From Halomonas meridiana (GTDB taxonomy: Bacteria; Pseudomonadota; Gammaproteobacteria; Pseudomonadales; Halomonadaceae): a DNA stretch of 64,000 nt. Below are positions 1 to 64,000 of this stretch, piece by piece. The notes under the pieces are model-generated. The model searched no databases, had not been told where the DNA came from, and saw only the letters and a program-made list of their open reading frames with translations. The first letter of the stretch is position 1, and each line of letters begins with the position of its first letter. Both the position numbers and the translations under genes were made by a program. The stretch is from positions 2,728,001 through 2,792,000 of the forward strand of contig NZ_CP024621.1 in NCBI RefSeq assembly GCF_009846525.1. The letters run 5' to 3'.

Positions 1-169
1 TGGTAAGTAAGTCCATCCGCACGTCGTCACGTGGGAGGTAATGGCGTGGCGGGTAGCCGTGTTCGCGGAGTTCCAGCGCATTGGTGGAGTCGGCTAGCAG
101 AATGCCATCCACCCGCACTTGCATGCGCTGCTGGCTAGGGTGAAGCGTTATGCGGGCATTCTGCATCAT
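1..169 (-). CDS. DUF427 domain protein (5' part only)
   Basis: Only the first 56 codons are inside the window; the gene continues past base 1. The visible translation starts MMQNARITLHPSQQRMQVRV and contains an AdS-type strand (LLADSTNALELRE) followed by GYPPRHYLPRDDV. This layout (a beta-rich start, an acidic ALELRE stretch, then a Y-x-P-R-x-D-V segment) is typical of the DUF427 family, small proteins of unknown biochemical role. Two adjacent ATG codons at 169 and 166 could start it, with AGGGACA upstream as a weak ribosome site. Family assignment rests on the motif alone. Confidence 0.7.
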   Translation of the reverse strand, partial: MMQNARITLHPSQQRMQVRVDGILLADSTNALELREHGYPPRHYLPRDDVRMDLLT

Positions 170-268
170 ATTGTCCCTGCGGCATTGTTTGCTCTAATGC
201 TTTGAGACTAGCAGTTAATCTAGGTTAAGCCTACCTTGCCGAATTAGTTTTTAGTCGGTAACTCATAC

Positions 269-1096
269 TTAGCCATGTAAGTTAGTCATCACTTCCACGC
301 TACCACTTATGCCACCGTGATGAATGCGGCACAGCACTAAGCTGGGCTGAGTGCCGTTGGCGTTAACCGCTAACTCCCCTACTGCATTCCAGCCGCCGCT
401 ATTGCCGCAGGTTTGCCAGCCGCCCGTGGTGGAAACGTGGTTGGCGAGCAGTACCGGCAGTTGGTGGCGCTTTGCGATGGTGGAAAGTAGCTCGGCATCT
501 TTTACATAGCCGCCTGGGGAGATCAGCGCGCCGGCGAGATATACGTCCGCTTGTTGGGCGGCGGCGGTGGCAGCATGGTTTGGGTGGGTAAAGTCGGCGC
601 AAACGGCTAGGGCAATGCGGGTGCCGTTAACGTTGATTAGGCCGCTTTCAGAGCCAGGGGCACAGTAAACCTCTTCCCCTTCGTGAAGGTGCTGTTTTAG
701 GTAGAAGGTATGTTCGCCGTTGGGGAAGCAGATCACCGCCGCAATGTAAGGTTTGCCGTTGGGGTCGTGCAGTGGGCAGCCTGCTATTACTACCGTGTTA
801 TTGCCTACGGCAGCGGCGGTGAGGGCGGCAAAGGTTGCATCGTCGCGGGGCATGGCCAGTTGGCTGAGTAGCGCCAGCTCGTAACCGGTCAGCGAGAGTT
901 CGGGAAAGGCCACCACGTTGGCCCCCAGCGCGGCGGCGCGTTCTATGTAGGCCAAGTGCGTTTGTAGGTTGTCGTCTACCGCTGCTTTGCTGACGGGTAG
1001 TTGGGCGAGCGCGATGGTGATGGCTTGGCTGTTGGTCACTTTTGTCGCTTGGCTGGCTGGGTGCTGGAATGGTCGCGGGCTAAAGCCACCTCCCAC
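269..1096 (-). CDS. Carbon-nitrogen hydrolase (nitrilase superfamily)
   Basis: A 275-residue protein of the nitrilase/amidase superfamily, cytoplasmic enzymes that hydrolyse amides or nitriles through a Glu-Lys-Cys triad. The three residues are visible: Glu66 in FPELSLTGYE, Lys134 in FYLKQH and Cys166 in ALAVCADFTHP, each in the spacing usual for the family. Substrate cannot be read from sequence. The longest frame starts at GTG 1096; a second GTG at 1039 (VTNSQAITIALAQ) would start right before the first beta strand, so the true N-terminus may be about 19 residues shorter. It is a single gene between the DUF427 fragment and the yefM-yoeB pair, all on the minus strand. Confidence 0.85.
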   Translation of the reverse strand: MGGGFSPRPFQHPASQATKVTNSQAITIALAQLPVSKAAVDDNLQTHLAYIERAAALGANVVAFPELSLTGYELALLSQLAMPRDDATFAALTAAAVGNNTVVIAGCPLHDPNGKPYIAAVICFPNGEHTFYLKQHLHEGEEVYCAPGSESGLINVNGTRIALAVCADFTHPNHAATAAAQQADVYLAGALISPGGYVKDAELLSTIAKRHQLPVLLANHVSTTGGWQTCGNSGGWNAVGELAVNANGTQPSLVLCRIHHGGISGSVEVMTNLHG

Positions 1097-1131
1097 TGCT
1101 GGCTCACTCTCGGGGCCGATTCAGCTACGGG

Positions 1132-1398
1132 CTAATAGTGATAGCGGCAAGAAATGACAGTGATCGCGTGGTGATCGACTGCATAAACAAGCCGATGAGT
1201 ATCGTCTATACGTCGAGACCAAAAGCCCGCTAGGTTTTCTTTTAAGGGCTCTGGCTTGCCGATTCCCTCAAAGGGGGAGCGCTTTACATCGTTTATCAGC
1301 TTATTAATGCGCTTAAGGGTTTTCTTATCCTGCGCTTGCCAGTAGACGTAGTCGTTCCAAGATTCATCTGTCCAACACAACAGTCGCTGACTACTCAT
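1132..1398 (-). CDS. yoeB: YoeB toxin (ribosome-dependent mRNA interferase)
   Basis: An 88-residue RelE-fold toxin. YoeB enters the ribosomal A site and cleaves mRNA when its antitoxin is degraded. The sequence follows the YoeB pattern closely: WTDESWNDYVYWQ at the start, KLINDVKRSPFEGIGKPEPL with the catalytic-region Glu, SRRIDDTHRLVY with the conserved Arg, and the C-terminal RYHY whose His-Tyr pair is needed for activity. Nothing is truncated, so it should be functional. It overlaps the 3' end of the antitoxin gene by 8 bp, the usual arrangement for translational coupling. Confidence 0.95.
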   Translation of the reverse strand: MSSQRLLCWTDESWNDYVYWQAQDKKTLKRINKLINDVKRSPFEGIGKPEPLKENLAGFWSRRIDDTHRLVYAVDHHAITVISCRYHY

Positions 1399-1645
1399 CC
1401 ATTAACTCGCGTGCGCTTGTTTGGCCAGCCCGATATTGCGCTATTGAGCGGTTAAGGTGTTTAGCATTATTAGGCGAACGAAGCAGGTGCACTGTTTCCA
1501 TTAGGCTATTGTAATAATCCAGCGACATCACCACGGCATCTTCCGCATCCCTGCGCGTGATCACGGTGGTATCCGCATCATTAACGACGCCATCCAGCAC
1601 AGCTTTCAAGCCATTCCTCGCTTCTGTAAAAGACACGATTTTCAT
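1391..1645 (-). CDS. yefM: YefM antitoxin (Phd/YefM family)
   Basis: An 84-residue antitoxin that neutralises YoeB and represses its own promoter. The N-terminal half (MKIVSFTEARNGLKAVLDGV, then TTVITRRDAEDAVVMSLDYYNSL) is the Phd/YefM DNA-binding fold; the C-terminal half (LLRSPNNAKHLNRSIAQYRAG) is the toxin-binding peptide. It precedes yoeB and overlaps it by 8 bp. Two TGTAC-type palindromes lie 13-60 bp upstream of the start codon and match the TGTACA core used by known YefM-YoeB operators, so autoregulation is likely. Confidence 0.95.
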   Translation of the reverse strand: MKIVSFTEARNGLKAVLDGVVNDADTTVITRRDAEDAVVMSLDYYNSLMETVHLLRSPNNAKHLNRSIAQYRAGQTSARELMDE

Positions 1646-1657
1646 ACACGCCTCACA

Positions 1658-1704
1658 TGTACTATTTAGGGTACAAGTCTAGCCGTTGCCCGCAAACCTG
1701 TACA
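1658..1704 (-). promoter_or_regulatory. Candidate YefM-YoeB operator
   Basis: TGTAC (1658-1662) and GTACA (1671-1675) form a dyad with an 8-bp spacer just upstream of yefM, and a full TGTACA palindrome sits at 1699-1704. Known YefM operators consist of two palindromes sharing a TGTACA core. The dyad also spans plausible -10 sequences for the minus strand (TAAATA). Binding is inferred. Confidence 0.55.
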
Positions 1705-1727
1705 GCTAATAAGACAGAACGACTGCT

Positions 1728-2063
1728 TCAGGCCTTTTTCACAAACTGCGCGGTTACCATCATGTCGCCTGCGCCGTCCACTTTGCAGTCTAGCTGGTGG
1801 TCTTTGCCCTCTTTTAGCCGTTTGATGACGGCTTTGGTGCCGATCTTGAGCACTTGGGAGCTGCCTTTCACCTTGAGGTCTTTGATCAGCGTGACCTTGT
1901 CGCCTTCGGCAAGCGGCGTGCCGTTAGCATCCGCCACGTTCACGGCCTCTTCGGCGGCGGCTTCTTCAGGGTTCCATTCGTGGGCGCATTCGGGGCAGAT
2001 AAACAGGCGTTGATCCTGATAAACGAATTCCGATTGGCAGCGGGGGCATGGCGGGCAAGACAT
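1728..2063 (-). CDS. yjdM: PhnA/YjdM family zinc-ribbon protein
   Basis: A 111-residue protein of the PhnA (YjdM) family. An N-terminal zinc ribbon shows two knuckles, CPPCPRC and CPEC, within the first 30 residues. The C-terminal PhnA domain follows with the signature [14 protein letters not shown] and a basic [11 protein letters not shown] region. The length is normal for the family. Despite the historic name, a role in phosphonate breakdown is not established, and no phn genes are nearby. The gene is a single unit 83 bp beyond the yefM start region. Confidence 0.9.
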
Positions 2064-2168
2064 AAGCAGTGGCTTCTGTGGTGAATGAGCGGGTGATGAT
2101 ACTGAGCCAGAGCGGCCTTGGCGACTGGCGAGCGCCTTGGGTAGCGCCGCCGTGGGCGCTGGCGAGGC

Positions 2169-2531
2169 TCAGGCGCTGGCATCGTCCGCGTGTTCGCTGG
2201 GGTGAAACGCTTCTTTCTGCTCAGCCCATTTCAGCAGCGCATCCAGCGCAGGGCAGAGCGCTTGGCCCCACTCGGTTAGGCGGTACTCCACTTTGGGCGG
2301 CACTTGCGGGTACACCTTGCGCGCCACGATGCCATCGGCTTCCAGTTGCCGTAGCTGCTGGGCGAGCATCTTTTGCGAGATGCCGGGGATCAGCTTTTCA
2401 AAATCGGAGTAGCGCTGCACGTTACCGTCGAAGAGGTGGAAGAGAATAATCAGCTTCCAGCGCCCTTCCAGCATTTTTAATACATCTTCCACTCCGCTGG
2501 CCGCGCTAGTGGGCGTGTAAATCCTTCTCAT
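2169..2531 (-). CDS. HxlR-family transcriptional regulator
   Basis: A 120-residue winged-helix regulator of the HxlR type, which bind DNA as dimers and usually control redox or carbonyl-stress genes. The core is typical: VLKMLEGRWKLIILFHLFDG, the recognition region ISQKMLAQQLRQLEADGIV, and the wing KVEYRLTEWGQALCPAL. There is no N-terminal cysteine of the redox-sensing kind. It is divergent from the NTF2-like/SDR pair, and GGTAAG hexamers in the shared 92-bp promoter region suggest that it represses both itself and that pair. Confidence 0.9.
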   Translation of the reverse strand: MRRIYTPTSAASGVEDVLKMLEGRWKLIILFHLFDGNVQRYSDFEKLIPGISQKMLAQQLRQLEADGIVARKVYPQVPPKVEYRLTEWGQALCPALDALLKWAEQKEAFHPSEHADDASA

Positions 2532-2532
2532 G

Positions 2533-2623
2533 GGTAAGCCACTTACCTTTTTGTGCGTTCTTGATAATCGGTAAGCCTAAGCAGAAGATCCTCGTACAGC
2601 AACCACGATGAGGAAGGCTTACC
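2533..2623. promoter_or_regulatory. Candidate HxlR operators (GGTAAG repeats)
   Basis: The divergent promoter region carries four copies of GGTAAG in either orientation. GGTAAG-CCA-CTTACC is a perfect dyad at 2533-2547, next to the HxlR start codon. GGTAAGCCT (2570-2578) and AGGCTTACC (2615-2623) form a 9-bp inverted repeat; the second arm abuts the ATG of the NTF2-like gene and overlaps its ribosome site (GAGGAAGG). The position over both gene starts fits repression by the adjacent HxlR protein. Confidence 0.55.
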
Positions 2624-2953
2624 ATGAGCGTGTCACTCTCTACTCCCATTGCCACCTATATCGCCATTAGCAACGGCGCGGATGATGCCTCACTGGCGGA
2701 GTGCTTTACCGCCGATGAACGCGTGGTGGATGAAGGGCAAACCCACCAGGGCATTGCCGCCATTCGTGCCTGGTTACGCGACACCCGCCGCCAGTTTGAG
2801 TACCACGTGGAGCCCACCGACGTCTCTCGCGATGGCGACAAGATGGTGATTACCACCACCGTGACCGGCGATTTTCCCGGCAGCCCGGTGCAGCTGTTTC
2901 ACCATATCGAACTGGCCGATGAACGCATTCAAAGCTTGGAGATTACCCCATGA
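2624..2953 (+). CDS. NTF2-like / SnoaL-type protein
   Basis: A 109-residue protein with the alpha-plus-beta cone pattern of the NTF2-like/SnoaL superfamily: an N-terminal helix ([22 protein letters not shown]), the strand [14 protein letters not shown], helix [10 protein letters not shown], then the strands [21 protein letters not shown]. Members include isomerases, hydrolases and binding subunits, so function cannot be assigned. Its stop overlaps the start of the SDR gene (ATGA at 2950-2953), which indicates translational coupling. The ribosome site is GAGGAAGG before ATG 2624. Divergent HxlR regulator upstream. Confidence 0.8.
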
Positions 2954-3723
2954 ACCTGCAGCTTAGTGGGCGTCGCGTATTGATCACGGGTGGCGGTAAA
3001 GGCGCGGGCGCGGCGGTGGTGGCGCTGTTTCGTGAAGAGGGCGCGCAGGTGCTGACGACTGCCCGTAACCGCCCCGCTGCCCTACCTGAAGAGCTGTTCG
3101 TCGCTGCCGATCTCACCACTGTGGATGGCTGCGCCACTGTGGCAGAAGCCGTGAAGGCGCGCATGGGCGGTGTGGATATCATCGTGCATGTGGTGGGCGG
3201 CTCGTCTGCCCCGGCGGGCGGCTTTGCGGCCCTGGGTGAAGACGAGTGGCAGCAGGAGCTGAACCTGAACCTGTTCCCCGCCGTGCGGCTAGACCGCGCC
3301 CTGCTGCCGGGCATGCTGGCCCAGGGTGAAGGGGTGATCGTTCACGTGACCTCGATTCAGCGGGAGCTGCCTTTGCCGGAATCCACCACCGCGTACGCGG
3401 CGGCCAAGGCGGCGCTCTCGACCTATAGTAAGAGCCTCTCAAAGGAGGTGTCGCCACAAGGCGTGCGGGTGGTGCGCGTCTCGCCGGGTTGGATCGAGAC
3501 GGAAGCCGCCGTTGCCTTGGCGGAGCGGCTGGCCGAGCAGGCAGGCACCGATTACGAGGGCGGCAAGCAGATCATCATGGGCGCGCTGGGCGGCATCCCG
3601 TTGGGCAGGCCCTCTACCCCGGCGGAAGTGGCGAACCTGATTGCGTTCGTGGCCTCGCCGCTGGCAGGCTCAATCACGGGCACCGAGTTTGTGATTGATG
3701 GCGGCACGGTGCCGGTGGCGTAG
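2950..3723 (+). CDS. SDR-family oxidoreductase
   Basis: A 257-residue classical short-chain dehydrogenase/reductase. The cofactor loop GGGKGAGAA is at residues 14-22 and the catalytic set is Ser135 (HVTSIQ), Tyr149 and Lys153 (YAAAK). The C-terminal VIDGGTVPV is the usual final strand. The arginine after the first strand (TTARN) hints at NADP(H) preference. The substrate is unknown. It is co-transcribed with and translationally coupled to the NTF2-like gene. With the divergent HxlR regulator, a role in carbonyl or quinone stress is a reasonable inference. Confidence 0.9.
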
Positions 3724-3736
3724 CGCTTGAGTCAGC

Positions 3737-3803
3737 GGGTATCTCAATTGGCGTTGGCGGGCGGCGGCTCCTAGACTGAAGCTTCGTTTCTCTTGAGATA
3801 CCC
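3737..3803 (+). promoter_or_regulatory. 11-bp inverted repeat before metallopeptidase gene
   Basis: GGGTATCTCAA (3737-3747) and TTGAGATACCC (3793-3803) are perfect inverted copies 45 nt apart. The second arm ends 5 nt before the ATG at 3809 and covers the position where a ribosome site should be. It could fold in the mRNA and hide the start, or be two half-sites for a regulator. Confidence 0.4.
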
Positions 3804-3808
3804 GACCT

Positions 3809-4777
3809 ATGCGCGTTTTTTCTAATCCGGTCGGTGCCGGTTCACTCTGGTTTGATAATTTGGTCACGGCGGATGGTGTGCCGGTGGCCTACGACCCCCA
3901 GGCGCGGGCGTTCATTCCCATGCCGCCCTTCTGTGCCAACCGCGACGTGATTGGCTGTAACTGGATTGCCCCGAAGCAGGGCGAGTTCTGCCGCGCCTGC
4001 GCGATGACCGCCCTGGCCCCAGACCCTTCCATTTCCGATGCGATACCCAACTGGGCACACACCGAGGCGGCCAAGCGCTGGGTGATCGATAACCTGGGCC
4101 GCTGGCACTGGTTTCGCCCGGAAGACCCCGGCGCGCCGCCGGTGTTTCATATGCTGGCGGAAGGCGGTACGCCTGTCCCTATGGGGCACGTGGGCGGCGT
4201 GGTAACGATTAGCGTGGCGGAAGCGGATGCCCTGGTGCGCACCACCCGCAAAGAGGCGTTGGATGAGCCTTACCGCACTATGATTGGCCATATGCGCCAT
4301 GAAATTGCCCATATGCTGTGGTGGCGGCTTAGCCTGCGGGAGGATTTTCTGGCGGCCTTCCGCGAGATGTTTGGCGATGAGCGGGAGGATTACCCAGCGG
4401 CCTTGCAGCGCCACTACCAAAACGGCCCGCCGGCGGATTGGCAAACGCGGTTTCTGTCGACCTACGCCTCTTCCCACCCCCACGAGGATTGGGCGGAAAC
4501 CGCCTCGCACCTGCTGCACCTTACGGACATCACCGACAGCTTCGTATCCTCGGGCATGACGTCGCCCGCGCTACCGGACGACCACAACTGGGATGCCTAC
4601 GCTGAACCGGATTCAGAGCGGCTAATTCATATTGCGGCGTCATTGGTAGCAGGCGTGAACCATGTCAATCGTTCGATGGGGCTGTCGGATCTTTACCCGT
4701 TTGTGCTTTCCGAAGTGGCGCTGCGCAAGCTGGCGTTCGTTCACGACTGGCTGCGGCGCGGGGCGCAAGGGCTGTAG
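3809..4777 (+). CDS. Putative zinc-binding metallopeptidase (paralogue 1)
   Basis: A 322-residue protein of the zinc-ribbon plus peptidase family that is often found beside ATP-grasp/alpha-E/transglutaminase clusters. The N-terminus has a four-cysteine ribbon-like set (Cys42, 50, 61, 64). The catalytic HEIAH motif is at residues 164-168 within MRHEIAHMLWW. A C-terminal helical part contains HPHEDWAETASHLLHL, with acidic residues that could supply the third zinc ligand. No signal peptide is seen, so it should be cytoplasmic. A longer paralogue lies at 48175 inside that cluster; this copy stands alone. Substrate unknown. Confidence 0.8.
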   Translation: MRVFSNPVGAGSLWFDNLVTADGVPVAYDPQARAFIPMPPFCANRDVIGCNWIAPKQGEFCRACAMTALAPDPSISDAIPNWAHTEAAKRWVIDNLGRWHWFRPEDPGAPPVFHMLAEGGTPVPMGHVGGVVTISVAEADALVRTTRKEALDEPYRTMIGHMRHEIAHMLWWRLSLREDFLAAFREMFGDEREDYPAALQRHYQNGPPADWQTRFLSTYASSHPHEDWAETASHLLHLTDITDSFVSSGMTSPALPDDHNWDAYAEPDSERLIHIAASLVAGVNHVNRSMGLSDLYPFVLSEVALRKLAFVHDWLRRGAQGL

Positions 4778-4802
4778 CCACGTGCGCTTTGCTTGATGCG
4801 GG

Positions 4803-5696
4803 TTAGTGAAGGCCCAGCGCCTCAATCACCGCTGCGACCCGTTGGCGAGCTTCCCCTTGCAGGGTGTTCAACGGTTGGGGTAGGCAGGGGGCGCTAACGC
4901 GATCGGTGAGTTCAGCAATGGTTGCCGCCACCCGCAGGCTCCCGCCGTATTCATGATACAGCGCCCAGAGCGGTGCTAAGGCGTCTGAGCGGGCTTGAGC
5001 CTGTTCAGCGTCGCCCGCTTGGGCGGCACGTGTTAGCGCCAGCGCTAATTCTGGGTAGAGCCCACCCATCACCGAATACCACGCCTCGCAGCCTGCCAGC
5101 AGACCCGTCGCGGCGGCGGGGTCGCCGCTGATGCCGATGGTTACATCATCAGGAATCAGCGCCCGCAGCCGCGCCACGCGGGCTTTGGCATCTTCCAAGT
5201 CAGTAGACACTGGCGGAATTTTGATCGAGCGCACCTGGGGCAACTCGGCAATGCGCCCGTGCAGCTCGTCGCTGAACGTGAAGTGGGTGGTGCCGGGGTT
5301 GTCGTACACGCACAACGGCACGCTGATGGCGCGGCTGACGGTGCTGAACAGGTTGAACACGTCGTCATCGGTCAGCGTTTGGTACGAAACAGGCGCTAAT
5401 AGCAGGCCGCTTGCCCCGACCTGCTGGGCGTGCTCGGCATTGGCCAGCACATCGCGGGTGCGCAGCGCGCCAATGCCTACCACCACCGGCACCCCCGCCG
5501 CACTCTCCACACTCAGCTTGGCCACCCGCGCCCGCTCTTCCACGCTTAAATAAGCATAACTCCCGGTAGAACCCAGCACGCCAATGGAATCCACCTGCGC
5601 CCGTGCCAAACGGGCCACGAGCTGGGTCAATTCCTGCTCGTTGATGCCCTGCTCATTCATGGGGGTTAGCGGAAACGCACTCAGGCCGGTAAACAT
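4803..5696 (-). CDS. Dihydrodipicolinate synthase-family aldolase
   Basis: A 297-residue TIM-barrel protein of the DapA/NanA class I aldolase family. GSTGSY (42-47) matches the pyruvate-carboxylate loop, Tyr131 (YDNPGT) the proton relay, and Lys159 (SIKIPP) the Schiff-base lysine. The GISGD motif follows. It is probably not the lysine-biosynthesis DapA, since the substrate-specific residues around the second half differ and it is not linked to dap genes. The reaction could be cleavage or synthesis of a keto-acid sugar or hydroxy acid. A single gene on the minus strand, with AAAGGACACCCC before ATG 5696. Confidence 0.85.
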   Translation of the reverse strand: MFTGLSAFPLTPMNEQGINEQELTQLVARLARAQVDSIGVLGSTGSYAYLSVEERARVAKLSVESAAGVPVVVGIGALRTRDVLANAEHAQQVGASGLLLAPVSYQTLTDDDVFNLFSTVSRAISVPLCVYDNPGTTHFTFSDELHGRIAELPQVRSIKIPPVSTDLEDAKARVARLRALIPDDVTIGISGDPAAATGLLAGCEAWYSVMGGLYPELALALTRAAQAGDAEQAQARSDALAPLWALYHEYGGSLRVAATIAELTDRVSAPCLPQPLNTLQGEARQRVAAVIEALGLH

Positions 5697-5742
5697 GGGG
5701 TGTCCTTTTAGATGGTTGTTTGCACGAGGCGGCTATTCAGCA

Positions 5743-6063
5743 TTACTGCCCAAAGCTAAGTCCCAAGCGCAGCGCTTGCAGGCTATCGAGCTGTACCGTG
5801 ACTTCATCAGACACCAACGGGTGGCCTTGCACGCGCACGTTGACCGCTGCCTGGGAGCCACGATACCCCACGGTAACGGCGATATGGGTGCTGTCGCTCA
5901 CCGGGGCCAGCCAATCGTACTCAACGTTATCTACGCTCACCGATGAAAGCCCACGGGCTTCTAACTGCTCCTCGACTTCCTTCTCAATCACCACGCCGTA
6001 GTAAAAATAGAGTCCTGCGTAGCCCAGCCCCAGCAGTACCAGCAATGAAAAGAGCTTGCCCAT
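5743..6063 (-). CDS. Small membrane-anchored protein, unknown function
   Basis: A 106-residue protein with one N-terminal hydrophobic helix (LFSLLVLLGLGYAGLYFYYG, residues 4-23) and a C-terminal soluble part rich in beta-forming residues (VSVDNVEYDWLAPVSDSTHI, then VTVQLDSLQALRLG). It is probably anchored in the inner membrane with its domain in the periplasm. I do not recognise a family. The coding pattern and position between two clear genes on the same strand support it as a real gene; the ribosome site before ATG 6063 (AGAGGCAAATA) is reasonable. Confidence 0.7.
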   Translation of the reverse strand: MGKLFSLLVLLGLGYAGLYFYYGVVIEKEVEEQLEARGLSSVSVDNVEYDWLAPVSDSTHIAVTVGYRGSQAAVNVRVQGHPLVSDEVTVQLDSLQALRLGLSFGQ

Positions 6064-6105
6064 TATTTGCCTCTGTTTGTGGTCATTTGCACGATAGGTG
6101 ATGGA

Positions 6106-6390
6106 TTACATCCGGCGCTTTAGCGACGCGTAGACTTTGCCTTTGTCACGCTTACCCACAGCAATAACGTAGATAAACAGTTCATCATCCACTACTTCAT
6201 AGACCAGACGATAGCCTACGCTTCGAAGCTTTATTTTATAGCAGGCATCGAAACCACTGAGTTTATCGGCAAGCACACGTGGGGTTTCTAGCCTTTCAGC
6301 CAGCTTCTTTTTGAACTGTTGTTTGACGGGTGGGCTAAGCTTTTCCCACTCTTTCAAGGCCGCGGGCAAAAAGCGTAGCTTATAGGTCAT
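6106..6390 (-). CDS. relE: RelE-family toxin
   Basis: A 94-residue RelE/ParE-fold toxin, probably a ribosome-dependent mRNA endonuclease. The opening TYKLRFLPAALKEWEKLSPP, the central KLSGFDACYKIKLRSVGYRL and the C-terminal VIAVGKRDKGKVY match RelE, including the basic residues (Lys, Arg) used for RNA binding and cleavage. Its start overlaps the 3' end of the antitoxin gene by 11 bp. This is the second toxin-antitoxin pair in the window and belongs to a different family from yefM-yoeB. Confidence 0.92.
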   Translation of the reverse strand: MTYKLRFLPAALKEWEKLSPPVKQQFKKKLAERLETPRVLADKLSGFDACYKIKLRSVGYRLVYEVVDDELFIYVIAVGKRDKGKVYASLKRRM

Positions 6391-6631
6391 CCAGTGATAC
6401 CGTGACGGCCTTGTCTTTATCGGCGCGACGCTCTTCCACTAGCTTGGCCAGCTCGTAGTCTTCCAGCATCTCCATCATCGCCTCATAAGTTTCTACAGGG
6501 ACAAGGTAAGCGGCGGGCTTGTTGTGATTCAACACAGCAATGGGGGCACCGCTTGCCTGGCTCAGCAGTGCCGAAGGGTTTTTCTTTAGCTCAGAAATAC
6601 TGACCGAAAAGTTAGCTAATACTTGGTGCAT
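6380..6631 (-). CDS. Phd/YefM-type antitoxin partner of RelE
   Basis: An 83-residue antitoxin. The segment ISELKKNPSALLSQASGAPI followed by AVLNHNKPAAYLVPVETYEA is the Phd/YefM DNA-binding fold, and the acidic tail DYELAKLVEERRADKDKAVT would wrap the toxin. I start it at ATG 6631 because GGAGGTTTCC lies directly before it; a frame extension to 6676 has no such support. Upstream, runs of A and T flank an imperfect inverted repeat (AAAAAAGCT at 6651, AGCTCTTTTTT at 6680) that may be part of the autoregulated promoter. Confidence 0.9.
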   Translation of the reverse strand: MHQVLANFSVSISELKKNPSALLSQASGAPIAVLNHNKPAAYLVPVETYEAMMEMLEDYELAKLVEERRADKDKAVTVSLDDL

Positions 6632-6743
6632 GGAAACCTCCTGAAGCCATAAAAAAGCTCCTTTTCTAGCCCTCATATTAGCTCTTTTTTTGCAACTACT
6701 CCAAGCGTTCGCTGTTTACATTCACTGCTCAACGATGCGATGC

Positions 6744-7562
6744 CTAATGTCTACACCCTCTCACACTCTCCGCCAGTTCTTTCACCAGCCCATGCACCCG
6801 CATCACGGCGTCATCACCGCTGCTGGCGTGTTCGATGCAGTCTACCAGCGCAGAACCTACAACCACGGCGTCGCTGAAGCGGCCAATGGTGGCGGCCTGT
6901 TCGGCGGTGCGAATACCAAAGCCTACGGCGATGGGCAGCGGTGTGTGTTCACGCAGCTGGTTAACGGCGCTTTCTAGACGCTCCGGTGTTGGGGCGCTGC
7001 CGCCCGTCACCCCCGCCACGGAAACGTAGTAGATAAACCCAGAGGCATTGGCCAACACTTTGGGCAGGCGTTTGGCATCGGTGGTGGGCGTAGCGAGGCG
7101 AATAAAATCGATGCCGTGCTGGGCGGCGGGCTGGCACAGCTCTTCGTCGTGTTCGGGCGGTAAATCTACCACGATCAGCCCGTCTACCCCGGCCTTGGCG
7201 GCATCGGTTAAGAAGCGCTCGACGCCGTAGCAGTAAATCGGGTTGTAGTAGCCCATCAGCACGATGGGGGTGGTGCTGTTCTGCTCACGGAACTGGCGCA
7301 CCATCTCCAGCGTTTTGGCTTGGGTCTGGCCGTTTTCCAGCGCGCGCAGAGCGGCTTTTTGAATGGCGGGGCCATCGGCCATGGGGTCGCTGAACGGCAT
7401 GCCGAGCTCGATGATATCCACGCCTGCTTCCGGCAACCCGTGCAGCATGCGGCGGGAGGTCTCGGCGTCCGGGTCGCCAGCGGTGAGGTAGCTGACCAGC
7501 GCCGGGCGGTTTTGCTGTTTGAGCGCGGTAAAGCAGTATTCAAGACGAGAGGTGCTAGTCAT
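6744..7562 (-). CDS. trpA: Tryptophan synthase alpha chain
   Basis: A 272-residue TIM barrel that splits indole-3-glycerol phosphate into indole and glyceraldehyde 3-phosphate and passes indole to TrpB. The two catalytic acids are present: Glu52 ([11 protein letters not shown]) and Asp63 (MADGP), equivalent to Glu49 and Asp60 of the Salmonella enzyme. The C-terminal phosphate-binding [10 protein letters not shown] is intact. I choose ATG 7562 because AGGAGAACGAC precedes it; ATG 7586 overlaps the trpB stop (ATGA) and would add eight residues. It is the second gene of a trpBA operon, divergent from a TrpI-like regulator. Confidence 0.97.
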
Positions 7563-7582
7563 GTCGTTCTCCTGTAGCGCGC

Positions 7583-8800
7583 TCATACGTTTTTCACTCC
7601 GAATTTATCGCCCAGGTGGTGGGCCACGCTCATCATGTCTTTATCACCACGGCCACTGAGGTTGACCACCATCAGGTGCTCGCGGGGAAGTGTCGGCGCG
7701 CGCTTAGCCACTTCAGCCAGGGCGTGGGCAGTTTCTAGCGCGGGGATGATGCCCTCTTGGCGGCAGCAGATTTGGAATGCTTCCAGCGCTTCGTCATCGG
7801 TGGCGGAAACGTACTCGACCCGCCCTTGCTCGTGCAGCCAGGCGTGTTCGGGGCCGATGCCGGGGTAGTCCAGCCCTGCGGAAATTGAGTGAGCGTTGAT
7901 AATCTGACCATCTTCGTTTTGCAGCAGGTAGGTGCGGTTGCCGTGCAGCACGCCAGGGGTGCCGCCGTTCAGGCTGGCGGCGTGCAGGCCGCTGTTGACG
8001 CCTTTGCCGCCTGCTTCCACGCCCACCATGTGAACGCTGTCATCATTAATGAACGGGTAGAACAGGCCCATGGCATTAGAGCCGCCGCCCACGCAGGCAA
8101 TCAGCGAATCCGGCAAACGGCCCTGTTTTTCGAGCATCTGAGCGCGGGTTTCATGTCCAATCACCGCTTGGAAATCGCGCACCATCGCCGGGTAAGGGTG
8201 CGGGCCTGCCACGGTGCCAATGATATAGAAGGTGTCGTCGACGTTCGTGACCCAATCGCGCAGCGCTTCGTTCATGGCATCTTTCAGCGTGCCGGTGCCT
8301 GAAGTGACGGGGATTACTTCCGCCCCTAACAGTTTCATGCGGAATACGTTGGGCTGCTGGCGCTCGATGTCGGTGGCACCCATGTAAATCACGCAGGGCA
8401 AACCAAAACGCGCAGCCACGGTAGCGGTGGCAACGCCGTGCATGCCTGCGCCGGTTTCCGCGATGATGCGCTTTTTGCCCATCTGCTTGGCTAACAACAC
8501 TTGACCAATGCAGTTGTTAATCTTGTGCGCGCCGGTGTGGTTAAGCTCTTCACGCTTGAGATAAATGCTCGCGCCGCCGAAGTGCTCGGTGAGCCGCTCG
8601 GCAAAGTAGAGCGGGCTGGGGCGGCCGACGTAATCACCCTGAAAATAGGCGAGCTGGCGCTGAAACTCCGGGTCGTTTTTGGCAGTGGTGTACTCATCCT
8701 GCAGCTCAAGAATCAGCGGCATCAGGGTTTCAGCGACAAAGCGGCCACCGAAACTGCCAAACAGCCCGTTGGCATCGGGTAGGCTTAAAGGTTTGTTCAT
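7583..8800 (-). CDS. trpB: Tryptophan synthase beta chain
   Basis: A 405-residue PLP enzyme that condenses indole with serine to give tryptophan. The PLP lysine is Lys93 in [11 protein letters not shown], and the phosphate-cradle [10 protein letters not shown] and the EAGGKG loop are intact. The start is ATG 8800, preceded by AGAGGTCGTG; the longer in-frame extension to 8884 lacks a ribosome site and runs into the promoter region shared with the LysR gene. The gene order trpB-trpA without the rest of the trp pathway is the pseudomonad and halomonad arrangement. Confidence 0.97.
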
Positions 8801-8923
8801 CACGACCTCTGCGTTTTGGGTGCGATTTAGGGTTGTGATGACGTTAGCGCAGGCAGGCGGGAAGAAAAATCGATAAGATGGCAATCACCTGTGAGTTTTA
8901 CGCAACTATTTGAAGAGGCCCCC
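8801..8923. promoter_or_regulatory. trpI-trpB divergent promoter region
   Basis: This 123-bp gap separates the starts of trpB (minus) and the LysR regulator (plus). In Pseudomonas the same arrangement holds TrpI operator sites and indoleglycerol phosphate activates trpBA. The sequence is relatively AT-rich around 8860-8905, but I cannot define the operator with certainty. Confidence 0.5.
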
Positions 8924-9814
8924 ATGCACCACAGCCTGCCGCCCTTAAGTGCTCTGCGCGCCTTTGAAGCCACCGCCCGGCTAGGCAGCGTAACCGCCGC
9001 CGCCGATGAGCTAAGCGTGACCCACGGCGCGGTAAGCCGCCAGCTAAAGAGCCTGGATGAGCATTTTGGCGTGGCGCTGTTCACCAAAGCTGGGCGGGGG
9101 CTAGTGCTCACTCACCACGGAGAGCAATTGCAAAATGGCGTGGGGGAAGCTTTCACCAAACTCAGGGATAGTTGCACCCGGCTCAAGCATGAAGTGGAAG
9201 AAGCGCCGTTTACCCTGGCCTGCCCCGGCAGCCTGCTGGCCCGCTGGCTGATTCCCCGTTTAGACCGCTTAAACCAGGCGCTACCGGAGCTAAAACTTCA
9301 GGTGGTAGTGAGCGATTCTGAGCAGCCCGGCCAGCCGGAGACCAGCGCAACGCTGGCCTTTTTCGAGCCACCGTGGCCTGACGAGGGCGAGCTGATTGAG
9401 CTGATGTCTGAGGAAATTTGCGCCGTGGCCAGCCCACGTTTGGTGGATGGGTGCGATGCCGCTCATCCCGCATCGCTGTTTACCAACAAGCTCCTTTACA
9501 CCGCCTCACGCCCCCAAGCGTGGCCCCAGTGGGCAGACGCCCAAGGGCTGGAAACCGCCGCATTGAAAACAGCCCTCCAACAGGGCCAAGGCTTTGCGCA
9601 TCTTTACTACCTCATAGAGGCTGCCGTGGCGGGCCTAGGGGTCGCCATCGCCCCGAAGCTACTCGTAGAAGATGATCTGAAAAGCGGACGGCTTGTCGCC
9701 CCTTGGGGCAGTATCGAAACCCCAGCACAGCTCTGCCTGTGGCTACCCAAACACGCCAACGCCCGCCGCAGCGAATCGCTGGCTGACTGGTTACGTAAGG
9801 CGTTGGAAGGTTAA
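8924..9814 (+). CDS. trpI: LysR-family regulator, TrpI-like
   Basis: A 296-residue LysR-type regulator. Residues 6-65 are the helix-turn-helix (LSALRAFEATARLGSVTAAA, then SVTHGAVSRQLKSLDEHFGV) of the GcvA/TrpI subgroup; the rest is the effector-binding domain. ATG 8924 follows GAAGAGG; an upstream GTG at 8891 has no ribosome site. It is transcribed away from trpBA across 123 bp, which is the arrangement of TrpI, the activator of trpBA that senses indoleglycerol phosphate. The name rests on subgroup and context; a different effector is possible. Confidence 0.8.
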   Translation: MHHSLPPLSALRAFEATARLGSVTAAADELSVTHGAVSRQLKSLDEHFGVALFTKAGRGLVLTHHGEQLQNGVGEAFTKLRDSCTRLKHEVEEAPFTLACPGSLLARWLIPRLDRLNQALPELKLQVVVSDSEQPGQPETSATLAFFEPPWPDEGELIELMSEEICAVASPRLVDGCDAAHPASLFTNKLLYTASRPQAWPQWADAQGLETAALKTALQQGQGFAHLYYLIEAAVAGLGVAIAPKLLVEDDLKSGRLVAPWGSIETPAQLCLWLPKHANARRSESLADWLRKALEG

Positions 9815-10209
9815 AGCCCTACTCGGTGCGGGTACACCACGAATGCCAGCTTGTTGCCATCCGGGTCGCGGACGTAGGCGGCGTAGAAGCCTTCGCCGTA
9901 TTGGGGGCGAAAGCCCGGTGCGCCTTCGTCGCTTCCGCCGCTTTCCAGGGCGAGCTGGTGCAGCGTGTCGACTTCTTTGATGTCGGTGAATTGAAAGGCG
10001 GTCATGGTCCCGTTGCCCACCGTGGCGTCGTGGCCATCGAAGGGATAGCCCACGAAGTATTGGGGTACGTTGACATCGTCCGGGTCGCCAAACGAGACAC
10101 CGCTATCCTCCTGCCAGCAAATATCCAGCCCCATGGCATTGAACAGCGGCGTATAAAATTGCAGGGCACGCGCTAGGTCTTGGGTTCCCACCATTGTATA
10201 AGCCAGCAT
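9811..10209 (-). CDS. VOC-family (glyoxalase/bleomycin-resistance fold) protein
   Basis: A 132-residue protein with the paired beta-alpha-beta-beta-beta modules of the vicinal oxygen chelate fold: MVGTQDLARALQFYTPLFNA in the first, and FYAAYVRDPDGNKLAFVVYP, the typical last strand, at the end. Members include lyases, dioxygenases and binding proteins. The usual metal-ligand His in the first strand is not obvious (LAYTMVGT), so a metal-free binding role is possible. Its stop overlaps the stop of the LysR gene by 4 bp (tail to tail). Confidence 0.85.
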   Translation of the reverse strand: MLAYTMVGTQDLARALQFYTPLFNAMGLDICWQEDSGVSFGDPDDVNVPQYFVGYPFDGHDATVGNGTMTAFQFTDIKEVDTLHQLALESGGSDEGAPGFRPQYGEGFYAAYVRDPDGNKLAFVVYPHRVGL

Positions 10210-10242
10210 ACGGTTCTCCTTATCGCGCTTGGTCCCCCTAGG

Positions 10243-10977
10243 TTATGCCATAACGCCAAACAGTCGGCCAATCAGCGACGTCAACGCCATGGCCAGCGCT
10301 CCCCAAAACAGCACGCGCAGGGCGGCGGTTCGCACCGGAGCGCCGCCCACTTTGGCAGCCAGCGCGCCCAGAAGCGCCAAGCACGCTAACGAGGCCATGG
10401 CCACCAGTGGGATCAGCAGCACCGAGGGTGCCCACCAAGCGACGAGCAACGGCAGCAGTGCCCCCAGGGTAAACATCGCCGCCGATGAGAGCGCGGCCTG
10501 CAACGGCCGCGCTTGGCTGACAGCAGTGATGCCGATTTCATCGCGGGCATGAGCGCCCAAGGCATCTTTTTGCATTAGTTGATCGGCCACTTGACGGGCT
10601 AGATCTGGCGTTAATCCTCGCTCGACATAAATTGCGGCCAGTTCCTCTTTCTCGTCGTCGAAATGGTGATCTAACGCTTTTCGCTCCATGGCCAAATCGG
10701 CGCGCTCGGTATCCGATTGCGAGCTGACCGAGACATACTCCCCCGCCGCCATCGACATAGCTCCCGCGACCAACCCCGCAAGCCCCGCCAACACGATCTC
10801 ATTTTGCGCAGTTGACGCCGCCGCCACTCCTAAAATCAGGCTACTGGTGGACACGATCCCATCGTTAGCACCAAGCACGGCGGCTCTTAACCAACCTGAG
10901 CGATGAGAGCGGTGATGTTCTTGATGGGTCATGGCTATCCTATCCGTTGGATGAGTGACGTGGCGCTGATGGTTCAT
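10243..10977 (-). CDS. VIT-family (CCC1-like) membrane protein
   Basis: A 244-residue inner-membrane protein of the VIT1/CCC1 family, which move iron or manganese ions. The diagnostic start of the family is visible: WLRAAVLGANDGIVSTSSLI followed by GVAAAS. Next are LAGLAGLVAGAMSMAAGEYV with its conserved Met/Glu residues, an acidic cytoplasmic segment (LDHHFDDEKEELAAIYVERG) that in the family binds metal, and three C-terminal membrane helices. Both GTG/ATG-free starts at 10977 (after AAGAGGG) and 10932 (after AGGATAG) are acceptable. It probably exports or stores divalent iron or manganese. Confidence 0.88.
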   Translation of the reverse strand: MNHQRHVTHPTDRIAMTHQEHHRSHRSGWLRAAVLGANDGIVSTSSLILGVAAASTAQNEIVLAGLAGLVAGAMSMAAGEYVSVSSQSDTERADLAMERKALDHHFDDEKEELAAIYVERGLTPDLARQVADQLMQKDALGAHARDEIGITAVSQARPLQAALSSAAMFTLGALLPLLVAWWAPSVLLIPLVAMASLACLALLGALAAKVGGAPVRTAALRVLFWGALAMALTSLIGRLFGVMA

Positions 10978-11177
10978 CGGCCCTCTTTTTAAACTAGCAG
11001 GTTATGACCCGATAACAGCAGGCATATTGTCTGCCTCCCCTCACACCGCGCAGTGGCTGGCTCCCTCACGTCGTTTAGTCGTATGGCGAGATCATCATCG
11101 TGGCCTGCCCCACGACTTCGTGCGTTTGTCATGTGTGACAGGTAAGGTCATACCTCTCTCGACGACAAGGAGTGATG

Positions 11178-12110
11178 ATGTTGCGCACCTCATGGATCAC
11201 CCCCCTCACGCTGCTGGCCAGCACGTCCTCGTTGGCCCTGGCAGCCGACGCTACCCCGCTCGCTGAACAGCTCGATGATCTGAATCGCTTTCAGGTCATT
11301 GCTCACCGAGGGGCCAGCGGGCATGCCCCAGAAAGCACGCTGGCCGCTTACGAGCTAGCCCACCGCTGGGGGGCGGATTACCTGGAATTGGATGCACAGC
11401 TCAGCGCCGATGGCGAGGTGGTCCTGTTTCACGATGGCACCATCGAGCGCACCAGTGACGGTGAAGGGCATATCCACGATTACACCTTGGCCGAACTGAA
11501 AGCCTTGGATACCGGTTCATGGTTCCATGAGGCCTACCCTGATCGCTTGGACGAGGACTATCGCGGCACACAGATCCTGACGCTCGATGAGCTCTTCGAT
11601 CATTTCGGCCATACCACCCGTTACTACATCGAAACCAAGTCTCCCGATCTCAACCCTGGGTTGGAAGAAGCCCTGGTGACGCGTCTGGAAGCCTACGACA
11701 TGATCGAGCAAGGCCGCGTCCTGGTGCAGTCCTTCGATCAGGAGAGTTTGCTGAAAGTGCGCGATCTGAACCCAGACGTGCCGCTCATTCAACTATTGTG
11801 GTACTCCCCCAGCGAGCAAGATAACGCCACTTTCACAGAGTGGAACGACACCACGCCGGGGGCCGACACGATCCGTGACGAGGATTTCGAGCGCATTGCT
11901 GAATACGCCGTGGGGATTGGCACCAATGCCGCCTACCAGGGCCAACCCGTGATCGATGCTGCGTTTGTTCGTCAGGCACAGGCAAATGGCTTGCCGGTTC
12001 ACGTGTACACCATCAATGAACAAGAGGACATGAAGCGTTTGATGGCGCTGGGCGTCAATGGCCTGTTTACCGATTACCCTGACCGCCTGCTGGAACTGGT
12101 GAACGAATAA
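11178..12110 (+). CDS. glpQ: Periplasmic glycerophosphodiester phosphodiesterase
   Basis: A 310-residue TIM-barrel enzyme that cleaves glycerophosphodiesters to glycerol 3-phosphate and an alcohol. The catalytic His-Arg pair is in IAHRGASGHAPE (about residue 43), the metal Glu-Asp pair in YLELDAQ (about 70), and the second His in VVLFHDGTIERTSDG. A signal peptide (LTLLASTSSLALAADA) suggests a periplasmic GlpQ-type protein rather than cytoplasmic UgpQ. AAGGAG precedes a run of starts (GTG, ATG, ATG); I take ATG 11178. No glpT neighbour is present. Confidence 0.9.
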   Translation: MLRTSWITPLTLLASTSSLALAADATPLAEQLDDLNRFQVIAHRGASGHAPESTLAAYELAHRWGADYLELDAQLSADGEVVLFHDGTIERTSDGEGHIHDYTLAELKALDTGSWFHEAYPDRLDEDYRGTQILTLDELFDHFGHTTRYYIETKSPDLNPGLEEALVTRLEAYDMIEQGRVLVQSFDQESLLKVRDLNPDVPLIQLLWYSPSEQDNATFTEWNDTTPGADTIRDEDFERIAEYAVGIGTNAAYQGQPVIDAAFVRQAQANGLPVHVYTINEQEDMKRLMALGVNGLFTDYPDRLLELVNE

Positions 12111-12208
12111 GCCGGAGAGTGAGTGGCAACGTTGATACGCCACAGCGCAAGGGCGCTTGGGGTGATGTAAATTACCCTAAGTGCCCTGTCACTTTTTGCC
12201 ATTTTTTG

Positions 12209-12238
12209 TTGCTTGCGTTACGTAAAAAAGCCGATAAG
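12209..12238 (+). promoter_or_regulatory. Candidate sigma-70 promoter for the PstS-like operon
   Basis: TTGCTT (12209-12214) and GATAAG (12233-12238) with an 18-bp AT-rich spacer form a fair -35/-10 pair. It would give a leader of about 130 nt before ATG 12375. The leader itself shows no riboswitch I can recognise. Low confidence without mapping of the start. Confidence 0.3.
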
Positions 12239-12374
12239 CTCTTTTCTCTAACTCATCTTTTTGGTTGATCGCCGTAAGGGAGAAACGTCATTCACTCATT
12301 CACAGCTAACGTGTGGGCCACCCCCACAGGGTGCATGAACCTGACGTTCGGCAAGCCAAGGTACCCCCTGAGCC

Positions 12375-12842
12375 ATGCCGTTTAAGAGGCCGCGACGCAC
12401 GCTCATTAGCGCTTCACTGACAGCGTTAATGACGCTCGGCCTGTTCTTGGTGACGACGTCAGCCCAGCCCAACGAATTACCCGATACGATCGTGTTGATT
12501 GCCCACCCGTCCGTGGGCACGCTAAAGGTGCACCGCGATACGGTGCGGGCCATGTTCGCCATGCGCCAGCGCACGTGGCCCAATGGGCAAGCCGCCCAAG
12601 TCTTCGTGCTGCCTAACCGAGATCCCGTTCATGGCCGGTTTACCAAGGAGCAGCTGGGGGTCTATCCCCATCAGCTACAGTTAGCGTGGGATCGAATGGT
12701 GTTTTCCGGCATGGGGCAAGCCCCCAACCGAGTACGCGACCAAGCCGAGATGCGTGAGCGGGTCGCTGGCACTCCGGGTGCGCTGGGTTACCTTGAAAGG
12801 GAGTACTTGGATGAGAGCGTCCTTGTCATTTCAATGGAGTGA
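12375..12842 (+). CDS. PstS-like periplasmic binding-fold protein
   Basis: A 155-residue protein with a signal peptide (ISASLTALMTLGLFLVTTSA, residues 11-30) followed by a half-size phosphate-binding-protein-like domain. Recognisable elements are VLIAHPSVGTLKVHRDTVRAMF and the conserved block RVAGTPGALGYLE near the end, where PstS-type proteins contact the anion. The first part resembles the start of the family domain, but it is much shorter than a transporter PstS (about 320 residues). No ABC permease is near. It overlaps the next gene, and a sensory partner role for the downstream GGDEF-EAL protein is plausible. Confidence 0.75.
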   Translation: MPFKRPRRTLISASLTALMTLGLFLVTTSAQPNELPDTIVLIAHPSVGTLKVHRDTVRAMFAMRQRTWPNGQAAQVFVLPNRDPVHGRFTKEQLGVYPHQLQLAWDRMVFSGMGQAPNRVRDQAEMRERVAGTPGALGYLEREYLDESVLVISME

Positions 12843-14022
12843 ATACCGAGCGCCGACGGCGTGGCTAGCCACAGGGCTGTTGGCCCTGCTGCCCCTGAGC
12901 GTCCACGGCGATGGAGGCCGCTGGGATACGCTTCAGGTTCACGGTTTTCTCAGTCAGGCGTTGGTCATTACCGATGATAACGACGTTTTTGGTGCCAGTA
13001 GCGATCACGCGGGTAGTCTGGAGTTCACCGAGCTGGGGCTGAACGCCTCGTACCGCCCTCACCGTCAAGTGCTGGTGGCCGCCCAACTGCTCAGCCGCCG
13101 TGCCGGCGGCGATACCGAGGATGCCGTGCCGACGCTGGATTACGGGGTGATCGACTACCAAATGCGCTCGACCACCTCGCGCACGCTGGGTGTCCAGCTA
13201 GGTCGCTTCAAGAACCCTTTTGGCCTGTACAACCAAACCCGCGACGTGGCGTTTACCCGGCCCAGCATCTTGTTGCCGCAATCCATCTATTTTGACCGCA
13301 CCCGCGCCCTTGGCTTGGCCGCCGACGGCGTTAGCTTTTATTGGGAAGAGCACATGGACGCGGGCACACTGCGTTTTCGTAGCGGGCTGGGCCGCCCGCA
13401 AACGGGCTCGGAGCTAACGCGACAGCTCTTCAACGGTGCGGCCAACGATGTCTCGGCGGCAGAGCCTTCCGCGATTGCCCAGCTGCTATACGAAGCCCCT
13501 TCCGGCCAGTGGGTCGCGGCGCTAAGCACCGCCACGGTGAACCTCGACACCTCGTTCGGCGGGCAAGCGGCCGACTTCGATTTCCAGCCCTGGATTGCGT
13601 CGCTTCAATACAACGAAGAGTTCTGGAGCCTGACGGCGGAATACGCGCTACGCCAGCAGTCGCTGGCTGGCGAAAACCTGCCGCGCACGTTCGATATCAC
13701 CGGCGAGAGTTGGTACGTGCAGTATCAGTATCGCTTCACGCCTAGCTGGAGCGGGCTAGTTCGTTTTGATCGCCTGATCAACAATACCGATGACCGTTCG
13801 GGTCAGCGTTACGAACAGGCAGGCCTCGGCCCAGCCCACTCACAGTTCGCCGATGACGTTACGCTGGGCGTACAGTGGTCGCCCACGCCTACGCTCATGT
13901 TAGCGGGTGAGTACCACGCCGTGGATGGCACCGGGTGGCTGCCGAAACAAGACAACCCAGAGGCCAGCGCCACACGCCAACACTGGAACATGCTGCTGTT
14001 TCAACTATCGCTGCGCTTCTAG
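12811..14022 (+). CDS. Outer-membrane porin-like beta-barrel protein
   Basis: A 403-residue protein with an N-terminal leader (WLATGLLALLPLSVHGDG) and a sequence of alternating amphipathic strands, ending in LLFQLSLRF, a C-terminal phenylalanine signature recognised by the barrel-assembly machinery. The start GWDTLQVHGFLSQALVITDD and LGVQLGRFKNPFGLYNQTRD are typical of porin-like proteins found next to PstS-like genes. The start at 12811 follows GGGAG and lies inside the preceding reading frame, a 32-bp overlap. Probably a porin or an OM sensor component in one operon with the PstS-like and GGDEF-EAL genes. Confidence 0.8.
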   Translation: MRASLSFQWSEYRAPTAWLATGLLALLPLSVHGDGGRWDTLQVHGFLSQALVITDDNDVFGASSDHAGSLEFTELGLNASYRPHRQVLVAAQLLSRRAGGDTEDAVPTLDYGVIDYQMRSTTSRTLGVQLGRFKNPFGLYNQTRDVAFTRPSILLPQSIYFDRTRALGLAADGVSFYWEEHMDAGTLRFRSGLGRPQTGSELTRQLFNGAANDVSAAEPSAIAQLLYEAPSGQWVAALSTATVNLDTSFGGQAADFDFQPWIASLQYNEEFWSLTAEYALRQQSLAGENLPRTFDITGESWYVQYQYRFTPSWSGLVRFDRLINNTDDRSGQRYEQAGLGPAHSQFADDVTLGVQWSPTPTLMLAGEYHAVDGTGWLPKQDNPEASATRQHWNMLLFQLSLRF

Positions 14023-14050
14023 CCCATTGAACGGATCGGGAACTGCCGTG

Positions 14051-16909
14051 ATGAATCGGTTTTCACCATTGCCAACACGTCATCGGTTTAGTCTCGCCTG
14101 GCGGGTCACCGCGCTTAGCAGCCTGCTGTTGCTGATATTGGTCGCGCTGTTCATTTGGTTAGGGCATCACCATCTTGCCCAGCAGTTCGAAAGTAGCCGC
14201 TTGGCCCACCATGAGCGCCAGCAGCGCGAAATACGGCTCGCCCTTCAACGCACAGCAAACAACCTGCGTCAACTAGCAGGATTGACCGCCTCGGCACCGC
14301 CCCTCGTGGATGCGCTGGCCGTGGGAGACACCACCGCCATCGACGACGCCCTACGCGCTCAGTGGCCCTCTTTGCAGTTGGAGGCGGGGATCGATGAGGT
14401 CTTCGTCTTCGATCCGCTAGGGCGCTTGCTCGGCCACTCCGGCGGCATTCAAAGCGCGGTGGATATCCCCGTCGAGGGGTGGGTGGAGGACGTGCTCGCC
14501 CGCGAGGCCCCCATCACCACGCTACGCTGTGGGCTGAACTGCCAGCAGTATGCGGCCGTGCCCATTTTGATGGAGGGCAGCAGCATTGGCATGGTGGTGC
14601 TATCCCGCTCGCTGGCCGACGTGACCCGCGAAGCCAGAGAGGTGTCCGGCAGCGAAGTCGCGTTGATGGTGACGGGCTATAGCGGCACGCCCGGCATGGA
14701 CGCCAGCCGCCGGATAGCACAGTGGAACGGCCATTTGGTTGCCCTCACCAGCCGCGAGGTCACGCTCCCCTTATTGGAGCGCGCTGCCCTCACGGCGCCC
14801 ATCGTGGAGCTGGCCGAGCGGCCGCTGAATTTGCCGTACGCGGAGCGCTACCTGGAACTCAGCGCCGTTTACATGGAGGACGATGCCGACTGGCGCAGCA
14901 CGGGCTATTTTCTACTGATTTCCGATGTCACGGCGCAAACCGTGGCCATTCAGAAAGCCACCAATACGCTGCTCTTACTCGGCGTGGTGGGCTGGCTGGC
15001 CGCCGAGCTGCTGCTGCTCGCGATTCTGCTCGGGCCCATGGCCCGGCTGCGCCGGGTTGCCGCGCTGCTACCAGCACTAGCGAGAGGCGACTTTACGGGA
15101 GTGCGAGGCAAGCTGCCCCAGCGCGCGCCTCGGCTTTCCAATGAGATCGATGTCCTGGAGAACGCGACCCGCACCCTGGCGAACCAGCTCGAGCACTTGG
15201 AGTCCAGCGTGACCGAGCACAGCAGCCAGCTTGCCGAGCGCATCGACGAGCTGGCCCATGAAAGAGACTTCGTGAATAGCCTGTTGGATACCGCTCAGGT
15301 CTTCATCGTGGTACACGACCGTGAGGGGCGCATTCAGCGAGTCAACGCGTACACGCGCACCCGGCTCGCGCTGAAAGATAGCGAACTGATGGGCCGGTAT
15401 TTTGCGGACATTTTTGACCATGCCCCGCTCACCGGGCTGCCAAGCCGTTTCATTGCAAAAGACGCGCCGCTCGATACCGCCCTGACCACACCCCAGCAGG
15501 AAGAAAAAATCCTGCAAACCGCCGACAAGCGCTGCTGTACCGTGGTCTGGTACCACTCCGTGCTGCCGGTCAGCCCCCGAGACGATGCGCTGCGCATTTC
15601 GGTCGGGCTGGACATTACCGAACGCAAAGCCGCCGAAGAGCGACTGACCTGGCTCGCTGAGCGCGACCCGCTGACCGAGCTGTTCAACCGTCGCTATTTC
15701 CAGGATGCGCTGCAGAGCGCCCTGCTGAAGAACAGCGAAGGGGCCATCGTGCTGCTGGATTTGGATCAGTTCAAAGAGATCAATGAACTCAGCGGCCACC
15801 ATGTCGGCGATCACTTGCTGCGTGAGGTCGCCGAGACGCTGTTCTTGAACCTTGGCCAGCGCAGCATCATCGCCCGTCTGGGAGGCGACGAATTCGCCCT
15901 GCTACTGGAGGGCGTCAGCAGTGAGCAGGCCATTAGCATGGCGGGGTACATCAGCCAGCTACTGAGCGGCATCGGTTTTCAATCGGCAGGCCGAAAGCAC
16001 CATATTTCTGCCAGCATGGGCATTGCGCTTTTCCCTCTACATGGCCGCACCCCCGCCGACCTGCTGGCAAGCGCCGATATGGCGATGTACAAGGCCAAAG
16101 AGAGCACTCACCAGCGCTGGTATCTACTCTCTCAGGCCGAGAACGCCAAAGACGAACTACAAGATCGCGTTTACTGGGTCGAGCAGCTCCATCACGCGCT
16201 GGAGAACGACAGCTTCGAACTGATGGTGCAACCCATCGTGCACTTGTCCGACCAATCAATGAAGCACTATGAAGTGCTGCTGCGTCTTCGCGCGCCGGAC
16301 GGCAGCCTGATTGCCCCTCAGCACTTCATTGCCATTGCCGAACAGAGCGGCTTGGTCGTGCCGCTTGACCGATGGGTCCTTCGACATAGCCTGGAAGCCC
16401 TGGGTACGCTGCAAGCGCGGGGCATTTCCTTGGCTGTGAATTTGTCGGGGCAGTCGCTGCACGACCTGGAGCTCAAACAGTACTTGACCGACGAGTTACA
16501 GCACAGTGGCACCGACCCCCACCATTTGATTCTGGAAGTCACCGAAACCGCCGCGATCACCGACTTTTCGACCGCGCGCAACGTGCTGCAAACCGTACGC
16601 GATTTAGGCTGCCGTACGGCCCTGGACGACTTCGGCATTGGGTTCAGCAGCTTTCACTACTTGGGTCAGCTACCGGTGGACTACATCAAAATAGATGGCT
16701 CGTTCATTCGCAGCTTATTGATCAATCCCGATAGCCATACCATTGTGAAAGCCATCGCCGACATCGCCAAAGGGTTTGGCAAACAAACCATTGCAGAGTT
16801 TGTCGACCAGGCGGCACTGCTGCCTATTTTAAAAGAGTACGGCATTGCTTACGGACAAGGCTTTTATGTAGGCAAACCCCTGCCCCTGGCGCAGCTACTA
16901 AAAGGATGA
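14051..16909 (+). CDS. Membrane sensor with PAS, GGDEF and EAL domains
   Basis: A 952-residue cyclic-di-GMP enzyme. TM helix near residues 17-37, then a periplasmic sensor of about 260 residues, a second TM near 303-333, a linker with HAMP-like features, a PAS domain near 415-530, GGDEF near 540-700 and EAL near 715-950. The cyclase motif RLGGDEF is intact. The EAL core (EVLLRLR, NLSGQSL, EVTET, DDFGIGFSSF, KIDGSF) keeps the metal and catalytic residues, so both activities are possible. ATG 14051 is chosen as the N-terminus just before the first TM. It is in one operon with the PstS-like and porin-like genes, which may supply its ligand. Confidence 0.92.
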   Translation: MNRFSPLPTRHRFSLAWRVTALSSLLLLILVALFIWLGHHHLAQQFESSRLAHHERQQREIRLALQRTANNLRQLAGLTASAPPLVDALAVGDTTAIDDALRAQWPSLQLEAGIDEVFVFDPLGRLLGHSGGIQSAVDIPVEGWVEDVLAREAPITTLRCGLNCQQYAAVPILMEGSSIGMVVLSRSLADVTREAREVSGSEVALMVTGYSGTPGMDASRRIAQWNGHLVALTSREVTLPLLERAALTAPIVELAERPLNLPYAERYLELSAVYMEDDADWRSTGYFLLISDVTAQTVAIQKATNTLLLLGVVGWLAAELLLLAILLGPMARLRRVAALLPALARGDFTGVRGKLPQRAPRLSNEIDVLENATRTLANQLEHLESSVTEHSSQLAERIDELAHERDFVNSLLDTAQVFIVVHDREGRIQRVNAYTRTRLALKDSELMGRYFADIFDHAPLTGLPSRFIAKDAPLDTALTTPQQEEKILQTADKRCCTVVWYHSVLPVSPRDDALRISVGLDITERKAAEERLTWLAERDPLTELFNRRYFQDALQSALLKNSEGAIVLLDLDQFKEINELSGHHVGDHLLREVAETLFLNLGQRSIIARLGGDEFALLLEGVSSEQAISMAGYISQLLSGIGFQSAGRKHHISASMGIALFPLHGRTPADLLASADMAMYKAKESTHQRWYLLSQAENAKDELQDRVYWVEQLHHALENDSFELMVQPIVHLSDQSMKHYEVLLRLRAPDGSLIAPQHFIAIAEQSGLVVPLDRWVLRHSLEALGTLQARGISLAVNLSGQSLHDLELKQYLTDELQHSGTDPHHLILEVTETAAITDFSTARNVLQTVRDLGCRTALDDFGIGFSSFHYLGQLPVDYIKIDGSFIRSLLINPDSHTIVKAIADIAKGFGKQTIAEFVDQAALLPILKEYGIAYGQGFYVGKPLPLAQLLKG

Positions 16910-16915
16910 ACGCTG

Positions 16916-17758
16916 GTGATAACGACAATAACCCCCGCCATGACCACGCCAGAGATCCTCGAAGACACGACCTTTAGCCCTACGTTTTTCAACGACCACT
17001 TCAGACTGCTGATTGCCCAAACCCCCGACGAGCAGCACCGGGCGTTTGCACTGCGCCACGCGGTATTCATCGAAGAACTCAACTACGCCATTGGCAAGGA
17101 AAGCGCTCTGAACATCGAGCGCGACGAGCACGATCAACACTCGCTGCTCTGTTTGCTTCACCATAACGCCACGGGGATCGACGTGGGCTGCGTCAGGGTG
17201 GTATTGATCGACCCCGCCCCAGGACAACCCGCCCGAGGCCTACCGCTGGAAGATTACTATCATGCCCACCTCTTTATTCCCGACGCCCACCCGCATACGT
17301 TTCCACTTCATAAAACCTGCGAAGTATCGCGCTTAGCCGTTCACCCCACCGTTCGTAAAAAGCCGAAAGGCCGCGCTGGGCTAGCCGCTTCCACCTCTGA
17401 TGCACGACGTCCCTCGCCTTTTCCAGCGCTTCAAACGCCTTACGAAAGCATCAAAGAGAGCCCAGCGCTCTTGAGCCTGAGCCTCTTTTTAGCGGCCACG
17501 GCCATGGTGGGGCTCAGCGGGCGCTACCATGTTTTTGCCATGTTAGAGCCGCGCTTTAGCCGTTTATTGAAAGCCTCGGGGCTGCATTTCCATCAGGTAG
17601 GTGGGGTCATCAATTACTGCGGCAGTCGCGCGCCCTACTACATCGACCAGCGGGTCGCGGAAGAGAGCCTGCCTAAGCGCATCGTTCCGCTTTACCACAC
17701 CATCAAGACGCAGCTTGCCGCCCAACTACCGGCCACCACCTGCGTCTATGCTCATTAA
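16916..17758 (+). CDS. PEP-CTERM/exosortase-associated acyltransferase
   Basis: A 280-residue GNAT-fold protein resembling the family of acyltransferases found with exosortase systems and related to autoinducer synthases. The N-terminal core reads QHRAFALRHAVFIEELNY, a conserved acidic ERDEHDQHS, then VGCVRVVLID, LPLEDYY and CEVSRLAVHPTVRKK; the C-terminal part holds HFHQVGGVINYCGSRAPYYI. Starts at GTG 16916, 6 bp after the GGDEF-EAL stop with AAAGGA upstream, so the two are co-transcribed. No exosortase, sorting-tag protein or polysaccharide genes are visible. The product may be an N-acyl amino acid or similar lipid signal. Confidence 0.75.
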   Translation: MITTITPAMTTPEILEDTTFSPTFFNDHFRLLIAQTPDEQHRAFALRHAVFIEELNYAIGKESALNIERDEHDQHSLLCLLHHNATGIDVGCVRVVLIDPAPGQPARGLPLEDYYHAHLFIPDAHPHTFPLHKTCEVSRLAVHPTVRKKPKGRAGLAASTSDARRPSPFPALQTPYESIKESPALLSLSLFLAATAMVGLSGRYHVFAMLEPRFSRLLKASGLHFHQVGGVINYCGSRAPYYIDQRVAEESLPKRIVPLYHTIKTQLAAQLPATTCVYAH

Positions 17759-18408
17759 GCCGCAGGCGCAGCGGTAGATGGCGTCGACACGCTTTGGGGG
17801 GTGATGCTGGCAAACTTGTCGACGAAATAGACCAGCGTTTCGGGATGTCGGAAGCGACGTTCGAAGGTTTCCTGGCGAACCTCGTCTTCGGTGTGATAGC
17901 GACGCGTGACGTTGGCGAGGTAGTCGCTGCCCACCTTCGCCACCTTGACGCTGTTTTCATGGCCCGGCTCCCGGTGTACCAGCGTGACGTTTGGCTGCTG
18001 CGCCAGCAGCGTCGCTAGCCGCTGGGCCGCGTCACGCTCTTCGTCAGTGGCCCAAAGCGGCTGGTCGCGGTTGCCGTAGTGGTAGAGCAGCACCGCCAGC
18101 AGCACGGCGAAAATGCTGCTGGTGAGCATCCAGGTCAGCAGCACGCCGGACACCGGCATGGTCAGCATAATGACGAGCTGCAGCAAGCTCCCCAACGACA
18201 AGACCGCTGCCAATGGTCGCCACATGCGCTGACTCATGACGGCGCGATTCAAGATGTATCCCCACAGCCCTACCACGCCCAGCGCCCCGAAAAACAGGTG
18301 CGCCATGGCAAGCGGTGTTCCCCCACCGGAAAAGATCGCCACGACTCCCATCACGGGTAGCAGGCTGTAAAGTCCGGCCAGTAGCACGTAGGCACGCTGT
18401 AGAGACAT
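17755..18408 (-). CDS. Four-helix membrane protein, unknown function
   Basis: A 217-residue inner-membrane protein. The N-terminal half has about four hydrophobic helices (AYVLLAGLYSLLPVMGVVAI; LFFGALGVVGLWGYIL; LAAVLSLGSLLQLVIMLTMP; LLTWMLTSSIFAVLLAVLLY); the C-terminal half is soluble and basic (NVTRRYHTEDEVRQETFERR). I do not recognise a named family. It starts 10 bp after the nitroreductase pseudogene with AAGGAGTCC before ATG, so it is probably the last gene of a formate/nitrite-transporter operon. Its stop overlaps the stop of the acyltransferase gene. Confidence 0.75.
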   Translation of the reverse strand: MSLQRAYVLLAGLYSLLPVMGVVAIFSGGGTPLAMAHLFFGALGVVGLWGYILNRAVMSQRMWRPLAAVLSLGSLLQLVIMLTMPVSGVLLTWMLTSSIFAVLLAVLLYHYGNRDQPLWATDEERDAAQRLATLLAQQPNVTLVHREPGHENSVKVAKVGSDYLANVTRRYHTEDEVRQETFERRFRHPETLVYFVDKFASITPQSVSTPSTAAPAA

Positions 18409-18418
18409 AGAGGACTCC

Positions 18419-19150
18419 TTATTTCATGGTAAAGCCGCGTTTCACCAAGAAGTCACGCATATGGGGGCGCAGCTTGCTATCGAACAGAGGGGTTAGGTTG
18501 TGCGACCAATCACTGTTTTTATTGCCGCTACTCCGAGACTGATAGTACGCCTGCATGGTGTCGTCAAAGGCGGCCACATGATCGCTATCATCAGTGTAGT
18601 AGTCCTCTTTCAGAATCGCTTCAACGGGCAGGCGCGGCTTCACTTCCGGCTGATGCGCTGGGTAGCCCAGACACATGCCGAACACCGGGTAGACATGGGC
18701 TGGCAGACGCAGCAGCTCACTGACGGCGTCCGGGTCATTGCGAATACCGCCGATGTAGCAAATACCCAGGCCTTCTGATTCGGCGGCGACCGCCACGTTT
18801 TGCGCCATGAGCGCCGTATCCACGGTGGCGACCAGCAGCTGTTAGGTCATGCCGCGCTCGACATTGGCGCCGGTACGCTCAGAGGCGTCGGTGGGACGCT
18901 TCATGTCGGCACAGAAGACCAAAAACGCCGCGCTGCTAGCCACGTAACCTTGGCCACCGGCCAGCTCGGCAATCGCTTCGCGATTGGCGGTATCTTTGAC
19001 ATGAATCACCGTGTACGCCTGCACATGGCTCGACGTCGCTGCCGCTTGGCCCGCTTGAATCAGTTCACGCAGTAGCCCCTGGGGAATCGCTTGATCGGTG
19101 AATTTACGAATCGACCGGTGGGCATTGAGTAGCTTGATCACATCGTTCAT
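18419..19150 (-). pseudogene. nfsA: NfsA-type nitroreductase with in-frame stop
   Basis: The two open halves (19150-18842 and below) form one NfsA-like flavin nitroreductase of about 243 codons in the same frame, interrupted by TAA at 18842-18844. The left half has AHRSIRKFTDQAIPQG and AFLVFCADMKRP; the right half continues QLLVATVDTALMAQNVAVAA, GLGICYIGGIRNDPDAV and MCLGYPAHQPEVKPRLP. By comparison with E. coli NfsA, the stop sits at the Glu of the AEQLL segment, so one G-to-T change (GAA to TAA) explains it. Either a genuine nonsense mutation or a sequence error. Start ATG 19150 has AAGAGGTACGTGAT upstream. Confidence 0.85.
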
Positions 19151-19186
19151 ATCACGTACCTCTTGGGTGGTTGTCCATTGGGCGGG

Positions 19187-19993
19187 TTAGTGTTTACGGC
19201 GGTTGAACAGGCCCTGCTTACACTCCCGCTGCGCCTCGACGTCGCCACGAATCTGTGCATGGCTGATCAGCGCGAAAATGAAGGTGCCGCCAATGACGTT
19301 ACCGGCCAGCGTCGGCAGTGCAAAACCCACCACCGCGTCGTACCAGGAAATATGGCCATCGAACACCAAATACAGCGCTTCGCTGGTGCCGACGATGATG
19401 TGAGTGAACTCTCCAATCGCCATGACGTAGGTCACGATGATGATGATCCACACCTTGGCCTGGTCGGCGGCGGGAATCAGCCACACCAGGGTCGCAATCA
19501 TCCAACCAGCGAGAATCCCTTTAGAGAACATTTCCATGGGCGTATTCGCCATCATGTGCTCCCCAAGGGCGATGAACGCTTGGTGCGTTGCCTCGTCGAA
19601 CATCGGCATGTGCAGGAAGGTAAAGGAAGAGAGCGCGGCCCCCATCAGGTTGCCTACCAGTACCACGCCCCATAACCTGCCCAATGCTCCAAGGTTCGGC
19701 AGCGTTGGGCGGCTCATGACGGGCAGCACGGCCGTGACCGTGTTTTCGGTAAAGAGCTGTTGGCGGGCCAAAATGACGGCAATGAAGCCCACGGTGTAGC
19801 CTAGACACTCGACTAAAAAGCCAATGTCGGTTTGCGGCAGATGGGCATGCATGACGCCGCGCGCCACCATGGAGAAACTCATCGAGATACCCGCCGCAAT
19901 GGCCGACCATAGCAGCGCCATGGAGTCTCGCGAGAGCTCCTTTTGCCCCTCTAAGCGTAAATGCTGATGCACCACGGCAGCTCTGGAGGGCAA
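19187..19993 (-). CDS. Formate/nitrite transporter family protein
   Basis: A FocA/NirC-fold channel, an inner-membrane pentamer that moves small monovalent anions. The open frame has 268 residues and all six expected helices: MALLWSAIAAGISMSFSMVA; LVECLGYTVGFIAVILARQQ with the following LFTENT signature; GALGRLWGVVLVGNLMGAAL; ILAGWMIATLVWLIP; WIIIIVTYVMAIGEFTHIIV; FALPTLAGNVIGGTFIFALI. The internal start used here is TTG 19993; a GTG lies slightly inside. A better start, ATG 20114 after GGGAGAGAG, is in another frame because of a C6 run (see 19994-20114). The transporter core is whole. Confidence 0.88.
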   Translation of the reverse strand: MPSRAAVVHQHLRLEGQKELSRDSMALLWSAIAAGISMSFSMVARGVMHAHLPQTDIGFLVECLGYTVGFIAVILARQQLFTENTVTAVLPVMSRPTLPNLGALGRLWGVVLVGNLMGAALSSFTFLHMPMFDEATHQAFIALGEHMMANTPMEMFSKGILAGWMIATLVWLIPAADQAKVWIIIIVTYVMAIGEFTHIIVGTSEALYLVFDGHISWYDAVVGFALPTLAGNVIGGTFIFALISHAQIRGDVEAQRECKQGLFNRRKH

Positions 19994-20114
19994 GTTCGCC
20001 TCTCGCGCTTCCTGCTGATTACTCGACGCCTGGGAAGCTGGCTCATGCTGGCCGTGCTCCTCACGACGCTGATCCCCCCTTCAAAATTGTCATCCGCTTG
20101 GTGCTGTTGGTTCA
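19994..20114 (-). other. Frameshifted N-terminal extension of the transporter
   Basis: From ATG 20114 (ribosome site GGGAGAGAGCCAGC) the frame reads MNQQHQADDNFEGG. After the homopolymer C6 at 20074-20079, the transporter frame continues as DQRREEHGQHEPASQASSN and runs without a stop into the annotated transporter. One extra C in the run would join them into a protein with a hydrophilic 40-residue extension typical of this family. Error or slippage site cannot be told apart here. Confidence 0.65.
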
Positions 20115-20293
20115 TGCTGGCTCTCTCCCTAGTGAGTTTTCAGCGTAACGCTATTGTCTAAGATTGGGTAGCCACTCAAGGGGGTTAACGTACGGTGGAT
20201 AAAGAATTTTTACGCGATGTTGCACGCGAGAAAGACAACGCTCGCTATACTATTTCTAACCCTCAGGCCTCATCACGTTGCTAGGAAGCCGAT

Positions 20294-21061
20294 ATGTCTA
20301 ACGCCTCTCACACACCGCCCGGCCAGGCATGGAACGCCGGTCGGTATGCGGAGCACGCCAGCTTTGTTCCCGATCTAGGTACGGAGGTCCTCCGCCTGCT
20401 TTCGCCCCAACCAGGTCAGCGCATTTTGGACGTGGGCTGCGGCGACGGTGCCCTCACCGAACGCATCATGCAGCTTGGCGCGGACGTCGTAGGGATCGAT
20501 GCCTCAGCAGAGATGGTTGCCGCCGCCCAACAGCGCGGCGTAACGGCGCGCGTGATCGACGGGCATCAGCTGCCCTTCGACCACGAATTCGACGCGGTCT
20601 TCAGCAACGCGGCGCTGCACTGGATGCTCGACCCGCAAGCCGTACTGGCGGGCATAAAACGCGCCTTGAAGCCCGGTGGGCGTTTCGTGGCAGAGTTTGG
20701 TGGCCATGGCAACGTGGCGGCTATCTGCACCGCGCTGATTGCCTCGCTCCAGTTCCGCGGTATCAGCTCGAAGGGCCGTCACCCGTGGTACTTCCCCACT
20801 ACCCAGGAGTACACCAATCTGTTGCAAACGGTCGGCTTTCGGGTCGATAGCGTCGAGCTCATTCCCCGCCCTACGCCGCTGCCGACGGGCATGGCGAGCT
20901 GGCTGGATACCTTTGCCACTCCTTTCTTCCACGGCCTGGAAGAGGACCTGAAAGATGCCATTTTCGATAACACCCTCAACCTGCTGGCCCACAGCCTGAG
21001 CGACGGCCACGGCAACTGGACGGCAGACTACGTGCGCATCCGCGTCGTCGCCCACGTTTAA
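20294..21061 (+). CDS. Class I SAM-dependent methyltransferase
   Basis: A 255-residue methyltransferase resembling trans-aconitate methyltransferase and related enzymes. Motif I is RILDVGCGDGALTERI (residues about 43-58), followed by the acidic ADVVGIDASAEMVAAAQQ, then FDAVFSNAALHWMLDPQAVL and LKPGGRFVAEFGGHGNV. All SAM-binding elements are complete. The substrate cannot be read. A promoter-like TATACT sits near 20247 and AGGAAGCCGAT precedes ATG 20294. It is a stand-alone gene, with the chemoreceptor terminator beyond its stop. Confidence 0.9.
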   Translation: MSNASHTPPGQAWNAGRYAEHASFVPDLGTEVLRLLSPQPGQRILDVGCGDGALTERIMQLGADVVGIDASAEMVAAAQQRGVTARVIDGHQLPFDHEFDAVFSNAALHWMLDPQAVLAGIKRALKPGGRFVAEFGGHGNVAAICTALIASLQFRGISSKGRHPWYFPTTQEYTNLLQTVGFRVDSVELIPRPTPLPTGMASWLDTFATPFFHGLEEDLKDAIFDNTLNLLAHSLSDGHGNWTADYVRIRVVAHV

Positions 21062-21083
21062 ACGCGTTTCCTCTTATCGCTCC

Positions 21084-21113
21084 AAAAAACAGGGCGGCTC
21101 GATAGCCGCCCTG
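21084..21113 (-). terminator. Rho-independent terminator of the 549-aa chemoreceptor gene
   Basis: On the minus strand a 10-bp stem (CAGGGCGGCT/AGCCGCCCTG, loop ATCG) is followed by six T. It lies 45 bp beyond the stop at 21158. Confidence 0.85.
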
Positions 21114-21157
21114 AGAGGGATGTACGGATGAGAAAGATAGACAGATAGGGCCCCTGG

Positions 21158-22807
21158 TTAGAACTCATCCCAGTCGTCGCTGCTCGACACCGTCGACTGC
21201 GCAGCAGGCTTGGCCGCCGGGCGCTGCTCCACCAACGGGGCGCTAGCCGCAGGCGGCTGGCTCCCTTCGGCTAGCCGGAACGTTGCCATGAGCGTCGCAA
21301 GCTGGCTGGCTTGCCCTTCCAGCGCGCTTGCCGCCGAGCTGGTTTGCTGCACCAGCGCAGCGTTTTGCTGGGTCACCGAGTCCATTTCCGTCAGTGCGGC
21401 GTTGATCTGTTCGATGCCGCTGTTTTGCTCTCGGGTAGCCGTGGAGATCTCCCCCATCAGCGTGGTGACCTGACGAATGGCGTCGACGGTCTGGCTCAGC
21501 GTCTCGCCGCTCCGTTCGGCCTGCGTGGCGCCGCTGTTGATTTGGGTGGTGGTTTGTTCGATCAGCCCCCGAATCTCTTTGGCCGACTCCGCACTGCGGG
21601 TCGCCAGCGAGCGCACTTCGCTTGCCACCACCGCAAAGCCACGCCCCTGCTCGCCTGCCCGCGCCGCCTCTACCGAGGCGTTGAGCGCCAGAATGTTGGT
21701 TTGGAAGGCAATCGAGTCGATCACACCGATGATATCGTTGACCCGATCGGCGCTGGCGGCGATCTCGCGCATGAGCTGGACGGTACGCTCGACCTCTTCG
21801 CCGCTCGCCTCAGCAGATTGGGAGGCCGCGACCGAGAGCTGGTCGGCCTCCTGGGCTATCTCGGCATTTTTGCTCACCGTGGTGGCCATTTGCTCCATGC
21901 TGGAGGCCGTTTGTTGCAGCGCCGAGGCCTGCTGCTCGGTACGTGAAGAGAGGTCTTGACTGCCCGACGAGATATCGCTGGCGCCGCTGTAGACGTGTTC
22001 ACTGCTGCTACGCAGCGACATCACCAGTGTCTTCAGCTTCTCTTGCATGGTCGCTAAACCGATGAAGAGCTGACCAATTTCGTTACGGCCACGGTCTTCG
22101 ATACGCCCGGTCAAATCACCGTTGGCAATGCGGTCGAAATGCCCCAGCGCCTGCTGGAGCGGGGTCACCACGCCACGCATCATCGCCATACGAATGACGA
22201 TCGCCGCCAGCAGGGAAAACAGCAGCAGACCAACCGCTACCGCACCGCCAATCGTCGCCAAGCGCTCCACCTGGCCCATGACTTGCTGGCCGCGTGCCTC
22301 GGTGTAGGCCACGAACTCGCCCATCGCGGTATCCAGGTTAGCCCCCAGCTCGCCCAACGCTTCCTGTTGGCGCTGAATTTGAAACGGCGCGGCATCCAAT
22401 AACGGCACGATGCCGTCAGTCACGAAGGCGTGATAGGCCGCGATCACGTTGTCACGCCTCTGGGCCAGCTCGCTTTCCGGTGTTACGGGAATCGCCGAGA
22501 ACTCGTCAAAGCGGCTTTGCGCTGCCGTCACGGCGTCTGCCGCCATGGCCAGGCTCTCCTGCCCTTTATCCGGATTGCCCTGGGTACTGAAACTGGCCGA
22601 GCGGTCGAGGAAGGTTTGCGCCCTAAGCGCATTCACTTGGGTGCGGTTCGCCAAGTTGGCGAGTCGCACGTTGATGTTATTGATCTCGCTGAGTGCTCGA
22701 TCGCTGGTGGTATTGGTGTAAAACCCCAGCGCGCTGATCAAGCCGATCATCACTACGAGCAGTGCCAAGGCAGCCGTCAGGCTCCACTTGATGGAGAGTT
22801 GTTTCAT
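21158..22807 (-). CDS. Methyl-accepting chemotaxis protein with CheR-binding tail
   Basis: A 549-residue chemoreceptor of the Tar/Tsr layout. TM1 about 10-30, a periplasmic four-helix ligand domain to about 190, TM2 about 190-215, HAMP, then a long coiled coil with the conserved hairpin [20 protein letters not shown]. The last five residues are DWDEF, matching the W-x-x-F tether by which CheR and CheB dock on major receptors; such tails are normally on high-abundance receptors. I start it at ATG 22807 (AAGGGAACGCAGCG upstream), since the extension to 22942 is AT-rich promoter sequence. The ligand is unknown. Confidence 0.93.
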
Positions 22808-22930
22808 CGCTGCGTTCCCTTCTGCTTTATTAGTTGTTACCCCACCTGTCAGGAGGGTAAAGCAAGACGAGCAGAAATATGACGCCACTACGACCTTTGT
22901 ATACCAATAAATTTTACATAACGACAAAAC

Positions 22931-22960
22931 AAAAAAGCCCACCGCCTTGAGGGGGTGGGC
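22931..22960 (-). terminator. Rho-independent terminator of the alcohol dehydrogenase gene
   Basis: Minus-strand hairpin GCCCACC-loop-GGTGGGC followed by six T, 19 bp beyond the stop at 22979. Confidence 0.85.
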
Positions 22961-22978
22961 TTGCCGACGCTCGATGGC

Positions 22979-24040
22979 TTAGGCAGCGGTCTCTTTTAGA
23001 GTCGCCATGTCGATCACGAAGCGATAGCGCACGTCACCTTTCTCCATGCGCTCGAAGCCTTCGTTGATCTTGTTGATATCGAGCATTTCGATATCGCAGG
23101 TGATGTTCTGCTCGGCGCACAGCTTGAGCAGCTCTTCGGTTTCCGCAATGCCGCCGATCAAAGAGCCTGCCACGACGCGACGCTTGAACACGAGGTTGAA
23201 CGCTTCGATGGCTGGTTCGATGGGCTCTAGCAGGCCGACCAGAATGTGCGTACCGTCATACTTCAGCGACGCCAGGTAGGGGTTCAAGTCGTGCTGAACC
23301 GGCACGGTATCGAGCATGAAGTCGAAGGTTTCGGCCACGGCATCCATCTGTGCTTGGTCGCTGGAAACCACCACGTGGTCGGCACCGTTGCGCTTGGCTT
23401 CTTCGACTTTGGCATCGGAGCGCGTGAATACGGTCACTTCGGCACCCAGCGCCTTGGCCAGTTTGACGCCCATGTGGCCCAGACCGCCCATGCCGATCAC
23501 GCCGACCTTGTGGCCTTTGCCAACGCCGTGATGCTTCAGCGGCGAGTAGGTGGTGATACCGGCACACAGGATGGGCGCCGCGGAGGCCAGATCGATACCG
23601 TCAGGCATCTGCAGAACGAAGTGCTCGCTGACCACGATGGAGTCGGAGTAGCCGCCCTGAGTCAGGGTACCGTCCTGGCGGTCCGAGCTGCCGTAGGTCA
23701 TGGTGAATCCTTCCAGGCAGTACTGCTCTACGCCATCTTGACAGGCAGAGCAGGTGCGGCAGGAATCGACCATGCAACCCACGCCGACCAGGTCACCAGC
23801 TTTGAAACGGGTCACGTCGCTGCCCACGGCCGTGACGCGGCCCACGATTTCGTGGCCCGGCACGACCGGGTACTGGCTCATGCCCCAGTCGTTACGGGCA
23901 AAGTGCAGGTCGCTGTGGCATACGCCGCAGTAAAGGATTTCAATGGCAACATCGTCGGGACGCGGCTCACGACGATCAAAGGTAAACGGCGCGAGGGGCT
24001 TGTCAGCGGAAAACGCGGCGTAAGATTTTGCTTGGCTCAT
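22979..24040 (-). CDS. Zinc-dependent NAD(P) alcohol dehydrogenase (YahK-like)
   Basis: A 353-residue medium-chain dehydrogenase of the cinnamyl-alcohol/YahK type, which reduces aldehydes with NADPH. Catalytic zinc ligands are in CGVCHSDLH and PVVPGHEIVG; the structural zinc site is the four-Cys set in CRTCSACQDGVEQYC. The Rossmann motif is GMGGLGHMGVKLAKALG, and the Ser after the second strand (FTRSDAK) fits NADP preference. The divergent AraC-type regulator at 24236 probably controls it, as YqhC controls yqhD in E. coli, so a role in aldehyde detoxification is a reasonable inference. Confidence 0.92.
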   Translation of the reverse strand: MSQAKSYAAFSADKPLAPFTFDRREPRPDDVAIEILYCGVCHSDLHFARNDWGMSQYPVVPGHEIVGRVTAVGSDVTRFKAGDLVGVGCMVDSCRTCSACQDGVEQYCLEGFTMTYGSSDRQDGTLTQGGYSDSIVVSEHFVLQMPDGIDLASAAPILCAGITTYSPLKHHGVGKGHKVGVIGMGGLGHMGVKLAKALGAEVTVFTRSDAKVEEAKRNGADHVVVSSDQAQMDAVAETFDFMLDTVPVQHDLNPYLASLKYDGTHILVGLLEPIEPAIEAFNLVFKRRVVAGSLIGGIAETEELLKLCAEQNITCDIEMLDINKINEGFERMEKGDVRYRFVIDMATLKETAA

Positions 24041-24235
24041 GAAAACTCCTTTTTAAATACATCCCGCAGGTGCGGAAAGGTGCTTCCATTATTGGCTGCC
24101 TAAGGGGAGATAGCGATGAACGAAGCTACGTTTTTTTTGCTTATTTCTCTAACCAGGTGCAATAAAATAACAAAATAAGTCAGAAAAACGTCATAATTCT
24201 CGCAACCCAACGATTGCAAAGCGTAAGGAGAGTCC

Positions 24236-25129
24236 ATGGCCAGCACCGCCCATGTCGGCAATGCCCTTGCCGACCTCATCACTCCGCTCGTAAAGAGCGA
24301 TGGACCCAGCCCCTCCCGCCTGAACCGCGTCAGCCTGCTCTGCCTAGGCCGACACCAGGTACGCACGCCGCTGATGTATGAACCGAGTCTCATCATCATC
24401 GCCCAAGGGCGTAAAGTAGGCTATCTGGGCGATCGGGAGATTCACTACAACCCTGGGCACTACCTGGTTCAAACGCTTCCTCTGCCATTCGAGTGCGAGA
24501 CCCACGGCTCTCCGGAGGCGCCGCTGCTGGGCATTTCGGTCAAACTCGACCCGGCACTGCTCAGTGAAATGGTCACCGCCATGGGCGACCGTTACCAGCC
24601 GGACATCACGCCCCTGCCGATGGCCTCGGTGGCAATGAACGAGGGGATGCAGGCGGCCGTCTTACGCTTGGCGCGCACCCTGCATGATGCGGTGGAGTGC
24701 AGCACCATGGGCGATGCCCGCATACGCGACGTGGTATTCGAGGCGCTCAAGGGCGAACAAGGGCCTGCCTTACGCGCGCTGGTACAGGGGCACGGCAACT
24801 ACTCACGTATCGTGCAAGTGCTCTCGCAGCTCCACAGCCACTTTGCTGACGATTTTTCAGTAGAGCAGCTCGCGCAGCAGGCGAACATGAGCGTGTCGAC
24901 GTTTCACCAGCACTTCAAGCAAATTACCCGCGCCTCGCCTGCCCAGTACCTCAAACGGCTGCGCTTGATCAAAGCGCAGCAGCTCCTCTTGCAGGATAGC
25001 CACAACGTGAATCAAGCGGCACTGGCGGTGGGTTACCGCAGCGTGCCGCAGTTCAGCCGCGACTATAAACGCTATTTTGGTGAGTCGCCCCTCCAGCATC
25101 GCCGCCAGGAGCAGGCGCTGCGCGCGTGA
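24236..25129 (+). CDS. AraC-family regulator with AraC_N domain
   Basis: A 297-residue regulator. The N-terminal half (YEPSLIIIAQGRKVGYLGDR, then HYLVQTLPLPFECE) belongs to the AraC_N type seen in YqhC; the C-terminal half holds two helix-turn-helix units (FSVEQLAQQANMSVSTFHQHFK and AALAVGYRSVPQFSRDYKRY). AAGGAGAGTCC precedes ATG 24236. It is divergent from the alcohol dehydrogenase across 195 bp, and regulators of this subgroup usually activate such neighbouring aldehyde reductases. Confidence 0.88.
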   Translation: MASTAHVGNALADLITPLVKSDGPSPSRLNRVSLLCLGRHQVRTPLMYEPSLIIIAQGRKVGYLGDREIHYNPGHYLVQTLPLPFECETHGSPEAPLLGISVKLDPALLSEMVTAMGDRYQPDITPLPMASVAMNEGMQAAVLRLARTLHDAVECSTMGDARIRDVVFEALKGEQGPALRALVQGHGNYSRIVQVLSQLHSHFADDFSVEQLAQQANMSVSTFHQHFKQITRASPAQYLKRLRLIKAQQLLLQDSHNVNQAALAVGYRSVPQFSRDYKRYFGESPLQHRRQEQALRA

Positions 25130-25149
25130 GGCGCACGGGCGTTCGACGC

Positions 25150-25575
25150 TTATTTAGCGAAGATTTGGCGCTTGTCTTTGAAGGCCTTGAACTCCAGCGC
25201 GTTACCGCAGGGGTCGAGCAGGAACATGGTGGCCTGCTCGCCCACTTCGCCTTTGAAGCGAATGTAAGGCTCGATGACGAAGTCAGTGCCACGCGCTTTC
25301 AACCGCTCGGCCAGCGCTTCCCACTCGTCCCACTCCAAAATCACCCCAAAGTGCGGCACCGGCACGTTATGACCATCTACCGGGTTGGTATGGGCGCTCT
25401 CCTGACCCGGCGTTTTGGGGTGCTCATGAATGACGAGCTGATGACCGAAGAAGTTGAAGTCGACCCAGTGATCGCTGGAGCGACCCTCTTCCAAACCAAA
25501 CACATCGTTGTAGAAAGTGCGCGCCAAGGCGACGTCGTAGACGGGAATCGCCAAGTGAAAAGGGGAAAGGCTCAT
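25150..25575 (-). CDS. VOC-family protein
   Basis: A 141-residue vicinal oxygen chelate protein with both modules: [20 protein letters not shown] at the start and [18 protein letters not shown] in the middle, finishing with [16 protein letters not shown]. His8, His110-region and the final Glu (LEFK) are in the metal-ligand positions, so a metalloenzyme such as a glyoxalase-like lyase or dioxygenase is possible. The gene is divergent from a LysR regulator at 25722 across 146 bp, which may control it. AGGAGACACCC precedes ATG 25575. Confidence 0.87.
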
Positions 25576-25721
25576 GGGTGTCTCCTGATAGGGTGCTTTT
25601 GTTGGTAGATGGCTAGCGCGCTGCGCTAGGCCCGTGTCACTATCCTAAAAGGCGGCATGTAAAAATAAAATCAATTGTTTTTTTGATCTATTCACAACTT
25701 TTATTGATGAATACATAGACC

Positions 25722-26591
25722 ATGATCCGCGAACTCAGGACGCTCATCGCCGTTGCCCAGCACGGCACCTTTGCGGCAGCGGGCCAACGTATCGGCTTGA
25801 CCCAAGCCGCCGTCAGCGCGCAGATGAAGCGCTTGGAGGCCGAGCTTGGCGTGGCGCTGTTCGAACGCAGCGGGCGGGCAGCGGTTCTCACCCAGCGCGG
25901 ACACAAAACGCTACAACAAGCCCAGGCACTGCTGGCCCTGTACGGCACCTTAGGCGCCTCCTCCGCTGGGCAAGAGGCCGCTACCCGCGTTACCTTGGGG
26001 GCGATAGCCTCCATTCAGCGCTCGCTGCTACCAAGCGTATTGGCGCGCTTTCATCGCCAATTTCCCGAATGCCGCTCCCGCGTGGTGCCGGGACTGTCAC
26101 TGGCGCTGATGAATCAGGTGGATGCGGGGGAGCTGGATATGGCGGTGATCATTCGTCCACCTTTTTCGCTACACAGCGACCTACGCTGGCAGCCTCTTGC
26201 CCATGAGCCGTTTCGGTTACTGGTGCCCCGCCAAATGGCCGGTAACGATTGGCGTGAGTTACTCTCCAGCCAGCCGTTCGTGCGCTATGACCGCGCCTCG
26301 TTTGGCGGGCGCCAGGTCGACCGCTTTCTGAGAGACAATCACTGCCAAGTACATGATGTGTGTGAAGTCGACGAGCTCGACGCCATCGTACAGCTAGTGG
26401 CCAACGGCGTGGGCGTCGCGCTGGCACCGCAACCAAGCGCTCTCCAGCGCTGGCCCACTGGCGTGCGGGCCATCGACTTGAACGAGCACACCTTCCATCG
26501 CGATATCGGTATCGTTCACCGCGCTAGCGGTCAGCTCAGCGAACCGGCCCAGGCCCTGGCCGCCCTGCTGACGCAAGTAGCCACCAAGTAA
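25722..26591 (+). CDS. LysR-family transcriptional regulator
   Basis: A 289-residue LysR regulator: N-terminal helix-turn-helix (LRTLIAVAQHGTFAAAGQRI, then LTQAAVSAQMKRLEAELGVA) and a periplasmic-binding-type effector domain ending in the usual GVGVALAPQPSALQ. The effector and targets are unknown. It is divergent from the VOC gene, the usual place for a LysR target. A poor ribosome site is seen before ATG 25722, and the region upstream is very AT-rich (25650-25715), which fits a promoter. Confidence 0.9.
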   Translation: MIRELRTLIAVAQHGTFAAAGQRIGLTQAAVSAQMKRLEAELGVALFERSGRAAVLTQRGHKTLQQAQALLALYGTLGASSAGQEAATRVTLGAIASIQRSLLPSVLARFHRQFPECRSRVVPGLSLALMNQVDAGELDMAVIIRPPFSLHSDLRWQPLAHEPFRLLVPRQMAGNDWRELLSSQPFVRYDRASFGGRQVDRFLRDNHCQVHDVCEVDELDAIVQLVANGVGVALAPQPSALQRWPTGVRAIDLNEHTFHRDIGIVHRASGQLSEPAQALAALLTQVATK

Positions 26592-26606
26592 CCGCTGCTG
26601 CACACT

Positions 26607-26630
26607 AAAACGCCAGCCCGAAGGCTGGCG
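26607..26630 (-). terminator. Rho-independent terminator of mqo
   Basis: Minus-strand stem CGCCAGCC-TTCG-GGCTGGCG, a stable UUCG tetraloop, followed by four T; 25 bp beyond the mqo stop. Confidence 0.8.
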
Positions 26631-26655
26631 CAAATGAGCCCATCCTGCACGTGGC

Positions 26656-28329
26656 CTAGGCCTCGGTGGTGTTCTCGTCTTCCGTAGCGCTGTCTTCTGT
26701 AGCGCTCGGCTCTTCTTGCGATGCCTCGTCAGCGGCTTGGTTGGATTCGTCTGCGGCGTCGGCCTCGTTGGACAGATTCATGGGCTCGTCTAGCGCGAGC
26801 GTCCGTGCCGTGTAAGCGCGCACCTCGCTCAACAGCTCAGGATTCTCTGCCAGCTTTTGGCCGTAGGAAGGAATGATCTCGGTCAGCGTGGACTGCCACT
26901 CGTCGCTTGCCACGTGAGTCGGGAATACGCGGTCCAGCAGGCCAAGCATGATCGACGGCGCAGTCGAAGCACCCGGCGAAGCGCCCAGCAGCGCAGACAT
27001 GGTGCCGTCTTGCGACGTCACGACTTCCGTACCGAATTGCAGTACGCCGCCACGCTCGGGGTCGTTCTTGATGATCTGTACGCGCTGGCCCGCCGTCCAC
27101 AGTTCCCAATCGTCGCGGTTAGCGTTGGGGTAGTACGCTTGCAGCGCTTCGAAGCGGTCATCGTCAGACATCAGTACCTGGCCCACGAGGTAGCTCACCA
27201 GATTGAAGTTATCCAGACCGACTTCCACCATGGGCCAGGTGTTGTCCAGCGTCATGGAGCCAAACAAGTCCGTCCAAGAGCCCTCTTTCAAGAACTTGCT
27301 GGAGAACGTGGCGAAGGGGCCGAAGAACAGCGCCGGTTCACCATCCAAGTAGCGCAGGTCCAGGTGCGGAACGGACATGGGCGGCGACCCTTCCCCCGCT
27401 TTACCGTACGCTTTCACGTCGTGCTGCGACACCACGTCCGGGTTGGTGGTGTAGAGGAACTGGCCGCCAACGGGGAAGCCCGCGTAAGCCTCGGCCTCGG
27501 GAATCCCCGATGCCTGCAGCAGCGGAAGCGCAGCCCCGCCTGCGCCGATAAACACATAGCGCGCATCGACGGTGCTCTCTTCACCGCTTTCCAAGTTGGC
27601 AATGGTGACGTGCCAAGTGTCATCGTCGTTGCGGGTCAGGTCGCGCACTTCGCTGTTCAACCCCAGCGTGAAGTGCTCGCTGCGTGTCAGCGCTTCAACC
27701 ATCTCACGGGCCTGAGCCCCGTAGTTCACCTCGGTTCCCATCTGCATGCGCGTGGCAGCCACCGGGCGGTCGTCGTTTTCACGACCGTCCATGACCAGCG
27801 GCATCCACTCGGCCAGCTCAGCGCGATCTTCCGAGTACTCCATGCCCGCGTATAGCGGATTCTGCGTCATGGCGTCGTAACGCTCGCGCAGGAAATTGAC
27901 GTCCTCATCGCCCCACACCACGGCAATGTGCGGCACGCTATTGATAAATGAGGAGGGCTCACCAAGAATGCCGTTCTCGACCTGATGCGCCCAGAACTGA
28001 CGAGAGATCTCGAACTGCTCGGTGACGTTGATCGCGCGCTGGATCTCGACACGGCCACTGGCATCCGGCGTGTAGTTCATTTCCATGAACGCAGAGTGGC
28101 CGCTACCGGCGTTGTTCCAAGCATTGGAACTCTCTTGAGCGACTTGATCCAGGCGCTCATAGAGATGAATGTCCCACTTAGGCTCTAACTCTTGCAAGTA
28201 AGTGCCCAGGGTCGCGCTCATGATACCGCCGCCAATCAGCACTACGTCGACCGGTTCATCGGCGGCGACGGGCATGGCGGCAAGGGCTAACAGTGGTGAA
28301 CAAAGTAACAGACTTAAACGTTTTTGCAT
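26656..28329 (-). CDS. mqo: Malate:quinone oxidoreductase
   Basis: A 557-residue FAD enzyme that oxidises malate to oxaloacetate and passes electrons to quinone at the inner membrane. The FAD-binding turn is VVLIGGGIMSATLGTYL near residue 30, followed by the family signature SSNAWNNAGSGHSA. Later blocks such as GFPVGGQFL and LLGASPGASTA are intact. Like E. coli Mqo it begins with a hydrophobic leader (LSLLLCSPLLALAAMPVAAD). The C-terminal 40 residues are very acidic and low in complexity (EEPSATEDSATEDENTTEA), which may be salt adaptation. It is a single gene with its own terminator. Confidence 0.95.
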   Translation of the reverse strand: MQKRLSLLLCSPLLALAAMPVAADEPVDVVLIGGGIMSATLGTYLQELEPKWDIHLYERLDQVAQESSNAWNNAGSGHSAFMEMNYTPDASGRVEIQRAINVTEQFEISRQFWAHQVENGILGEPSSFINSVPHIAVVWGDEDVNFLRERYDAMTQNPLYAGMEYSEDRAELAEWMPLVMDGRENDDRPVAATRMQMGTEVNYGAQAREMVEALTRSEHFTLGLNSEVRDLTRNDDDTWHVTIANLESGEESTVDARYVFIGAGGAALPLLQASGIPEAEAYAGFPVGGQFLYTTNPDVVSQHDVKAYGKAGEGSPPMSVPHLDLRYLDGEPALFFGPFATFSSKFLKEGSWTDLFGSMTLDNTWPMVEVGLDNFNLVSYLVGQVLMSDDDRFEALQAYYPNANRDDWELWTAGQRVQIIKNDPERGGVLQFGTEVVTSQDGTMSALLGASPGASTAPSIMLGLLDRVFPTHVASDEWQSTLTEIIPSYGQKLAENPELLSEVRAYTARTLALDEPMNLSNEADAADESNQAADEASQEEPSATEDSATEDENTTEA

Positions 28330-28476
28330 GTCATGTCCCTGACGATACAGAAATGACGTGCCGGAACAGCGGGTGCCCAGCGTCGAGGGGATAAAAATTG
28401 CGACGAAAGTCTAACAAATAACCCTGTTCACGGGAACATAAAAGAAACCTTAAATGAGAATGAAAGGAATTAACGC

Positions 28477-28689
28477 ATGAAGCCAGAAGACCTGGAAACA
28501 TTGGTGACGCGAACGATGCCGTTTGGCAAATACGAAGGCTGGCTCATCGCCGATCTACCGGGCCCTTATTTGAACTGGTTTGCCCGGGAGGGGTTTCCCA
28601 ACGGCGAGATTGGACAGCTCTTGCAACTGATGCATGAGATCGACCATAACGGCCTGAGCGATCTGCTCACACCGCTACGCAACCGTTAA
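28477..28689 (+). CDS. DUF3820 family protein
   Basis: A 70-residue protein matching the DUF3820 family: TRTMPFGKYEGWLIADLPGP followed by YLNWFAREGFPNGEIGQLL. The MPFGKYxG motif is the family hallmark and resembles a segment found in exonuclease-associated proteins; its role is unknown. GAAAGGAATTAACGC precedes ATG 28477. The stop overlaps the stop of the next gene by 4 bp. Confidence 0.88.
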   Translation: MKPEDLETLVTRTMPFGKYEGWLIADLPGPYLNWFAREGFPNGEIGQLLQLMHEIDHNGLSDLLTPLRNR

Positions 28690-29033
28690 CGAGCGCGCAG
28701 CGCCTGCGCTCGCTCTTCCATGTAACGGTGGCGATGCTGGTCGGGGTCGTCCGGAAACCGGCCTAGCGCGACGGCTTTCTCGAAAAAGCCGGTGGCCGGT
28801 ATGTCGTCACCCCGACGGCTGATGACCAGCGCGGCGATCATGGGTCGCCCGGCGGCGACGTCCTCGTCCATCAACTGCTCGAGCGCTTGGGCCACCCGTG
28901 CAATGGTGCGCGGGGGCGTCAGCCCTAGCGCGCTGGCAACGTGCTGATAGGTCATCGGCAACGCGTTGGAGGGAGCTTGCATCAGAAGGGCACGGACTTG
29001 GCGGGCAAGAGCGTCGACATCGGCTGAGTGCAT
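28686..29033 (-). CDS. Conserved hypothetical protein
   Basis: A 115-residue, mainly helical protein. ALARQVRALLMQAPSNALPM, TYQHVASALGLTPPRTIARV and AQALEQLMDEDVAAGRPMIA look like a winged-helix-type arrangement, followed by VISRRGDDIPATGFFEKAVA. I do not recognise a family name. The codon pattern is like that of its neighbours. GTG/ATG 29033 opens it; a ribosome-like GGG lies just upstream. It is convergent with the DUF3820 gene. Confidence 0.65.
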   Translation of the reverse strand: MHSADVDALARQVRALLMQAPSNALPMTYQHVASALGLTPPRTIARVAQALEQLMDEDVAAGRPMIAALVISRRGDDIPATGFFEKAVALGRFPDDPDQHRHRYMEERAQALRAR

Positions 29034-29146
29034 GGGGGAGTTACTCGTTCTAAGCGGCGGTAGAGAAAGATAGCCACGCTACCACATCGCTGGCTATGCT
29101 GTTGCCAATGCGTGACGATTGAGTGGCAATCACAAAGAGGGAGCTT

Positions 29147-29911
29147 ATGGTTAGACAACGCCCACATCAGCCCGCCAAACGCCGCTGGCTCCATGTCATC
29201 GTTTGGTTGAGCGTGCTGGCGCTGCTGGCAGCGGCACTACTCATGGCAGGCGCTGGTCCCGCCTATCGCTGGCAGTGGATCTCCTTAGGGGAGGCCTTCA
29301 ACCTACTGCGAAACGGCGTTTATGCGGCGACGGCCGCCGTCGCGCTGAGCGTACTCGTGCTGCTGGTCAGTGCCATCCTGCGGCGCGGGGGAACGGCTAT
29401 CGCGGCCATTGGCGTTCTGCTTGCCACGGCCGCCCTACTCTACATGCCATGGCAACAGTGGCAGCGCGCCCAAGAAGCGCCGGTGATCCATGACATCACC
29501 ACCGATACCCAGCAGCCGCCCCCATTCGTTGCCCTACGCGATGAGCGCGAGGCGGCCCCTAACGGGGTGGCGTATCCAGGCGATGACACCGCCGAGCAGC
29601 AGCGGACCGCTTACCCGAACGTACAACCCCTGGTGGTGAATGCTCCCGCCGCGACCGTGCTGGCCGCGGTTCAAGCCGAAGTAGATGCCGCCGGCTGGGA
29701 CATTGCCGAGATCACCCCGACCCGTTTGGAAGCCACTGCCGTGACGCGCTGGTTTGGCTTTGAGGATGACGTGGTGATTCGACTGACCGAACAGGGCGAG
29801 CGTACTCAGGTGGACATGCGGTCGGCATCGCGGCTGGGTGCCAGCGACGTGGGCACCAATGCGCTGCGCATCGAGACCTTTTTGAACGCACTACGCAAAC
29901 GGTTGGAGTAG
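29147..29911 (+). CDS. DUF1499 domain membrane protein
   Basis: A 254-residue protein with three N-terminal TM helices (HVIVWLSVLALLAAALLMAG; YAATAAVALSVLVLLVSAIL; AIAAIGVLLATAALLYMPW) and a C-terminal DUF1499 domain (TAYPNVQPLVVNAPAATVLA, then TRLEATAVTRWFGFEDDVVI and VDMRSASRLGASDVGTNA). DUF1499 proteins are conserved but uncharacterised. I start it at ATG 29147, preceded by AGAGGGAGC, rather than at GTG 29123. It is a single gene between two small unrelated ones. Confidence 0.88.
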   Translation: MVRQRPHQPAKRRWLHVIVWLSVLALLAAALLMAGAGPAYRWQWISLGEAFNLLRNGVYAATAAVALSVLVLLVSAILRRGGTAIAAIGVLLATAALLYMPWQQWQRAQEAPVIHDITTDTQQPPPFVALRDEREAAPNGVAYPGDDTAEQQRTAYPNVQPLVVNAPAATVLAAVQAEVDAAGWDIAEITPTRLEATAVTRWFGFEDDVVIRLTEQGERTQVDMRSASRLGASDVGTNALRIETFLNALRKRLE

Positions 29912-29924
29912 CTTCGGGCCGACC

Positions 29925-30293
29925 TTAGTGAACGCGTTTTTGGTGGTCATGCCGCGTACGTTCGCGGGCCAAAATCTGCTGGGCGTCCAGCTCGCCAATG
30001 GGCACGGTCACGCTGGCGGGAATCTCCCCACTTAGCTGTAGCGCCTGGTAGCGCAGCGCACACACCCGCAAGAACGAGGTGAAGTTACCCAGGTCATGCC
30101 CGGCATCGATCGATTCATGGTACAGCCGGGTGATCATCTGCGCGGTGTTCATTCCGTCGCGCTGGGCAATCTCTTCCAGCAGTTGCCAGAAATAGTTCTC
30201 CATCCGCACGCTGGTCACCATGCCATCGATACGCAGTGAGTGCGTGGCGCTGCGCCACAGTGCCGGGTCCGCATCGATAAACAGTTTGCACAT
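29925..30293 (-). CDS. Ribbon-helix-helix domain protein
   Basis: A 122-residue protein. The middle segment TSVRMENYFWQLLEEIAQRD followed by MNTAQMITRLYHESIDAG is the RHH_4 ribbon-helix-helix type: a short strand that would sit in the DNA groove, then two helices. A C-terminal tail of uncertain fold follows (VTVPIGELDAQQIL). It may be a regulator, but no toxin or other partner gene is next to it. GGAGGAAGTGACC before ATG 30293 fixes the start. Confidence 0.85.
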   Translation of the reverse strand: MCKLFIDADPALWRSATHSLRIDGMVTSVRMENYFWQLLEEIAQRDGMNTAQMITRLYHESIDAGHDLGNFTSFLRVCALRYQALQLSGEIPASVTVPIGELDAQQILARERTRHDHQKRVH

Positions 30294-30384
30294 GGTCACT
30301 TCCTCCAAACCAACCGTCTCCGATTAGCATAGCGGCTGAGCGAGTGCGCGCCCAGCAGAGGCACGCACCTTCACGACGAGGCCA

Positions 30385-30954
30385 CTATTTGTCGAGTAGC
30401 GCCATGAACTGCGCCAGCCAAGCGGGGTGGGCGGGCCAAGCGGGGGCCGTGACGAGGTTGCCATCGGTCACCGCCTCGGTGACGTCTAACGCTGCGAACC
30501 GACCACCGGCCAGTTCGACCTCGGGCTGGCAAGCGGGGTACGCCGAGCACTGCTTGCCCTCCAGCACCTTGGCTGCCGCCAGCAGTTGAGCCCCGTGGCA
30601 GATCGCCGCGACCGGTTTCTGGGTATCGAAAAAGTGTTTCACCATGGCGAGCACGTCTTGATTGAGCCGCAGGTACTCCGGCGCTCGACCGCCGGGCACG
30701 ACCAGGGCGTCGTAATCCGCCGGGTCGACGCTTGCGAAATCCGCATTGAGGGCAAACCGGTGGCCTGGCTTTTCGGTATACGTTTGGTCGCCTTCGAAGT
30801 CGTGAATGGCTGTGGCCACGGTATCTCCCGAAGCCTTACCCGGGCAGACTGCATCGACGCGATGCCCGACCGCCATCAGCGCTTGGAAAGGCACCATGGT
30901 TTCGTAATCTTCGGTGAAGTCGCCGGTGATCATTAAAATGCGTTTGCTGCTCAT
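30385..30954 (-). CDS. DJ-1/PfpI family protein
   Basis: A 189-residue flavodoxin-like protein. The nucleophile elbow is [15 protein letters not shown], with its conserved cysteine and histidine, and the conserved Glu-containing [10 protein letters not shown] is near the N-terminus. This subgroup includes stress proteins and deglycase or peptidase-like enzymes; the activity is not predictable. The start is ATG 30954 after AAGGAGAACGGAG, not the upstream in-frame ATG at 31005. It runs in the same direction as the NAD(P)H-binding gene but is separated from it by a terminator. Confidence 0.9.
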
Positions 30955-31080
30955 CTCCGTTCTCCTTGTGATTGTCGTCGGTCGAGCACGCGGTGGGCGT
31001 GTCATGGCAGATTAGCAAGCCATCAGGCGGGATAGGTAGTACGCCGTTACTACACGCCCAATGGCACCCGCTTATCATAA

Positions 31081-31108
31081 AAAAAAGCCCGCTACGAACG
31101 AGCGGGCT
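31081..31108 (-). terminator. Rho-independent terminator of the NAD(P)H-binding gene
   Basis: Minus-strand stem AGCCCGCT-loop-AGCGGGCT followed by eight T, 20 bp beyond the stop at 31128. Confidence 0.85.
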
Positions 31109-31127
31109 TGAGCTGGATGGATATCGA

Positions 31128-31754
31128 TTACAGCAGCGCGTCGATGGGCCGCTGCCCATCCAGCAGTGTTATCTCCTGGTTGATGAGACTCGGGGTCTGC
31201 ACCACGCGAAGCAGTGCATAAGCCACGTTGGCCCGGGAGATCTGGTTGTCTCCCGCTTCCTCGACGCTGTTGGCGAATTTGTGCGTCGGCGCCTCATCGG
31301 TGAGACGGCCGGGCTTCAAAATCACATGGGAAACGTCGCTGTGCCGCAGATGCGCATCGGCTGCGAATTTGGCGGCCATGTAGGGGCGCATTTTTTCGGG
31401 GGCTTCCAAGGGTTTTTCCGCCCGAATGGCGCTGACCATGATGTAACGCGACAGGCCCTGCTGGCTGGCGATATCCGCCGCACGGATCGCGCCAAACAGA
31501 TCGATGAGTAGCGTTTTGTCCGGCCCGGTGTGCGGGCCAGAACCGGCGGTAAAGACGACTTGATCGCACCCTTCGAAGGCGTGTTCCATGTCGCCTTCCA
31601 AGTCGCCCACGACGGTTTGAATGCCCCGCTCTTGGAACCAGGCGGCCTGCTCTTCATGGCGAATCATGGCTTTGATGGGCGTACCAGCCTCTTGGGCTAA
31701 CGCGCAGAACTGTTTACCGATCTGACCATTGGCACCAATCACTAGGGTCGTCAT
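31128..31754 (-). CDS. NAD(P)H-binding Rossmann protein (NmrA/YwnB-like)
   Basis: A 208-residue atypical short-chain dehydrogenase-like protein. The cofactor turn is TLVIGANGQIGKQFC at residues 3-17, with VVGDLEGDMEHAFEGCDQVV and YIMVSAIRAEKPLE after it; the active-site Tyr-Lys pair seems to be replaced (PYMAAKFAAD has Tyr and Lys with the usual spacing). It is likely an NADP-dependent reductase or redox sensor of the YwnB type. The substrate is unknown. AGGAGGCAAA before ATG 31754. Confidence 0.88.
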   Translation of the reverse strand: MTTLVIGANGQIGKQFCALAQEAGTPIKAMIRHEEQAAWFQERGIQTVVGDLEGDMEHAFEGCDQVVFTAGSGPHTGPDKTLLIDLFGAIRAADIASQQGLSRYIMVSAIRAEKPLEAPEKMRPYMAAKFAADAHLRHSDVSHVILKPGRLTDEAPTHKFANSVEEAGDNQISRANVAYALLRVVQTPSLINQEITLLDGQRPIDALL

Positions 31755-31825
31755 TTTGCCTCCTTGTCTATCGTGTCTGCTTTATCAGTGTAGGCGGCAC
31801 GCCTAAAGTTCAACCCTAGAGGCAA

Positions 31826-31855
31826 AAACCGCGGGCACCTTTCGGTGCCCGCGGT
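31826..31855 (-). terminator. Rho-independent terminator of the 703-aa chemoreceptor gene
   Basis: Minus-strand 11-bp stem CCGCGGGCACC-GAAA-GGTGCCCGCGG followed by five T; 25 bp beyond the stop at 31881. Confidence 0.88.
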
Positions 31856-31880
31856 AAGAACGTCGGTCCCGCTCATCGGC

Positions 31881-33992
31881 TTACGTCAGGCGCGCGTGCT
31901 CCTCACGAGCAGGCAGCGCAGCCTGTTGTCCGGCGCTGGGACTGACGTGAAAGCGGCTGACCAGGGTATGCATGTCGCCCGCGCGCTCATCCAGCGTTTG
32001 GCTAGCGCTGGAGGCATCTTGAACCAAGCGCGCGTTTTGATGTGTCACCTGATCCAACTGGGAGATGGCCTGGTTGATCTGATCGATACCCGCCGACTGC
32101 TCTTTCGTGGCATCGGCAATTTCGGTGACGTAGCGGGTTACCTCCGAGAGGCTGTCGATGATGTCCTGCAAGTGATGGCTCGACGCGTTGACCAACTGCT
32201 CGCCTTCGCTCACTTTTTGCACGCTGTCGTCCACTAGATGGCGAATCTGCGCTGCTTCTTCTGCGCTGCGCCCCGCCAGCTTGCGCACTTCCTGTGCCAC
32301 CACGGCAAAACCGCGCCCCTGCTCACCGGCACGGGCCGCTTCTACCGAGGCGTTCAGCGCCAGCAGGTTAGTCTGGAAGGCGATGTCGTCGATGGCCTTG
32401 ATGATGGACGTGATCTTCTCGCTCGCCTGACGAATATCGCTCATGGCGGCCGTGGTGCGTTTAGCCACGTCGCCTGCAGAGCGTGCCCGATCATCCACAC
32501 TGCTGCTGGCTCCTTTGGCCTGATCGGCGTAGTCAGCGGTCTGCTTGACCGTGGCGGTAATCTGCTCGAGGCTGGAGGCCGTCTCCGCCAGCGATGCCGC
32601 CTGTTGGTCCGTGCGCTGCGACAGGTTTTCATTGCCGGAAGCGATTTGGCGGCTGCTGGCGGCAATCGCCTCGGCGCTTTCACGAATCTGCGACACCATG
32701 CCTTCGAAAGTGTCCATCATCCGGTTGAACGCCTGGGCGGCTTGGCCGACCTCATCGTTACGCTGAAGCGCTAACCGCATGGAGAGGTCGGCGTTTTCAC
32801 CGGCGGCACCGCTAATGCTCTCCATTTGACGACGCATGGCCACCAGCGGGCCAAGCACACGTACCAGCGTGCGCCAGCCAAAGATGGCCAGTACCCCGAT
32901 GACCCCCGCCGTCACCAAAATCAGTAGCGTACGCCCTGCATTGGCCAGCGTTTCGGCTTCTTCGCTGGCGCTGGCTGCCTGGGCAACGGTATAGGCTTCG
33001 ATGTCACTAAGCGCTGCGCGCATTTCGGTCGTCGCGGCAGCCACATTGGTCAGTGCGGCCTGTACTTGGGCCCCCAGGTCCAACTGCTGCTGGCGCAGCG
33101 CATAGACCGAATCGGCGTCTTCCACCATCACGCCGTTCAGCTCGACGATGACCTCATCGAGTTCGCTGATCAGGGCGCGCTGCTCGACGGTGGTGCTGGG
33201 CGCCTCGGCGATCGCCGCCAGGGACTGGCGCGCCAGCGACACCTGTTGGGAAATCTCGTTGCTACGCAGGTTGACCAGGGCATCGATGCTATCCACCTGC
33301 ATCATTTGCCGCCCTAAATCGGACAGCGTGGCGACGGCCATGCGCGCATTGCCACTCAGGCGACCAATATCGACCCGGGCGGTAAACATGTTATCCAGCA
33401 GCTGGGTAGGCAGCGTCGTGGTGCCCTCCTCCCGCCAGGCTTCCATCAGTTCCCGCTGGCGGCGCTCTTCACGCACTTGAGCCAAGGCAGTACGCCCGGC
33501 AATGTCTTCGGCACTGCGCATGACGTTGGTGATGGCCGCTTGCATCTGAACGATCTGCTCGTCCATCTGCGCTTGCAGAGTCAGCGCATCACGGCGCACG
33601 TTTTCCAGCGCCTCGTCACCGGCCAGCAATGCGTCATACTCGTTGTCCAGCGCGGCAAGCTGTTCGGCGGCATCGGTTTGCTCGATACGCGCCAGCCCCG
33701 TACGCGCTTGGCGATAGCGCGCGTCCAACTCACTACGAGGCGTCACGTCATCTAGCGCTTGGTTGCTGTCGACCGCCAGCAGGTCGGCATGGCGCTGCCC
33801 AAAGGCCCCCATGGTCAACACCATGCTACGGCTGGCGTCTTGCAGCGGCAGCACCTCATCGGTCACAAAGTGCTGGACGTTGATCAGCCGCTGGTTGGTC
33901 ATCCAACCCGTACCTGCCAGCACCATGCTACCCAGCACGGCGGCAGCAAAGAGGCTAATGAGCATCGCGCGGATACTTATGGTTTTTTTCAT
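31881..33992 (-). CDS. Methyl-accepting chemotaxis protein, large helical sensor
   Basis: A 703-residue chemoreceptor. TM1 about 12-30, a long helical periplasmic region to about 355, TM2 about 355-378, HAMP ([18 protein letters not shown]), and the cytoplasmic signalling coil with [20 protein letters not shown]. No W-x-x-F tail is present. The gene sits 51 bp behind an orphan LivJ-like binding protein in the same direction, so it may sense the loaded binding protein. The helical sensor has a two-module size, larger than the Tar type. Confidence 0.92.
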
Positions 33993-34043
33993 CAGGGGTA
34001 TTCGCTGTGTCAGAGATAATGCATACGGAATATGGAACCACGA

Positions 34044-35201
34044 TTACTGCACTAAGTTGTTCCAATCCACCGGCTCGAACTGGCCGTTTCGGATGATGGT
34101 GGGCCATACGGCATCGCTGGCTTGATGGTCGTTCGGCCCTAGCGTCAGCGGCTCGCCAACGCCGATATCGATGCTGCCCAGGCTCAACAGGCCATCCACG
34201 ATGGCTTCACGATCTGGTTGATCACCTGCGGCTTTGACGCCTTCGGCAAACAGTTTGGCGGCCAAATAGCCTTCCAAGGAGATAAAGTCCGGGTTGGCAT
34301 TGGGCGCGAATTCCGCCAGTGCCTGACGGTACTCTTCGACCGCAGGCAGGTCGGCGTCCAACGGGGGCACGACTTGCGTCACGATGACGCCTTCGGCCAG
34401 CGGGCCGAGCGTGTCCAGCAGCGCTTGGCTACCCACGAACGAGACGTTCAGGAACAGCGCATCGGGCAGGTCTTGTCGTGCTTCGCGAATGAAATCCGCA
34501 GCGGGGCCAAACGTGCCGACAATGATCACCGCCCGAGGAGTGACCGGCGCTTGCAGAATGCTGGCAAGGCCTTGGTGAATGTTACGCGTACCGCGAGTGA
34601 AGCGGCCATGCACGAGCTGAGACGTGTTCGAGAAGCCCTGCGCATTGAGCGCGCGAATCGCGCCGTTGTAGCCCGCATCGCCGAAGCTATCGTTCTGGGT
34701 AAAAAATGCGATTTCCTCAGGCTCGATACCGGCGGCCAACAGACCCTCGATCATCGTCGCCGTCTCTTGCACGTAGCTGGCCCGATAGTTGATCACGTAG
34801 CGGTCTGGCGGGGAACGACGCAAAATACCGGCGCCGGTAAAGGCCCCAAATAGCAGCGTCTTTTCCTGGTTGTAGATGGGTATAGTGACGGCGGCGGTGG
34901 GTGTTCCTACGTTGCCGATGGCCGCCAACAGGTTGTCATTTCCCACCAGGTCGCGGGTGTGTTTGGCCGCCAGCAGCGGCGAGTATTGGTCATCGAAGGT
35001 CGTTAGGCTGAGCGTTTCTCCACCGATGCCGCCTTCGCTGTTGAGTTGGGCGAAATAGGCCTGCACCCCTTGCTGCATGCCGATGCCCAACGGCGCCGCG
35101 CTGCCGCTCGCTGGGGCCACCATGCCAACCTCAAGCGCTGCGTGCGCCAGTGGTGCGGCCAATAGTCCCGCCGTCATGAGCCATGTCGTGATTCGTCGCA
35201 T
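34044..35201 (-). CDS. LivJ-like substrate-binding protein (orphan)
   Basis: A 385-residue periplasmic binding protein of the branched-chain amino acid (LivJ/LivK) family. Signal peptide at residues 1-21 (TTWLMTAGLLAAPLAHAALE), then a type I fold with LEVGMVAPASGSAAPLGIGM and AAVTIPIYNQEKTLLFG; the C-terminal part is AVWPTIIRNGQFEPVDW. No permease or ATPase genes are nearby. It is followed directly by a chemoreceptor, so the pair could form a sensor module. The ligand may be an amino acid, amide or similar. Confidence 0.9.
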   Translation of the reverse strand: MRRITTWLMTAGLLAAPLAHAALEVGMVAPASGSAAPLGIGMQQGVQAYFAQLNSEGGIGGETLSLTTFDDQYSPLLAAKHTRDLVGNDNLLAAIGNVGTPTAAVTIPIYNQEKTLLFGAFTGAGILRRSPPDRYVINYRASYVQETATMIEGLLAAGIEPEEIAFFTQNDSFGDAGYNGAIRALNAQGFSNTSQLVHGRFTRGTRNIHQGLASILQAPVTPRAVIIVGTFGPAADFIREARQDLPDALFLNVSFVGSQALLDTLGPLAEGVIVTQVVPPLDADLPAVEEYRQALAEFAPNANPDFISLEGYLAAKLFAEGVKAAGDQPDREAIVDGLLSLGSIDIGVGEPLTLGPNDHQASDAVWPTIIRNGQFEPVDWNNLVQ

Positions 35202-35304
35202 CGATTCTCCCCCACATCGTAGTGCTTTTTTCTCTTATCGGCGGAAGAATATACGACTTAAGCCTAGCTAGCTTTAAACAGAATGTAATAAAACGTGTCT
35301 TGGA

Positions 35305-35916
35305 CTAAGAGGGACGTTCGATGGCGAAACGGTCGGTGATACGCACGTAGTCGCTCCCAGCCAAACGGCCGATGGGCTGGAGCGCCTCCATATCCACATG
35401 CCGTCCATCCCAGAGCGCATCGTCGATATGTATCGCGACGACTTGCGCCAGCACCAGGCTGCCTGCCAGCGGCCGGTCGCCAAAGCGAACCACGTCCACC
35501 AGCTTGCAGCCAAACGCCACCGGGGCTGCTGCGATGCGAGGCACGCGAACGCCCGGCATGGCGGCCTTCTCGAGCCCTGCCAGGGTGAACTCGTCCTCCC
35601 CCCTGGGCAGGCTCGCGCTGGTGGTGTTGAGCGCGTCGACCAGCCCTTCCGTGCCTATATGCACCACGCACTCATCGACCTCTGCCAAGTTGCGCAGCGT
35701 ATCTTTGGGTTGCGCGCTACCATCCAGCAAAGGCGAAAACGCCAGGATGGGTGGATCGATGCTGGCGACGTTGAAAAACGAGAACGGCGCCAAATTGGCG
35801 TTACCGTGCTTGTCTTGGGTGGCCACCCACGCAATGGGCCTTGGGCACACGCTGCCCGACAGCAAGCGATAGAGCGTGCCTGCACTGAGCGGGGACTGTT
35901 CAAGTAGGGTATCCAT
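35305..35916 (-). CDS. Flavin reductase family protein (FMN-binding split barrel)
   Basis: A 203-residue flavin reductase-like protein. LLSGSVCPRPIAWVATQDKH and the FMN-binding run FSFFNVASIDPPILAFSPLL are typical; the C-terminal part has AVAFGCKLVDVVRFGD. Members reduce FMN or FAD with NAD(P)H for partner monooxygenases or act on their own. No monooxygenase is adjacent. The start is ATG 35916; AGGAGCGCCC lies directly upstream. It stands alone with a 108-bp gap before arfB on the other strand. Confidence 0.88.
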   Translation of the reverse strand: MDTLLEQSPLSAGTLYRLLSGSVCPRPIAWVATQDKHGNANLAPFSFFNVASIDPPILAFSPLLDGSAQPKDTLRNLAEVDECVVHIGTEGLVDALNTTSASLPRGEDEFTLAGLEKAAMPGVRVPRIAAAPVAFGCKLVDVVRFGDRPLAGSLVLAQVVAIHIDDALWDGRHVDMEALQPIGRLAGSDYVRITDRFAIERPS

Positions 35917-36024
35917 GGGCGCTCCTGATCACTGGGTGATAACGATGCCCTTAATAGGCCGCCGACGCCCGCCCCCTGTCAAGTGTGTTAGCCTTGTACG
36001 CACATTGAAAGACGAAGGATCTGA

Positions 36025-36441
36025 ATGCTCACTATTTCCAACAGCGTTAGCTTGGCCGATTGGGAAATCGACTTGAGCCAAATTCGCGCGCAGGGGGCTG
36101 GCGGTCAAAACGTCAACAAAGTCGCCTCTGCCGTGCACCTGCGTTTCGACATTCAGCGCTCGACGCTACCGCCGGTCTATAAAGAGCGGCTGATGGCCCT
36201 CTCGGATCAGCGCATTAGCAAAGAGGGCGTGGTGATCATCAAAGCCCAGAGTTACCGCACGCTGGAGCTGAACAAAGAGGATGCCTTGAAGCGTCTTCAG
36301 GCGCTGATCAAGAGCGTGGCCAAACAGCCCAAAACGCGCCGTCCCACCAAACCCACGAAGGGCTCCCAGCGCCGCCGGGTCGATCACAAAACCCGCAAAG
36401 GCAAAATCAAGTCGCTGCGTGGTAAAGTGCCGGTAAGCTAG
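36025..36441 (+). CDS. arfB: Alternative ribosome-rescue factor ArfB (YaeJ)
   Basis: A 138-residue peptidyl-tRNA hydrolase that rescues stalled ribosomes lacking a stop codon in the A site. The catalytic GGQ loop is in RAQGAGGQNVNKVASAVHLR at about residues 21-40, and the C-terminal tail (TRRPTKPTKGSQRRRVDHKT) is strongly basic, as needed to enter the mRNA channel. The length matches E. coli YaeJ. Weak ribosome site GAAGGATCTGA before ATG 36025. It is a single gene. Confidence 0.95.
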   Translation: MLTISNSVSLADWEIDLSQIRAQGAGGQNVNKVASAVHLRFDIQRSTLPPVYKERLMALSDQRISKEGVVIIKAQSYRTLELNKEDALKRLQALIKSVAKQPKTRRPTKPTKGSQRRRVDHKTRKGKIKSLRGKVPVS

Positions 36442-36476
36442 CGCTGCACGCGCCGCTTTTCTCTCTACCTGACACA

Positions 36477-36692
36477 GTGACCTTGATGCCAACGACACCC
36501 CGTCCGCTTTCGCCCTGTATCCACGTTTGCCAAATCGTGCCAAGCACCCAGGTGTGCAAAGGGTGCGGACGTACGCTGGATGAAATTGCCTGCTGGGGAA
36601 GCATGACCGAGGCCGAGAAGGCCCCGGTATGGAAACGTATCGAACAAGCGGGCTATGTCGAGCGGCAGTCCGATGATGCCGCCCCAGAGTGA
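36477..36692 (+). CDS. DUF1289 domain protein
   Basis: A 71-residue protein with the four-cysteine DUF1289 pattern: SPCIHVCQIVPSTQVCKGCG followed by RTLDEIACWGSMTEAEKAPV. The cysteines probably bind an iron or zinc ion; function is not known. It starts at GTG 36477 or, equally, ATG 36486. It lies 35 bp after arfB on the same strand and could be co-transcribed with it. Confidence 0.85.
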   Translation: MTLMPTTPRPLSPCIHVCQIVPSTQVCKGCGRTLDEIACWGSMTEAEKAPVWKRIEQAGYVERQSDDAAPE

Positions 36693-36706
36693 ACGCTTGG
36701 GATCGC

Positions 36707-37756
36707 TCAACGCTCTTCGTCGTGGCGGTCGCTCAAGATATGGTGAAGTTCACCACAGGCCACCATCGGATCATCGCAGTTGATGACAATATTAGACTCC
36801 GCCAGCACGTAGCTGCGTCCGGTAATGGTGTTTTCTACTACTTGGTAAGCGCCTTCTTGATGCGTACCGGTAAAGGTACCGATGAAACCTGTCTCCCGCA
36901 GCGATATCGTTTCTAACTTGTCGCCCAGCTTTAACCGCCCTTCGTAATTCATCAATGCCAGCCGTGCCGACGTACCGGTGCCCGTCGTGCTGCGACAAAT
37001 CACGCTAGGGTGAACATACGTCGTGGAGCGAGAGCGGATATAGCCTTCCGCCACCGGCTCTTCTGGCCCCATGAAGTGCAAAAACGGCAGCGGCCCCACA
37101 TCCCCGAGGGTGTAGTGGGAGAAGCCGCGCTGCGCCTGAATCGCCTCGACGATTTTGTGAGCGCACGCCGCCAGCGCCTGCTCTTCATCACGCACCAGTT
37201 TGAAGCCCAGCGCCTCGGCATCGACCAGAGCGTAAAAGCCTCCGCTGTAAGCGACCGAGTAAGTCACTTCACCGATCCCCGGGACTTGGATGGTGTCGCG
37301 GTAGGTATCGATATAGCTGGGCAAACCTTCGCAAGTCACGGATTCCACCACGCCGTTATGCACCCGCGCTTCGATTTGCACCAAGCCCGCCGGGGCTTCC
37401 AGCTTGAAGCGCTGAATCCCCTCCTGCTTGGGCACGATACCGGTCTCGAGCACGGCCGTCGCCGTACACAGCGTGTTCGAGCCCGAGTAAATTGGGTAAC
37501 CCATCACTTCCATGATGATGTACCCGGCAACTGCTTCTGGGTCGGTGGCGGGCACCAATAGATCCACCGACATTTCGGGAATGCCGTAGGGTTCTTCCAG
37601 TAGCAAACGGCGCAACCCATCGGCGTCGTCACGCAGGTACTCCATCTGCTGGCGAACCGTGGCACCGGGCAGCGTATCGATACCGCCAGTGACGATGCGG
37701 CTCACATCGCCCCCGGCATGTGTGTCCAACAATTGAATCGTATGAAGGTTTTTCAC
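36707..37756 (-). CDS. Proline racemase-like protein lacking both catalytic cysteines
   Basis: A 349-residue protein of the proline racemase/hydroxyproline epimerase family by overall sequence: TIQLLDTHAGGDVSRIVTGG at the start, LEAPAGLVQIEARVHN, VAYSGGFYALVDAEALG and GTGTSARLALM. In active racemases the first catalytic Cys is in a MCGH motif; here that position is Ser91 (YSGSN). The second, in RSPCGTGT, is Thr258 (RSTTGTGT). A racemase or epimerase is therefore unlikely; a dehydratase-like or binding role is possible. GTG start after AGGAGCCGGGTGA. It is 11 bp behind an oxidoreductase gene and is co-transcribed with it. Confidence 0.85.
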   Translation of the reverse strand: MKNLHTIQLLDTHAGGDVSRIVTGGIDTLPGATVRQQMEYLRDDADGLRRLLLEEPYGIPEMSVDLLVPATDPEAVAGYIIMEVMGYPIYSGSNTLCTATAVLETGIVPKQEGIQRFKLEAPAGLVQIEARVHNGVVESVTCEGLPSYIDTYRDTIQVPGIGEVTYSVAYSGGFYALVDAEALGFKLVRDEEQALAACAHKIVEAIQAQRGFSHYTLGDVGPLPFLHFMGPEEPVAEGYIRSRSTTYVHPSVICRSTTGTGTSARLALMNYEGRLKLGDKLETISLRETGFIGTFTGTHQEGAYQVVENTITGRSYVLAESNIVINCDDPMVACGELHHILSDRHDEER

Positions 37757-37767
37757 TCACCCGGCTC

Positions 37768-38940
37768 CTAGGCAGTGGTAATGGCAAACGGTGCACCGTG
37801 GGTGTCCCACTGAGCATCGGGGACAATAACGATTTTCCCCAGGTAGTTGCTGCCCCGGTTCACGAAATAGCGCTCGGCCTGATGTAATGCCGAGAGTTTG
37901 AACGCGCCGTGCAGCACCGGCTTCAACTCACCGCTACGAATCCAGGCGATTAGCTGCTCTGCCTCCTCGCGAGTGCCGTGGGAGACCCCGAATATCTGCA
38001 CCTGATACAGGTAAATGCGGGTCCACATGATTTCGCTAAGATTGCCACCGCTAGCACCGGCAATGGAGAGCCGGGGATACGTGGTGCGGCGCTGCATATC
38101 GCCAATCATGGTATCGATGAACAGGTCGGTCATCTCGCCACCCACGAGATCCATCACGGCATCGATGGCTTGGCCCTTGGTTTCCGCCAACACACGCTCG
38201 ACAAACGTCGGTAAGTCACCCCGATCGATCACCGCTTCTGCGCCCAGCGAGCGCAGCGCGTCGGCTTTATCAAGCTGACTGACGGCGTAGGGAATCGCGC
38301 CGACGATGCGGCAGAGTTGAATCAATGCCGTGCCGACCCCTCCGCTGGCACCGCTGACCAGCACGCGCTCGCCCGCCTGGACGTTAGCGGCGGTCATCAT
38401 GTGATAGGCCGTTTGATAGGAGCACATGCCCATGGCCGCCAGCTCCGCATCGTGCAATTCGGGGTTGGCCACGTGGTGGAACTGATCGGCAGGCACCGCC
38501 ACGTACTCGGCGTAGCCGCCATCGGCACCGTGGCCATAGTAGTCCGGCGTCAGGTTGATGTCGCGACGCTCATCGGCGTATAGGTTGAAATCCAGCAGAC
38601 CGCGCTCGCCGATGCGCTGGGCGTCAACGCCCTCCCCCACGGCGACGATCCGCCCAGCCACGTCTGCCCCCTGTATGCGAGGGAACGTCAGCGTTGGGGA
38701 GCCGCCCATGGCAAACGAAGTGACGTCCTCTTTCCCTTTGGTGGGGTATAGCCCTTCGCGTGCTTTGCGGTCGGTGTTGTTTTTCGCCGTGGCCGTGACC
38801 TGCACCAACACCTGGCCGGGGCCAGGTTGTGGCGTGGGCACGTCTTGGCGGTACTGCAGAACGTCTACATCACCGTGGCCGGTCAAAAGCATCGCCGACA
38901 TCGTGGCCGGTATCGCCGCGCTGTTATCCGTATGGGCCAT
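37768..38940 (-). CDS. Zinc-type/quinone oxidoreductase-like dehydrogenase
   Basis: A 390-residue medium-chain dehydrogenase/reductase. GroES-like N-terminal part (LQYRQDVPTPQPGPGQVLVQ; FPRIQGADVAGRIVAVGEGV), then the nucleotide-binding turn VLVSGASGGVGTALIQLC. The structural zinc cysteines are absent, and the catalytic metal ligands of alcohol dehydrogenases are missing (KNNTD), so it is more like a quinone-oxidoreductase-type enzyme. AAGGAGCCCACCC before ATG 38940. It is the first gene of a two-gene operon with the proline-racemase-like protein. A joint catabolic pathway for a cyclic imino acid or hydroxy acid is an inference. Confidence 0.87.
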   Translation of the reverse strand: MAHTDNSAAIPATMSAMLLTGHGDVDVLQYRQDVPTPQPGPGQVLVQVTATAKNNTDRKAREGLYPTKGKEDVTSFAMGGSPTLTFPRIQGADVAGRIVAVGEGVDAQRIGERGLLDFNLYADERRDINLTPDYYGHGADGGYAEYVAVPADQFHHVANPELHDAELAAMGMCSYQTAYHMMTAANVQAGERVLVSGASGGVGTALIQLCRIVGAIPYAVSQLDKADALRSLGAEAVIDRGDLPTFVERVLAETKGQAIDAVMDLVGGEMTDLFIDTMIGDMQRRTTYPRLSIAGASGGNLSEIMWTRIYLYQVQIFGVSHGTREEAEQLIAWIRSGELKPVLHGAFKLSALHQAERYFVNRGSNYLGKIVIVPDAQWDTHGAPFAITTA

Positions 38941-39004
38941 GGGTGGGCTCCTTATTCAGTGCATATGCCGCGACAATAACAAACGCCGGGCGAGGTTCAA
39001 GGGA

Positions 39005-39583
39005 CTAGCCGAAGACCGGCACACCGATGAGCACCGGGTGTAAGTAGAAGGCAAACAGGGCATACGCCACTACGCCGATCGCCACCGTGGCCAGCGTAGC
39101 CGCCAGCGAGGTCGTTGCCGGTGCAGCGGGCTGTTGACGGCTACGCTGTTTCGCGGCTTTAAACGCCAAGATTGCCCAGACGAGAAACGCAGCAAAGAAG
39201 AGCACATCGCCCAGTCGGCCATTCACAAGCAGGTGCGAAAACGCCCAAATTTTGACGGCCAGCATCATCGGATGGCCCAGTTTGGCTTTGATCGCATTGC
39301 CCGGCACATACGCCGCCACCAGCATGATGAAGGCGGGCAGCATCAGTAGCGCCACTGCATGGCGTAAGCCCATCGGCGGAAACCATAGGTGGATAGGGTC
39401 GAGGCGCGTTTGACCGTAGCCATATATGGCGATGGCAAGGCCAATGAGGGCCACCACGGAGTAAGCCAGCTTCCACGTGCTCTGGCCACGGTTAGCGATC
39501 TGCTGCTGTCGCCAGGATTCCGCAAAGATACGTACCGAGTGCCCGCCTAAAAAGATCAGCAGGCCTAAGATCATGAGGGTCAT
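39005..39583 (-). CDS. NnrU family membrane protein
   Basis: A 192-residue NnrU-type membrane protein with about six helices. MILGLLIFLGGHSVRIFAES at the N-terminus, then KLAYSVVALIGLAIAIYGYG, AVALLMLPAFIMLVAAYVPG and the conserved LGHPMMLAVKIWAFSHLLVNG. In denitrifiers NnrU is tied to nitrite and nitric oxide metabolism; relatives are methyltransferase- or isomerase-like enzymes. No nir/nor genes are present here. ATG 39583 after GGAGAGTGACCACC is preferred to the long upstream extension. Divergent from the MFS gene. Confidence 0.88.
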   Translation of the reverse strand: MTLMILGLLIFLGGHSVRIFAESWRQQQIANRGQSTWKLAYSVVALIGLAIAIYGYGQTRLDPIHLWFPPMGLRHAVALLMLPAFIMLVAAYVPGNAIKAKLGHPMMLAVKIWAFSHLLVNGRLGDVLFFAAFLVWAILAFKAAKQRSRQQPAAPATTSLAATLATVAIGVVAYALFAFYLHPVLIGVPVFG

Positions 39584-39747
39584 GGTGGTCACTCTCCGGT
39601 GAGTTGCAAGTCGTTGGTCGAGTGGGAGCATGCCACACTCCTTGGCAAACCACATGGCGCGGCGTCAACTTTTCGCCAATAGTGATGGAGAGCAAAACCC
39701 GTCAAGCTAGACGACTGACTGTGCCTCTGCCCTCGCCAAGGATCGGT

Positions 39748-40926
39748 ATGCTTCACTTCCCCTCGACGTACCATCGCCGTCTCACCTGGACCTATTTTGG
39801 GCTGTTCATTGCCATTGGCATGACCGGCGGCCTGCTTGGCCCGGCCCTGCCGCACCTGGCCGAGGTCAGCGGTGCCTCCATGAGCCAGATCGCCGTGCTG
39901 TTTACCGCACGCGCCGTGGGCAACATGAGCGGCGCGATGGTCACCGGGCTGCTCATGGACCGCTTCAACGGCCACCGCGTGCTGGTGATGATGGGCGTGC
40001 TGGCGGTGGCTGGGCTAGCCGTGGCTCCGCTTAGCCCGCTTTTGCTGCTGTTGACGCTTCTATTCATGCTGCTGGGGTTTGCGGAGGTATCGCTCAACGC
40101 GGGAGGCAACACGCTGCTGCTATGGCTGCATCGAGATGCGGCAGGCCCCAACGTGAGCGCCCTGCACTTCTGCTTTAGTTTCGGCAACATGCTGACGCCG
40201 TTGATCATGATTGCCGCGCTATCGCTCACCGGGCAGTTCCATCTCACGTTTTGGATCGTTGCGGCTAGCGTGGCGGTCATGTTGTGGCCGCTGTCCCGCT
40301 TCGTCAGCCCGTCCATGCCCGCCGTCGACCCTCATCCCGACACCGCGGCCGCCCTCAAGCACCGCGACCCGCTACTGCTGGGGCTATTCATGCTGCTGTT
40401 TTCCGTTTATGTGGGCATCGAGATTACGTTCGCCGGTTGGGTTACCGCGTATGGCACGCTCTCTGGGTTGAGCACCGAGCAGGCGGCGCTGCTGGCAACG
40501 CTGTTTTGGCTGGCGCTATCGGCAGGGCGTCTGCTGGCGATTCCGCTGCTGCGCGTTTGCTCACCTTGGCAGGTGCTTGCCGGCTGCTTGGCGCTGGGGT
40601 TGAGCGCGGCGGCAGGGCTGCACGCCAACGCGCTGCCGCTTAGCGTCGGCGCGCTGCTGTTTGGCCTATCCGCCTCGGCTTTCTTCCCCACGCTGTTTGC
40701 GCTGTGCAACCAGTCGATCGTCATGCGGGGACGCACCACCGGCGCCATCTTCACCGCTGCGGGCAGCGGTGCGCTGGTCATCCCGTCACTGACCGGGCCA
40801 CTGTTGGATATGGCGGGGGCCCAGGCGTTTCCCATTCTACTGGCCACGCTCTGGCTACTGATTGCACTGGGGCTGATGCTGCTGGCGTACCGTCTGCGGC
40901 AGTTGACGGTTCGGCAAGGGCTTTAA
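39748..40926 (+). CDS. MFS transporter
   Basis: A 392-residue major facilitator with 12 predicted helices. The N-terminal half starts [20 protein letters not shown] and carries the motif-A-like [19 protein letters not shown]; the second half is entered at about residue 205 after a hydrophilic loop. The helix [20 protein letters not shown] is shared with FucP-like sugar or drug permeases. The substrate is unknown. AAGGATCGGT precedes ATG 39748. The gene is a single unit; its stop overlaps the stop of the CorA gene on the other strand by 4 bp. Confidence 0.88.
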
Positions 40927-41891
40927 AACCAGTCTTTCCGTTTGAACAGCCAAATGAGAATCCCACCAATTCCGAGCATGGCGCCCCAAACGAAAAAGTA
41001 GCCGTACTGATAGCTCAGCTCAGGCATGTACTCGAAATTCATGCCGTAAATACCGGCGATAAACGTCAACGGAACGAAAATAGCGGTAATCACCGTCAAT
41101 ACGCGCATGGTGATGTTCAGCTGGTGAGACGAAATGGAGATATAGCCATCGACCAAATCACCACAAATGTCGTAGTACATCTGCGTCAGCGTATAGAGTC
41201 GCTCGAAACGCTCTTCGACATCGGTAATGGCATGCAGCGTTTCGCTTTCGCCTCGGGGTAAATGCGCGTAATCATACGCCGTCAGCTCTTGTGTGATGCC
41301 TTTGTGGTAGCTGAAGATGCGGCGCATTTTGACCAGACGAGAACGGTAAGTGGTGATTTTACGCATCAACACATCGTTGCCGTTCTCCAGCAGCTCATCT
41401 TCGAGATCGCTCAACTCCGTCTCGAACTCCAGCAAGCTGTCGATGTAAAAGCCCGCAGAGGTATACATCACTCTTAACGCGACCTGCTCGGGCGATTGGG
41501 CCAGCAGGGCTTTGCCGTGCTCATTGAATAAACGCTCGATACTGAGCGCCTCGCCGGGGTGCAGCGTGACCAGAAAACGCTCGCCAACAAAGAAACAGAC
41601 CTGCTGGGGCACGAAATTGAGCTGGGCATCGAACGACGAAATACCGCGATAGATGATCAGCGTGTGATTGTCGAACTCTTCGATCTTTGGGGGGTGGCGC
41701 TCTTTATGAGCATCTTGGATCGCCATGGGGTGGCAATCGAAACGCTCTAGCACGTCACGCTCCTGCGTTTCGCTCTCGCCTTTCATATCGACCCACAGAT
41801 GTGCCGTGGGCATGCGTTTCCACTCGTCCATCAGGCTCAAATCGCCCTCACGCACATCGCCTTCTGGGGTGGTCAATAAACAACGAATCAT
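40923..41891 (-). CDS. CorA-family magnesium/cobalt/zinc transporter
   Basis: A 322-residue CorA/ZntB transporter, a pentameric inner-membrane ion channel or symporter. A large N-terminal cytoplasmic region is followed by long helices ([20 protein letters not shown]) and two C-terminal helices, with the pore signature [12 protein letters not shown] between them. The typical end, [20 protein letters not shown], is intact. The GMN signature and length point to CorA-type transport of magnesium, cobalt or zinc. Start at ATG 41891. A single gene between the MFS and diguanylate cyclase genes, the latter in the same direction. Confidence 0.93.
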
Positions 41892-41908
41892 ACGCGTCCC
41901 TGGGTTCG

Positions 41909-43348
41909 TTAAAGAGGGTTGGGGGTATCCGCCGGACGCGCCAACGCGACACGCGCTTTACCTGCGCGTTTGGCGTTATACATGGCGTCATCGGCACGTT
42001 TCAGCAGCTCCTGTGGCGTCTCAGCCGCGTTGGGCACGAACAGCGCCACGCCAATGCTGGTGCTCACTCGCAGCGTGGCACTCCCCACGTGTAGCGGCTC
42101 TTCGATCACCTGAATCAGCTTGTTTGCCAACGGTTCAAGAGCCTCGGTAGTCACCCCTTCGAGCAGTACGACGAACTCATCTCCCGCCCAACGGGCAATG
42201 AAGTCCGTCTCGCGGACGGCGTTCTGAAGGCGCTGCGCGACCTCACGCAGCAGCTCATCGCCCATGCCGTGGCCGTGCTGGTCGTTGATGCGCTTGAACC
42301 CGTCGAGGTCCAGAAACAGCACGACAAGCGGCGCCAGGGTACGACGTACCCGCGCCATCGCTTCGGGAAGCCGCTCATCCAGGGCGCGACGATTGGGCAA
42401 GCGCGTCAGTACGTCCTCTCGGGCCTGCTGGTCACGCAGACGCTCAAGCTGCTGGCGTTCGGTAATGTCGTGGATGAAGACGCTGCGGCGCGGGCGGCCA
42501 TTCACTTCAAAGCTCTTTAGCCGCACCTCGACCGGCAAGCGAACCCCGTCTCGTCGTATGGCGTCGCAGGTCAAGGGCATCGCGGCGTCGTCACAGGTCA
42601 GCCCCTGTGGGAACATGAGCGAGGTGAGTGGGCGCGTCAACGCGTCTTTGCGGCTCCAGCCGAACATGCTTTCGGCGGCCCGGTTCCAGTCCAACACGCG
42701 CCCCTGCGCATCGATGCTCAGGTAGGCGTCGTAGGCAGACTCGATCACCAAATTGAGCTCACGCGTGCGCTGCTCAATACGCTGTTCAAGACTTTGATGA
42801 AGCGCCGTGAGCGACTGCTGAGTGGCGGCGCGAATTTTCTGCTCGTTGATGAGCCGCTCGCGCAGATGAATTTCGCCGATCACGATATCGGCCAAATCCT
42901 GCATCGCAGCTTGTTCCTGAGGAGTCAACTGGCGCGGCTGCGTATCCATCGCACACAGCGATCCAAGCACTAGACCATGGGAGTTGCGCAACGGTATCCC
43001 GGCATAAAAACGGATGCCGCCGGGTTTCGTCACGATGGGATTGGTAGCGAAGCGCTCGTCACTCTGAGCGTCTTCGACCACCAGCGGTTCGTCCTCCAGC
43101 ACGGTATAGGCGCAAAATGCCATGTCCCGGGGGCTCTCGGAGAACTCCATGCCTACTTGCGACTTGAACCACTGACGGTCGGTATCGATCAAGCTGATGG
43201 TGGACTTAGGAACGCCGAGCAGCACGGTGACCAACCGCGTGATGCGATCGAAAACGGGCTCGTTCGGCGTATCCAGCAGGTCCAGCTCGTTAAGCGCAGC
43301 CAAACGGGCGGTTTCGTTAGGGGGTAACAGGTGGCTCATGGCGATCAC
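41909..43348 (-). CDS. Diguanylate cyclase with GAF and PAS domains
   Basis: A 479-residue cytoplasmic cyclic-di-GMP synthase. GAF domain at about 20-165 ([40 protein letters not shown]), PAS at about 190-290 ([20 protein letters not shown]), GGDEF at about 310-470. The active-site motif is RWAGDEF, the accepted A variant of GGDEF, so it is likely active. No EAL domain. No membrane segment. The start is either GTG 43348 or ATG 43339. It lies upstream of corA in the same direction, 17 bp away, and may share its transcript. Confidence 0.93.
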
Positions 43349-43413
43349 ACCTAAGTGGTCATCAGTCCCCTAACAGCATACCGTGAAACGGAATTTTCTG
43401 CTCAACGCCCCAC

Positions 43414-44793
43414 TTAACGCACGGCGATACGCCGCGGGGTCAACCCGGCCCACACCACGCTCACCACCGTGGAGAGCAGCAGCGCCCCCACGAACGGCCC
43501 CAGTGTCGGTACACTGCCGGGGAACGTCGCGGCCAATACTCCCGCGCTGACGCTACCTTGACTCAGCCAGCCAGGCAGCACGGCGCCTACTAGCCCCGCT
43601 AGCCCACCGCTGATCGCAGCCGTCGGTGTCATTCGTTGCCACAAGCCCAGCAGCACCGGCACCACGATCGCTGCACACAGCAGGTCGGCAATCAAAAACA
43701 ACCGCAGCACCGACAGCCCCTGTAAAGCAATCACGATCACGGGCAGCATGATGGCCACGGTGAGCCAGCGCGCTTTGTTGAGGGCCTCGGACCGGTGGCC
43801 GCTGGCCCACAGTGACGCAATACCGTTTTGTAAAGTGTCGACGCTCGAGGTGACCAGCGTGACGGCCAGGACCAGGGATGGCAGCGTGATCCATACCGGG
43901 GCATCGCTAAGCAGCGCAAAAAACGGCATGGGCGGCTCGCCGAGGCTGACCCCGCTCATCGCTGCCATGATGCCAACACCACCGATCACCATGACGACCA
44001 GAACGGTCAGGCCGCCGCCCAGCCAGGCACCGCGCCCCAGGCTCGCGTCGTCTTGGGCCGCCCATACCCGCTGCCAATAGCCTTGGTGAAACAAGTTCGC
44101 TGCCGTCACGGCGATCACCAGCGTCAACGCGACGCTGAGCGAGCTACCGATGGGGAGCGACGGGAGTTGTGCGTCACTCGGCATATTGGGTAGTCGCCAG
44201 AGCGTTACGCTGGCGACGGCGAGCAGCAGTGCCAAAAGCAGCCACGCTTGCCAGCGGTCGGTGGCGAGACTTGCCCGAAGCCCACCCATCACGGTGTAGA
44301 CCAGCGTGGTGAGCGCCACCCCGATGATGACCACGGCAGGAGGCACGTCGGAGAGTAGCGCGGTAATCGCCCCGATGGCGGTGAGTTCAGCAGCCAGGAA
44401 GCAGCCCATGTAAGCCACGGAAACGAGCGCGACGAAGCGGCGCACGCCCGTGCCGTAGCACGTATCAGCAAACTCGGCGATGCTGCGCCCTTCCGGCAGC
44501 GCTTGGCGTATTTTGGGGCCATAAAGGCCCAGCACGATGAAAGGCAGCGCCGAGCCAAGCGCATAGCCCAGCAGCGCTACGGGGCCCACGAACGCGCCAA
44601 TTTCCGGGGGCGCAAACAGAATCCACGCCCCCATACCCGAGGCCAAAAAGGAGAGCCCCAAGGTAGACGCGGTTTGAGAATTGCGGGCGGTGACATAGTC
44701 ATCCAACGAACCGCCACCAAAGCGGGCCCGAAGGCCCAAAAAAGCAAAGCAGCACAACGCTGCGCCTAATACGAGAGACGTTAGGTAAGGCAT
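43414..44793 (-). CDS. Sodium:solute symporter under a TPP riboswitch (ThiV-like)
   Basis: A 459-residue sodium symporter (SSS family) with 12-13 helices: SLVLGAALCCFAFLGLRARF at the N-terminus, then TASTLGLSFLASGMGAWILF and YQRVWAAQDD-type conserved segments. Its start codon is 14 nt behind the end of a TPP riboswitch, so expression should rise when thiamine pyrophosphate is low. That makes it a likely importer of thiamine or its pyrimidine precursor (HMP), like the ThiV family predicted by others to work with THI elements. The direct substrate is not shown by sequence. ATG 44793 with GAGGAAGCGCGAC upstream. Confidence 0.87.
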   Translation of the reverse strand: MPYLTSLVLGAALCCFAFLGLRARFGGGSLDDYVTARNSQTASTLGLSFLASGMGAWILFAPPEIGAFVGPVALLGYALGSALPFIVLGLYGPKIRQALPEGRSIAEFADTCYGTGVRRFVALVSVAYMGCFLAAELTAIGAITALLSDVPPAVVIIGVALTTLVYTVMGGLRASLATDRWQAWLLLALLLAVASVTLWRLPNMPSDAQLPSLPIGSSLSVALTLVIAVTAANLFHQGYWQRVWAAQDDASLGRGAWLGGGLTVLVVMVIGGVGIMAAMSGVSLGEPPMPFFALLSDAPVWITLPSLVLAVTLVTSSVDTLQNGIASLWASGHRSEALNKARWLTVAIMLPVIVIALQGLSVLRLFLIADLLCAAIVVPVLLGLWQRMTPTAAISGGLAGLVGAVLPGWLSQGSVSAGVLAATFPGSVPTLGPFVGALLLSTVVSVVWAGLTPRRIAVR

Positions 44794-44803
44794 GTCGCGC
44801 TTC

Positions 44804-44881
44804 CTCCGCCGGTACGAACCGGATCAGGTTCCAGGGTCTGCGTTACGCGCATTCTCAGCCCCGATGGGGCTCCCCTGGCGA
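44804..44881 (-). promoter_or_regulatory. TPP (thiamine pyrophosphate) riboswitch
   Basis: Read on the minus strand, the RNA shows GGGGAGCCCC-ATC-GGGGCTGAGA (the P2/L2 hallmark CUGAGA) followed by a variable P3 hairpin, then ACCCTGGAACCTGATC and CCGGTTCGTACCGGCGGAGGAA. All core elements of the THI box (CUGAGA, ACC-UGAUC) are present. The P1 side runs into the Shine-Dalgarno (GGAGGAA), so ligand binding would hide the ribosome site. The upstream 50 bp carry no obvious terminator, which favours translation control. Confidence 0.93.
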
Positions 44882-44930
44882 CAGTGAATGGAGGCGACAT
44901 CCTCAATCAAACTAGCGCATTAGTAAAGTC

Positions 44931-45542
44931 TCAGGTGGTCTGCCGAGCACTCTCCTCCGGCTGTTTGGGGACGCGCCCCATCGTATAGAACTCGGCGTTG
45001 GGCGGCGTTCCCGCCAGCGTCACCAAGCGGTTGGACATGCCGAAAAAGGCCGCAATGGCACCAATGTCCCAACAGTCGTCCAAGGTAAACCCAACGGTTT
45101 CCAGGCGCATTTGCCACTCGGTTGAAAACTCCCCCAGCTCGATGGCGCTATGCAGCGCAAAATCGAGCATCAACCGATGACGCTCGCTGAGTCCCGCCAC
45201 GCGATGATTAATGGCGATATTGTCCGCCAGCAAAGGGTCTTTACTATAAATACGCACCAGCGCGCCATGGGCGACAACGCAGTACAAACAGCGATTACGG
45301 GCACTGGTGGCCACGACGATCATCTCTTTTTCCGCTTTCGTCAGCGTATCGGACGCCCGGTCCATCAACGCATCGTGATAGGCAAAAAAAGCACGGAACT
45401 CCTGGGGACGATGCGCGAGCATGAGAAATACGTTGGGTACGAAGCCCGCTTTTTCCTGCACCGCTAACATGGCTTCCCGGATATCCTCGGGAACTTCTTC
45501 TAGCGTCTCAGGAAGTGTAAATCGACTTATCGAGACAGACAT
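44931..45542 (-). CDS. Peroxidase-related CMD-family protein
   Basis: A 203-residue carboxymuconolactone decarboxylase-like protein of the uncharacterised peroxidase-related group. The redox motif is CLYCVVAHG with the CxxC pair and downstream His; flanking elements are EKAGFVPNVFLMLAHRPQEF and RVAGLSERHRLMLDFALH. Similar proteins are alkylhydroperoxidase-like. I start it at ATG 45542, preceded by CAGGAGTGCGT, rather than at 45626. It faces the 229-residue gene at 45717; the region between is AT-rich and promoter-like. Confidence 0.87.
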   Translation of the reverse strand: MSVSISRFTLPETLEEVPEDIREAMLAVQEKAGFVPNVFLMLAHRPQEFRAFFAYHDALMDRASDTLTKAEKEMIVVATSARNRCLYCVVAHGALVRIYSKDPLLADNIAINHRVAGLSERHRLMLDFALHSAIELGEFSTEWQMRLETVGFTLDDCWDIGAIAAFFGMSNRLVTLAGTPPNAEFYTMGRVPKQPEESARQTT

Positions 45543-45716
45543 ACGCACTCCTGTTTTTTGTAACGTGGCGCCTAACTGCTGAATGGCGTTTACTCGTAAC
45601 AAATTGCTAACTAAAGAGTCTTTCAATACGCCTTAACGCTCGCCATACTCTTAATGATTTAATGTCATAAGAGCCGTACGCTATTAGCCAAGCGGTGTAC
45701 TAACAGGGAAACCACC

Positions 45717-46406
45717 ATGTCATACTCCGAAGCAAAAGAGCACACGCCAGGGCGTTTGCATGAACTGTTCGCCGACCCTTACCGTGCGTTCGAAAACGAT
45801 ACGGATGAGCGTCAGTTGCATATCCGCGTCATGCTTCACACCCTGCTGGCCCGCCCCATGAAGCGAGGTCAGGTAACGCTTCGTGTGATTCACGGCTGGG
45901 AGAACGGTGGCTTCGAACCCGCCGACCTGCAGCACGCCGACTTTACCCTGCACAGCCTGACAGATTTCGATGCCGCCGTGACGCGCTTCGCTACGGCTGC
46001 CGAGAAAAACGCACCGTTGCCCGCAGATCAAACCGCCATCCTGGCCGAGCCGCTAGCCGACGCCATTGCCGATGCCGAAGCAGATGGCAACGCACTGACC
46101 GACGACATCCGCGAAACGCCGGCCCGTTGGCCCGCGTTCGAAGGTGGGCTCGCCCTCTACACGCTGTTCAAGATGTACCACCGCTTGGTTTACGGCGAAG
46201 ATGACACCTACCGCTGCTCCCAGTGCGACACCCCCCACGGCCCTCGCGAGATCCATGAGTTTCATTTGGAGGAGGGCGAGTTTGCGCTGCTGGTGCCCAT
46301 CAGCGAGGAGCAGGACGCGCCTTATTTGCTAGTCCTTCACGAAAGTCAGCTGGGTCCCATCGCCCAACTGCTCTCGGAAAGCCTGCCGCTGTTCGAACGT
46401 TATTGA
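45717..46406 (+). CDS. Conserved hypothetical protein
   Basis: A 229-residue acidic, soluble protein with no family I can name. MSYSEAKEHTPGRLHELFAD, LLARPMKRGQVTLRVIHGW and a long run of acidic/Ala residues (LADAIADAEADGNALTDDIR) are followed by FEGGLALYTLFKMYHRLVYG and a single CSQCDTPHGP pair. One CxxC is not enough to name a zinc site. GGGAAACCACC before ATG 45717 is a fair ribosome site. It is convergent with mmsA and followed by a palindrome that may end transcription. Confidence 0.7.
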   Translation: MSYSEAKEHTPGRLHELFADPYRAFENDTDERQLHIRVMLHTLLARPMKRGQVTLRVIHGWENGGFEPADLQHADFTLHSLTDFDAAVTRFATAAEKNAPLPADQTAILAEPLADAIADAEADGNALTDDIRETPARWPAFEGGLALYTLFKMYHRLVYGEDDTYRCSQCDTPHGPREIHEFHLEEGEFALLVPISEEQDAPYLLVLHESQLGPIAQLLSESLPLFERY

Positions 46407-46411
46407 GCTGC

Positions 46412-46435
46412 GCGCCTCCTCGGCCGAGGAGGCGC
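46412..46435. terminator. Perfect 24-bp palindrome between convergent genes
   Basis: GCGCCTCCTCGG directly followed by its reverse complement, a very stable hairpin, sits 6 bp after the 45717-gene stop and 20 bp after the mmsA stop on the other strand. Only TTTA follows on the plus strand, so it may be a weak bidirectional terminator. Confidence 0.55.
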
Positions 46436-46455
46436 TTTACTGCGCCCAGGGCGCG

Positions 46456-47952
46456 CTATAGCGAAATCGTGCTGTTGATACCGCTTGAGACGTTTTCCGG
46501 CTCGAACCAGCGGGCAGTGACCGTTTTGGTTTGGGTCCAGAAGGCAATCGCCTGCTTACCGTTGGGCCCCAAGTCACCCAGTTTCGAGGCCCGAGAGCCG
46601 GTAAAGCTGAAATAAGCCACCGGCACTGGAATCGGCACGTTGATACCGATTTGGCCCACGTCGATGTCGGTCTCGAAGCGCCGTGCTACCCAGCCCGAGT
46701 TGGTGAAGATCGAGGTGCCGTTGCCATTTGGGTTGGCATTAATGAACGCGATGGCGTCGTCCAGCGTCTCGACGTTGACAACGCACAGCACCGGGCCAAA
46801 AATTTCCTCGCGATAGATCGTCATGTCTGCCGTCACATCGGAAAACAGAGTCGGTCCGACGAAGTTACCATCCGGGTAGCCGTCGACCGTGTAGCCGCGA
46901 CCATCCACCAGCAGCGTGGCGCCCTCTGCTTCGCCTGCGCTAATCAAGCGCTCGACGCGGGCCTTGGCCTGTGGCGATACCAGCGGCCCTAGGTCCGCTT
47001 CACGCTGAGTACCCGGCCCCACGGTCATACTGCGCGCACCGGCTTCGATATCTTTGATCCACTCGCGCGCCTCTCCCACCAGCACGACCACCGAGTTCGC
47101 CATGCAGCGCTGACCGGCGGCACCAAAAGCAGAGCCCAGCAGGCTATCGATGGCTTGACTACGGTTGGCATCCGGCATGACGACACAGTGGTTTTTTGCG
47201 CCCATCATGGCCTGCATGCGCTTACCTGCGGCGGCAGCGCGGTTGTACAGCAGTGACCCCACATGGGTCGAACCGATGAACGACAGTGCCTTGATATCCT
47301 GATGGTCGGCAATTTGGTTAGCGACATCCGGCCCACCGTGGACCACGTTCAAAACCCCGGCAGGAATACCTGCTTCGTGCGCCAGCTCTACGAGCCGCAT
47401 GGTCGAGCTGGGGTCCTGCTCGGAGGGCTTCAACACGAAGGTGTTGCCCGTGGCAATGGCCAGCGGAAACATGAAACAGGGCAGCATGATCGGGAAGTTG
47501 AAGGCCGTAATGCCCGCTCCCACGCCCAGCGGCTGGTGCATGGTGTATACATCGACGTCATTGGCGGCATTTTCGGCCAGCTCGCCTAGCTGAAGCGAGG
47601 TAATGGAGCACGCATGCTCGACCACTTCCAAGCCGCGCCCCACTTCACCTTCCGCATCCGGCAGGGTTTTGCCATGCTCTTCGGTAATCAGTGCCGCCAG
47701 CTCCGCCGTGTTATCTCGGATGAGCGCCTGCAGTTTGAGCATGATGCGCATGCGTTTGCCCAGCGGCACTTTACGCCACTCTTTGAACGCCGTCTTGGCG
47801 CTGGCGATGGCGCGCTCGACCTCGTCGGACGTACAGAAGGGCACCCGGGCGACCACTTCTTGAGTCGCTGGGTTCACCACGTCGCGCCACTCTTGGCTTT
47901 GGGACATGACCGGCTGGCCATCGATATACATCGGTATTTCACGAACAGACAT
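46456..47952 (-). CDS. mmsA: Methylmalonate-semialdehyde dehydrogenase (CoA-acylating)
   Basis: A 498-residue aldehyde dehydrogenase that makes propionyl-CoA from methylmalonate semialdehyde in valine breakdown (or acetyl-CoA from malonate semialdehyde). The family block FNFPIMLPCFMFPLAIATGN, the NAD-binding LKPSEQDPSSTMRLVE, the catalytic Cys in AAGQRCMANSVVVLVG and the final VPVPVAYFSFTGSRASKLGD are intact. No mmsB or other valine genes are adjacent. A 16-bp TTGACGTAAACGTCAA palindrome lies upstream, where a LiuR-type regulator would bind. Confidence 0.94.
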   Translation of the reverse strand: MSVREIPMYIDGQPVMSQSQEWRDVVNPATQEVVARVPFCTSDEVERAIASAKTAFKEWRKVPLGKRMRIMLKLQALIRDNTAELAALITEEHGKTLPDAEGEVGRGLEVVEHACSITSLQLGELAENAANDVDVYTMHQPLGVGAGITAFNFPIMLPCFMFPLAIATGNTFVLKPSEQDPSSTMRLVELAHEAGIPAGVLNVVHGGPDVANQIADHQDIKALSFIGSTHVGSLLYNRAAAAGKRMQAMMGAKNHCVVMPDANRSQAIDSLLGSAFGAAGQRCMANSVVVLVGEAREWIKDIEAGARSMTVGPGTQREADLGPLVSPQAKARVERLISAGEAEGATLLVDGRGYTVDGYPDGNFVGPTLFSDVTADMTIYREEIFGPVLCVVNVETLDDAIAFINANPNGNGTSIFTNSGWVARRFETDIDVGQIGINVPIPVPVAYFSFTGSRASKLGDLGPNGKQAIAFWTQTKTVTARWFEPENVSSGINSTISL

Positions 47953-48018
47953 GATGCGTTTCCTCGGGTTGTGTTTGTTATGGGATCGAATAAGGCGCTA
48001 CTAGGGTATATCAGCAAG

Positions 48019-48034
48019 TTGACGTAAACGTCAA
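48019..48034 (-). promoter_or_regulatory. LiuR-like palindrome upstream of mmsA
   Basis: TTGACGT-AA-ACGTCAA is a perfect 16-bp dyad 67 bp upstream of mmsA. On the minus strand it contains a -35-like TTGACG, and TATACC follows at -10 distance with an 18-bp spacer. MerR-type LiuR regulators of branched-chain amino acid catabolism use comparable ACGT-rich dyads. The regulator itself is not in the window. Confidence 0.5.
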
Positions 48035-48174
48035 TTAGCCTCTGGGCAAAGATAATTTCCGCATCGAGCGACGATTTGGCTTTCCCTCTCAGTCAGGGCC
48101 TCGCTATGCTGAGACAGTTGCGTATCAGCACTCACCTTCGTGAGATGCGCTGTGGTGATCACAAGGAGGCATCC

Positions 48175-49236
48175 ATGCAGACGTTTAGCTGCCGCTGTGG
48201 CAATCCGCTGTTTTTCGAGAACACTCACTGCTTGGCCTGTGAGTCGGAGGTAGGCTGGTGCCCCGCTTGTCGTCATATCGTGGCACTGGCACCGCTGGAT
48301 AGCGGCGGCTACCGCTGCACCCATGAAGGCTGCGGTACGGCGCTGATGAAGTGCCACAACTACGCCGTCGAAAACGTTTGTAATCGGATGGTCGTGATGG
48401 CCGAAGGGCACGCGGATACGCTGTGCGACTGCTGCCGCTATAACGAGGTGATTCCCGATTTAGAGGTCGACGGCAACCGGGAGCGTTGGGCAGCGCTGGA
48501 GAGTGCCAAACGGCGGCTTTTCTATACGCTGGATTTGCTCAAGCTTCCCCATGGCGTCGAGGGCGAGGACATCCGCGTTCCGCTGAGCTTTTCGTTCATG
48601 GCTGATGCGCTGCCCGACCACGGTCTATGGCGTTCCACGGCGAACCAAGAGAAGGTCTACACCGGCCACGCCAACGGCCATATCACCATCAACGTCAAAG
48701 AAGCCGATGACGTAGAGCGTGAGCGGCTGCGTGTCGACATGAACGAATCCCACCGCACGCTGATCGGCCATTTTCGTCATGAAATCGGCCACTACTACTG
48801 GGATCTGCTGGTCAAAGACCAAGACGAAGCCGCCAGCATTCGCGTATTCGGCGACCACAACCACCCTACCTATGGCGAAGCCCTGGAGCAGTACTATCAG
48901 CAAGGCGCGCCGGCAGACTGGCCCTCGCGGTTCATTTCCGCCTACGCCGCCATGCATCCGTGGGAGGATTTCGCCGAGACGTTTGCCTTCTATCTGGACA
49001 TGGTGGCCGTGCTGGATACGGCACTGCACATGGGCCTCTCACGTGCCGAGTACGACGGCTCTTTGGAGAGCATGCTTCAGGCGTTTCATCAGGTGGGCAT
49101 GGCAGTGAACGAACTCAATCGTGACATGGGCCTGCTGGACTTGGCACCCGGCGTCATCGCCCCGGCGGTGCGTGAGAAGCTGGCGTACCTGCATGAACTC
49201 ATTCAACAGGCGAACGCCAGCTCTCAAGCGGCCTAG
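48175..49236 (+). CDS. Zinc-ribbon metallopeptidase (paralogue 2, in cluster)
   Basis: A 353-residue paralogue of the gene at 3809. The N-terminus has a much richer zinc-ribbon region: Cys6, 8, 19, 22, 29, 32, 48, 53 and 60, with the CRCGN and CPAC knuckles. HEIGH at 202-206 (HFRHEIGHYYWD) is the metal-binding motif, and the shared C-terminal block MHPWEDFAETFAFYLDM includes probable third ligands. AAGGAGGCATCC precedes ATG 48175. It is convergent with the alpha-E gene, 0 bp apart at their stops. Association with the ATP-grasp/alpha-E set recurs in other bacteria, so a role in processing the cluster's peptide product is a reasonable inference. Confidence 0.85.
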   Translation: MQTFSCRCGNPLFFENTHCLACESEVGWCPACRHIVALAPLDSGGYRCTHEGCGTALMKCHNYAVENVCNRMVVMAEGHADTLCDCCRYNEVIPDLEVDGNRERWAALESAKRRLFYTLDLLKLPHGVEGEDIRVPLSFSFMADALPDHGLWRSTANQEKVYTGHANGHITINVKEADDVERERLRVDMNESHRTLIGHFRHEIGHYYWDLLVKDQDEAASIRVFGDHNHPTYGEALEQYYQQGAPADWPSRFISAYAAMHPWEDFAETFAFYLDMVAVLDTALHMGLSRAEYDGSLESMLQAFHQVGMAVNELNRDMGLLDLAPGVIAPAVREKLAYLHELIQQANASSQAA

Positions 49237-50235
49237 TTAATCGTTGTCATGGTCGCCTGTGTGGCTTTGGGTTTGACGCTGGGTGACCCGAGGAACGCCG
49301 TCGCCGTTCACGAAGTAGGTAGCGCTAAGCGTATCGTGGATGGCGGCAAAGCCAATTTGCAGTTCGTCCACGAAAGCGTGCAGCTTGCTCGGCGAGTGCG
49401 CCAGCGCCTGAATATCCGCATCGACCACGTCGGCTCGTACCAACGACACCGTCGCCGCGACGCGGTCTTGGCGGGGCAGTAGCTGTAGCTCGTGCCCCAA
49501 GGTTTCCAAACTACAGGCAATGGAGCGAGGCAAATGCGGATCTTGCAGCAGAAAACGCAGCACGTCCGGGCCGCGCACCCTTAGCCTGACCTGTTGACGA
49601 TACATTTGATACGCGGTGAGTGACTTCAAGACGCTCATCCACTGCAGGTTCTCGAACGGCAGCAGCTCTTCAGGGTTTTGCGGCAGCAGGCTGGCCGAAC
49701 GCACATCGACGATCCGCGTGGTCATATCTGCCCGCTCAAGCTGGCGGCCCAGTTTGATGAACGTGCGCGCCGGGCCGTGGCTCAAGGTGCCTTCGATCAA
49801 CCCGGTCAACGTTTGGCAGCCACGAATGACGTTTTTCAAAAATGCGTCTCGCCGTCGAGGGCTCACGCCGTTTTCCGCGTGGTCCGCGACGTTAAGATAG
49901 AGCTGATTGACCTCTTCCCAAATCTCGCGGGGCACTACGTCCCGGGTGGTGCGTAAGTTCTCCCGGGCGCTCGCCAGCGCCGAGAGAATCGAGCTGCCGT
50001 TTTGGGCATCGGCACACAAAAAGTGCACCACGCTACGCTCGTCGAAACTGGAATGGCGGGCATTGAAGGCCTCCAGCGTCCCGGTCATTTCGATGAGCGG
50101 CGCCCAGCCCAGTGGCAAATGCCGAGGCAAGTCCAGCATCAAATGGCTGTTGACGCTCAGTAACCGCGCGGTATCTTCGGCACGCTCGATGTAGCGCGCC
50201 ATCCAGTAGAGGTTTTCAGCAACGCGTGACAGCAT
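49237..50235 (-). CDS. Alpha-E domain protein
   Basis: A 332-residue all-helical alpha-E (DUF403) protein. The start MLSRVAENLYWMARYIERAE followed by DTARLLSVN is the domain hallmark, and SHGPARTFIKLGRQLERADM is the conserved helix with acidic and basic pairs. Alpha-E proteins accompany circularly permuted ATP-grasp enzymes and may act as subunits or bind the peptide product; their chemistry is not proven. ATG 50235 follows AAAGGAGCC. It starts 4 bp after the ATP-grasp stop, so the two are one operon reading left from the sigma-54 promoter. Confidence 0.92.
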   Translation of the reverse strand: MLSRVAENLYWMARYIERAEDTARLLSVNSHLMLDLPRHLPLGWAPLIEMTGTLEAFNARHSSFDERSVVHFLCADAQNGSSILSALASARENLRTTRDVVPREIWEEVNQLYLNVADHAENGVSPRRRDAFLKNVIRGCQTLTGLIEGTLSHGPARTFIKLGRQLERADMTTRIVDVRSASLLPQNPEELLPFENLQWMSVLKSLTAYQMYRQQVRLRVRGPDVLRFLLQDPHLPRSIACSLETLGHELQLLPRQDRVAATVSLVRADVVDADIQALAHSPSKLHAFVDELQIGFAAIHDTLSATYFVNGDGVPRVTQRQTQSHTGDHDND

Positions 50236-50239
50236 GGCG

Positions 50240-51724
50240 CTAGGCTCCTTTCTGCTCAGCGGCACCCGCCGCGTTCTCGTCGGTCTCGACGATCCAGGTG
50301 TCTTTACTACCGCCCCCTTGGGACGAATTGACCACCAACGAACCCTCGACCAGCGCCACGCGAGTGAGTCCCCCGGTGGTGACGTGGGTTTCCGGGCCGG
50401 AGAGAATGAAGGGACGCAGATCGACGTGGCGAGGCTGAGGCAAGCCGTTGGCCAGCGTTGGCGTGGTCGAGAGGGCCAGCGTCGGCTGGGCCATGTAGTT
50501 ACGCGGATTTTCGTTGATCAAGCGCGCGAACTCGTCGCGCGTCTCTTTGGTGGAGCGTGGGCCGATCAGCATGCCGTAGCCGCCGGACTCGTTGGCGGGT
50601 TTCACCACCAGCTCATCCAAATGGTCCAGCACGTACTTGCGATCCTCTTCGAACATGCATAGATAACTCGGCACGTTCGGCAGCAACGGCTCTTGATCCA
50701 GGTAGTAGCGGATCAGCTCAGGGACGAAGGCGTAGACGACTTTGTCGTCGGCAACCCCTGCCCCAGGTGCGTTGGCCAGCGCGACCTTTCCTGCGCGCCA
50801 GGCGCGCATCAGCCCCGGCACGCCCAGCATGGAGTGCGGGTTGAACGCCTCTGGATCGAGGAACTCATCGTCCACCCGGCGATAGATCACGTCGACACGG
50901 CGCAGGCCCTCTACCGTGCGCATGTAAACCACGTCGTCGTCATCGACCAGCAGATCGCTGCCTTGCACCAGCTCGACGCCCATTTGTTGGGCAAGGTAAG
51001 CGTGTTCGAAATAGGCAGAGTTATAGATCCCCGGTGTCAACACGACCACCTGTGGGTCATCACCCGGGCGCGGCGACATGGCTGCCAGCATGTCGTAAAG
51101 CTGCGCGACATAGTCATCCACCGGCAAGATCTTGCCCGACGCGAACAACTCCGGTAGTACGCGTTTGGTGACGTTGCGGTTTTCCAGCATGTACGAAACG
51201 CCCGACGGAATGCGCAGGTTATCTTCCAACACATAGAGCGTGCCATCACCGCCACGCACCAAGTCAGACCCGCAAATATGTGCCCAAACGCCATGGGGAG
51301 GATTGATGCCTACACATTGAGGTCGGAAATTGGCCGACTGAGCCAATACTTCCGCGGGGAGTACTTTATCTTTCACGACGCTCTGTTCGTGATACAGATC
51401 GTCGATAAACAAGTTCAGCGCTTGCACCCGCTGCTTCAAGCCCGCTTCCGTTTTACGCCACTCATTGGCGGGTATGATGCGGGGAACGATATCGAAAGGC
51501 CAAGCACGGTCGATCATCGCCCCTTCTGAATAAACGGTAAACGTAATACCCATCGTGCGAATGGCAATTTCTGCCGCCGTTTTGCGTTCGGCTAACTCTT
51601 CAGCGCTGAAGCGCGCCAACATGTTACACAACTCATCCGCAGAAGCACGTGGTTTGCCCGGTGCCGCCAGCAACTCATCGTAAAAATCACGGCACGCATA
51701 GTTATTCCAATCGACTTGGCTCAT
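50240..51724 (-). CDS. Circularly permuted type 2 ATP-grasp protein
   Basis: A 494-residue ATP-grasp enzyme of the circularly permuted type 2 family. LEDNLRIPSGVSYMLENRNV and the ATP-binding lysine block VVKPANESGGYGMLIGPRST are intact, as is the metal- and substrate-side LRPFILSGPETHVTTGGLTR. Relatives are predicted carboxylate-amine ligases that make peptide-like bonds. The C-terminal residues (ENAAGAAEQKGA) are low in complexity. The gene starts 73 bp into a 434-bp AT-rich divergent region with a sigma-54 promoter. It is co-transcribed with the alpha-E gene. Confidence 0.93.
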   Translation of the reverse strand: MSQVDWNNYACRDFYDELLAAPGKPRASADELCNMLARFSAEELAERKTAAEIAIRTMGITFTVYSEGAMIDRAWPFDIVPRIIPANEWRKTEAGLKQRVQALNLFIDDLYHEQSVVKDKVLPAEVLAQSANFRPQCVGINPPHGVWAHICGSDLVRGGDGTLYVLEDNLRIPSGVSYMLENRNVTKRVLPELFASGKILPVDDYVAQLYDMLAAMSPRPGDDPQVVVLTPGIYNSAYFEHAYLAQQMGVELVQGSDLLVDDDDVVYMRTVEGLRRVDVIYRRVDDEFLDPEAFNPHSMLGVPGLMRAWRAGKVALANAPGAGVADDKVVYAFVPELIRYYLDQEPLLPNVPSYLCMFEEDRKYVLDHLDELVVKPANESGGYGMLIGPRSTKETRDEFARLINENPRNYMAQPTLALSTTPTLANGLPQPRHVDLRPFILSGPETHVTTGGLTRVALVEGSLVVNSSQGGGSKDTWIVETDENAAGAAEQKGA

Positions 51725-51824
51725 GGGCGCTCTCCTGGCGCTAGGGTGGAAGCGGCAACTTCCTTAATTCAGTAGTGTAGGCCTGCCGCGTGCAATGTAC
51801 GTAGCAACTTGACCATATAAACAC

Positions 51825-51839
51825 GCAAAACTCGTACCA
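51825..51839 (-). promoter_or_regulatory. Sigma-54 promoter of the ATP-grasp/alpha-E operon
   Basis: TGGTACGAGTTTTGC on the minus strand matches the sigma-54 consensus TGGYACRNNNNTTGC at every fixed position, with the obligatory GG and GC ten bases apart. The start of transcription should fall near 51813, about 90 nt before the ATP-grasp start codon. Confidence 0.75.
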
Positions 51840-51968
51840 TATTCCCCGCTATTTCAACGCTTAATCCGAGTTTGATACTCGCGATTCTCTCTATCTAACG
51901 TTATTGGTCCCCTTGTTATGCATAAATGTACTGACACTGCTCCTTTTTAGTCCCCCATTAAACTAAAG

Positions 51969-51983
51969 GCACCAAAATAGTGC
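51969..51983. promoter_or_regulatory. NtrC-type enhancer site
   Basis: GCAC-CAAAATA-GTGC, the same GCAC-N7-GTGC dyad as the NtrC sites upstream of E. coli glnA. Its centre is about 138 bp upstream of the -24 element of the sigma-54 promoter, a normal enhancer distance. One clear site only; no second copy is obvious. Confidence 0.65.
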
Positions 51984-52158
51984 ATGAAAGTTAATACTCA
52001 TGAGGCGATGACAATTTTCCACACTCTTTAAACGTCTTAGTTCATATTGCAGCTGCAAAATAGTTCAACTCCAACGATACTTCTGGGTACTTATTTTCTT
52101 CACCGTCGCGTTACGCTGGCGTCGCGCGGTGACTTTTGGCTTTCTTTGAGGGTGGCTC

Positions 52159-55100
52159 ATGACCATTCGCGTTGCCTTGCATCACCGCACGACCTACCGC
52201 TTCGACCGCCCCGTCAAGCTGTCACCTCATGTGATCCGGTTACGCCCGGCCCCTCACTGCCGTACTCATATCGATGCCTATTCGCTGACTATCTCTGGGG
52301 ATGATCATTTTCTGAATTGGCAGCAAGATCCGTTCGGTAACTTCAATGCTCGTGTGGTATTTCCTGAACCGCGCAAAGAGCTGACCATTGCCGTCGAGCT
52401 CGTTGCGCCGATGACGGTGATCAATCCGTTCGACTTCTTTTTGGATGACGTTGCCCAGAAGATTCCGTTCACCTACCCCGACGAGCTCACCAAAGAGCTT
52501 GGCCCTTACCTGGAGGTGACCGAAGCGGGACCACGGCTGCTGGAGTGGCTAAAAGACGTCTCTCTCGAGCCGACCACCAGCGTCGACTTCCTCGTCGCCC
52601 TCAACCAACGCCTGCAGAAAGACATCAGCTACTTGGTGCGCATGGAGCCTGGCGTACAAAGCTGCGAAGAGACGCTGACCCTGGCGAGCGGCTCCTGTCG
52701 CGACAGCGCTTGGCTGTTGGTGCAGATACTGCGCCATTTGGGCCTGGCGTCGCGGTTTGTGTCGGGCTATCTGATTCAGCTCACGCCGGATGTCAAAGCG
52801 CTTGATGGCCCCAGCGGCACCGACGTGGACTTTACCGACCTCCACGCCTGGACCGAAGTCTTCCTACCTGGTGCAGGCTGGGTCGGCCTCGATCCCACCT
52901 CTGGCCTCTTTGCCGGTGAAGGGCATATCCCGCTAGCCGCCACCCCCACCACCGGCAGCGCTGCGGCCATCACTGGCTTTTCTGATAAGTGCGAGGTGGA
53001 GTTTGATGTGGAAATGCGCGTTGAGCGCATTCATGAAGACCCGCGTGTCACCAAACCGTACAGCGACCAACAGTGGGAAAAAATTCTTAAGCTAGGCGAC
53101 CAAGTGGATCGCGAGCTCAACGAGCAGGATGTTCGCCTCACCATGGGCGGTGAGCCAACGTTTGTTTCCATTGATGATATGGAAAGCCCCCAGTGGAACA
53201 CTGAAGCATTGGGTGAACATAAGCGCGAACGTGCCGAAGCGCTGCTAACACGGCTTCAAGCTGCCTACGCTCCGGGCAGCGTCATCCAACAACAGCAAGG
53301 CAAGTGGTACCCCGGCGAGCCGCTTCCCCGCTGGGCATTGGCCTGTTACTGGCGCAAAGATGGCGTACCGCTGTGGCGCGACCCGACCTGGCTTGCCTGT
53401 ATGGAGGGTGCGCCCTCTGTGGCCGTCGATGATGCTATGGCGCAGCGCTTTACCCGTGCGCTTAGCAAACAGTTGGGTATTGCCGAGCGCCACTGGATTC
53501 CTGCCTTTGAAGATGCCTACTACTACCTGTGGAAAGAGCAAACGCTGCCGATCAACGTGGACCCACGTAAAGCTGATTTGAAAGACGACGCCGAGCGCCG
53601 ACGCCTCGCTCGCCTGTTGGAGCAGGATCTCAGCGCGGTCGTTGGCTATGCGCTGCCGCTACGCCACTCTATCGCCCAGTCGCATCGCTGGGAAAGCGGT
53701 CGCTGGCCGTTGAAGCGCGACCACCTTTTCCTGGTGCCCGGCGACTCGCCTATGGGGCTGCGCCTGCCGCTCTCTGCCCTGCCCTGGGCCGACCCAGAAG
53801 ACCAGCCCCAGCCGCAGTCGCTGTTTGCCCCACGCCCGGCGCTGGGCGACATCCATGGCGAAGTGGCCCGCCGTAACGCCGAACAGCACCGCTTCACGAA
53901 TGCCGAGCGCTTGGGGCAGACCACCCATCCAAGCCATCGTCACCCGGAAGGCGAATCGGTGCAGCAGCAACCCAGCGCAGAGGAGGATCGAGAGCACACG
54001 ATCATCCATACGAGCCTGTGTGTCGAACCCCGTGAGGGACGATTGCATATTTTCTTGCCGCCCCTGACTCAGCTCGAGCACTACCTCGACCTGCTCAGCA
54101 GCATCGAAGAGTGCGCCCGCGAGCTTGCCTGCCCGGTCATGATCGAAGGCTACGCCCCGCCCCGTGACCCGCGCCTGGAAAGTTTCCAGATCACTCCCGA
54201 CCCGGGCGTCATCGAAGTCAACATCATGCCCGCCGCCAGCTGGAAGACGCTGGTCGCACAGACCGAACGGCTCTATGACGAAGCGCGTCAAGCACGCCTG
54301 GGTACCGAAAAGTTCATGCTGGATGGCCGCCATACCGGCACCGGAGGCGGCAATCACGTGACCTTGGGCGGCGTCACCCCGGACGATTCGCCGTTCTTAC
54401 GTCGTCCCGACTTGCTGGCCAGCCTAGTGACTTTCTGGCAGCATCATCCGAGCCTGTCGTACTTGTTTTCTGGGCTGTTCATTGGCCCCACCAGCCAAGC
54501 GCCGCGCGTCGATGAAGCGCGCCACGAAGCGCTCTACGAACTGGAAATTGCCCTACAGCAAATGCCTAAGGGCGAGGTAGTACAGCCATGGCTGGTCGAC
54601 CGCCTACTGCGGCACCTTCTCACCGACCTGACCGGCAACACTCACCGCGCCGAGTTCTGTATCGATAAACTCTATTCGCCGGATAGCGACAGCGGCCGCC
54701 TGGGGCTACTGGAGCTGCGTGGCTTCGAAATGCCTCCCCACGCGCGGATGGGACTGATGCAAATGTTACTGATTCGTGCGCTGGTCGCCCGCTGCTGGAA
54801 AACGCCGTACCGTGCCAAACCGGTTCGCTGGGGAAGTGCGCTACAAGACCGCTGGATGCTGCCCCACTATTTATGGGAAGACTTGAACGACGTGCTCAAC
54901 GACCTGCGCCATCATGGCCTCGATTTCGAGCTGGCTTGGTTTGCGCCGTTCTTGGAGTTCCGCTTCCCGGTGCACGGTCGTCTGCATACGCCGATGCTCT
55001 CGATCGAGCTTCGCCAAGCCATCGAGCCCTGGCACGTACTGGGCGAAGAGGCGACCGCAGGCGGCACCGCACGCTACGTCGACTCATCGGTGGAGCGTTT

Positions 55101-55512
55101 GGAAGTCAAAGTGAGCGGCATGAGCGGCGACCGCTACGTCGTTACCTGCAACGGCCGTCCGGTGCCGTTGGCCGCCACCGGACGTAACGGTGAAGCCGTG
55201 GCTGGGGTACGCTACCGCGCTTGGCAGCCTCCTTCTGCGCTGCATCCGCAGATTCCGATTCACGCGCCGCTGGTGTTCGATGTCATCGACACCTGGAACC
55301 AACGTTCAGTAGCAGGCTGCACCTACTATGTGGTACACCCCACAGGGCGCAGCTTTGAAACCTTCCCTGTGAATGCGTTTGAAGCCGAAGCCCGCCGTTT
55401 AGGGCGTTTCAGCGACAGTGGCCATACCCATGGCTATCGGGTTCCTACGCCCGAAATGCCGAGCCAGGAGCTGCCCTGCACGCTAGATCTACGCTGGAAC
55501 CCACGCTCATGA
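52159..55512 (+). CDS. Transglutaminase fused to a DUF2126 amidoligase-like region
   Basis: A 1117-residue protein. The N-terminal third is a transglutaminase-like module with catalytic Cys180 (GSCRDSAWL), His229 (DLHAWTE) and Asp245 (WVGLDPTSG). From about residue 320 on it is DUF2126, predicted to be an amidoligase-type (glutamine-synthetase-like) fold: VRLTMGGEPTFVSIDDMESP, YYYLWKEQTLPINVD, and GRHTGTGGGNHVTLGGV are conserved markers. A hydrophilic, low-complexity stretch (residues about 590-615) links two parts of it. The gene is divergent from the ATP-grasp operon and 73 bp from the fusion gene. It may join and trim amide bonds in one product. Confidence 0.9.
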   Translation: MTIRVALHHRTTYRFDRPVKLSPHVIRLRPAPHCRTHIDAYSLTISGDDHFLNWQQDPFGNFNARVVFPEPRKELTIAVELVAPMTVINPFDFFLDDVAQKIPFTYPDELTKELGPYLEVTEAGPRLLEWLKDVSLEPTTSVDFLVALNQRLQKDISYLVRMEPGVQSCEETLTLASGSCRDSAWLLVQILRHLGLASRFVSGYLIQLTPDVKALDGPSGTDVDFTDLHAWTEVFLPGAGWVGLDPTSGLFAGEGHIPLAATPTTGSAAAITGFSDKCEVEFDVEMRVERIHEDPRVTKPYSDQQWEKILKLGDQVDRELNEQDVRLTMGGEPTFVSIDDMESPQWNTEALGEHKRERAEALLTRLQAAYAPGSVIQQQQGKWYPGEPLPRWALACYWRKDGVPLWRDPTWLACMEGAPSVAVDDAMAQRFTRALSKQLGIAERHWIPAFEDAYYYLWKEQTLPINVDPRKADLKDDAERRRLARLLEQDLSAVVGYALPLRHSIAQSHRWESGRWPLKRDHLFLVPGDSPMGLRLPLSALPWADPEDQPQPQSLFAPRPALGDIHGEVARRNAEQHRFTNAERLGQTTHPSHRHPEGESVQQQPSAEEDREHTIIHTSLCVEPREGRLHIFLPPLTQLEHYLDLLSSIEECARELACPVMIEGYAPPRDPRLESFQITPDPGVIEVNIMPAASWKTLVAQTERLYDEARQARLGTEKFMLDGRHTGTGGGNHVTLGGVTPDDSPFLRRPDLLASLVTFWQHHPSLSYLFSGLFIGPTSQAPRVDEARHEALYELEIALQQMPKGEVVQPWLVDRLLRHLLTDLTGNTHRAEFCIDKLYSPDSDSGRLGLLELRGFEMPPHARMGLMQMLLIRALVARCWKTPYRAKPVRWGSALQDRWMLPHYLWEDLNDVLNDLRHHGLDFELAWFAPFLEFRFPVHGRLHTPMLSIELRQAIEPWHVLGEEATAGGTARYVDSSVERLEVKVSGMSGDRYVVTCNGRPVPLAATGRNGEAVAGVRYRAWQPPSALHPQIPIHAPLVFDVIDTWNQRSVAGCTYYVVHPTGRSFETFPVNAFEAEARRLGRFSDSGHTHGYRVPTPEMPSQELPCTLDLRWNPRS

Positions 55513-55585
55513 AACGGCTAATGCTTTCTTATCCGCGCTAGCTACAGGATAATCCGCCCCCTACCCGCTTAGGACAAACAGGATC

Positions 55586-57994
55586 ATGACCGCCCCTGTC
55601 TCTCCCTCACTGCTCGAGCTCGGCGCTGCCGGGCTCGTTGAGGATTACTCGAATCAGCTAGGCAAGGGACAGCCCGGCACGTTTGATGCGATGCTCGATC
55701 GTCAGGGGCAACTGCGCCCCGGCTGGCAGAGCTTGCTCAACGCCCTGGAAACACTCGGCGCGGATGGCCGCTACCAGCAGCACGAAGAGATTCAGCGCCT
55801 GCTGGCGGAAAACGGCGTGATTTTCAATATGCACGAAGATACCCAGGGCCGCTCCTGGCGGCTCGACCCGCTCCCCTGGGTGATCGATCAAGTGCAGTGG
55901 CAAGCGCTAGAAGTCGGATTGATGCAGCGCACGCGCCTGTTCAATGCGCTCTACGATGACCTGTATGGCCCGCGCAAACTGGTCGACGCGGGGCTACTAC
56001 CGACCCAGGCCATTCTCGCTTCTCCCCACTTTTTGCTGCCTTGCCACGGTTCGCAACCCAGCGACCGCCCCGCGATCAGCTTTCATGGCATTGACGTTAT
56101 CCAAGATACCGACGGCCAGTGGCGGGTAATCGGGGATCGCCTGCAGGCCCCTTCGGGCACCGGTTTCGCGCTGGAAAACCGGATCTTGATGGCCCGCGCG
56201 CTGCCGGAGATGTACCGCAACGCGCCGCTCAAGCGGTTGGCCGGCTTCTTGGACAAGTACCACCGCACCCTGACCGCGCTGGCCTACCAGCACCGCGATA
56301 ACCCAACGATCGTGCTGCTCACCCCCGGTCCTGGCAGCCCACGCTACTTCGAGCACGCGTATCTGGCGAACTACCTGAACATCGACCTCGCCGAAGGGCA
56401 AGACATGGTCGTGCGCGATAGTCAGCTATGGCTGCGCACCTTAGGGGGATTGCAGCCCGTGGATGTGGTGCTGCGCCACTGCGACGACGCTTACTGCGAC
56501 CCGCTGGAGCTGCGCGGTGACTCGCAACTGGGCGTGCCGGGGCTGCTACAAGCGACCCGCGCCAGCGGTGTGGCCATGTCGAATGCGCTAGGCGTGGGAG
56601 TGCTGGAGATGGCCGAGCTAGCAGACTACCTGCCTGCCCTTTGCCAGCATGTGCTGGGCGAAGAGCTGCTGCTGCCCAATGCCGACACGAGCACTCGACC
56701 GGCCACGGCACCGGTGTTCGATGCCCATATGCAGCGGTTATCCCCAGCGACGCTCAACCTACGCTGCTTCGTCTCGCGGATGCCGGGCAGCGTCGCGACA
56801 CAGCGCCAGCAGCCCAGCGACTACCACGTCATGCCAGGCGGGCTTGCATGGGTGGGTACGCCGGGGTCTCCGTCACTGAGCAGTCCGATCGTCAAAGATG
56901 TGTGGGTGACCGCAAATACGCCTCAACCTCATGTCAGCCAGCTGCGCCAAGCGCGTGGCCCGGTGGTCGCGACCCGCGATGGCACCGACCTGCCCAGCCG
57001 AGTGGCGGAAAGCCTGTTTTGGCTGGGTCGCTACGGCGAGCGCTTGGATGCGCGCGCCCGCTTGCTGCGTGAAGCGCTGATGCGGCTGATGGAGTACGAT
57101 CAGGACGAAATCGCAGACCAACTGCTGGATGAGCTGCTGCTAGCCCTCGACATCACCACGCTCCATCGTGATGGTGAGGATGCCAAACCGCCGCTCGTCG
57201 GCTTTGCACAAAAACGCACGGCGCTGTTGGCCCAGTTCGATGAACGCGACCCTCAAGCCCTGCAGCCGCTCTTTGCGAACATGCTGCGCAATGCCCGCAG
57301 CGTTCGCGACCACCTGGGAGATGACTCCTGGCGCGTCGTTCACCAACTGCGCCAGCGGGTGGATACGTTCAATCCAAGCCTCGGCGCCAGCGCCGCACGC
57401 CGCGCCTGCGAAGGGCTTTCTGCGCAGATCGCTGCGTTCTTTGGCTTGTGTAACGAAACCATGCCCCACCACTACGGCTGGCGCTTCATGGATATCGGCC
57501 GCTTCCTGGATCGCGTGCTGGGGCTGCTGTCGCTGCTCAAACTCACCCTCAACGCACCCCACTCGCCGGGGCTGGCGCTATGGGAAGTGGTGCTTGCCAC
57601 CACCGATAACTTTACCGCCTACCGGCGGCGCTACCGCAGCGAGCTGCACCCAGAAGCGATTTTGGATCTGCTGCTGTTCGATGAGACCAACCCGCGCTCG
57701 GTGGGCTATATGCTCAAGCGCTTGGAGCGGCAGATGGACCGACTGCCCGGCAGCTCATCGCCCTACCGGAATGCCGAACGGCGCTTGCTCATTCAAGCCA
57801 ACGCCGCGCTGCATCTCGCCGATATCGACCGGATCAGCCACTTGGCCGATACCCCGGATGCGCAGGCCGCGCTGGAGCAACTGCTGGACGAGCTGATTGC
57901 TCCGCTCAACGCGCTCTCCGATGCCATTAGCCACAGCCACTTTAGCCACGTGGAGCGGCCGCGCCAACTTGTCAGCATGGAGCCCGACGAATGA
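55586..57994 (+). CDS. ATP-grasp/alpha-E fusion protein with shortened ATP site
   Basis: An 802-residue fusion. Residues about 1-470 are a circularly permuted ATP-grasp (APSGTGFALENRILMARALP; FEHAYLANYLNIDLAEGQDM), and residues about 475-800 are an alpha-E domain (PSRVAESLFWLGRYGERLDA; HHYGWRFMDIGRFLDRVLGL). The stretch that normally holds the ATP-binding V-I/V-K-P lysine and the following loop should lie between LGEELLLPN and LNLRCFVSRM; only about 27 residues remain there, with no such lysine. ATG 55586 after AGGACAAACAGGATC. Its last codons overlap the second transglutaminase gene (ATGA at 57991). Confidence 0.9.
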   Translation: MTAPVSPSLLELGAAGLVEDYSNQLGKGQPGTFDAMLDRQGQLRPGWQSLLNALETLGADGRYQQHEEIQRLLAENGVIFNMHEDTQGRSWRLDPLPWVIDQVQWQALEVGLMQRTRLFNALYDDLYGPRKLVDAGLLPTQAILASPHFLLPCHGSQPSDRPAISFHGIDVIQDTDGQWRVIGDRLQAPSGTGFALENRILMARALPEMYRNAPLKRLAGFLDKYHRTLTALAYQHRDNPTIVLLTPGPGSPRYFEHAYLANYLNIDLAEGQDMVVRDSQLWLRTLGGLQPVDVVLRHCDDAYCDPLELRGDSQLGVPGLLQATRASGVAMSNALGVGVLEMAELADYLPALCQHVLGEELLLPNADTSTRPATAPVFDAHMQRLSPATLNLRCFVSRMPGSVATQRQQPSDYHVMPGGLAWVGTPGSPSLSSPIVKDVWVTANTPQPHVSQLRQARGPVVATRDGTDLPSRVAESLFWLGRYGERLDARARLLREALMRLMEYDQDEIADQLLDELLLALDITTLHRDGEDAKPPLVGFAQKRTALLAQFDERDPQALQPLFANMLRNARSVRDHLGDDSWRVVHQLRQRVDTFNPSLGASAARRACEGLSAQIAAFFGLCNETMPHHYGWRFMDIGRFLDRVLGLLSLLKLTLNAPHSPGLALWEVVLATTDNFTAYRRRYRSELHPEAILDLLLFDETNPRSVGYMLKRLERQMDRLPGSSSPYRNAERRLLIQANAALHLADIDRISHLADTPDAQAALEQLLDELIAPLNALSDAISHSHFSHVERPRQLVSMEPDE

Positions 57995-58869
57995 ATTACA
58001 CGCTGCGGCACACCACACGCTACCACTACAGCGCGCCGGTGACGCTCTGCCATAGCGAGGCACGCGTGCTGCCGCGCAAAACCCAGCACCAGCAGTGCGG
58101 TGCATCCACGCTCACCATCAGCCCCGAGCCCCAGGTGCAGGCCGAGCGGCGCGATGTGTTTGGCAACCGCGTGCTCTACTTCGCACTAGAGGACGTGCAC
58201 CAAACGCTGGACGTGACCGTCGTGACGCCGCTCAACACCCAACCACTCGGGCCACTGCCAGGCAGCTCGCCAGCGTGGGAGCGTGTAGCCGACCAGCTGA
58301 GCAAAGACAGCCGCTTCGATCGGCAGCTCTACCGGCTCGACTCGCCGTTCATTCGTCGTAACGACGAGCTGGCGGCGTTTGCCCGCAGCTGTTTCACGCC
58401 CGGCCGCCCGCTCGTCGATGCCGCGCTGGCGCTCAACCAATTGATTTACGACACCTTCGACTACGACCCCAGCTTCACCACCCTGGCGACACCACTCAGC
58501 GAGGTGCTGGCCAACCGACGGGGGGTTTGCCAAGACTTCGCCCATCTGGCCATAGGTGCACTGCGCTCGGTCGGCTTAGCGGCACGCTACGTGAGCGGCT
58601 ATTTGGAAACTCAGCCGCCGCCTGGGCAGCCACGGCTGATAGGTGCCGATGCCTCCCACGCGTGGCTGGCCGCATGGATTCCCGACTGGGGCTGGCTGGC
58701 GCTGGACCCGACCAACGGCACGGTGGCCGGAGAACAGCATCCGGTACTGGCGTGGGGTCGCGATTACGCGGACGTAGCACCGCTCAAAGGCGTGATGAAC
58801 GGCGGCGGCGACCACCGTCTAGAGGTGGAGGTGGACGTCATGCCCCTCACCGACAACAGCGCGGCCTGA
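57991..58869 (+). CDS. Transglutaminase-like protein
   Basis: A 292-residue transglutaminase-like enzyme. The catalytic triad is Cys180 (RGVCQDFAHLAIGAL), His223 (DASHAWLAAW) and Asp239 (LALDPTNG), with the usual N-terminal LRHTTRYHYSAPVTLCHSEA. No signal peptide, so a cytoplasmic protein. In bacteria such proteins are cysteine peptidases or acyltransferases; here the neighbours suggest processing of a peptide-type product. It is translationally coupled to the fusion gene and ends the right arm of the cluster. Confidence 0.93.
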   Translation: MNYTLRHTTRYHYSAPVTLCHSEARVLPRKTQHQQCGASTLTISPEPQVQAERRDVFGNRVLYFALEDVHQTLDVTVVTPLNTQPLGPLPGSSPAWERVADQLSKDSRFDRQLYRLDSPFIRRNDELAAFARSCFTPGRPLVDAALALNQLIYDTFDYDPSFTTLATPLSEVLANRRGVCQDFAHLAIGALRSVGLAARYVSGYLETQPPPGQPRLIGADASHAWLAAWIPDWGWLALDPTNGTVAGEQHPVLAWGRDYADVAPLKGVMNGGGDHRLEVEVDVMPLTDNSAA

Positions 58870-58887
58870 GCCGCGCCCGTGGAACGT

Positions 58888-60153
58888 TCACCGTTGAATC
58901 AACCCGTTGGTTAACCACGGCAACCACGCCAGCAGCACCAGCGTGACCAGCGTCGCCAATAAAAAAGGCAGCAGCGCTCGGAAAATTTTCAGCGGCGGCG
59001 CGCCGGTCATGGAGGACGCAATGAATAGCCCAGCCCCCACCGGGGGCGTCAGCAAGCCCATCACCAGCGTCAAGCAGACCACCACGCCAAACTGATAGGG
59101 GCTGATGGCAAACTGGCTCTGGGCGATGGGCATCAAAATGGGCACCACCAAAATCAGCGCGGCAATGCCATCGATCACCATTCCCACCAGCAGTAGCGCC
59201 CCAATCACCAACAGCAGAAAGAGAAACGGGCTGCTGGTCAGCGCGGCAATCCATTCAGCGGCCATTTGCGGCAGCTGCTCGTAAATCACCACCCAGCCAA
59301 ACACGCCCGCTGCGGCAATCAACATGATCACCAGTCCGGCATTGATCGCCGTGCGCGTGAGCACCTGAGGAAGCTGACTCAAACGCAGATCGCCATACAC
59401 GAAGCGCCCCATCAATAGCGCCGCGAGCGAGGCCAGCGCCGCCGACTCCGTGGGCGTGGCAATGCCCATCAGAATGCCGCCGATGATAATTACTGGAATC
59501 AGCAGCGCAGGCATCCCCCATAGCGCATCGTGCAGCGCCTCTTGCCGACTGGGCCACTGCCCTTTCGGGTATTGCTGCACCAGCCCCACCAGAGCGATGA
59601 CTACAAAAAAGCTCGCGCCCAATAACAGCCCCGGCAGTAGCCCGGCGATAAACATCTCCGCAATGGGTACTTGGGCCATCACACCAAACAGCACGAACAG
59701 CATGGAGGGCGGAATGATCGGCGACAGCAGCCCCCCCGCCGCCGTAATCGCCGCGCTGTAGGGCGTGTCGTACCCCTCCTCCTCCATCGCAGGCACCATG
59801 GCACGTGACATGATGGCGATTTGTGACGCCGCCGAGCCAATAATCGCCGCCATCATCATATTGGCGACTAGGTTGATATAGGCCAAGCCACCGCGAAACC
59901 CGCCCACCAGAATCCGCGCGAGGGCAATCAAGCGCTTGGTGAGTCCGCCCTCGTTCATCAACTCCCCGGCCAGCATGAACAGCGGGATCGCCAGCAGGCC
60001 GTAGCTTTCAATGGCACTAAACAGCTGCTGCGGATAGGAGTCGAATAGCACCGTATTGCCGGAAGCTTGGATGTACCACATCGCCGTGAGCGCTAGCACC
60101 AAAGCAATGGGGACCGCCCCCAGTAACAGCAACAGAAACACCACGACCGTCAT
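58888..60153 (-). CDS. dctM: TRAP transporter large permease (DctM)
   Basis: A 421-residue TRAP large membrane subunit with about 12 helices. Conserved family elements are IPLFMLAGELMNEGGLTKRL, GSAASQIAIMSRAMVPAMEE and PPSMLFVLFGVMAQVPIAEM. It moves the substrate with sodium, delivered by the DctP protein. The start is ATG 60153, which overlaps the stop of the small subunit (ATGA); an upstream in-frame extension is not used. Last gene of the operon. Substrate is unknown, probably a carboxylate. Confidence 0.93.
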   Translation of the reverse strand: MTVVVFLLLLLGAVPIALVLALTAMWYIQASGNTVLFDSYPQQLFSAIESYGLLAIPLFMLAGELMNEGGLTKRLIALARILVGGFRGGLAYINLVANMMMAAIIGSAASQIAIMSRAMVPAMEEEGYDTPYSAAITAAGGLLSPIIPPSMLFVLFGVMAQVPIAEMFIAGLLPGLLLGASFFVVIALVGLVQQYPKGQWPSRQEALHDALWGMPALLIPVIIIGGILMGIATPTESAALASLAALLMGRFVYGDLRLSQLPQVLTRTAINAGLVIMLIAAAGVFGWVVIYEQLPQMAAEWIAALTSSPFLFLLLVIGALLLVGMVIDGIAALILVVPILMPIAQSQFAISPYQFGVVVCLTLVMGLLTPPVGAGLFIASSMTGAPPLKIFRALLPFLLATLVTLVLLAWLPWLTNGLIQR

Positions 60154-60686
60154 ACGCGCCCCCTCTTGGCCGTTAGCGATTGCACCAGATTCGACACGCC
60201 GTGTAGGCTCAGCGAGAGCGCAAACCAGGGCACGATCAGCCACGCCCAGAACTTCTTGATGCCGAGGGTGGAGGTGTTTTCCGCATAGATAAAATTGAAC
60301 GTTTGCCCCTGGAAGGCTCGCGTATCGAAGCCGGTTTGGGCCAGCGTCAGCGGCTGGTACCAGCGCCAGCAGAGCCATACCAGCAGCAGGGCGAACAGCA
60401 GCACCATGGCATCCACCGCCACGCCAACCAGCTTTCTACCCGTTGGCGGCAGCAGGTCGCTCAACAGCGTCACCGCGATGCCCTGGCGGCGTTTCAGCAC
60501 CGCCCCGGCAATCAAAAACGTCATCCAGATCATGGCGTAGATCGCCAGTTCACTGACCCAGTAAAGCGGGCTGCCCAGCGCGCGAAAGGCGATGTTCGTA
60601 AGGATCAAACACGTCACCGCCGCTGCCAAGACAGCGGCGGTGATCTCTTCACAGCGGGCCAGCCCGTTGGACAGGCGTTGCAACAT
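60150..60686 (-). CDS. dctQ: TRAP transporter small permease (DctQ)
   Basis: A 178-residue small TRAP subunit with four helices. VLAAAVTCLILTNIAFRALG with SPLYWVSELAIYAMIWMTFL is the typical core, and the last helix is AWLIVPWFALSLSLHGVSNL. Middle gene of dctP-dctQ-dctM: it lies 43 bp behind DctP and overlaps DctM by 4 bp. The family is diverse in sequence; the assignment rests on size, helix pattern and position. Confidence 0.92.
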   Translation of the reverse strand: MLQRLSNGLARCEEITAAVLAAAVTCLILTNIAFRALGSPLYWVSELAIYAMIWMTFLIAGAVLKRRQGIAVTLLSDLLPPTGRKLVGVAVDAMVLLFALLLVWLCWRWYQPLTLAQTGFDTRAFQGQTFNFIYAENTSTLGIKKFWAWLIVPWFALSLSLHGVSNLVQSLTAKRGRV

Positions 60687-60729
60687 GATGATTAAAGGCC
60701 TTTATCAACGGCTTGTTTGACGTTAAGGA

Positions 60730-61716
60730 TTACTCGTCGCGCAGGCGGTCCGCCTCGGCGCGCAGAGTTTCCAGCATGGGCGCTTTGGGTGCCCAAATAC
60801 GTTCCCACTCGGCAATCGCCTCGGAGAAGAACTCGGCATCGGCTTCGACGATATTGATGTCCAACCCGCGAATCTCCTCTTCCTGAGCGGCGTCCATCTC
60901 TTCGAACCCCGTCAGCACGTTCTCCAGGTGTTCGGCCATGGCGGTATCGATCAACTCACGATCTTCTTCAGAGAGTTCGCGCCAGACGCGCCCAGACACC
61001 ACCCCCACCATCGGGAACATCATATGGTTGGAGATCAGCAGGTTGTTCGCCTGCTCGTAGAATTTCAGAATCAGAATGGAATCGAAGTCCATGTCGATGG
61101 CGTCGACCTGCCCATTGGCGAGGGCATCGTAGACTTCCAACAGCGGCATGGGCGCAGGGGCAGCGCCAGTCGCGGTGTAGAAGTCGCGGATCGGCTCGAA
61201 GGGCGTAATACGCAGCCGCTGACCTTGCAGATCGTCAGCGCTCTCGATGGGGCTGCGGCTCAATACTTGACGCATGCCTACCATGCCGTAACCCACACCG
61301 ACCAAGCCGACACCTTCCGGCATCAGGTCCAGCAGCTCTCCGGCGGCATCGGAGCGCAGCAGGCGCGCCGCGTGATTCACGTCGTCCACCAGATACGGGG
61401 CGTAGAGCGCGCCAAAATCAGGAATGCGGTTGGAGATTTCGGCAATGGTCAGAAAGGCCATGTCTAACGCGCCGGTTTGCAGCTGCTGCACCATCTGCGC
61501 TTCGTTACCTAACTGCTGAGCAGGAAACACGCTTACGCTATGCTCACCGCCTGAGCGCTCGCTCAGCGTTTGGGCAAACGCTTCGGCTTCGGTAGACCAC
61601 AGATGCTGGGCGGGGGTAATCAGCCCCAAACGGAAATCACGCGCCTGGGCGCTAACGGAAGAAACGGCCAGAGCGGCTGCGGCGCAGGCAAGCGTCAGCG
61701 TTTTCATTCGGTTCAT
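60730..61716 (-). CDS. dctP: TRAP transporter substrate-binding protein (DctP)
   Basis: A 328-residue periplasmic binding protein. A signal peptide (LTLACAAAALAVSSVSAQA) precedes FRLGLITPAQHLWSTEAEAF. The conserved arginine that binds the carboxylate is in LQGQRLRITPFEPIRDFY, and the usual VYDALANGQVDAIDMDFDSI follows. It delivers a substrate, probably a carboxylic acid, to DctQM. GAGGCTTTGC precedes ATG 61716. First gene of the operon. A stand-alone hairpin at 61738-61757 lies in its promoter region. Confidence 0.93.
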   Translation of the reverse strand: MNRMKTLTLACAAAALAVSSVSAQARDFRLGLITPAQHLWSTEAEAFAQTLSERSGGEHSVSVFPAQQLGNEAQMVQQLQTGALDMAFLTIAEISNRIPDFGALYAPYLVDDVNHAARLLRSDAAGELLDLMPEGVGLVGVGYGMVGMRQVLSRSPIESADDLQGQRLRITPFEPIRDFYTATGAAPAPMPLLEVYDALANGQVDAIDMDFDSILILKFYEQANNLLISNHMMFPMVGVVSGRVWRELSEEDRELIDTAMAEHLENVLTGFEEMDAAQEEEIRGLDINIVEADAEFFSEAIAEWERIWAPKAPMLETLRAEADRLRDE

Positions 61717-61850
61717 GCAAAGCCTCGTTGTCCAGCCAAAGCGCCATACGGCGCTTTGGGTGTTTTTTAATTAGCGGCTTTGAGAATACCTTAGCGATGG
61801 CGTTTATGGCACCCGCCATTGCGCTAACGCACCGTAGCGCGGTCGGCTAC

Positions 61851-62558
61851 TTAGGCAGCTTCGTAGGCGGCTTTCAAGCGATAAAACTCGTCGACGATGG
61901 CCGCCATTTCGGTGGCATCGTAGTCACACAGCCCGCTCACCACGAGCTTCTTCGAGCCCACGCCGACCGATTCACCGGCAGACTCGATGGAAAACTCCAA
62001 CAAGGCATCGGCACGCTTGCCTTGTACGTCTAACGAGGATTGCGTGAGCGCCAAGTTGGGCGAGAAGCCATCCAAACGCTCCAGGCAGAACCCCATGCTG
62101 TCGTAAATCACTAACGGACGTTTGGGATTGAACATCACCCCATGCTGCTCCATGAGCGGCTTGAGATAGTGGGGGAAGTTCTTACCCGAAAACGCTACGT
62201 AGCAGCGGGCAAACCCTTCTACCACCGCTTCATCGCGGGTCATCTCGCCACTACGAACAACCTGTAAGTAGCACTTGCCACTGTCGTCACAGACGTGGAT
62301 ATCCCCGTTCTCGGTTTCACTGAACTTGATGGGTGTATCGGCCCCCACCATATTGGTGAAGCGAAATTCCATTTGTCGCGACAGCCCGAACTTCACCAGT
62401 ACCAGCGTAAACAGCAGGTCGCCGGGGACGCAGAAACGCCGCGCATCCGGGTTGTGAATCGGGTTGTAGTCGCCGGCCACGCCTTTAGCGAAGCGGCTGG
62501 CCTGCTCAGCGGAGATCACCACATACTCTCCGCGCTGCGCGTAAAAATCCTTGAACAT
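61851..62558 (-). CDS. DUF3581 domain protein
   Basis: A 235-residue protein matching DUF3581, a family restricted mostly to gammaproteobacteria. MFKDFYAQRGEYVVISAEQA and GVAGDYNPIHNPDARRFCVP are its signature; the latter resembles a hotdog-fold (MaoC-like) catalytic segment, so a thioester or dehydratase-type fold is likely. The N-terminal part is followed by AFSGKNFPHYLKPLMEQHG. Function is not known. It is divergent from the AsmA-like gene. Confidence 0.9.
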   Translation of the reverse strand: MFKDFYAQRGEYVVISAEQASRFAKGVAGDYNPIHNPDARRFCVPGDLLFTLVLVKFGLSRQMEFRFTNMVGADTPIKFSETENGDIHVCDDSGKCYLQVVRSGEMTRDEAVVEGFARCYVAFSGKNFPHYLKPLMEQHGVMFNPKRPLVIYDSMGFCLERLDGFSPNLALTQSSLDVQGKRADALLEFSIESAGESVGVGSKKLVVSGLCDYDATEMAAIVDEFYRLKAAYEAA

Positions 62559-62665
62559 GGCTTTGCTGCCTGCCTAGCGTTGAAATCGAAAACCCATAAC
62601 TGCCCCACGTCGCGCATAATGCCATAAAACACGCGCCAACAGGAGTCATCTGCTAGGAAGCCCGT

Positions 62666-64000
62666 ATGACGAGTGACACGCCCGCTACTCCACGCCGTTT
62701 TCGCCTTCTCATCGCCCTGCTGTTTGGCGCGCTAGCGCTCGTGCTGATCTGGCTGATCGGCAGCCACTGGCTTCTCAACAGCCAGTGGCTACCGCATCGA
62801 ATCTCCACCATCGAAGGGGTCGAGGTGCGCTGGTCTAACGCCCAGAGCCTTCACCCAGGGCGTTGGGAGGTCGACAACCTCTACCTAGCCCGGGAAGACG
62901 AAGCGCTACCGATTACCGTCGAGGCCAGCCAAGCCACCCTGTCGCTATCGCTGCTTGCCCTGCTGCGCGGAGAGCTACATATCCAAGCACTGGAAGCGAA
63001 CGGCATTCGCCGCTTTACCGTCGGGGACATTGCCCTGGAGGCAGAGGGCCAGCTGAAGGTCGAGGATACCCAGTTCAGCCAAGAGACCCTTAGCGTGCCT
63101 TATGTAGGTTTGGACATCACCCAAGGCCGCCTCGTCCGCTTGAGCGATCAAACCACGCTGGTGCAGGACATTCAGCTACGCAGTACGGCGTCGCTGGACT
63201 CACTTTCCACCCGGCAAAGTAGCGATGCGTTGACGGAGGCGCTGCTCGACGCCCTCACCGCCCAGCTTGCCATCACGGCTCAAGCGGATGCTTGGGACGT
63301 GTTCATGCCCTACCTAGAAGCGCTACCCTGGTTGAGCCTGGCAGGCAGCGGCGTATTGGAAGGTGAGCTTGCGCTTGCCGAGGGCCAACTACAGCCGGGC
63401 AGCGAACTCACATTAGCAGCCCCAAGGCTTGCGCTCTCTATCGATGAGCAGCGCTTGAGGAGTACCGATAACACGCGCCGCTGGCTGGTAGCGGATGACA
63501 CACCGCCGCAGCATACCGCCACGGGCCAGGGGCGCGTCAGGCTCGCCGTGGAAGATAGGCAACTACGCTTCGCTACTCAATTGGAAGACGTCACGCTAGC
63601 CGACACGCACCCCTACGCTACAAACACACGGCTCGCCCTTTCTACACACATCCCCAACCAGCGCCTGGATCAGCTCGACTTGCCCACTGGCGCCTCACTT
63701 GAGCTATCGGGCGAGGTAACGCGCCTAGACATGCTTGACCGCTATCTCGCAACGGCCTTCGATGGCCAAGGGATTCGGCTAACCGGCCAGGGAAGTATCA
63801 CCGCGAGCGCGACGCTGCGGGATGCGCGCCCTTATGAAGCATCGCTGACCGTTCAAGCCCCCACGCTAGGCGCAGAGCTGCTTGAACTCACCGCGCAAGG
63901 CAGCGGTACGCTCGACGCGACGCTCTCCCCCGATGAGCAAGTAGCGGCAACGCTGGCCTTCACAGACGCCACGCTGCGCCATCAGGAGCGAACCTTACTG
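62666..64000 (+). CDS. Membrane-anchored AsmA-like protein (5' part)
   Basis: The first 445 codons of a large protein that runs off the window. A single N-terminal TM helix (RLLIALLFGALALVLIWLIG, residues 13-32) is followed by a repetitive, beta-rich periplasmic region with strands such as STIEGVEVRWSNAQSLHPGR and LSLSLLALLRGELHIQALEA. This is the style of the AsmA/TamB/YdbH family, which form long hydrophobic grooves that carry lipids between membranes. The family is inferred from layout. ATG 62666 follows AGGAAGCCCGT. Confidence 0.75.
   Translation, partial: MTSDTPATPRRFRLLIALLFGALALVLIWLIGSHWLLNSQWLPHRISTIEGVEVRWSNAQSLHPGRWEVDNLYLAREDEALPITVEASQATLSLSLLALLRGELHIQALEANGIRRFTVGDIALEAEGQLKVEDTQFSQETLSVPYVGLDITQGRLVRLSDQTTLVQDIQLRSTASLDSLSTRQSSDALTEALLDALTAQLAITAQADAWDVFMPYLEALPWLSLAGSGVLEGELALAEGQLQPGSELTLAAPRLALSIDEQRLRSTDNTRRWLVADDTPPQHTATGQGRVRLAVEDRQLRFATQLEDVTLADTHPYATNTRLALSTHIPNQRLDQLDLPTGASLELSGEVTRLDMLDRYLATAFDGQGIRLTGQGSITASATLRDARPYEASLTVQAPTLGAELLELTAQGSGTLDATLSPDEQVAATLAFTDATLRHQERTLL

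Follow-up and report, generated by a model that had tools for sequence, protein, structure and literature searches.

The window analysed here, a 64,000-nucleotide stretch of Halomonas meridiana DNA from a genome of 3.86 Mb on one contig, carries between positions 48175 and 58869 six genes, which the ORF list and Pfam resolve into two divergent units and one convergent metallopeptidase gene. All six side-by-side open reading frames named in the preliminary description are present, with Pfam matches far exceeding the cut-offs. The minus-strand unit comprises a stand-alone circularly permuted ATP-grasp (CP_ATPgrasp_2, 562 bits; 50240..51724) followed by an alpha-E protein (297 bits; 49237..50235, in a frame open to 50265), whose start, judging from the alignment, probably lies at the conserved MLSRVAENLYW near 50235, directly past the ATP-grasp stop. 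The plus-strand unit encodes in order a TG-like domain fused to DUF2126 (1333 bits for DUF2126; 52159..55512), a CP_ATPgrasp/Alpha-E fusion (55586..57994) and a separate TG-like protein (76 bits; 57991..58869), the gene for which overlaps the stop codon of the fusion gene. Tail to tail with the alpha-E gene, their stop codons abutting base to base, lies a plus-strand gene (48175..49236) for a Peptidase_Mx zinc metallopeptidase with an N-terminal zinc ribbon; this start agrees with the alignment of 18 relatives, and the ORF list has a longer frame from 48076. The counts of two transglutaminases and two alpha-E domains given previously both hold, each including one fused copy; these are the only two alpha-E places in the genome, which has one copy of DUF2126. 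Nothing in Rfam matched in 48000-59500, and no peptide-substrate gene for the cluster emerged from 1703 small frames of 25-110 aa, with small-ORF families in the cluster gaps and flanks reaching at most 3 loci each and the window absent from their rows. Because no conserved peptide gene was found in the cluster, the substrate is likelier to be a metabolite, a non-ribosomal peptide or cellular proteins.

The stand-alone ATP-grasp retains all the residues that are at least 97% conserved across 68 sequences and has 3n6x as its PDB sequence relative. The alpha-E protein gave a confident all-helical structure model with no clear solved structural relative, and a PDB sequence search likewise returned none. 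Residues C180, H229 and D245 of the TG domain in the TG-DUF2126 protein, and C180, H223 and D239 of the separate TG-like protein, are conserved (counted over 41 and 39 sequences) and are presumably the catalytic Cys, His and Asp; the TG domain found weak PDB sequence matches. The DUF2126 part had no relatives by PDB sequence search, and its model, of moderate confidence (mean pLDDT 65), assumes a glutamine-synthetase fold whose neighbours are glutamine synthetase, GmaS and the YbdK ligases, at 5-14% identity over the aligned parts. DUF2126 is thus predicted to adopt a glutamine-synthetase-like fold and might catalyze ATP-dependent amide ligation. The Pfam families together with this model bear out the earlier view of the cluster as a set of predicted amide-bond enzymes and peptidases. 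The further assertion that both arms are complete stands for the gene set but is unsupported beyond it, because alignment with the stand-alone form reveals the fused ATP-grasp to be truncated at the presumed ATP site: about 60 residues are missing, namely the segment that bears both Lys375 and the GGYG loop. The same segment is missing in the Vreelandella and Halomonas relatives of the fusion; two Salinicola sequences lack the Lys, and one from Marinobacter keeps it. The fused ATP-grasp of this clade has therefore apparently lost ATP binding. Across the whole fused class the Gly loop is poorly conserved and the Lys is found in 27 of 39 sequences, so that an intact ATP site may not be a defining trait of the class.

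Among 194 sampled genomes of the order, 56 contain DUF2126, 102 alpha-E, 43 Mx (41 of them above the cut-off) and 44 Anbu; alpha-E is present in every one of the 56 DUF2126 and the 44 Anbu genomes. The system is dispensable, since four sampled genomes of the same family have neither alpha-E nor DUF2126. We mapped 40 DUF2126 regions from the 56 genomes, chosen to spread over families, and found TG-DUF2126, ATP-grasp/alpha-E and TG in line in 35 of them (with broken frames in L044); the row was not found in L040, L046, L053, L057 and L073. Three of these regions (L046, L057, L073) belong to one family, f24, in which TG-DUF2126 is separate and the ATP-grasp/alpha-E genes lie elsewhere in the genomes. 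A row of five, with the stand-alone ATP-grasp and alpha-E directly ahead, was seen in 15 of the 40 regions, and a divergent stand-alone ATP-grasp, as in the window, in eight. The layout of the window, including Mx at the alpha-E end, is common to its congeners L049 and L054 and to the Halomonas, Vreelandella and Salinicola loci L172-L180, so the gene set singled out in the preliminary description does recur in other genomes.

The metallopeptidase matches the Peptidase_Mx profile with 285 bits against a cut-off of 27 and contains an HExxH zinc-site motif at residues 202-206, of which H202, E203 and H206 are invariant, as are E264, D265 and E268, in a 19-sequence alignment; a PDB sequence search returned no relatives. 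Genomes with an over-cut-off Mx encode alpha-E in 39 of 41 cases, against 63 of the 153 others (p 6e-11, for genomes that are related), and in 22 of the 41 Mx adjoins the cluster, as determined from coordinates and checked on gene maps (Mx is not drawn on the map of L124, probably being hidden by a longer frame). We also considered the best 80 named Mx loci listed, from a search alignment headed by the window protein, with fetched flanks of up to 9 kb; the nearest to the window's among the matches listed are from Vreelandella and Halomonas. ATP-grasp or alpha-E occurs within the flanks in 34 of these best 80 (23 with DUF2126, seven with Anbu and four with neither), and in 24 of 70 when ten close Halomonadaceae relatives are excluded. 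The remaining 46, in which some contigs end early, have neither gene in their flanks (two have TG), and 44 of the best 80 have none of the other cluster genes in the fetched flanks. Where Mx does accompany the cluster, the layouts vary across gamma-, beta- and alphaproteobacteria and one Bacteroidota genome: ATP-grasp, alpha-E and Mx with a convergent Anbu, Mx as the first gene of the entire row (L207), Mx and TG-DUF2126 as a divergent pair in Paraburkholderia, and Mx after TG in Rufibacter; several are co-directional. The window contains a second Peptidase_Mx paralogue (3809-4777, plus strand; 322 aa, with little zinc ribbon), 43 kb from the cluster, and three fetched relatives of this paralogue (L163, L168, L169) also lie away from it. 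The co-occurrence with alpha-E and the varied shared layouts across lineages support, at the level of comparative sequence analysis, the earlier inclusion of the metallopeptidase as a cluster member, and suggest that Mx is a partner of the alpha-E/ATP-grasp system. Our literature searches found no naming of Mx as a partner of these genes.

The divergent intergenic region spans 434 bases. At a distance of about 100 bases upstream from the start of the ATP-grasp gene it contains a -24/-12 (sigma54) promoter-like element, TGGTACGAGTTTTGCG, on the minus strand (51839-51824), followed by an NtrC-like palindrome, GGCACCAAAATAGTGCA (51968..51984, plus strand), which emerged from a pattern scan with the NtrC consensus and from the related-locus alignment, and, on the TG-DUF2126 side, by an altered -24/-12 counterpart, TCCAACGATACTTCTG (52070..52085, plus strand). 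The ATP-grasp-side element aligns in register in six of 11 related loci (L049, L054, L172, L173, L174 and L175) and is missing in register from L176-L180, the more distant Halomonas, Vreelandella and Salinicola loci. On the other side five related loci carry TGGAACGATACTTGCG; both of its core dinucleotides are changed in the window, and the second is changed in L172. Because of this alteration at both cores the two arms of the window may no longer be co-regulated; the visible regulatory signals reported earlier are thus upheld for the ATP-grasp side, where the -24/-12 element and the NtrC-like palindrome lie, but not for the DUF2126 side. Another NtrC-like palindrome, within the alpha-E gene (50011-50027), is probably a chance match.

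Over the whole window the -24/-12 pattern count is not above chance and the NtrC pattern has 46 matches against 50.6 expected at that stringency, so the case for sigma54/NtrC is built on position, partial conservation and the comparison of head with control scores. Of the 55 ATP-grasp heads 34 scored 18 or more, as did 11 of the 23 TG-DUF2126 heads, compared with 15 of 300 control genes taken from these loci; the score weights the -24/-12 consensus in an ad hoc way, and because the genes are related the p values exaggerate how independent they are. Heads needed an upstream gap of at least 80 bases and 350 bases of sequence; duplicate loci L134, L136 and L148 were dropped and the window is not a row. 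Genes for RpoN and NtrC are present in this genome. The excess among heads agrees with the sigma54/NtrC activation of the B. cenocepacia cluster I35_5080-5083, encoding DUF404/407, DUF403 and transglutaminase-like domains (available text of PMC5491218), and with an RpoN site predicted before a CP_ATPgrasp gene in Bradyrhizobium (excerpt of PMC13207237). In the accessible portion of PMC5666114 Anbu is described as up under nitrogen limitation in P. putida, and the Anbu-operon genes as having moderate, constitutive expression, unchanged under several other conditions. Nitrogen control of the cluster is plausible.

No match to Anbu was obtained in this genome at E 1e-10, the sole proteasome-family match being HslV, followed by an HslU-sized frame. 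In the sampled genomes the Anbu search gave 49 matches in 44 genomes, of which we fetched 44 distinct places in 43 genomes (47 table rows less the duplicates L134, L136 and L148). Two matches of about 30% identity (G004:C13, G016:C152) and two fragments (G070:C268, G078:C3) were left out, and two G092 pieces were counted as one locus. Six of the matches (G160, G043, G182, G080, G109, G029) show one internal stop, the alignment perhaps overrunning the gene end. ATP-grasp/alpha-E genes lie within 4.5 kb of Anbu in 36 of the 44 places and are lacking there in eight. These 36 loci have TG in 24 cases, Mx in 11, neither in one (L128) and both in none, where the TG count comprises 20 near genes plus L126, L127, L146 and L152 at the domain level and includes three that may belong to a DUF2126 unit, and the absence of Mx from TG-type loci was read from gene maps, with 11 loci rechecked at the domain level. 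The 11 Mx loci (L112-L122) have ATP-grasp, alpha-E and Mx in one direction, a convergent Anbu and no TG. Mx therefore occupies the slot of TG in Anbu loci, not that of Anbu; the exchange is not universal, as in Rufibacter (L183) both TG and Mx accompany ATP-grasp and alpha-E. Replacement of Anbu by Mx was rejected, given that Mx stands beside Anbu in those 11 of 36 loci and that the two are independent within the 102 alpha-E genomes (19/25/20/38, p 0.41). Strict replacement of Anbu by DUF2126 was also rejected, as they co-occur, though Anbu is rarer with DUF2126 (14 of 56 alpha-E genomes with it versus 30 of 46 without; p 5.6e-5). A quick ATP-grasp tree, with long branches flagged, has 56 rows on an Mx/DUF2126 side (26 Mx, 27 neither, 3 TG) and 23 on a TG-Anbu side (19 TG, 1 neither and 3 Mx, these being two Caballeronia and one Rufibacter). 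As most Mx/DUF2126 types group apart from the TG-Anbu type, the switch between TG and Mx may have happened few times.

Based on these observations we propose, with slightly better than even confidence, that the cluster encodes a cytoplasmic peptide or amide ligation-and-trimming system that is switched on when nitrogen is limiting. Phospho-NtrC bound between the divergent units would activate RNA polymerase carrying sigma54, at the promoter of the ATP-grasp unit at least. By family precedent, the stand-alone ATP-grasp with its partner alpha-E would join an ATP-activated carboxylate to an amine, and DUF2126, as a predicted glutamine-synthetase-like ligase, would form a second amide bond. Cutting or remodelling of the product might fall to the cysteine enzymes of TG type and to the zinc peptidase Mx, and the fused ATP-grasp/alpha-E would probably serve the DUF2126 arm as a scaffold or as a subunit that binds substrate. 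Counting against this reading are negative results from Y. bercovieri, the constitutive expression of the Anbu operon, the altered DUF2126-side promoter and loci L176-L180, as well as the pLDDT of 65 for DUF2126, the four family genomes that do without the system, and the 44 of the best 80 Mx loci, like the second paralogue here, that lie elsewhere. In the part of PMC6376114 available, phosphate release from ATP is reported for the ATP-grasp of Y. bercovieri, whereas its Anbu showed no peptidase activity, the operon proteins showed no specific complex and no specific partner was pulled down.

Instead, the ligases could tag proteins with an amino acid or a short peptide, the TG, Mx and Anbu peptidases either removing the tag or degrading the tagged proteins, in a manner similar to pupylation. 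The glutamine-synthetase-like fold of DUF2126 and the fact that Anbu, a proteasome relative, adjoins these ATP-grasp/alpha-E genes in 36 of the 44 fetched places favour such protein tagging, as does a published proposal (quoted in passages of PMC5666114 and PMC6376114), but with no conserved small tag gene found in the cluster gaps and flanks, no Anbu match in this genome and the negative Y. bercovieri pull-downs (same portion of PMC6376114) we regard it as rather unlikely. Somewhat less probable still is a nitrogen depot, in which gamma-amide or peptide conjugates of amines would be made and later hydrolysed by GmaS/GlnA-like chemistry: GmaS is among the DUF2126 fold neighbours, the promoters are of sigma54 type, the B. 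cenocepacia genes belong to the NtrC regulon (available text of PMC5491218) and marine metagenomes show a network link to urea-metabolism domains (extract of PMC3597751), but three protease classes exceed, in our judgement, the need of such a cycle. That Mx is outside the system, its adjacency being due to chance or shared regional ancestry, is very improbable: it is convergent here, forming no operon with alpha-E, and has the distant loci and paralogue noted above, but the differing layouts, several of them co-directional, across gamma-, beta- and alphaproteobacteria and one Bacteroidota genome and the presence of alpha-E in 39 of 41 Mx genomes argue against this.

The cluster is thus real, conserved and of an already proposed kind, the proposal presumably being that of Iyer 2009. 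This gene set was put forward in 2009 as a peptide synthesis or tagging system (as cited in the accessible parts of PMC5666114, PMC6376114 and PMC3597751) and a similar B. cenocepacia cluster is sigma54/NtrC-controlled (PMC5491218, in the text available), and hence the epithet "undescribed system" cannot be retained. As far as our searches show, the novelty lies in the partnership with Mx, in the sigma54 signal seen across lineages and in the decay of the fused ATP-grasp. Genes of the Anbu/alpha-E/ATP-grasp kind occur widely among bacteria, and a role for them was proposed in 2009; the Mx link, a sigma54-type promoter that recurs and an ATP site that is degraded in one subunit can guide the choice of growth condition, protein pairing and non-catalytic subunit. 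A bolder and, in our estimate, doubtful extension of the ligation-and-trimming system is that Mx serves the Anbu/alpha-E system as a hitherto unrecognised peptidase for deconjugation or processing and can be exchanged with TG, within a nitrogen-starvation conjugation system whose non-ribosomal peptide tag would be made by the ATP-grasp and the glutamine-synthetase-like ligase. Were this true, it would represent a bacterial counterpart to pupylation without a tag gene.

Pupylation combines a glutamine-synthetase-fold ligase with a proteasome, and the present cluster is reminiscent of it in its predicted ligase fold and nitrogen-stress theme; the likeness would be one of analogy only, as neither a tag gene in the cluster gaps and flanks nor an Anbu match was found here. 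Glutamine synthetase, GmaS and the YbdK ligases share the predicted fold of DUF2126, but sequence identity over the aligned parts is just 5-14%. As in the Anbu operon, the Pfam families CP ATP-grasp and alpha-E stand side by side in that order, and many members of that operon also have sigma54-type promoters. Unlike that operon, in which TG follows alpha-E, this genome has no Anbu match, a convergent Mx, and TGs placed in the divergent DUF2126 unit, and its stand-alone ATP-grasp falls on the Mx/DUF2126 side of the deepest tree split, apart from the TG-Anbu operons. B. cenocepacia I35_5080-5083 has DUF404/407, DUF403, a TG-like and a large TG-like protein under sigma54/NtrC activation, where the likeness of the large protein is by description and Mx goes unmentioned in the text available from PMC5491218. 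The closest correspondence is with the DUF2126 clusters, with which the window shares all five proteins (ATP-grasp, alpha-E, TG-DUF2126, ATP-grasp/alpha-E and TG), differing in the truncated fused ATP-grasp of its clade and in its arrangement as two divergent units, as in eight of the 40 regions, joined by Mx.
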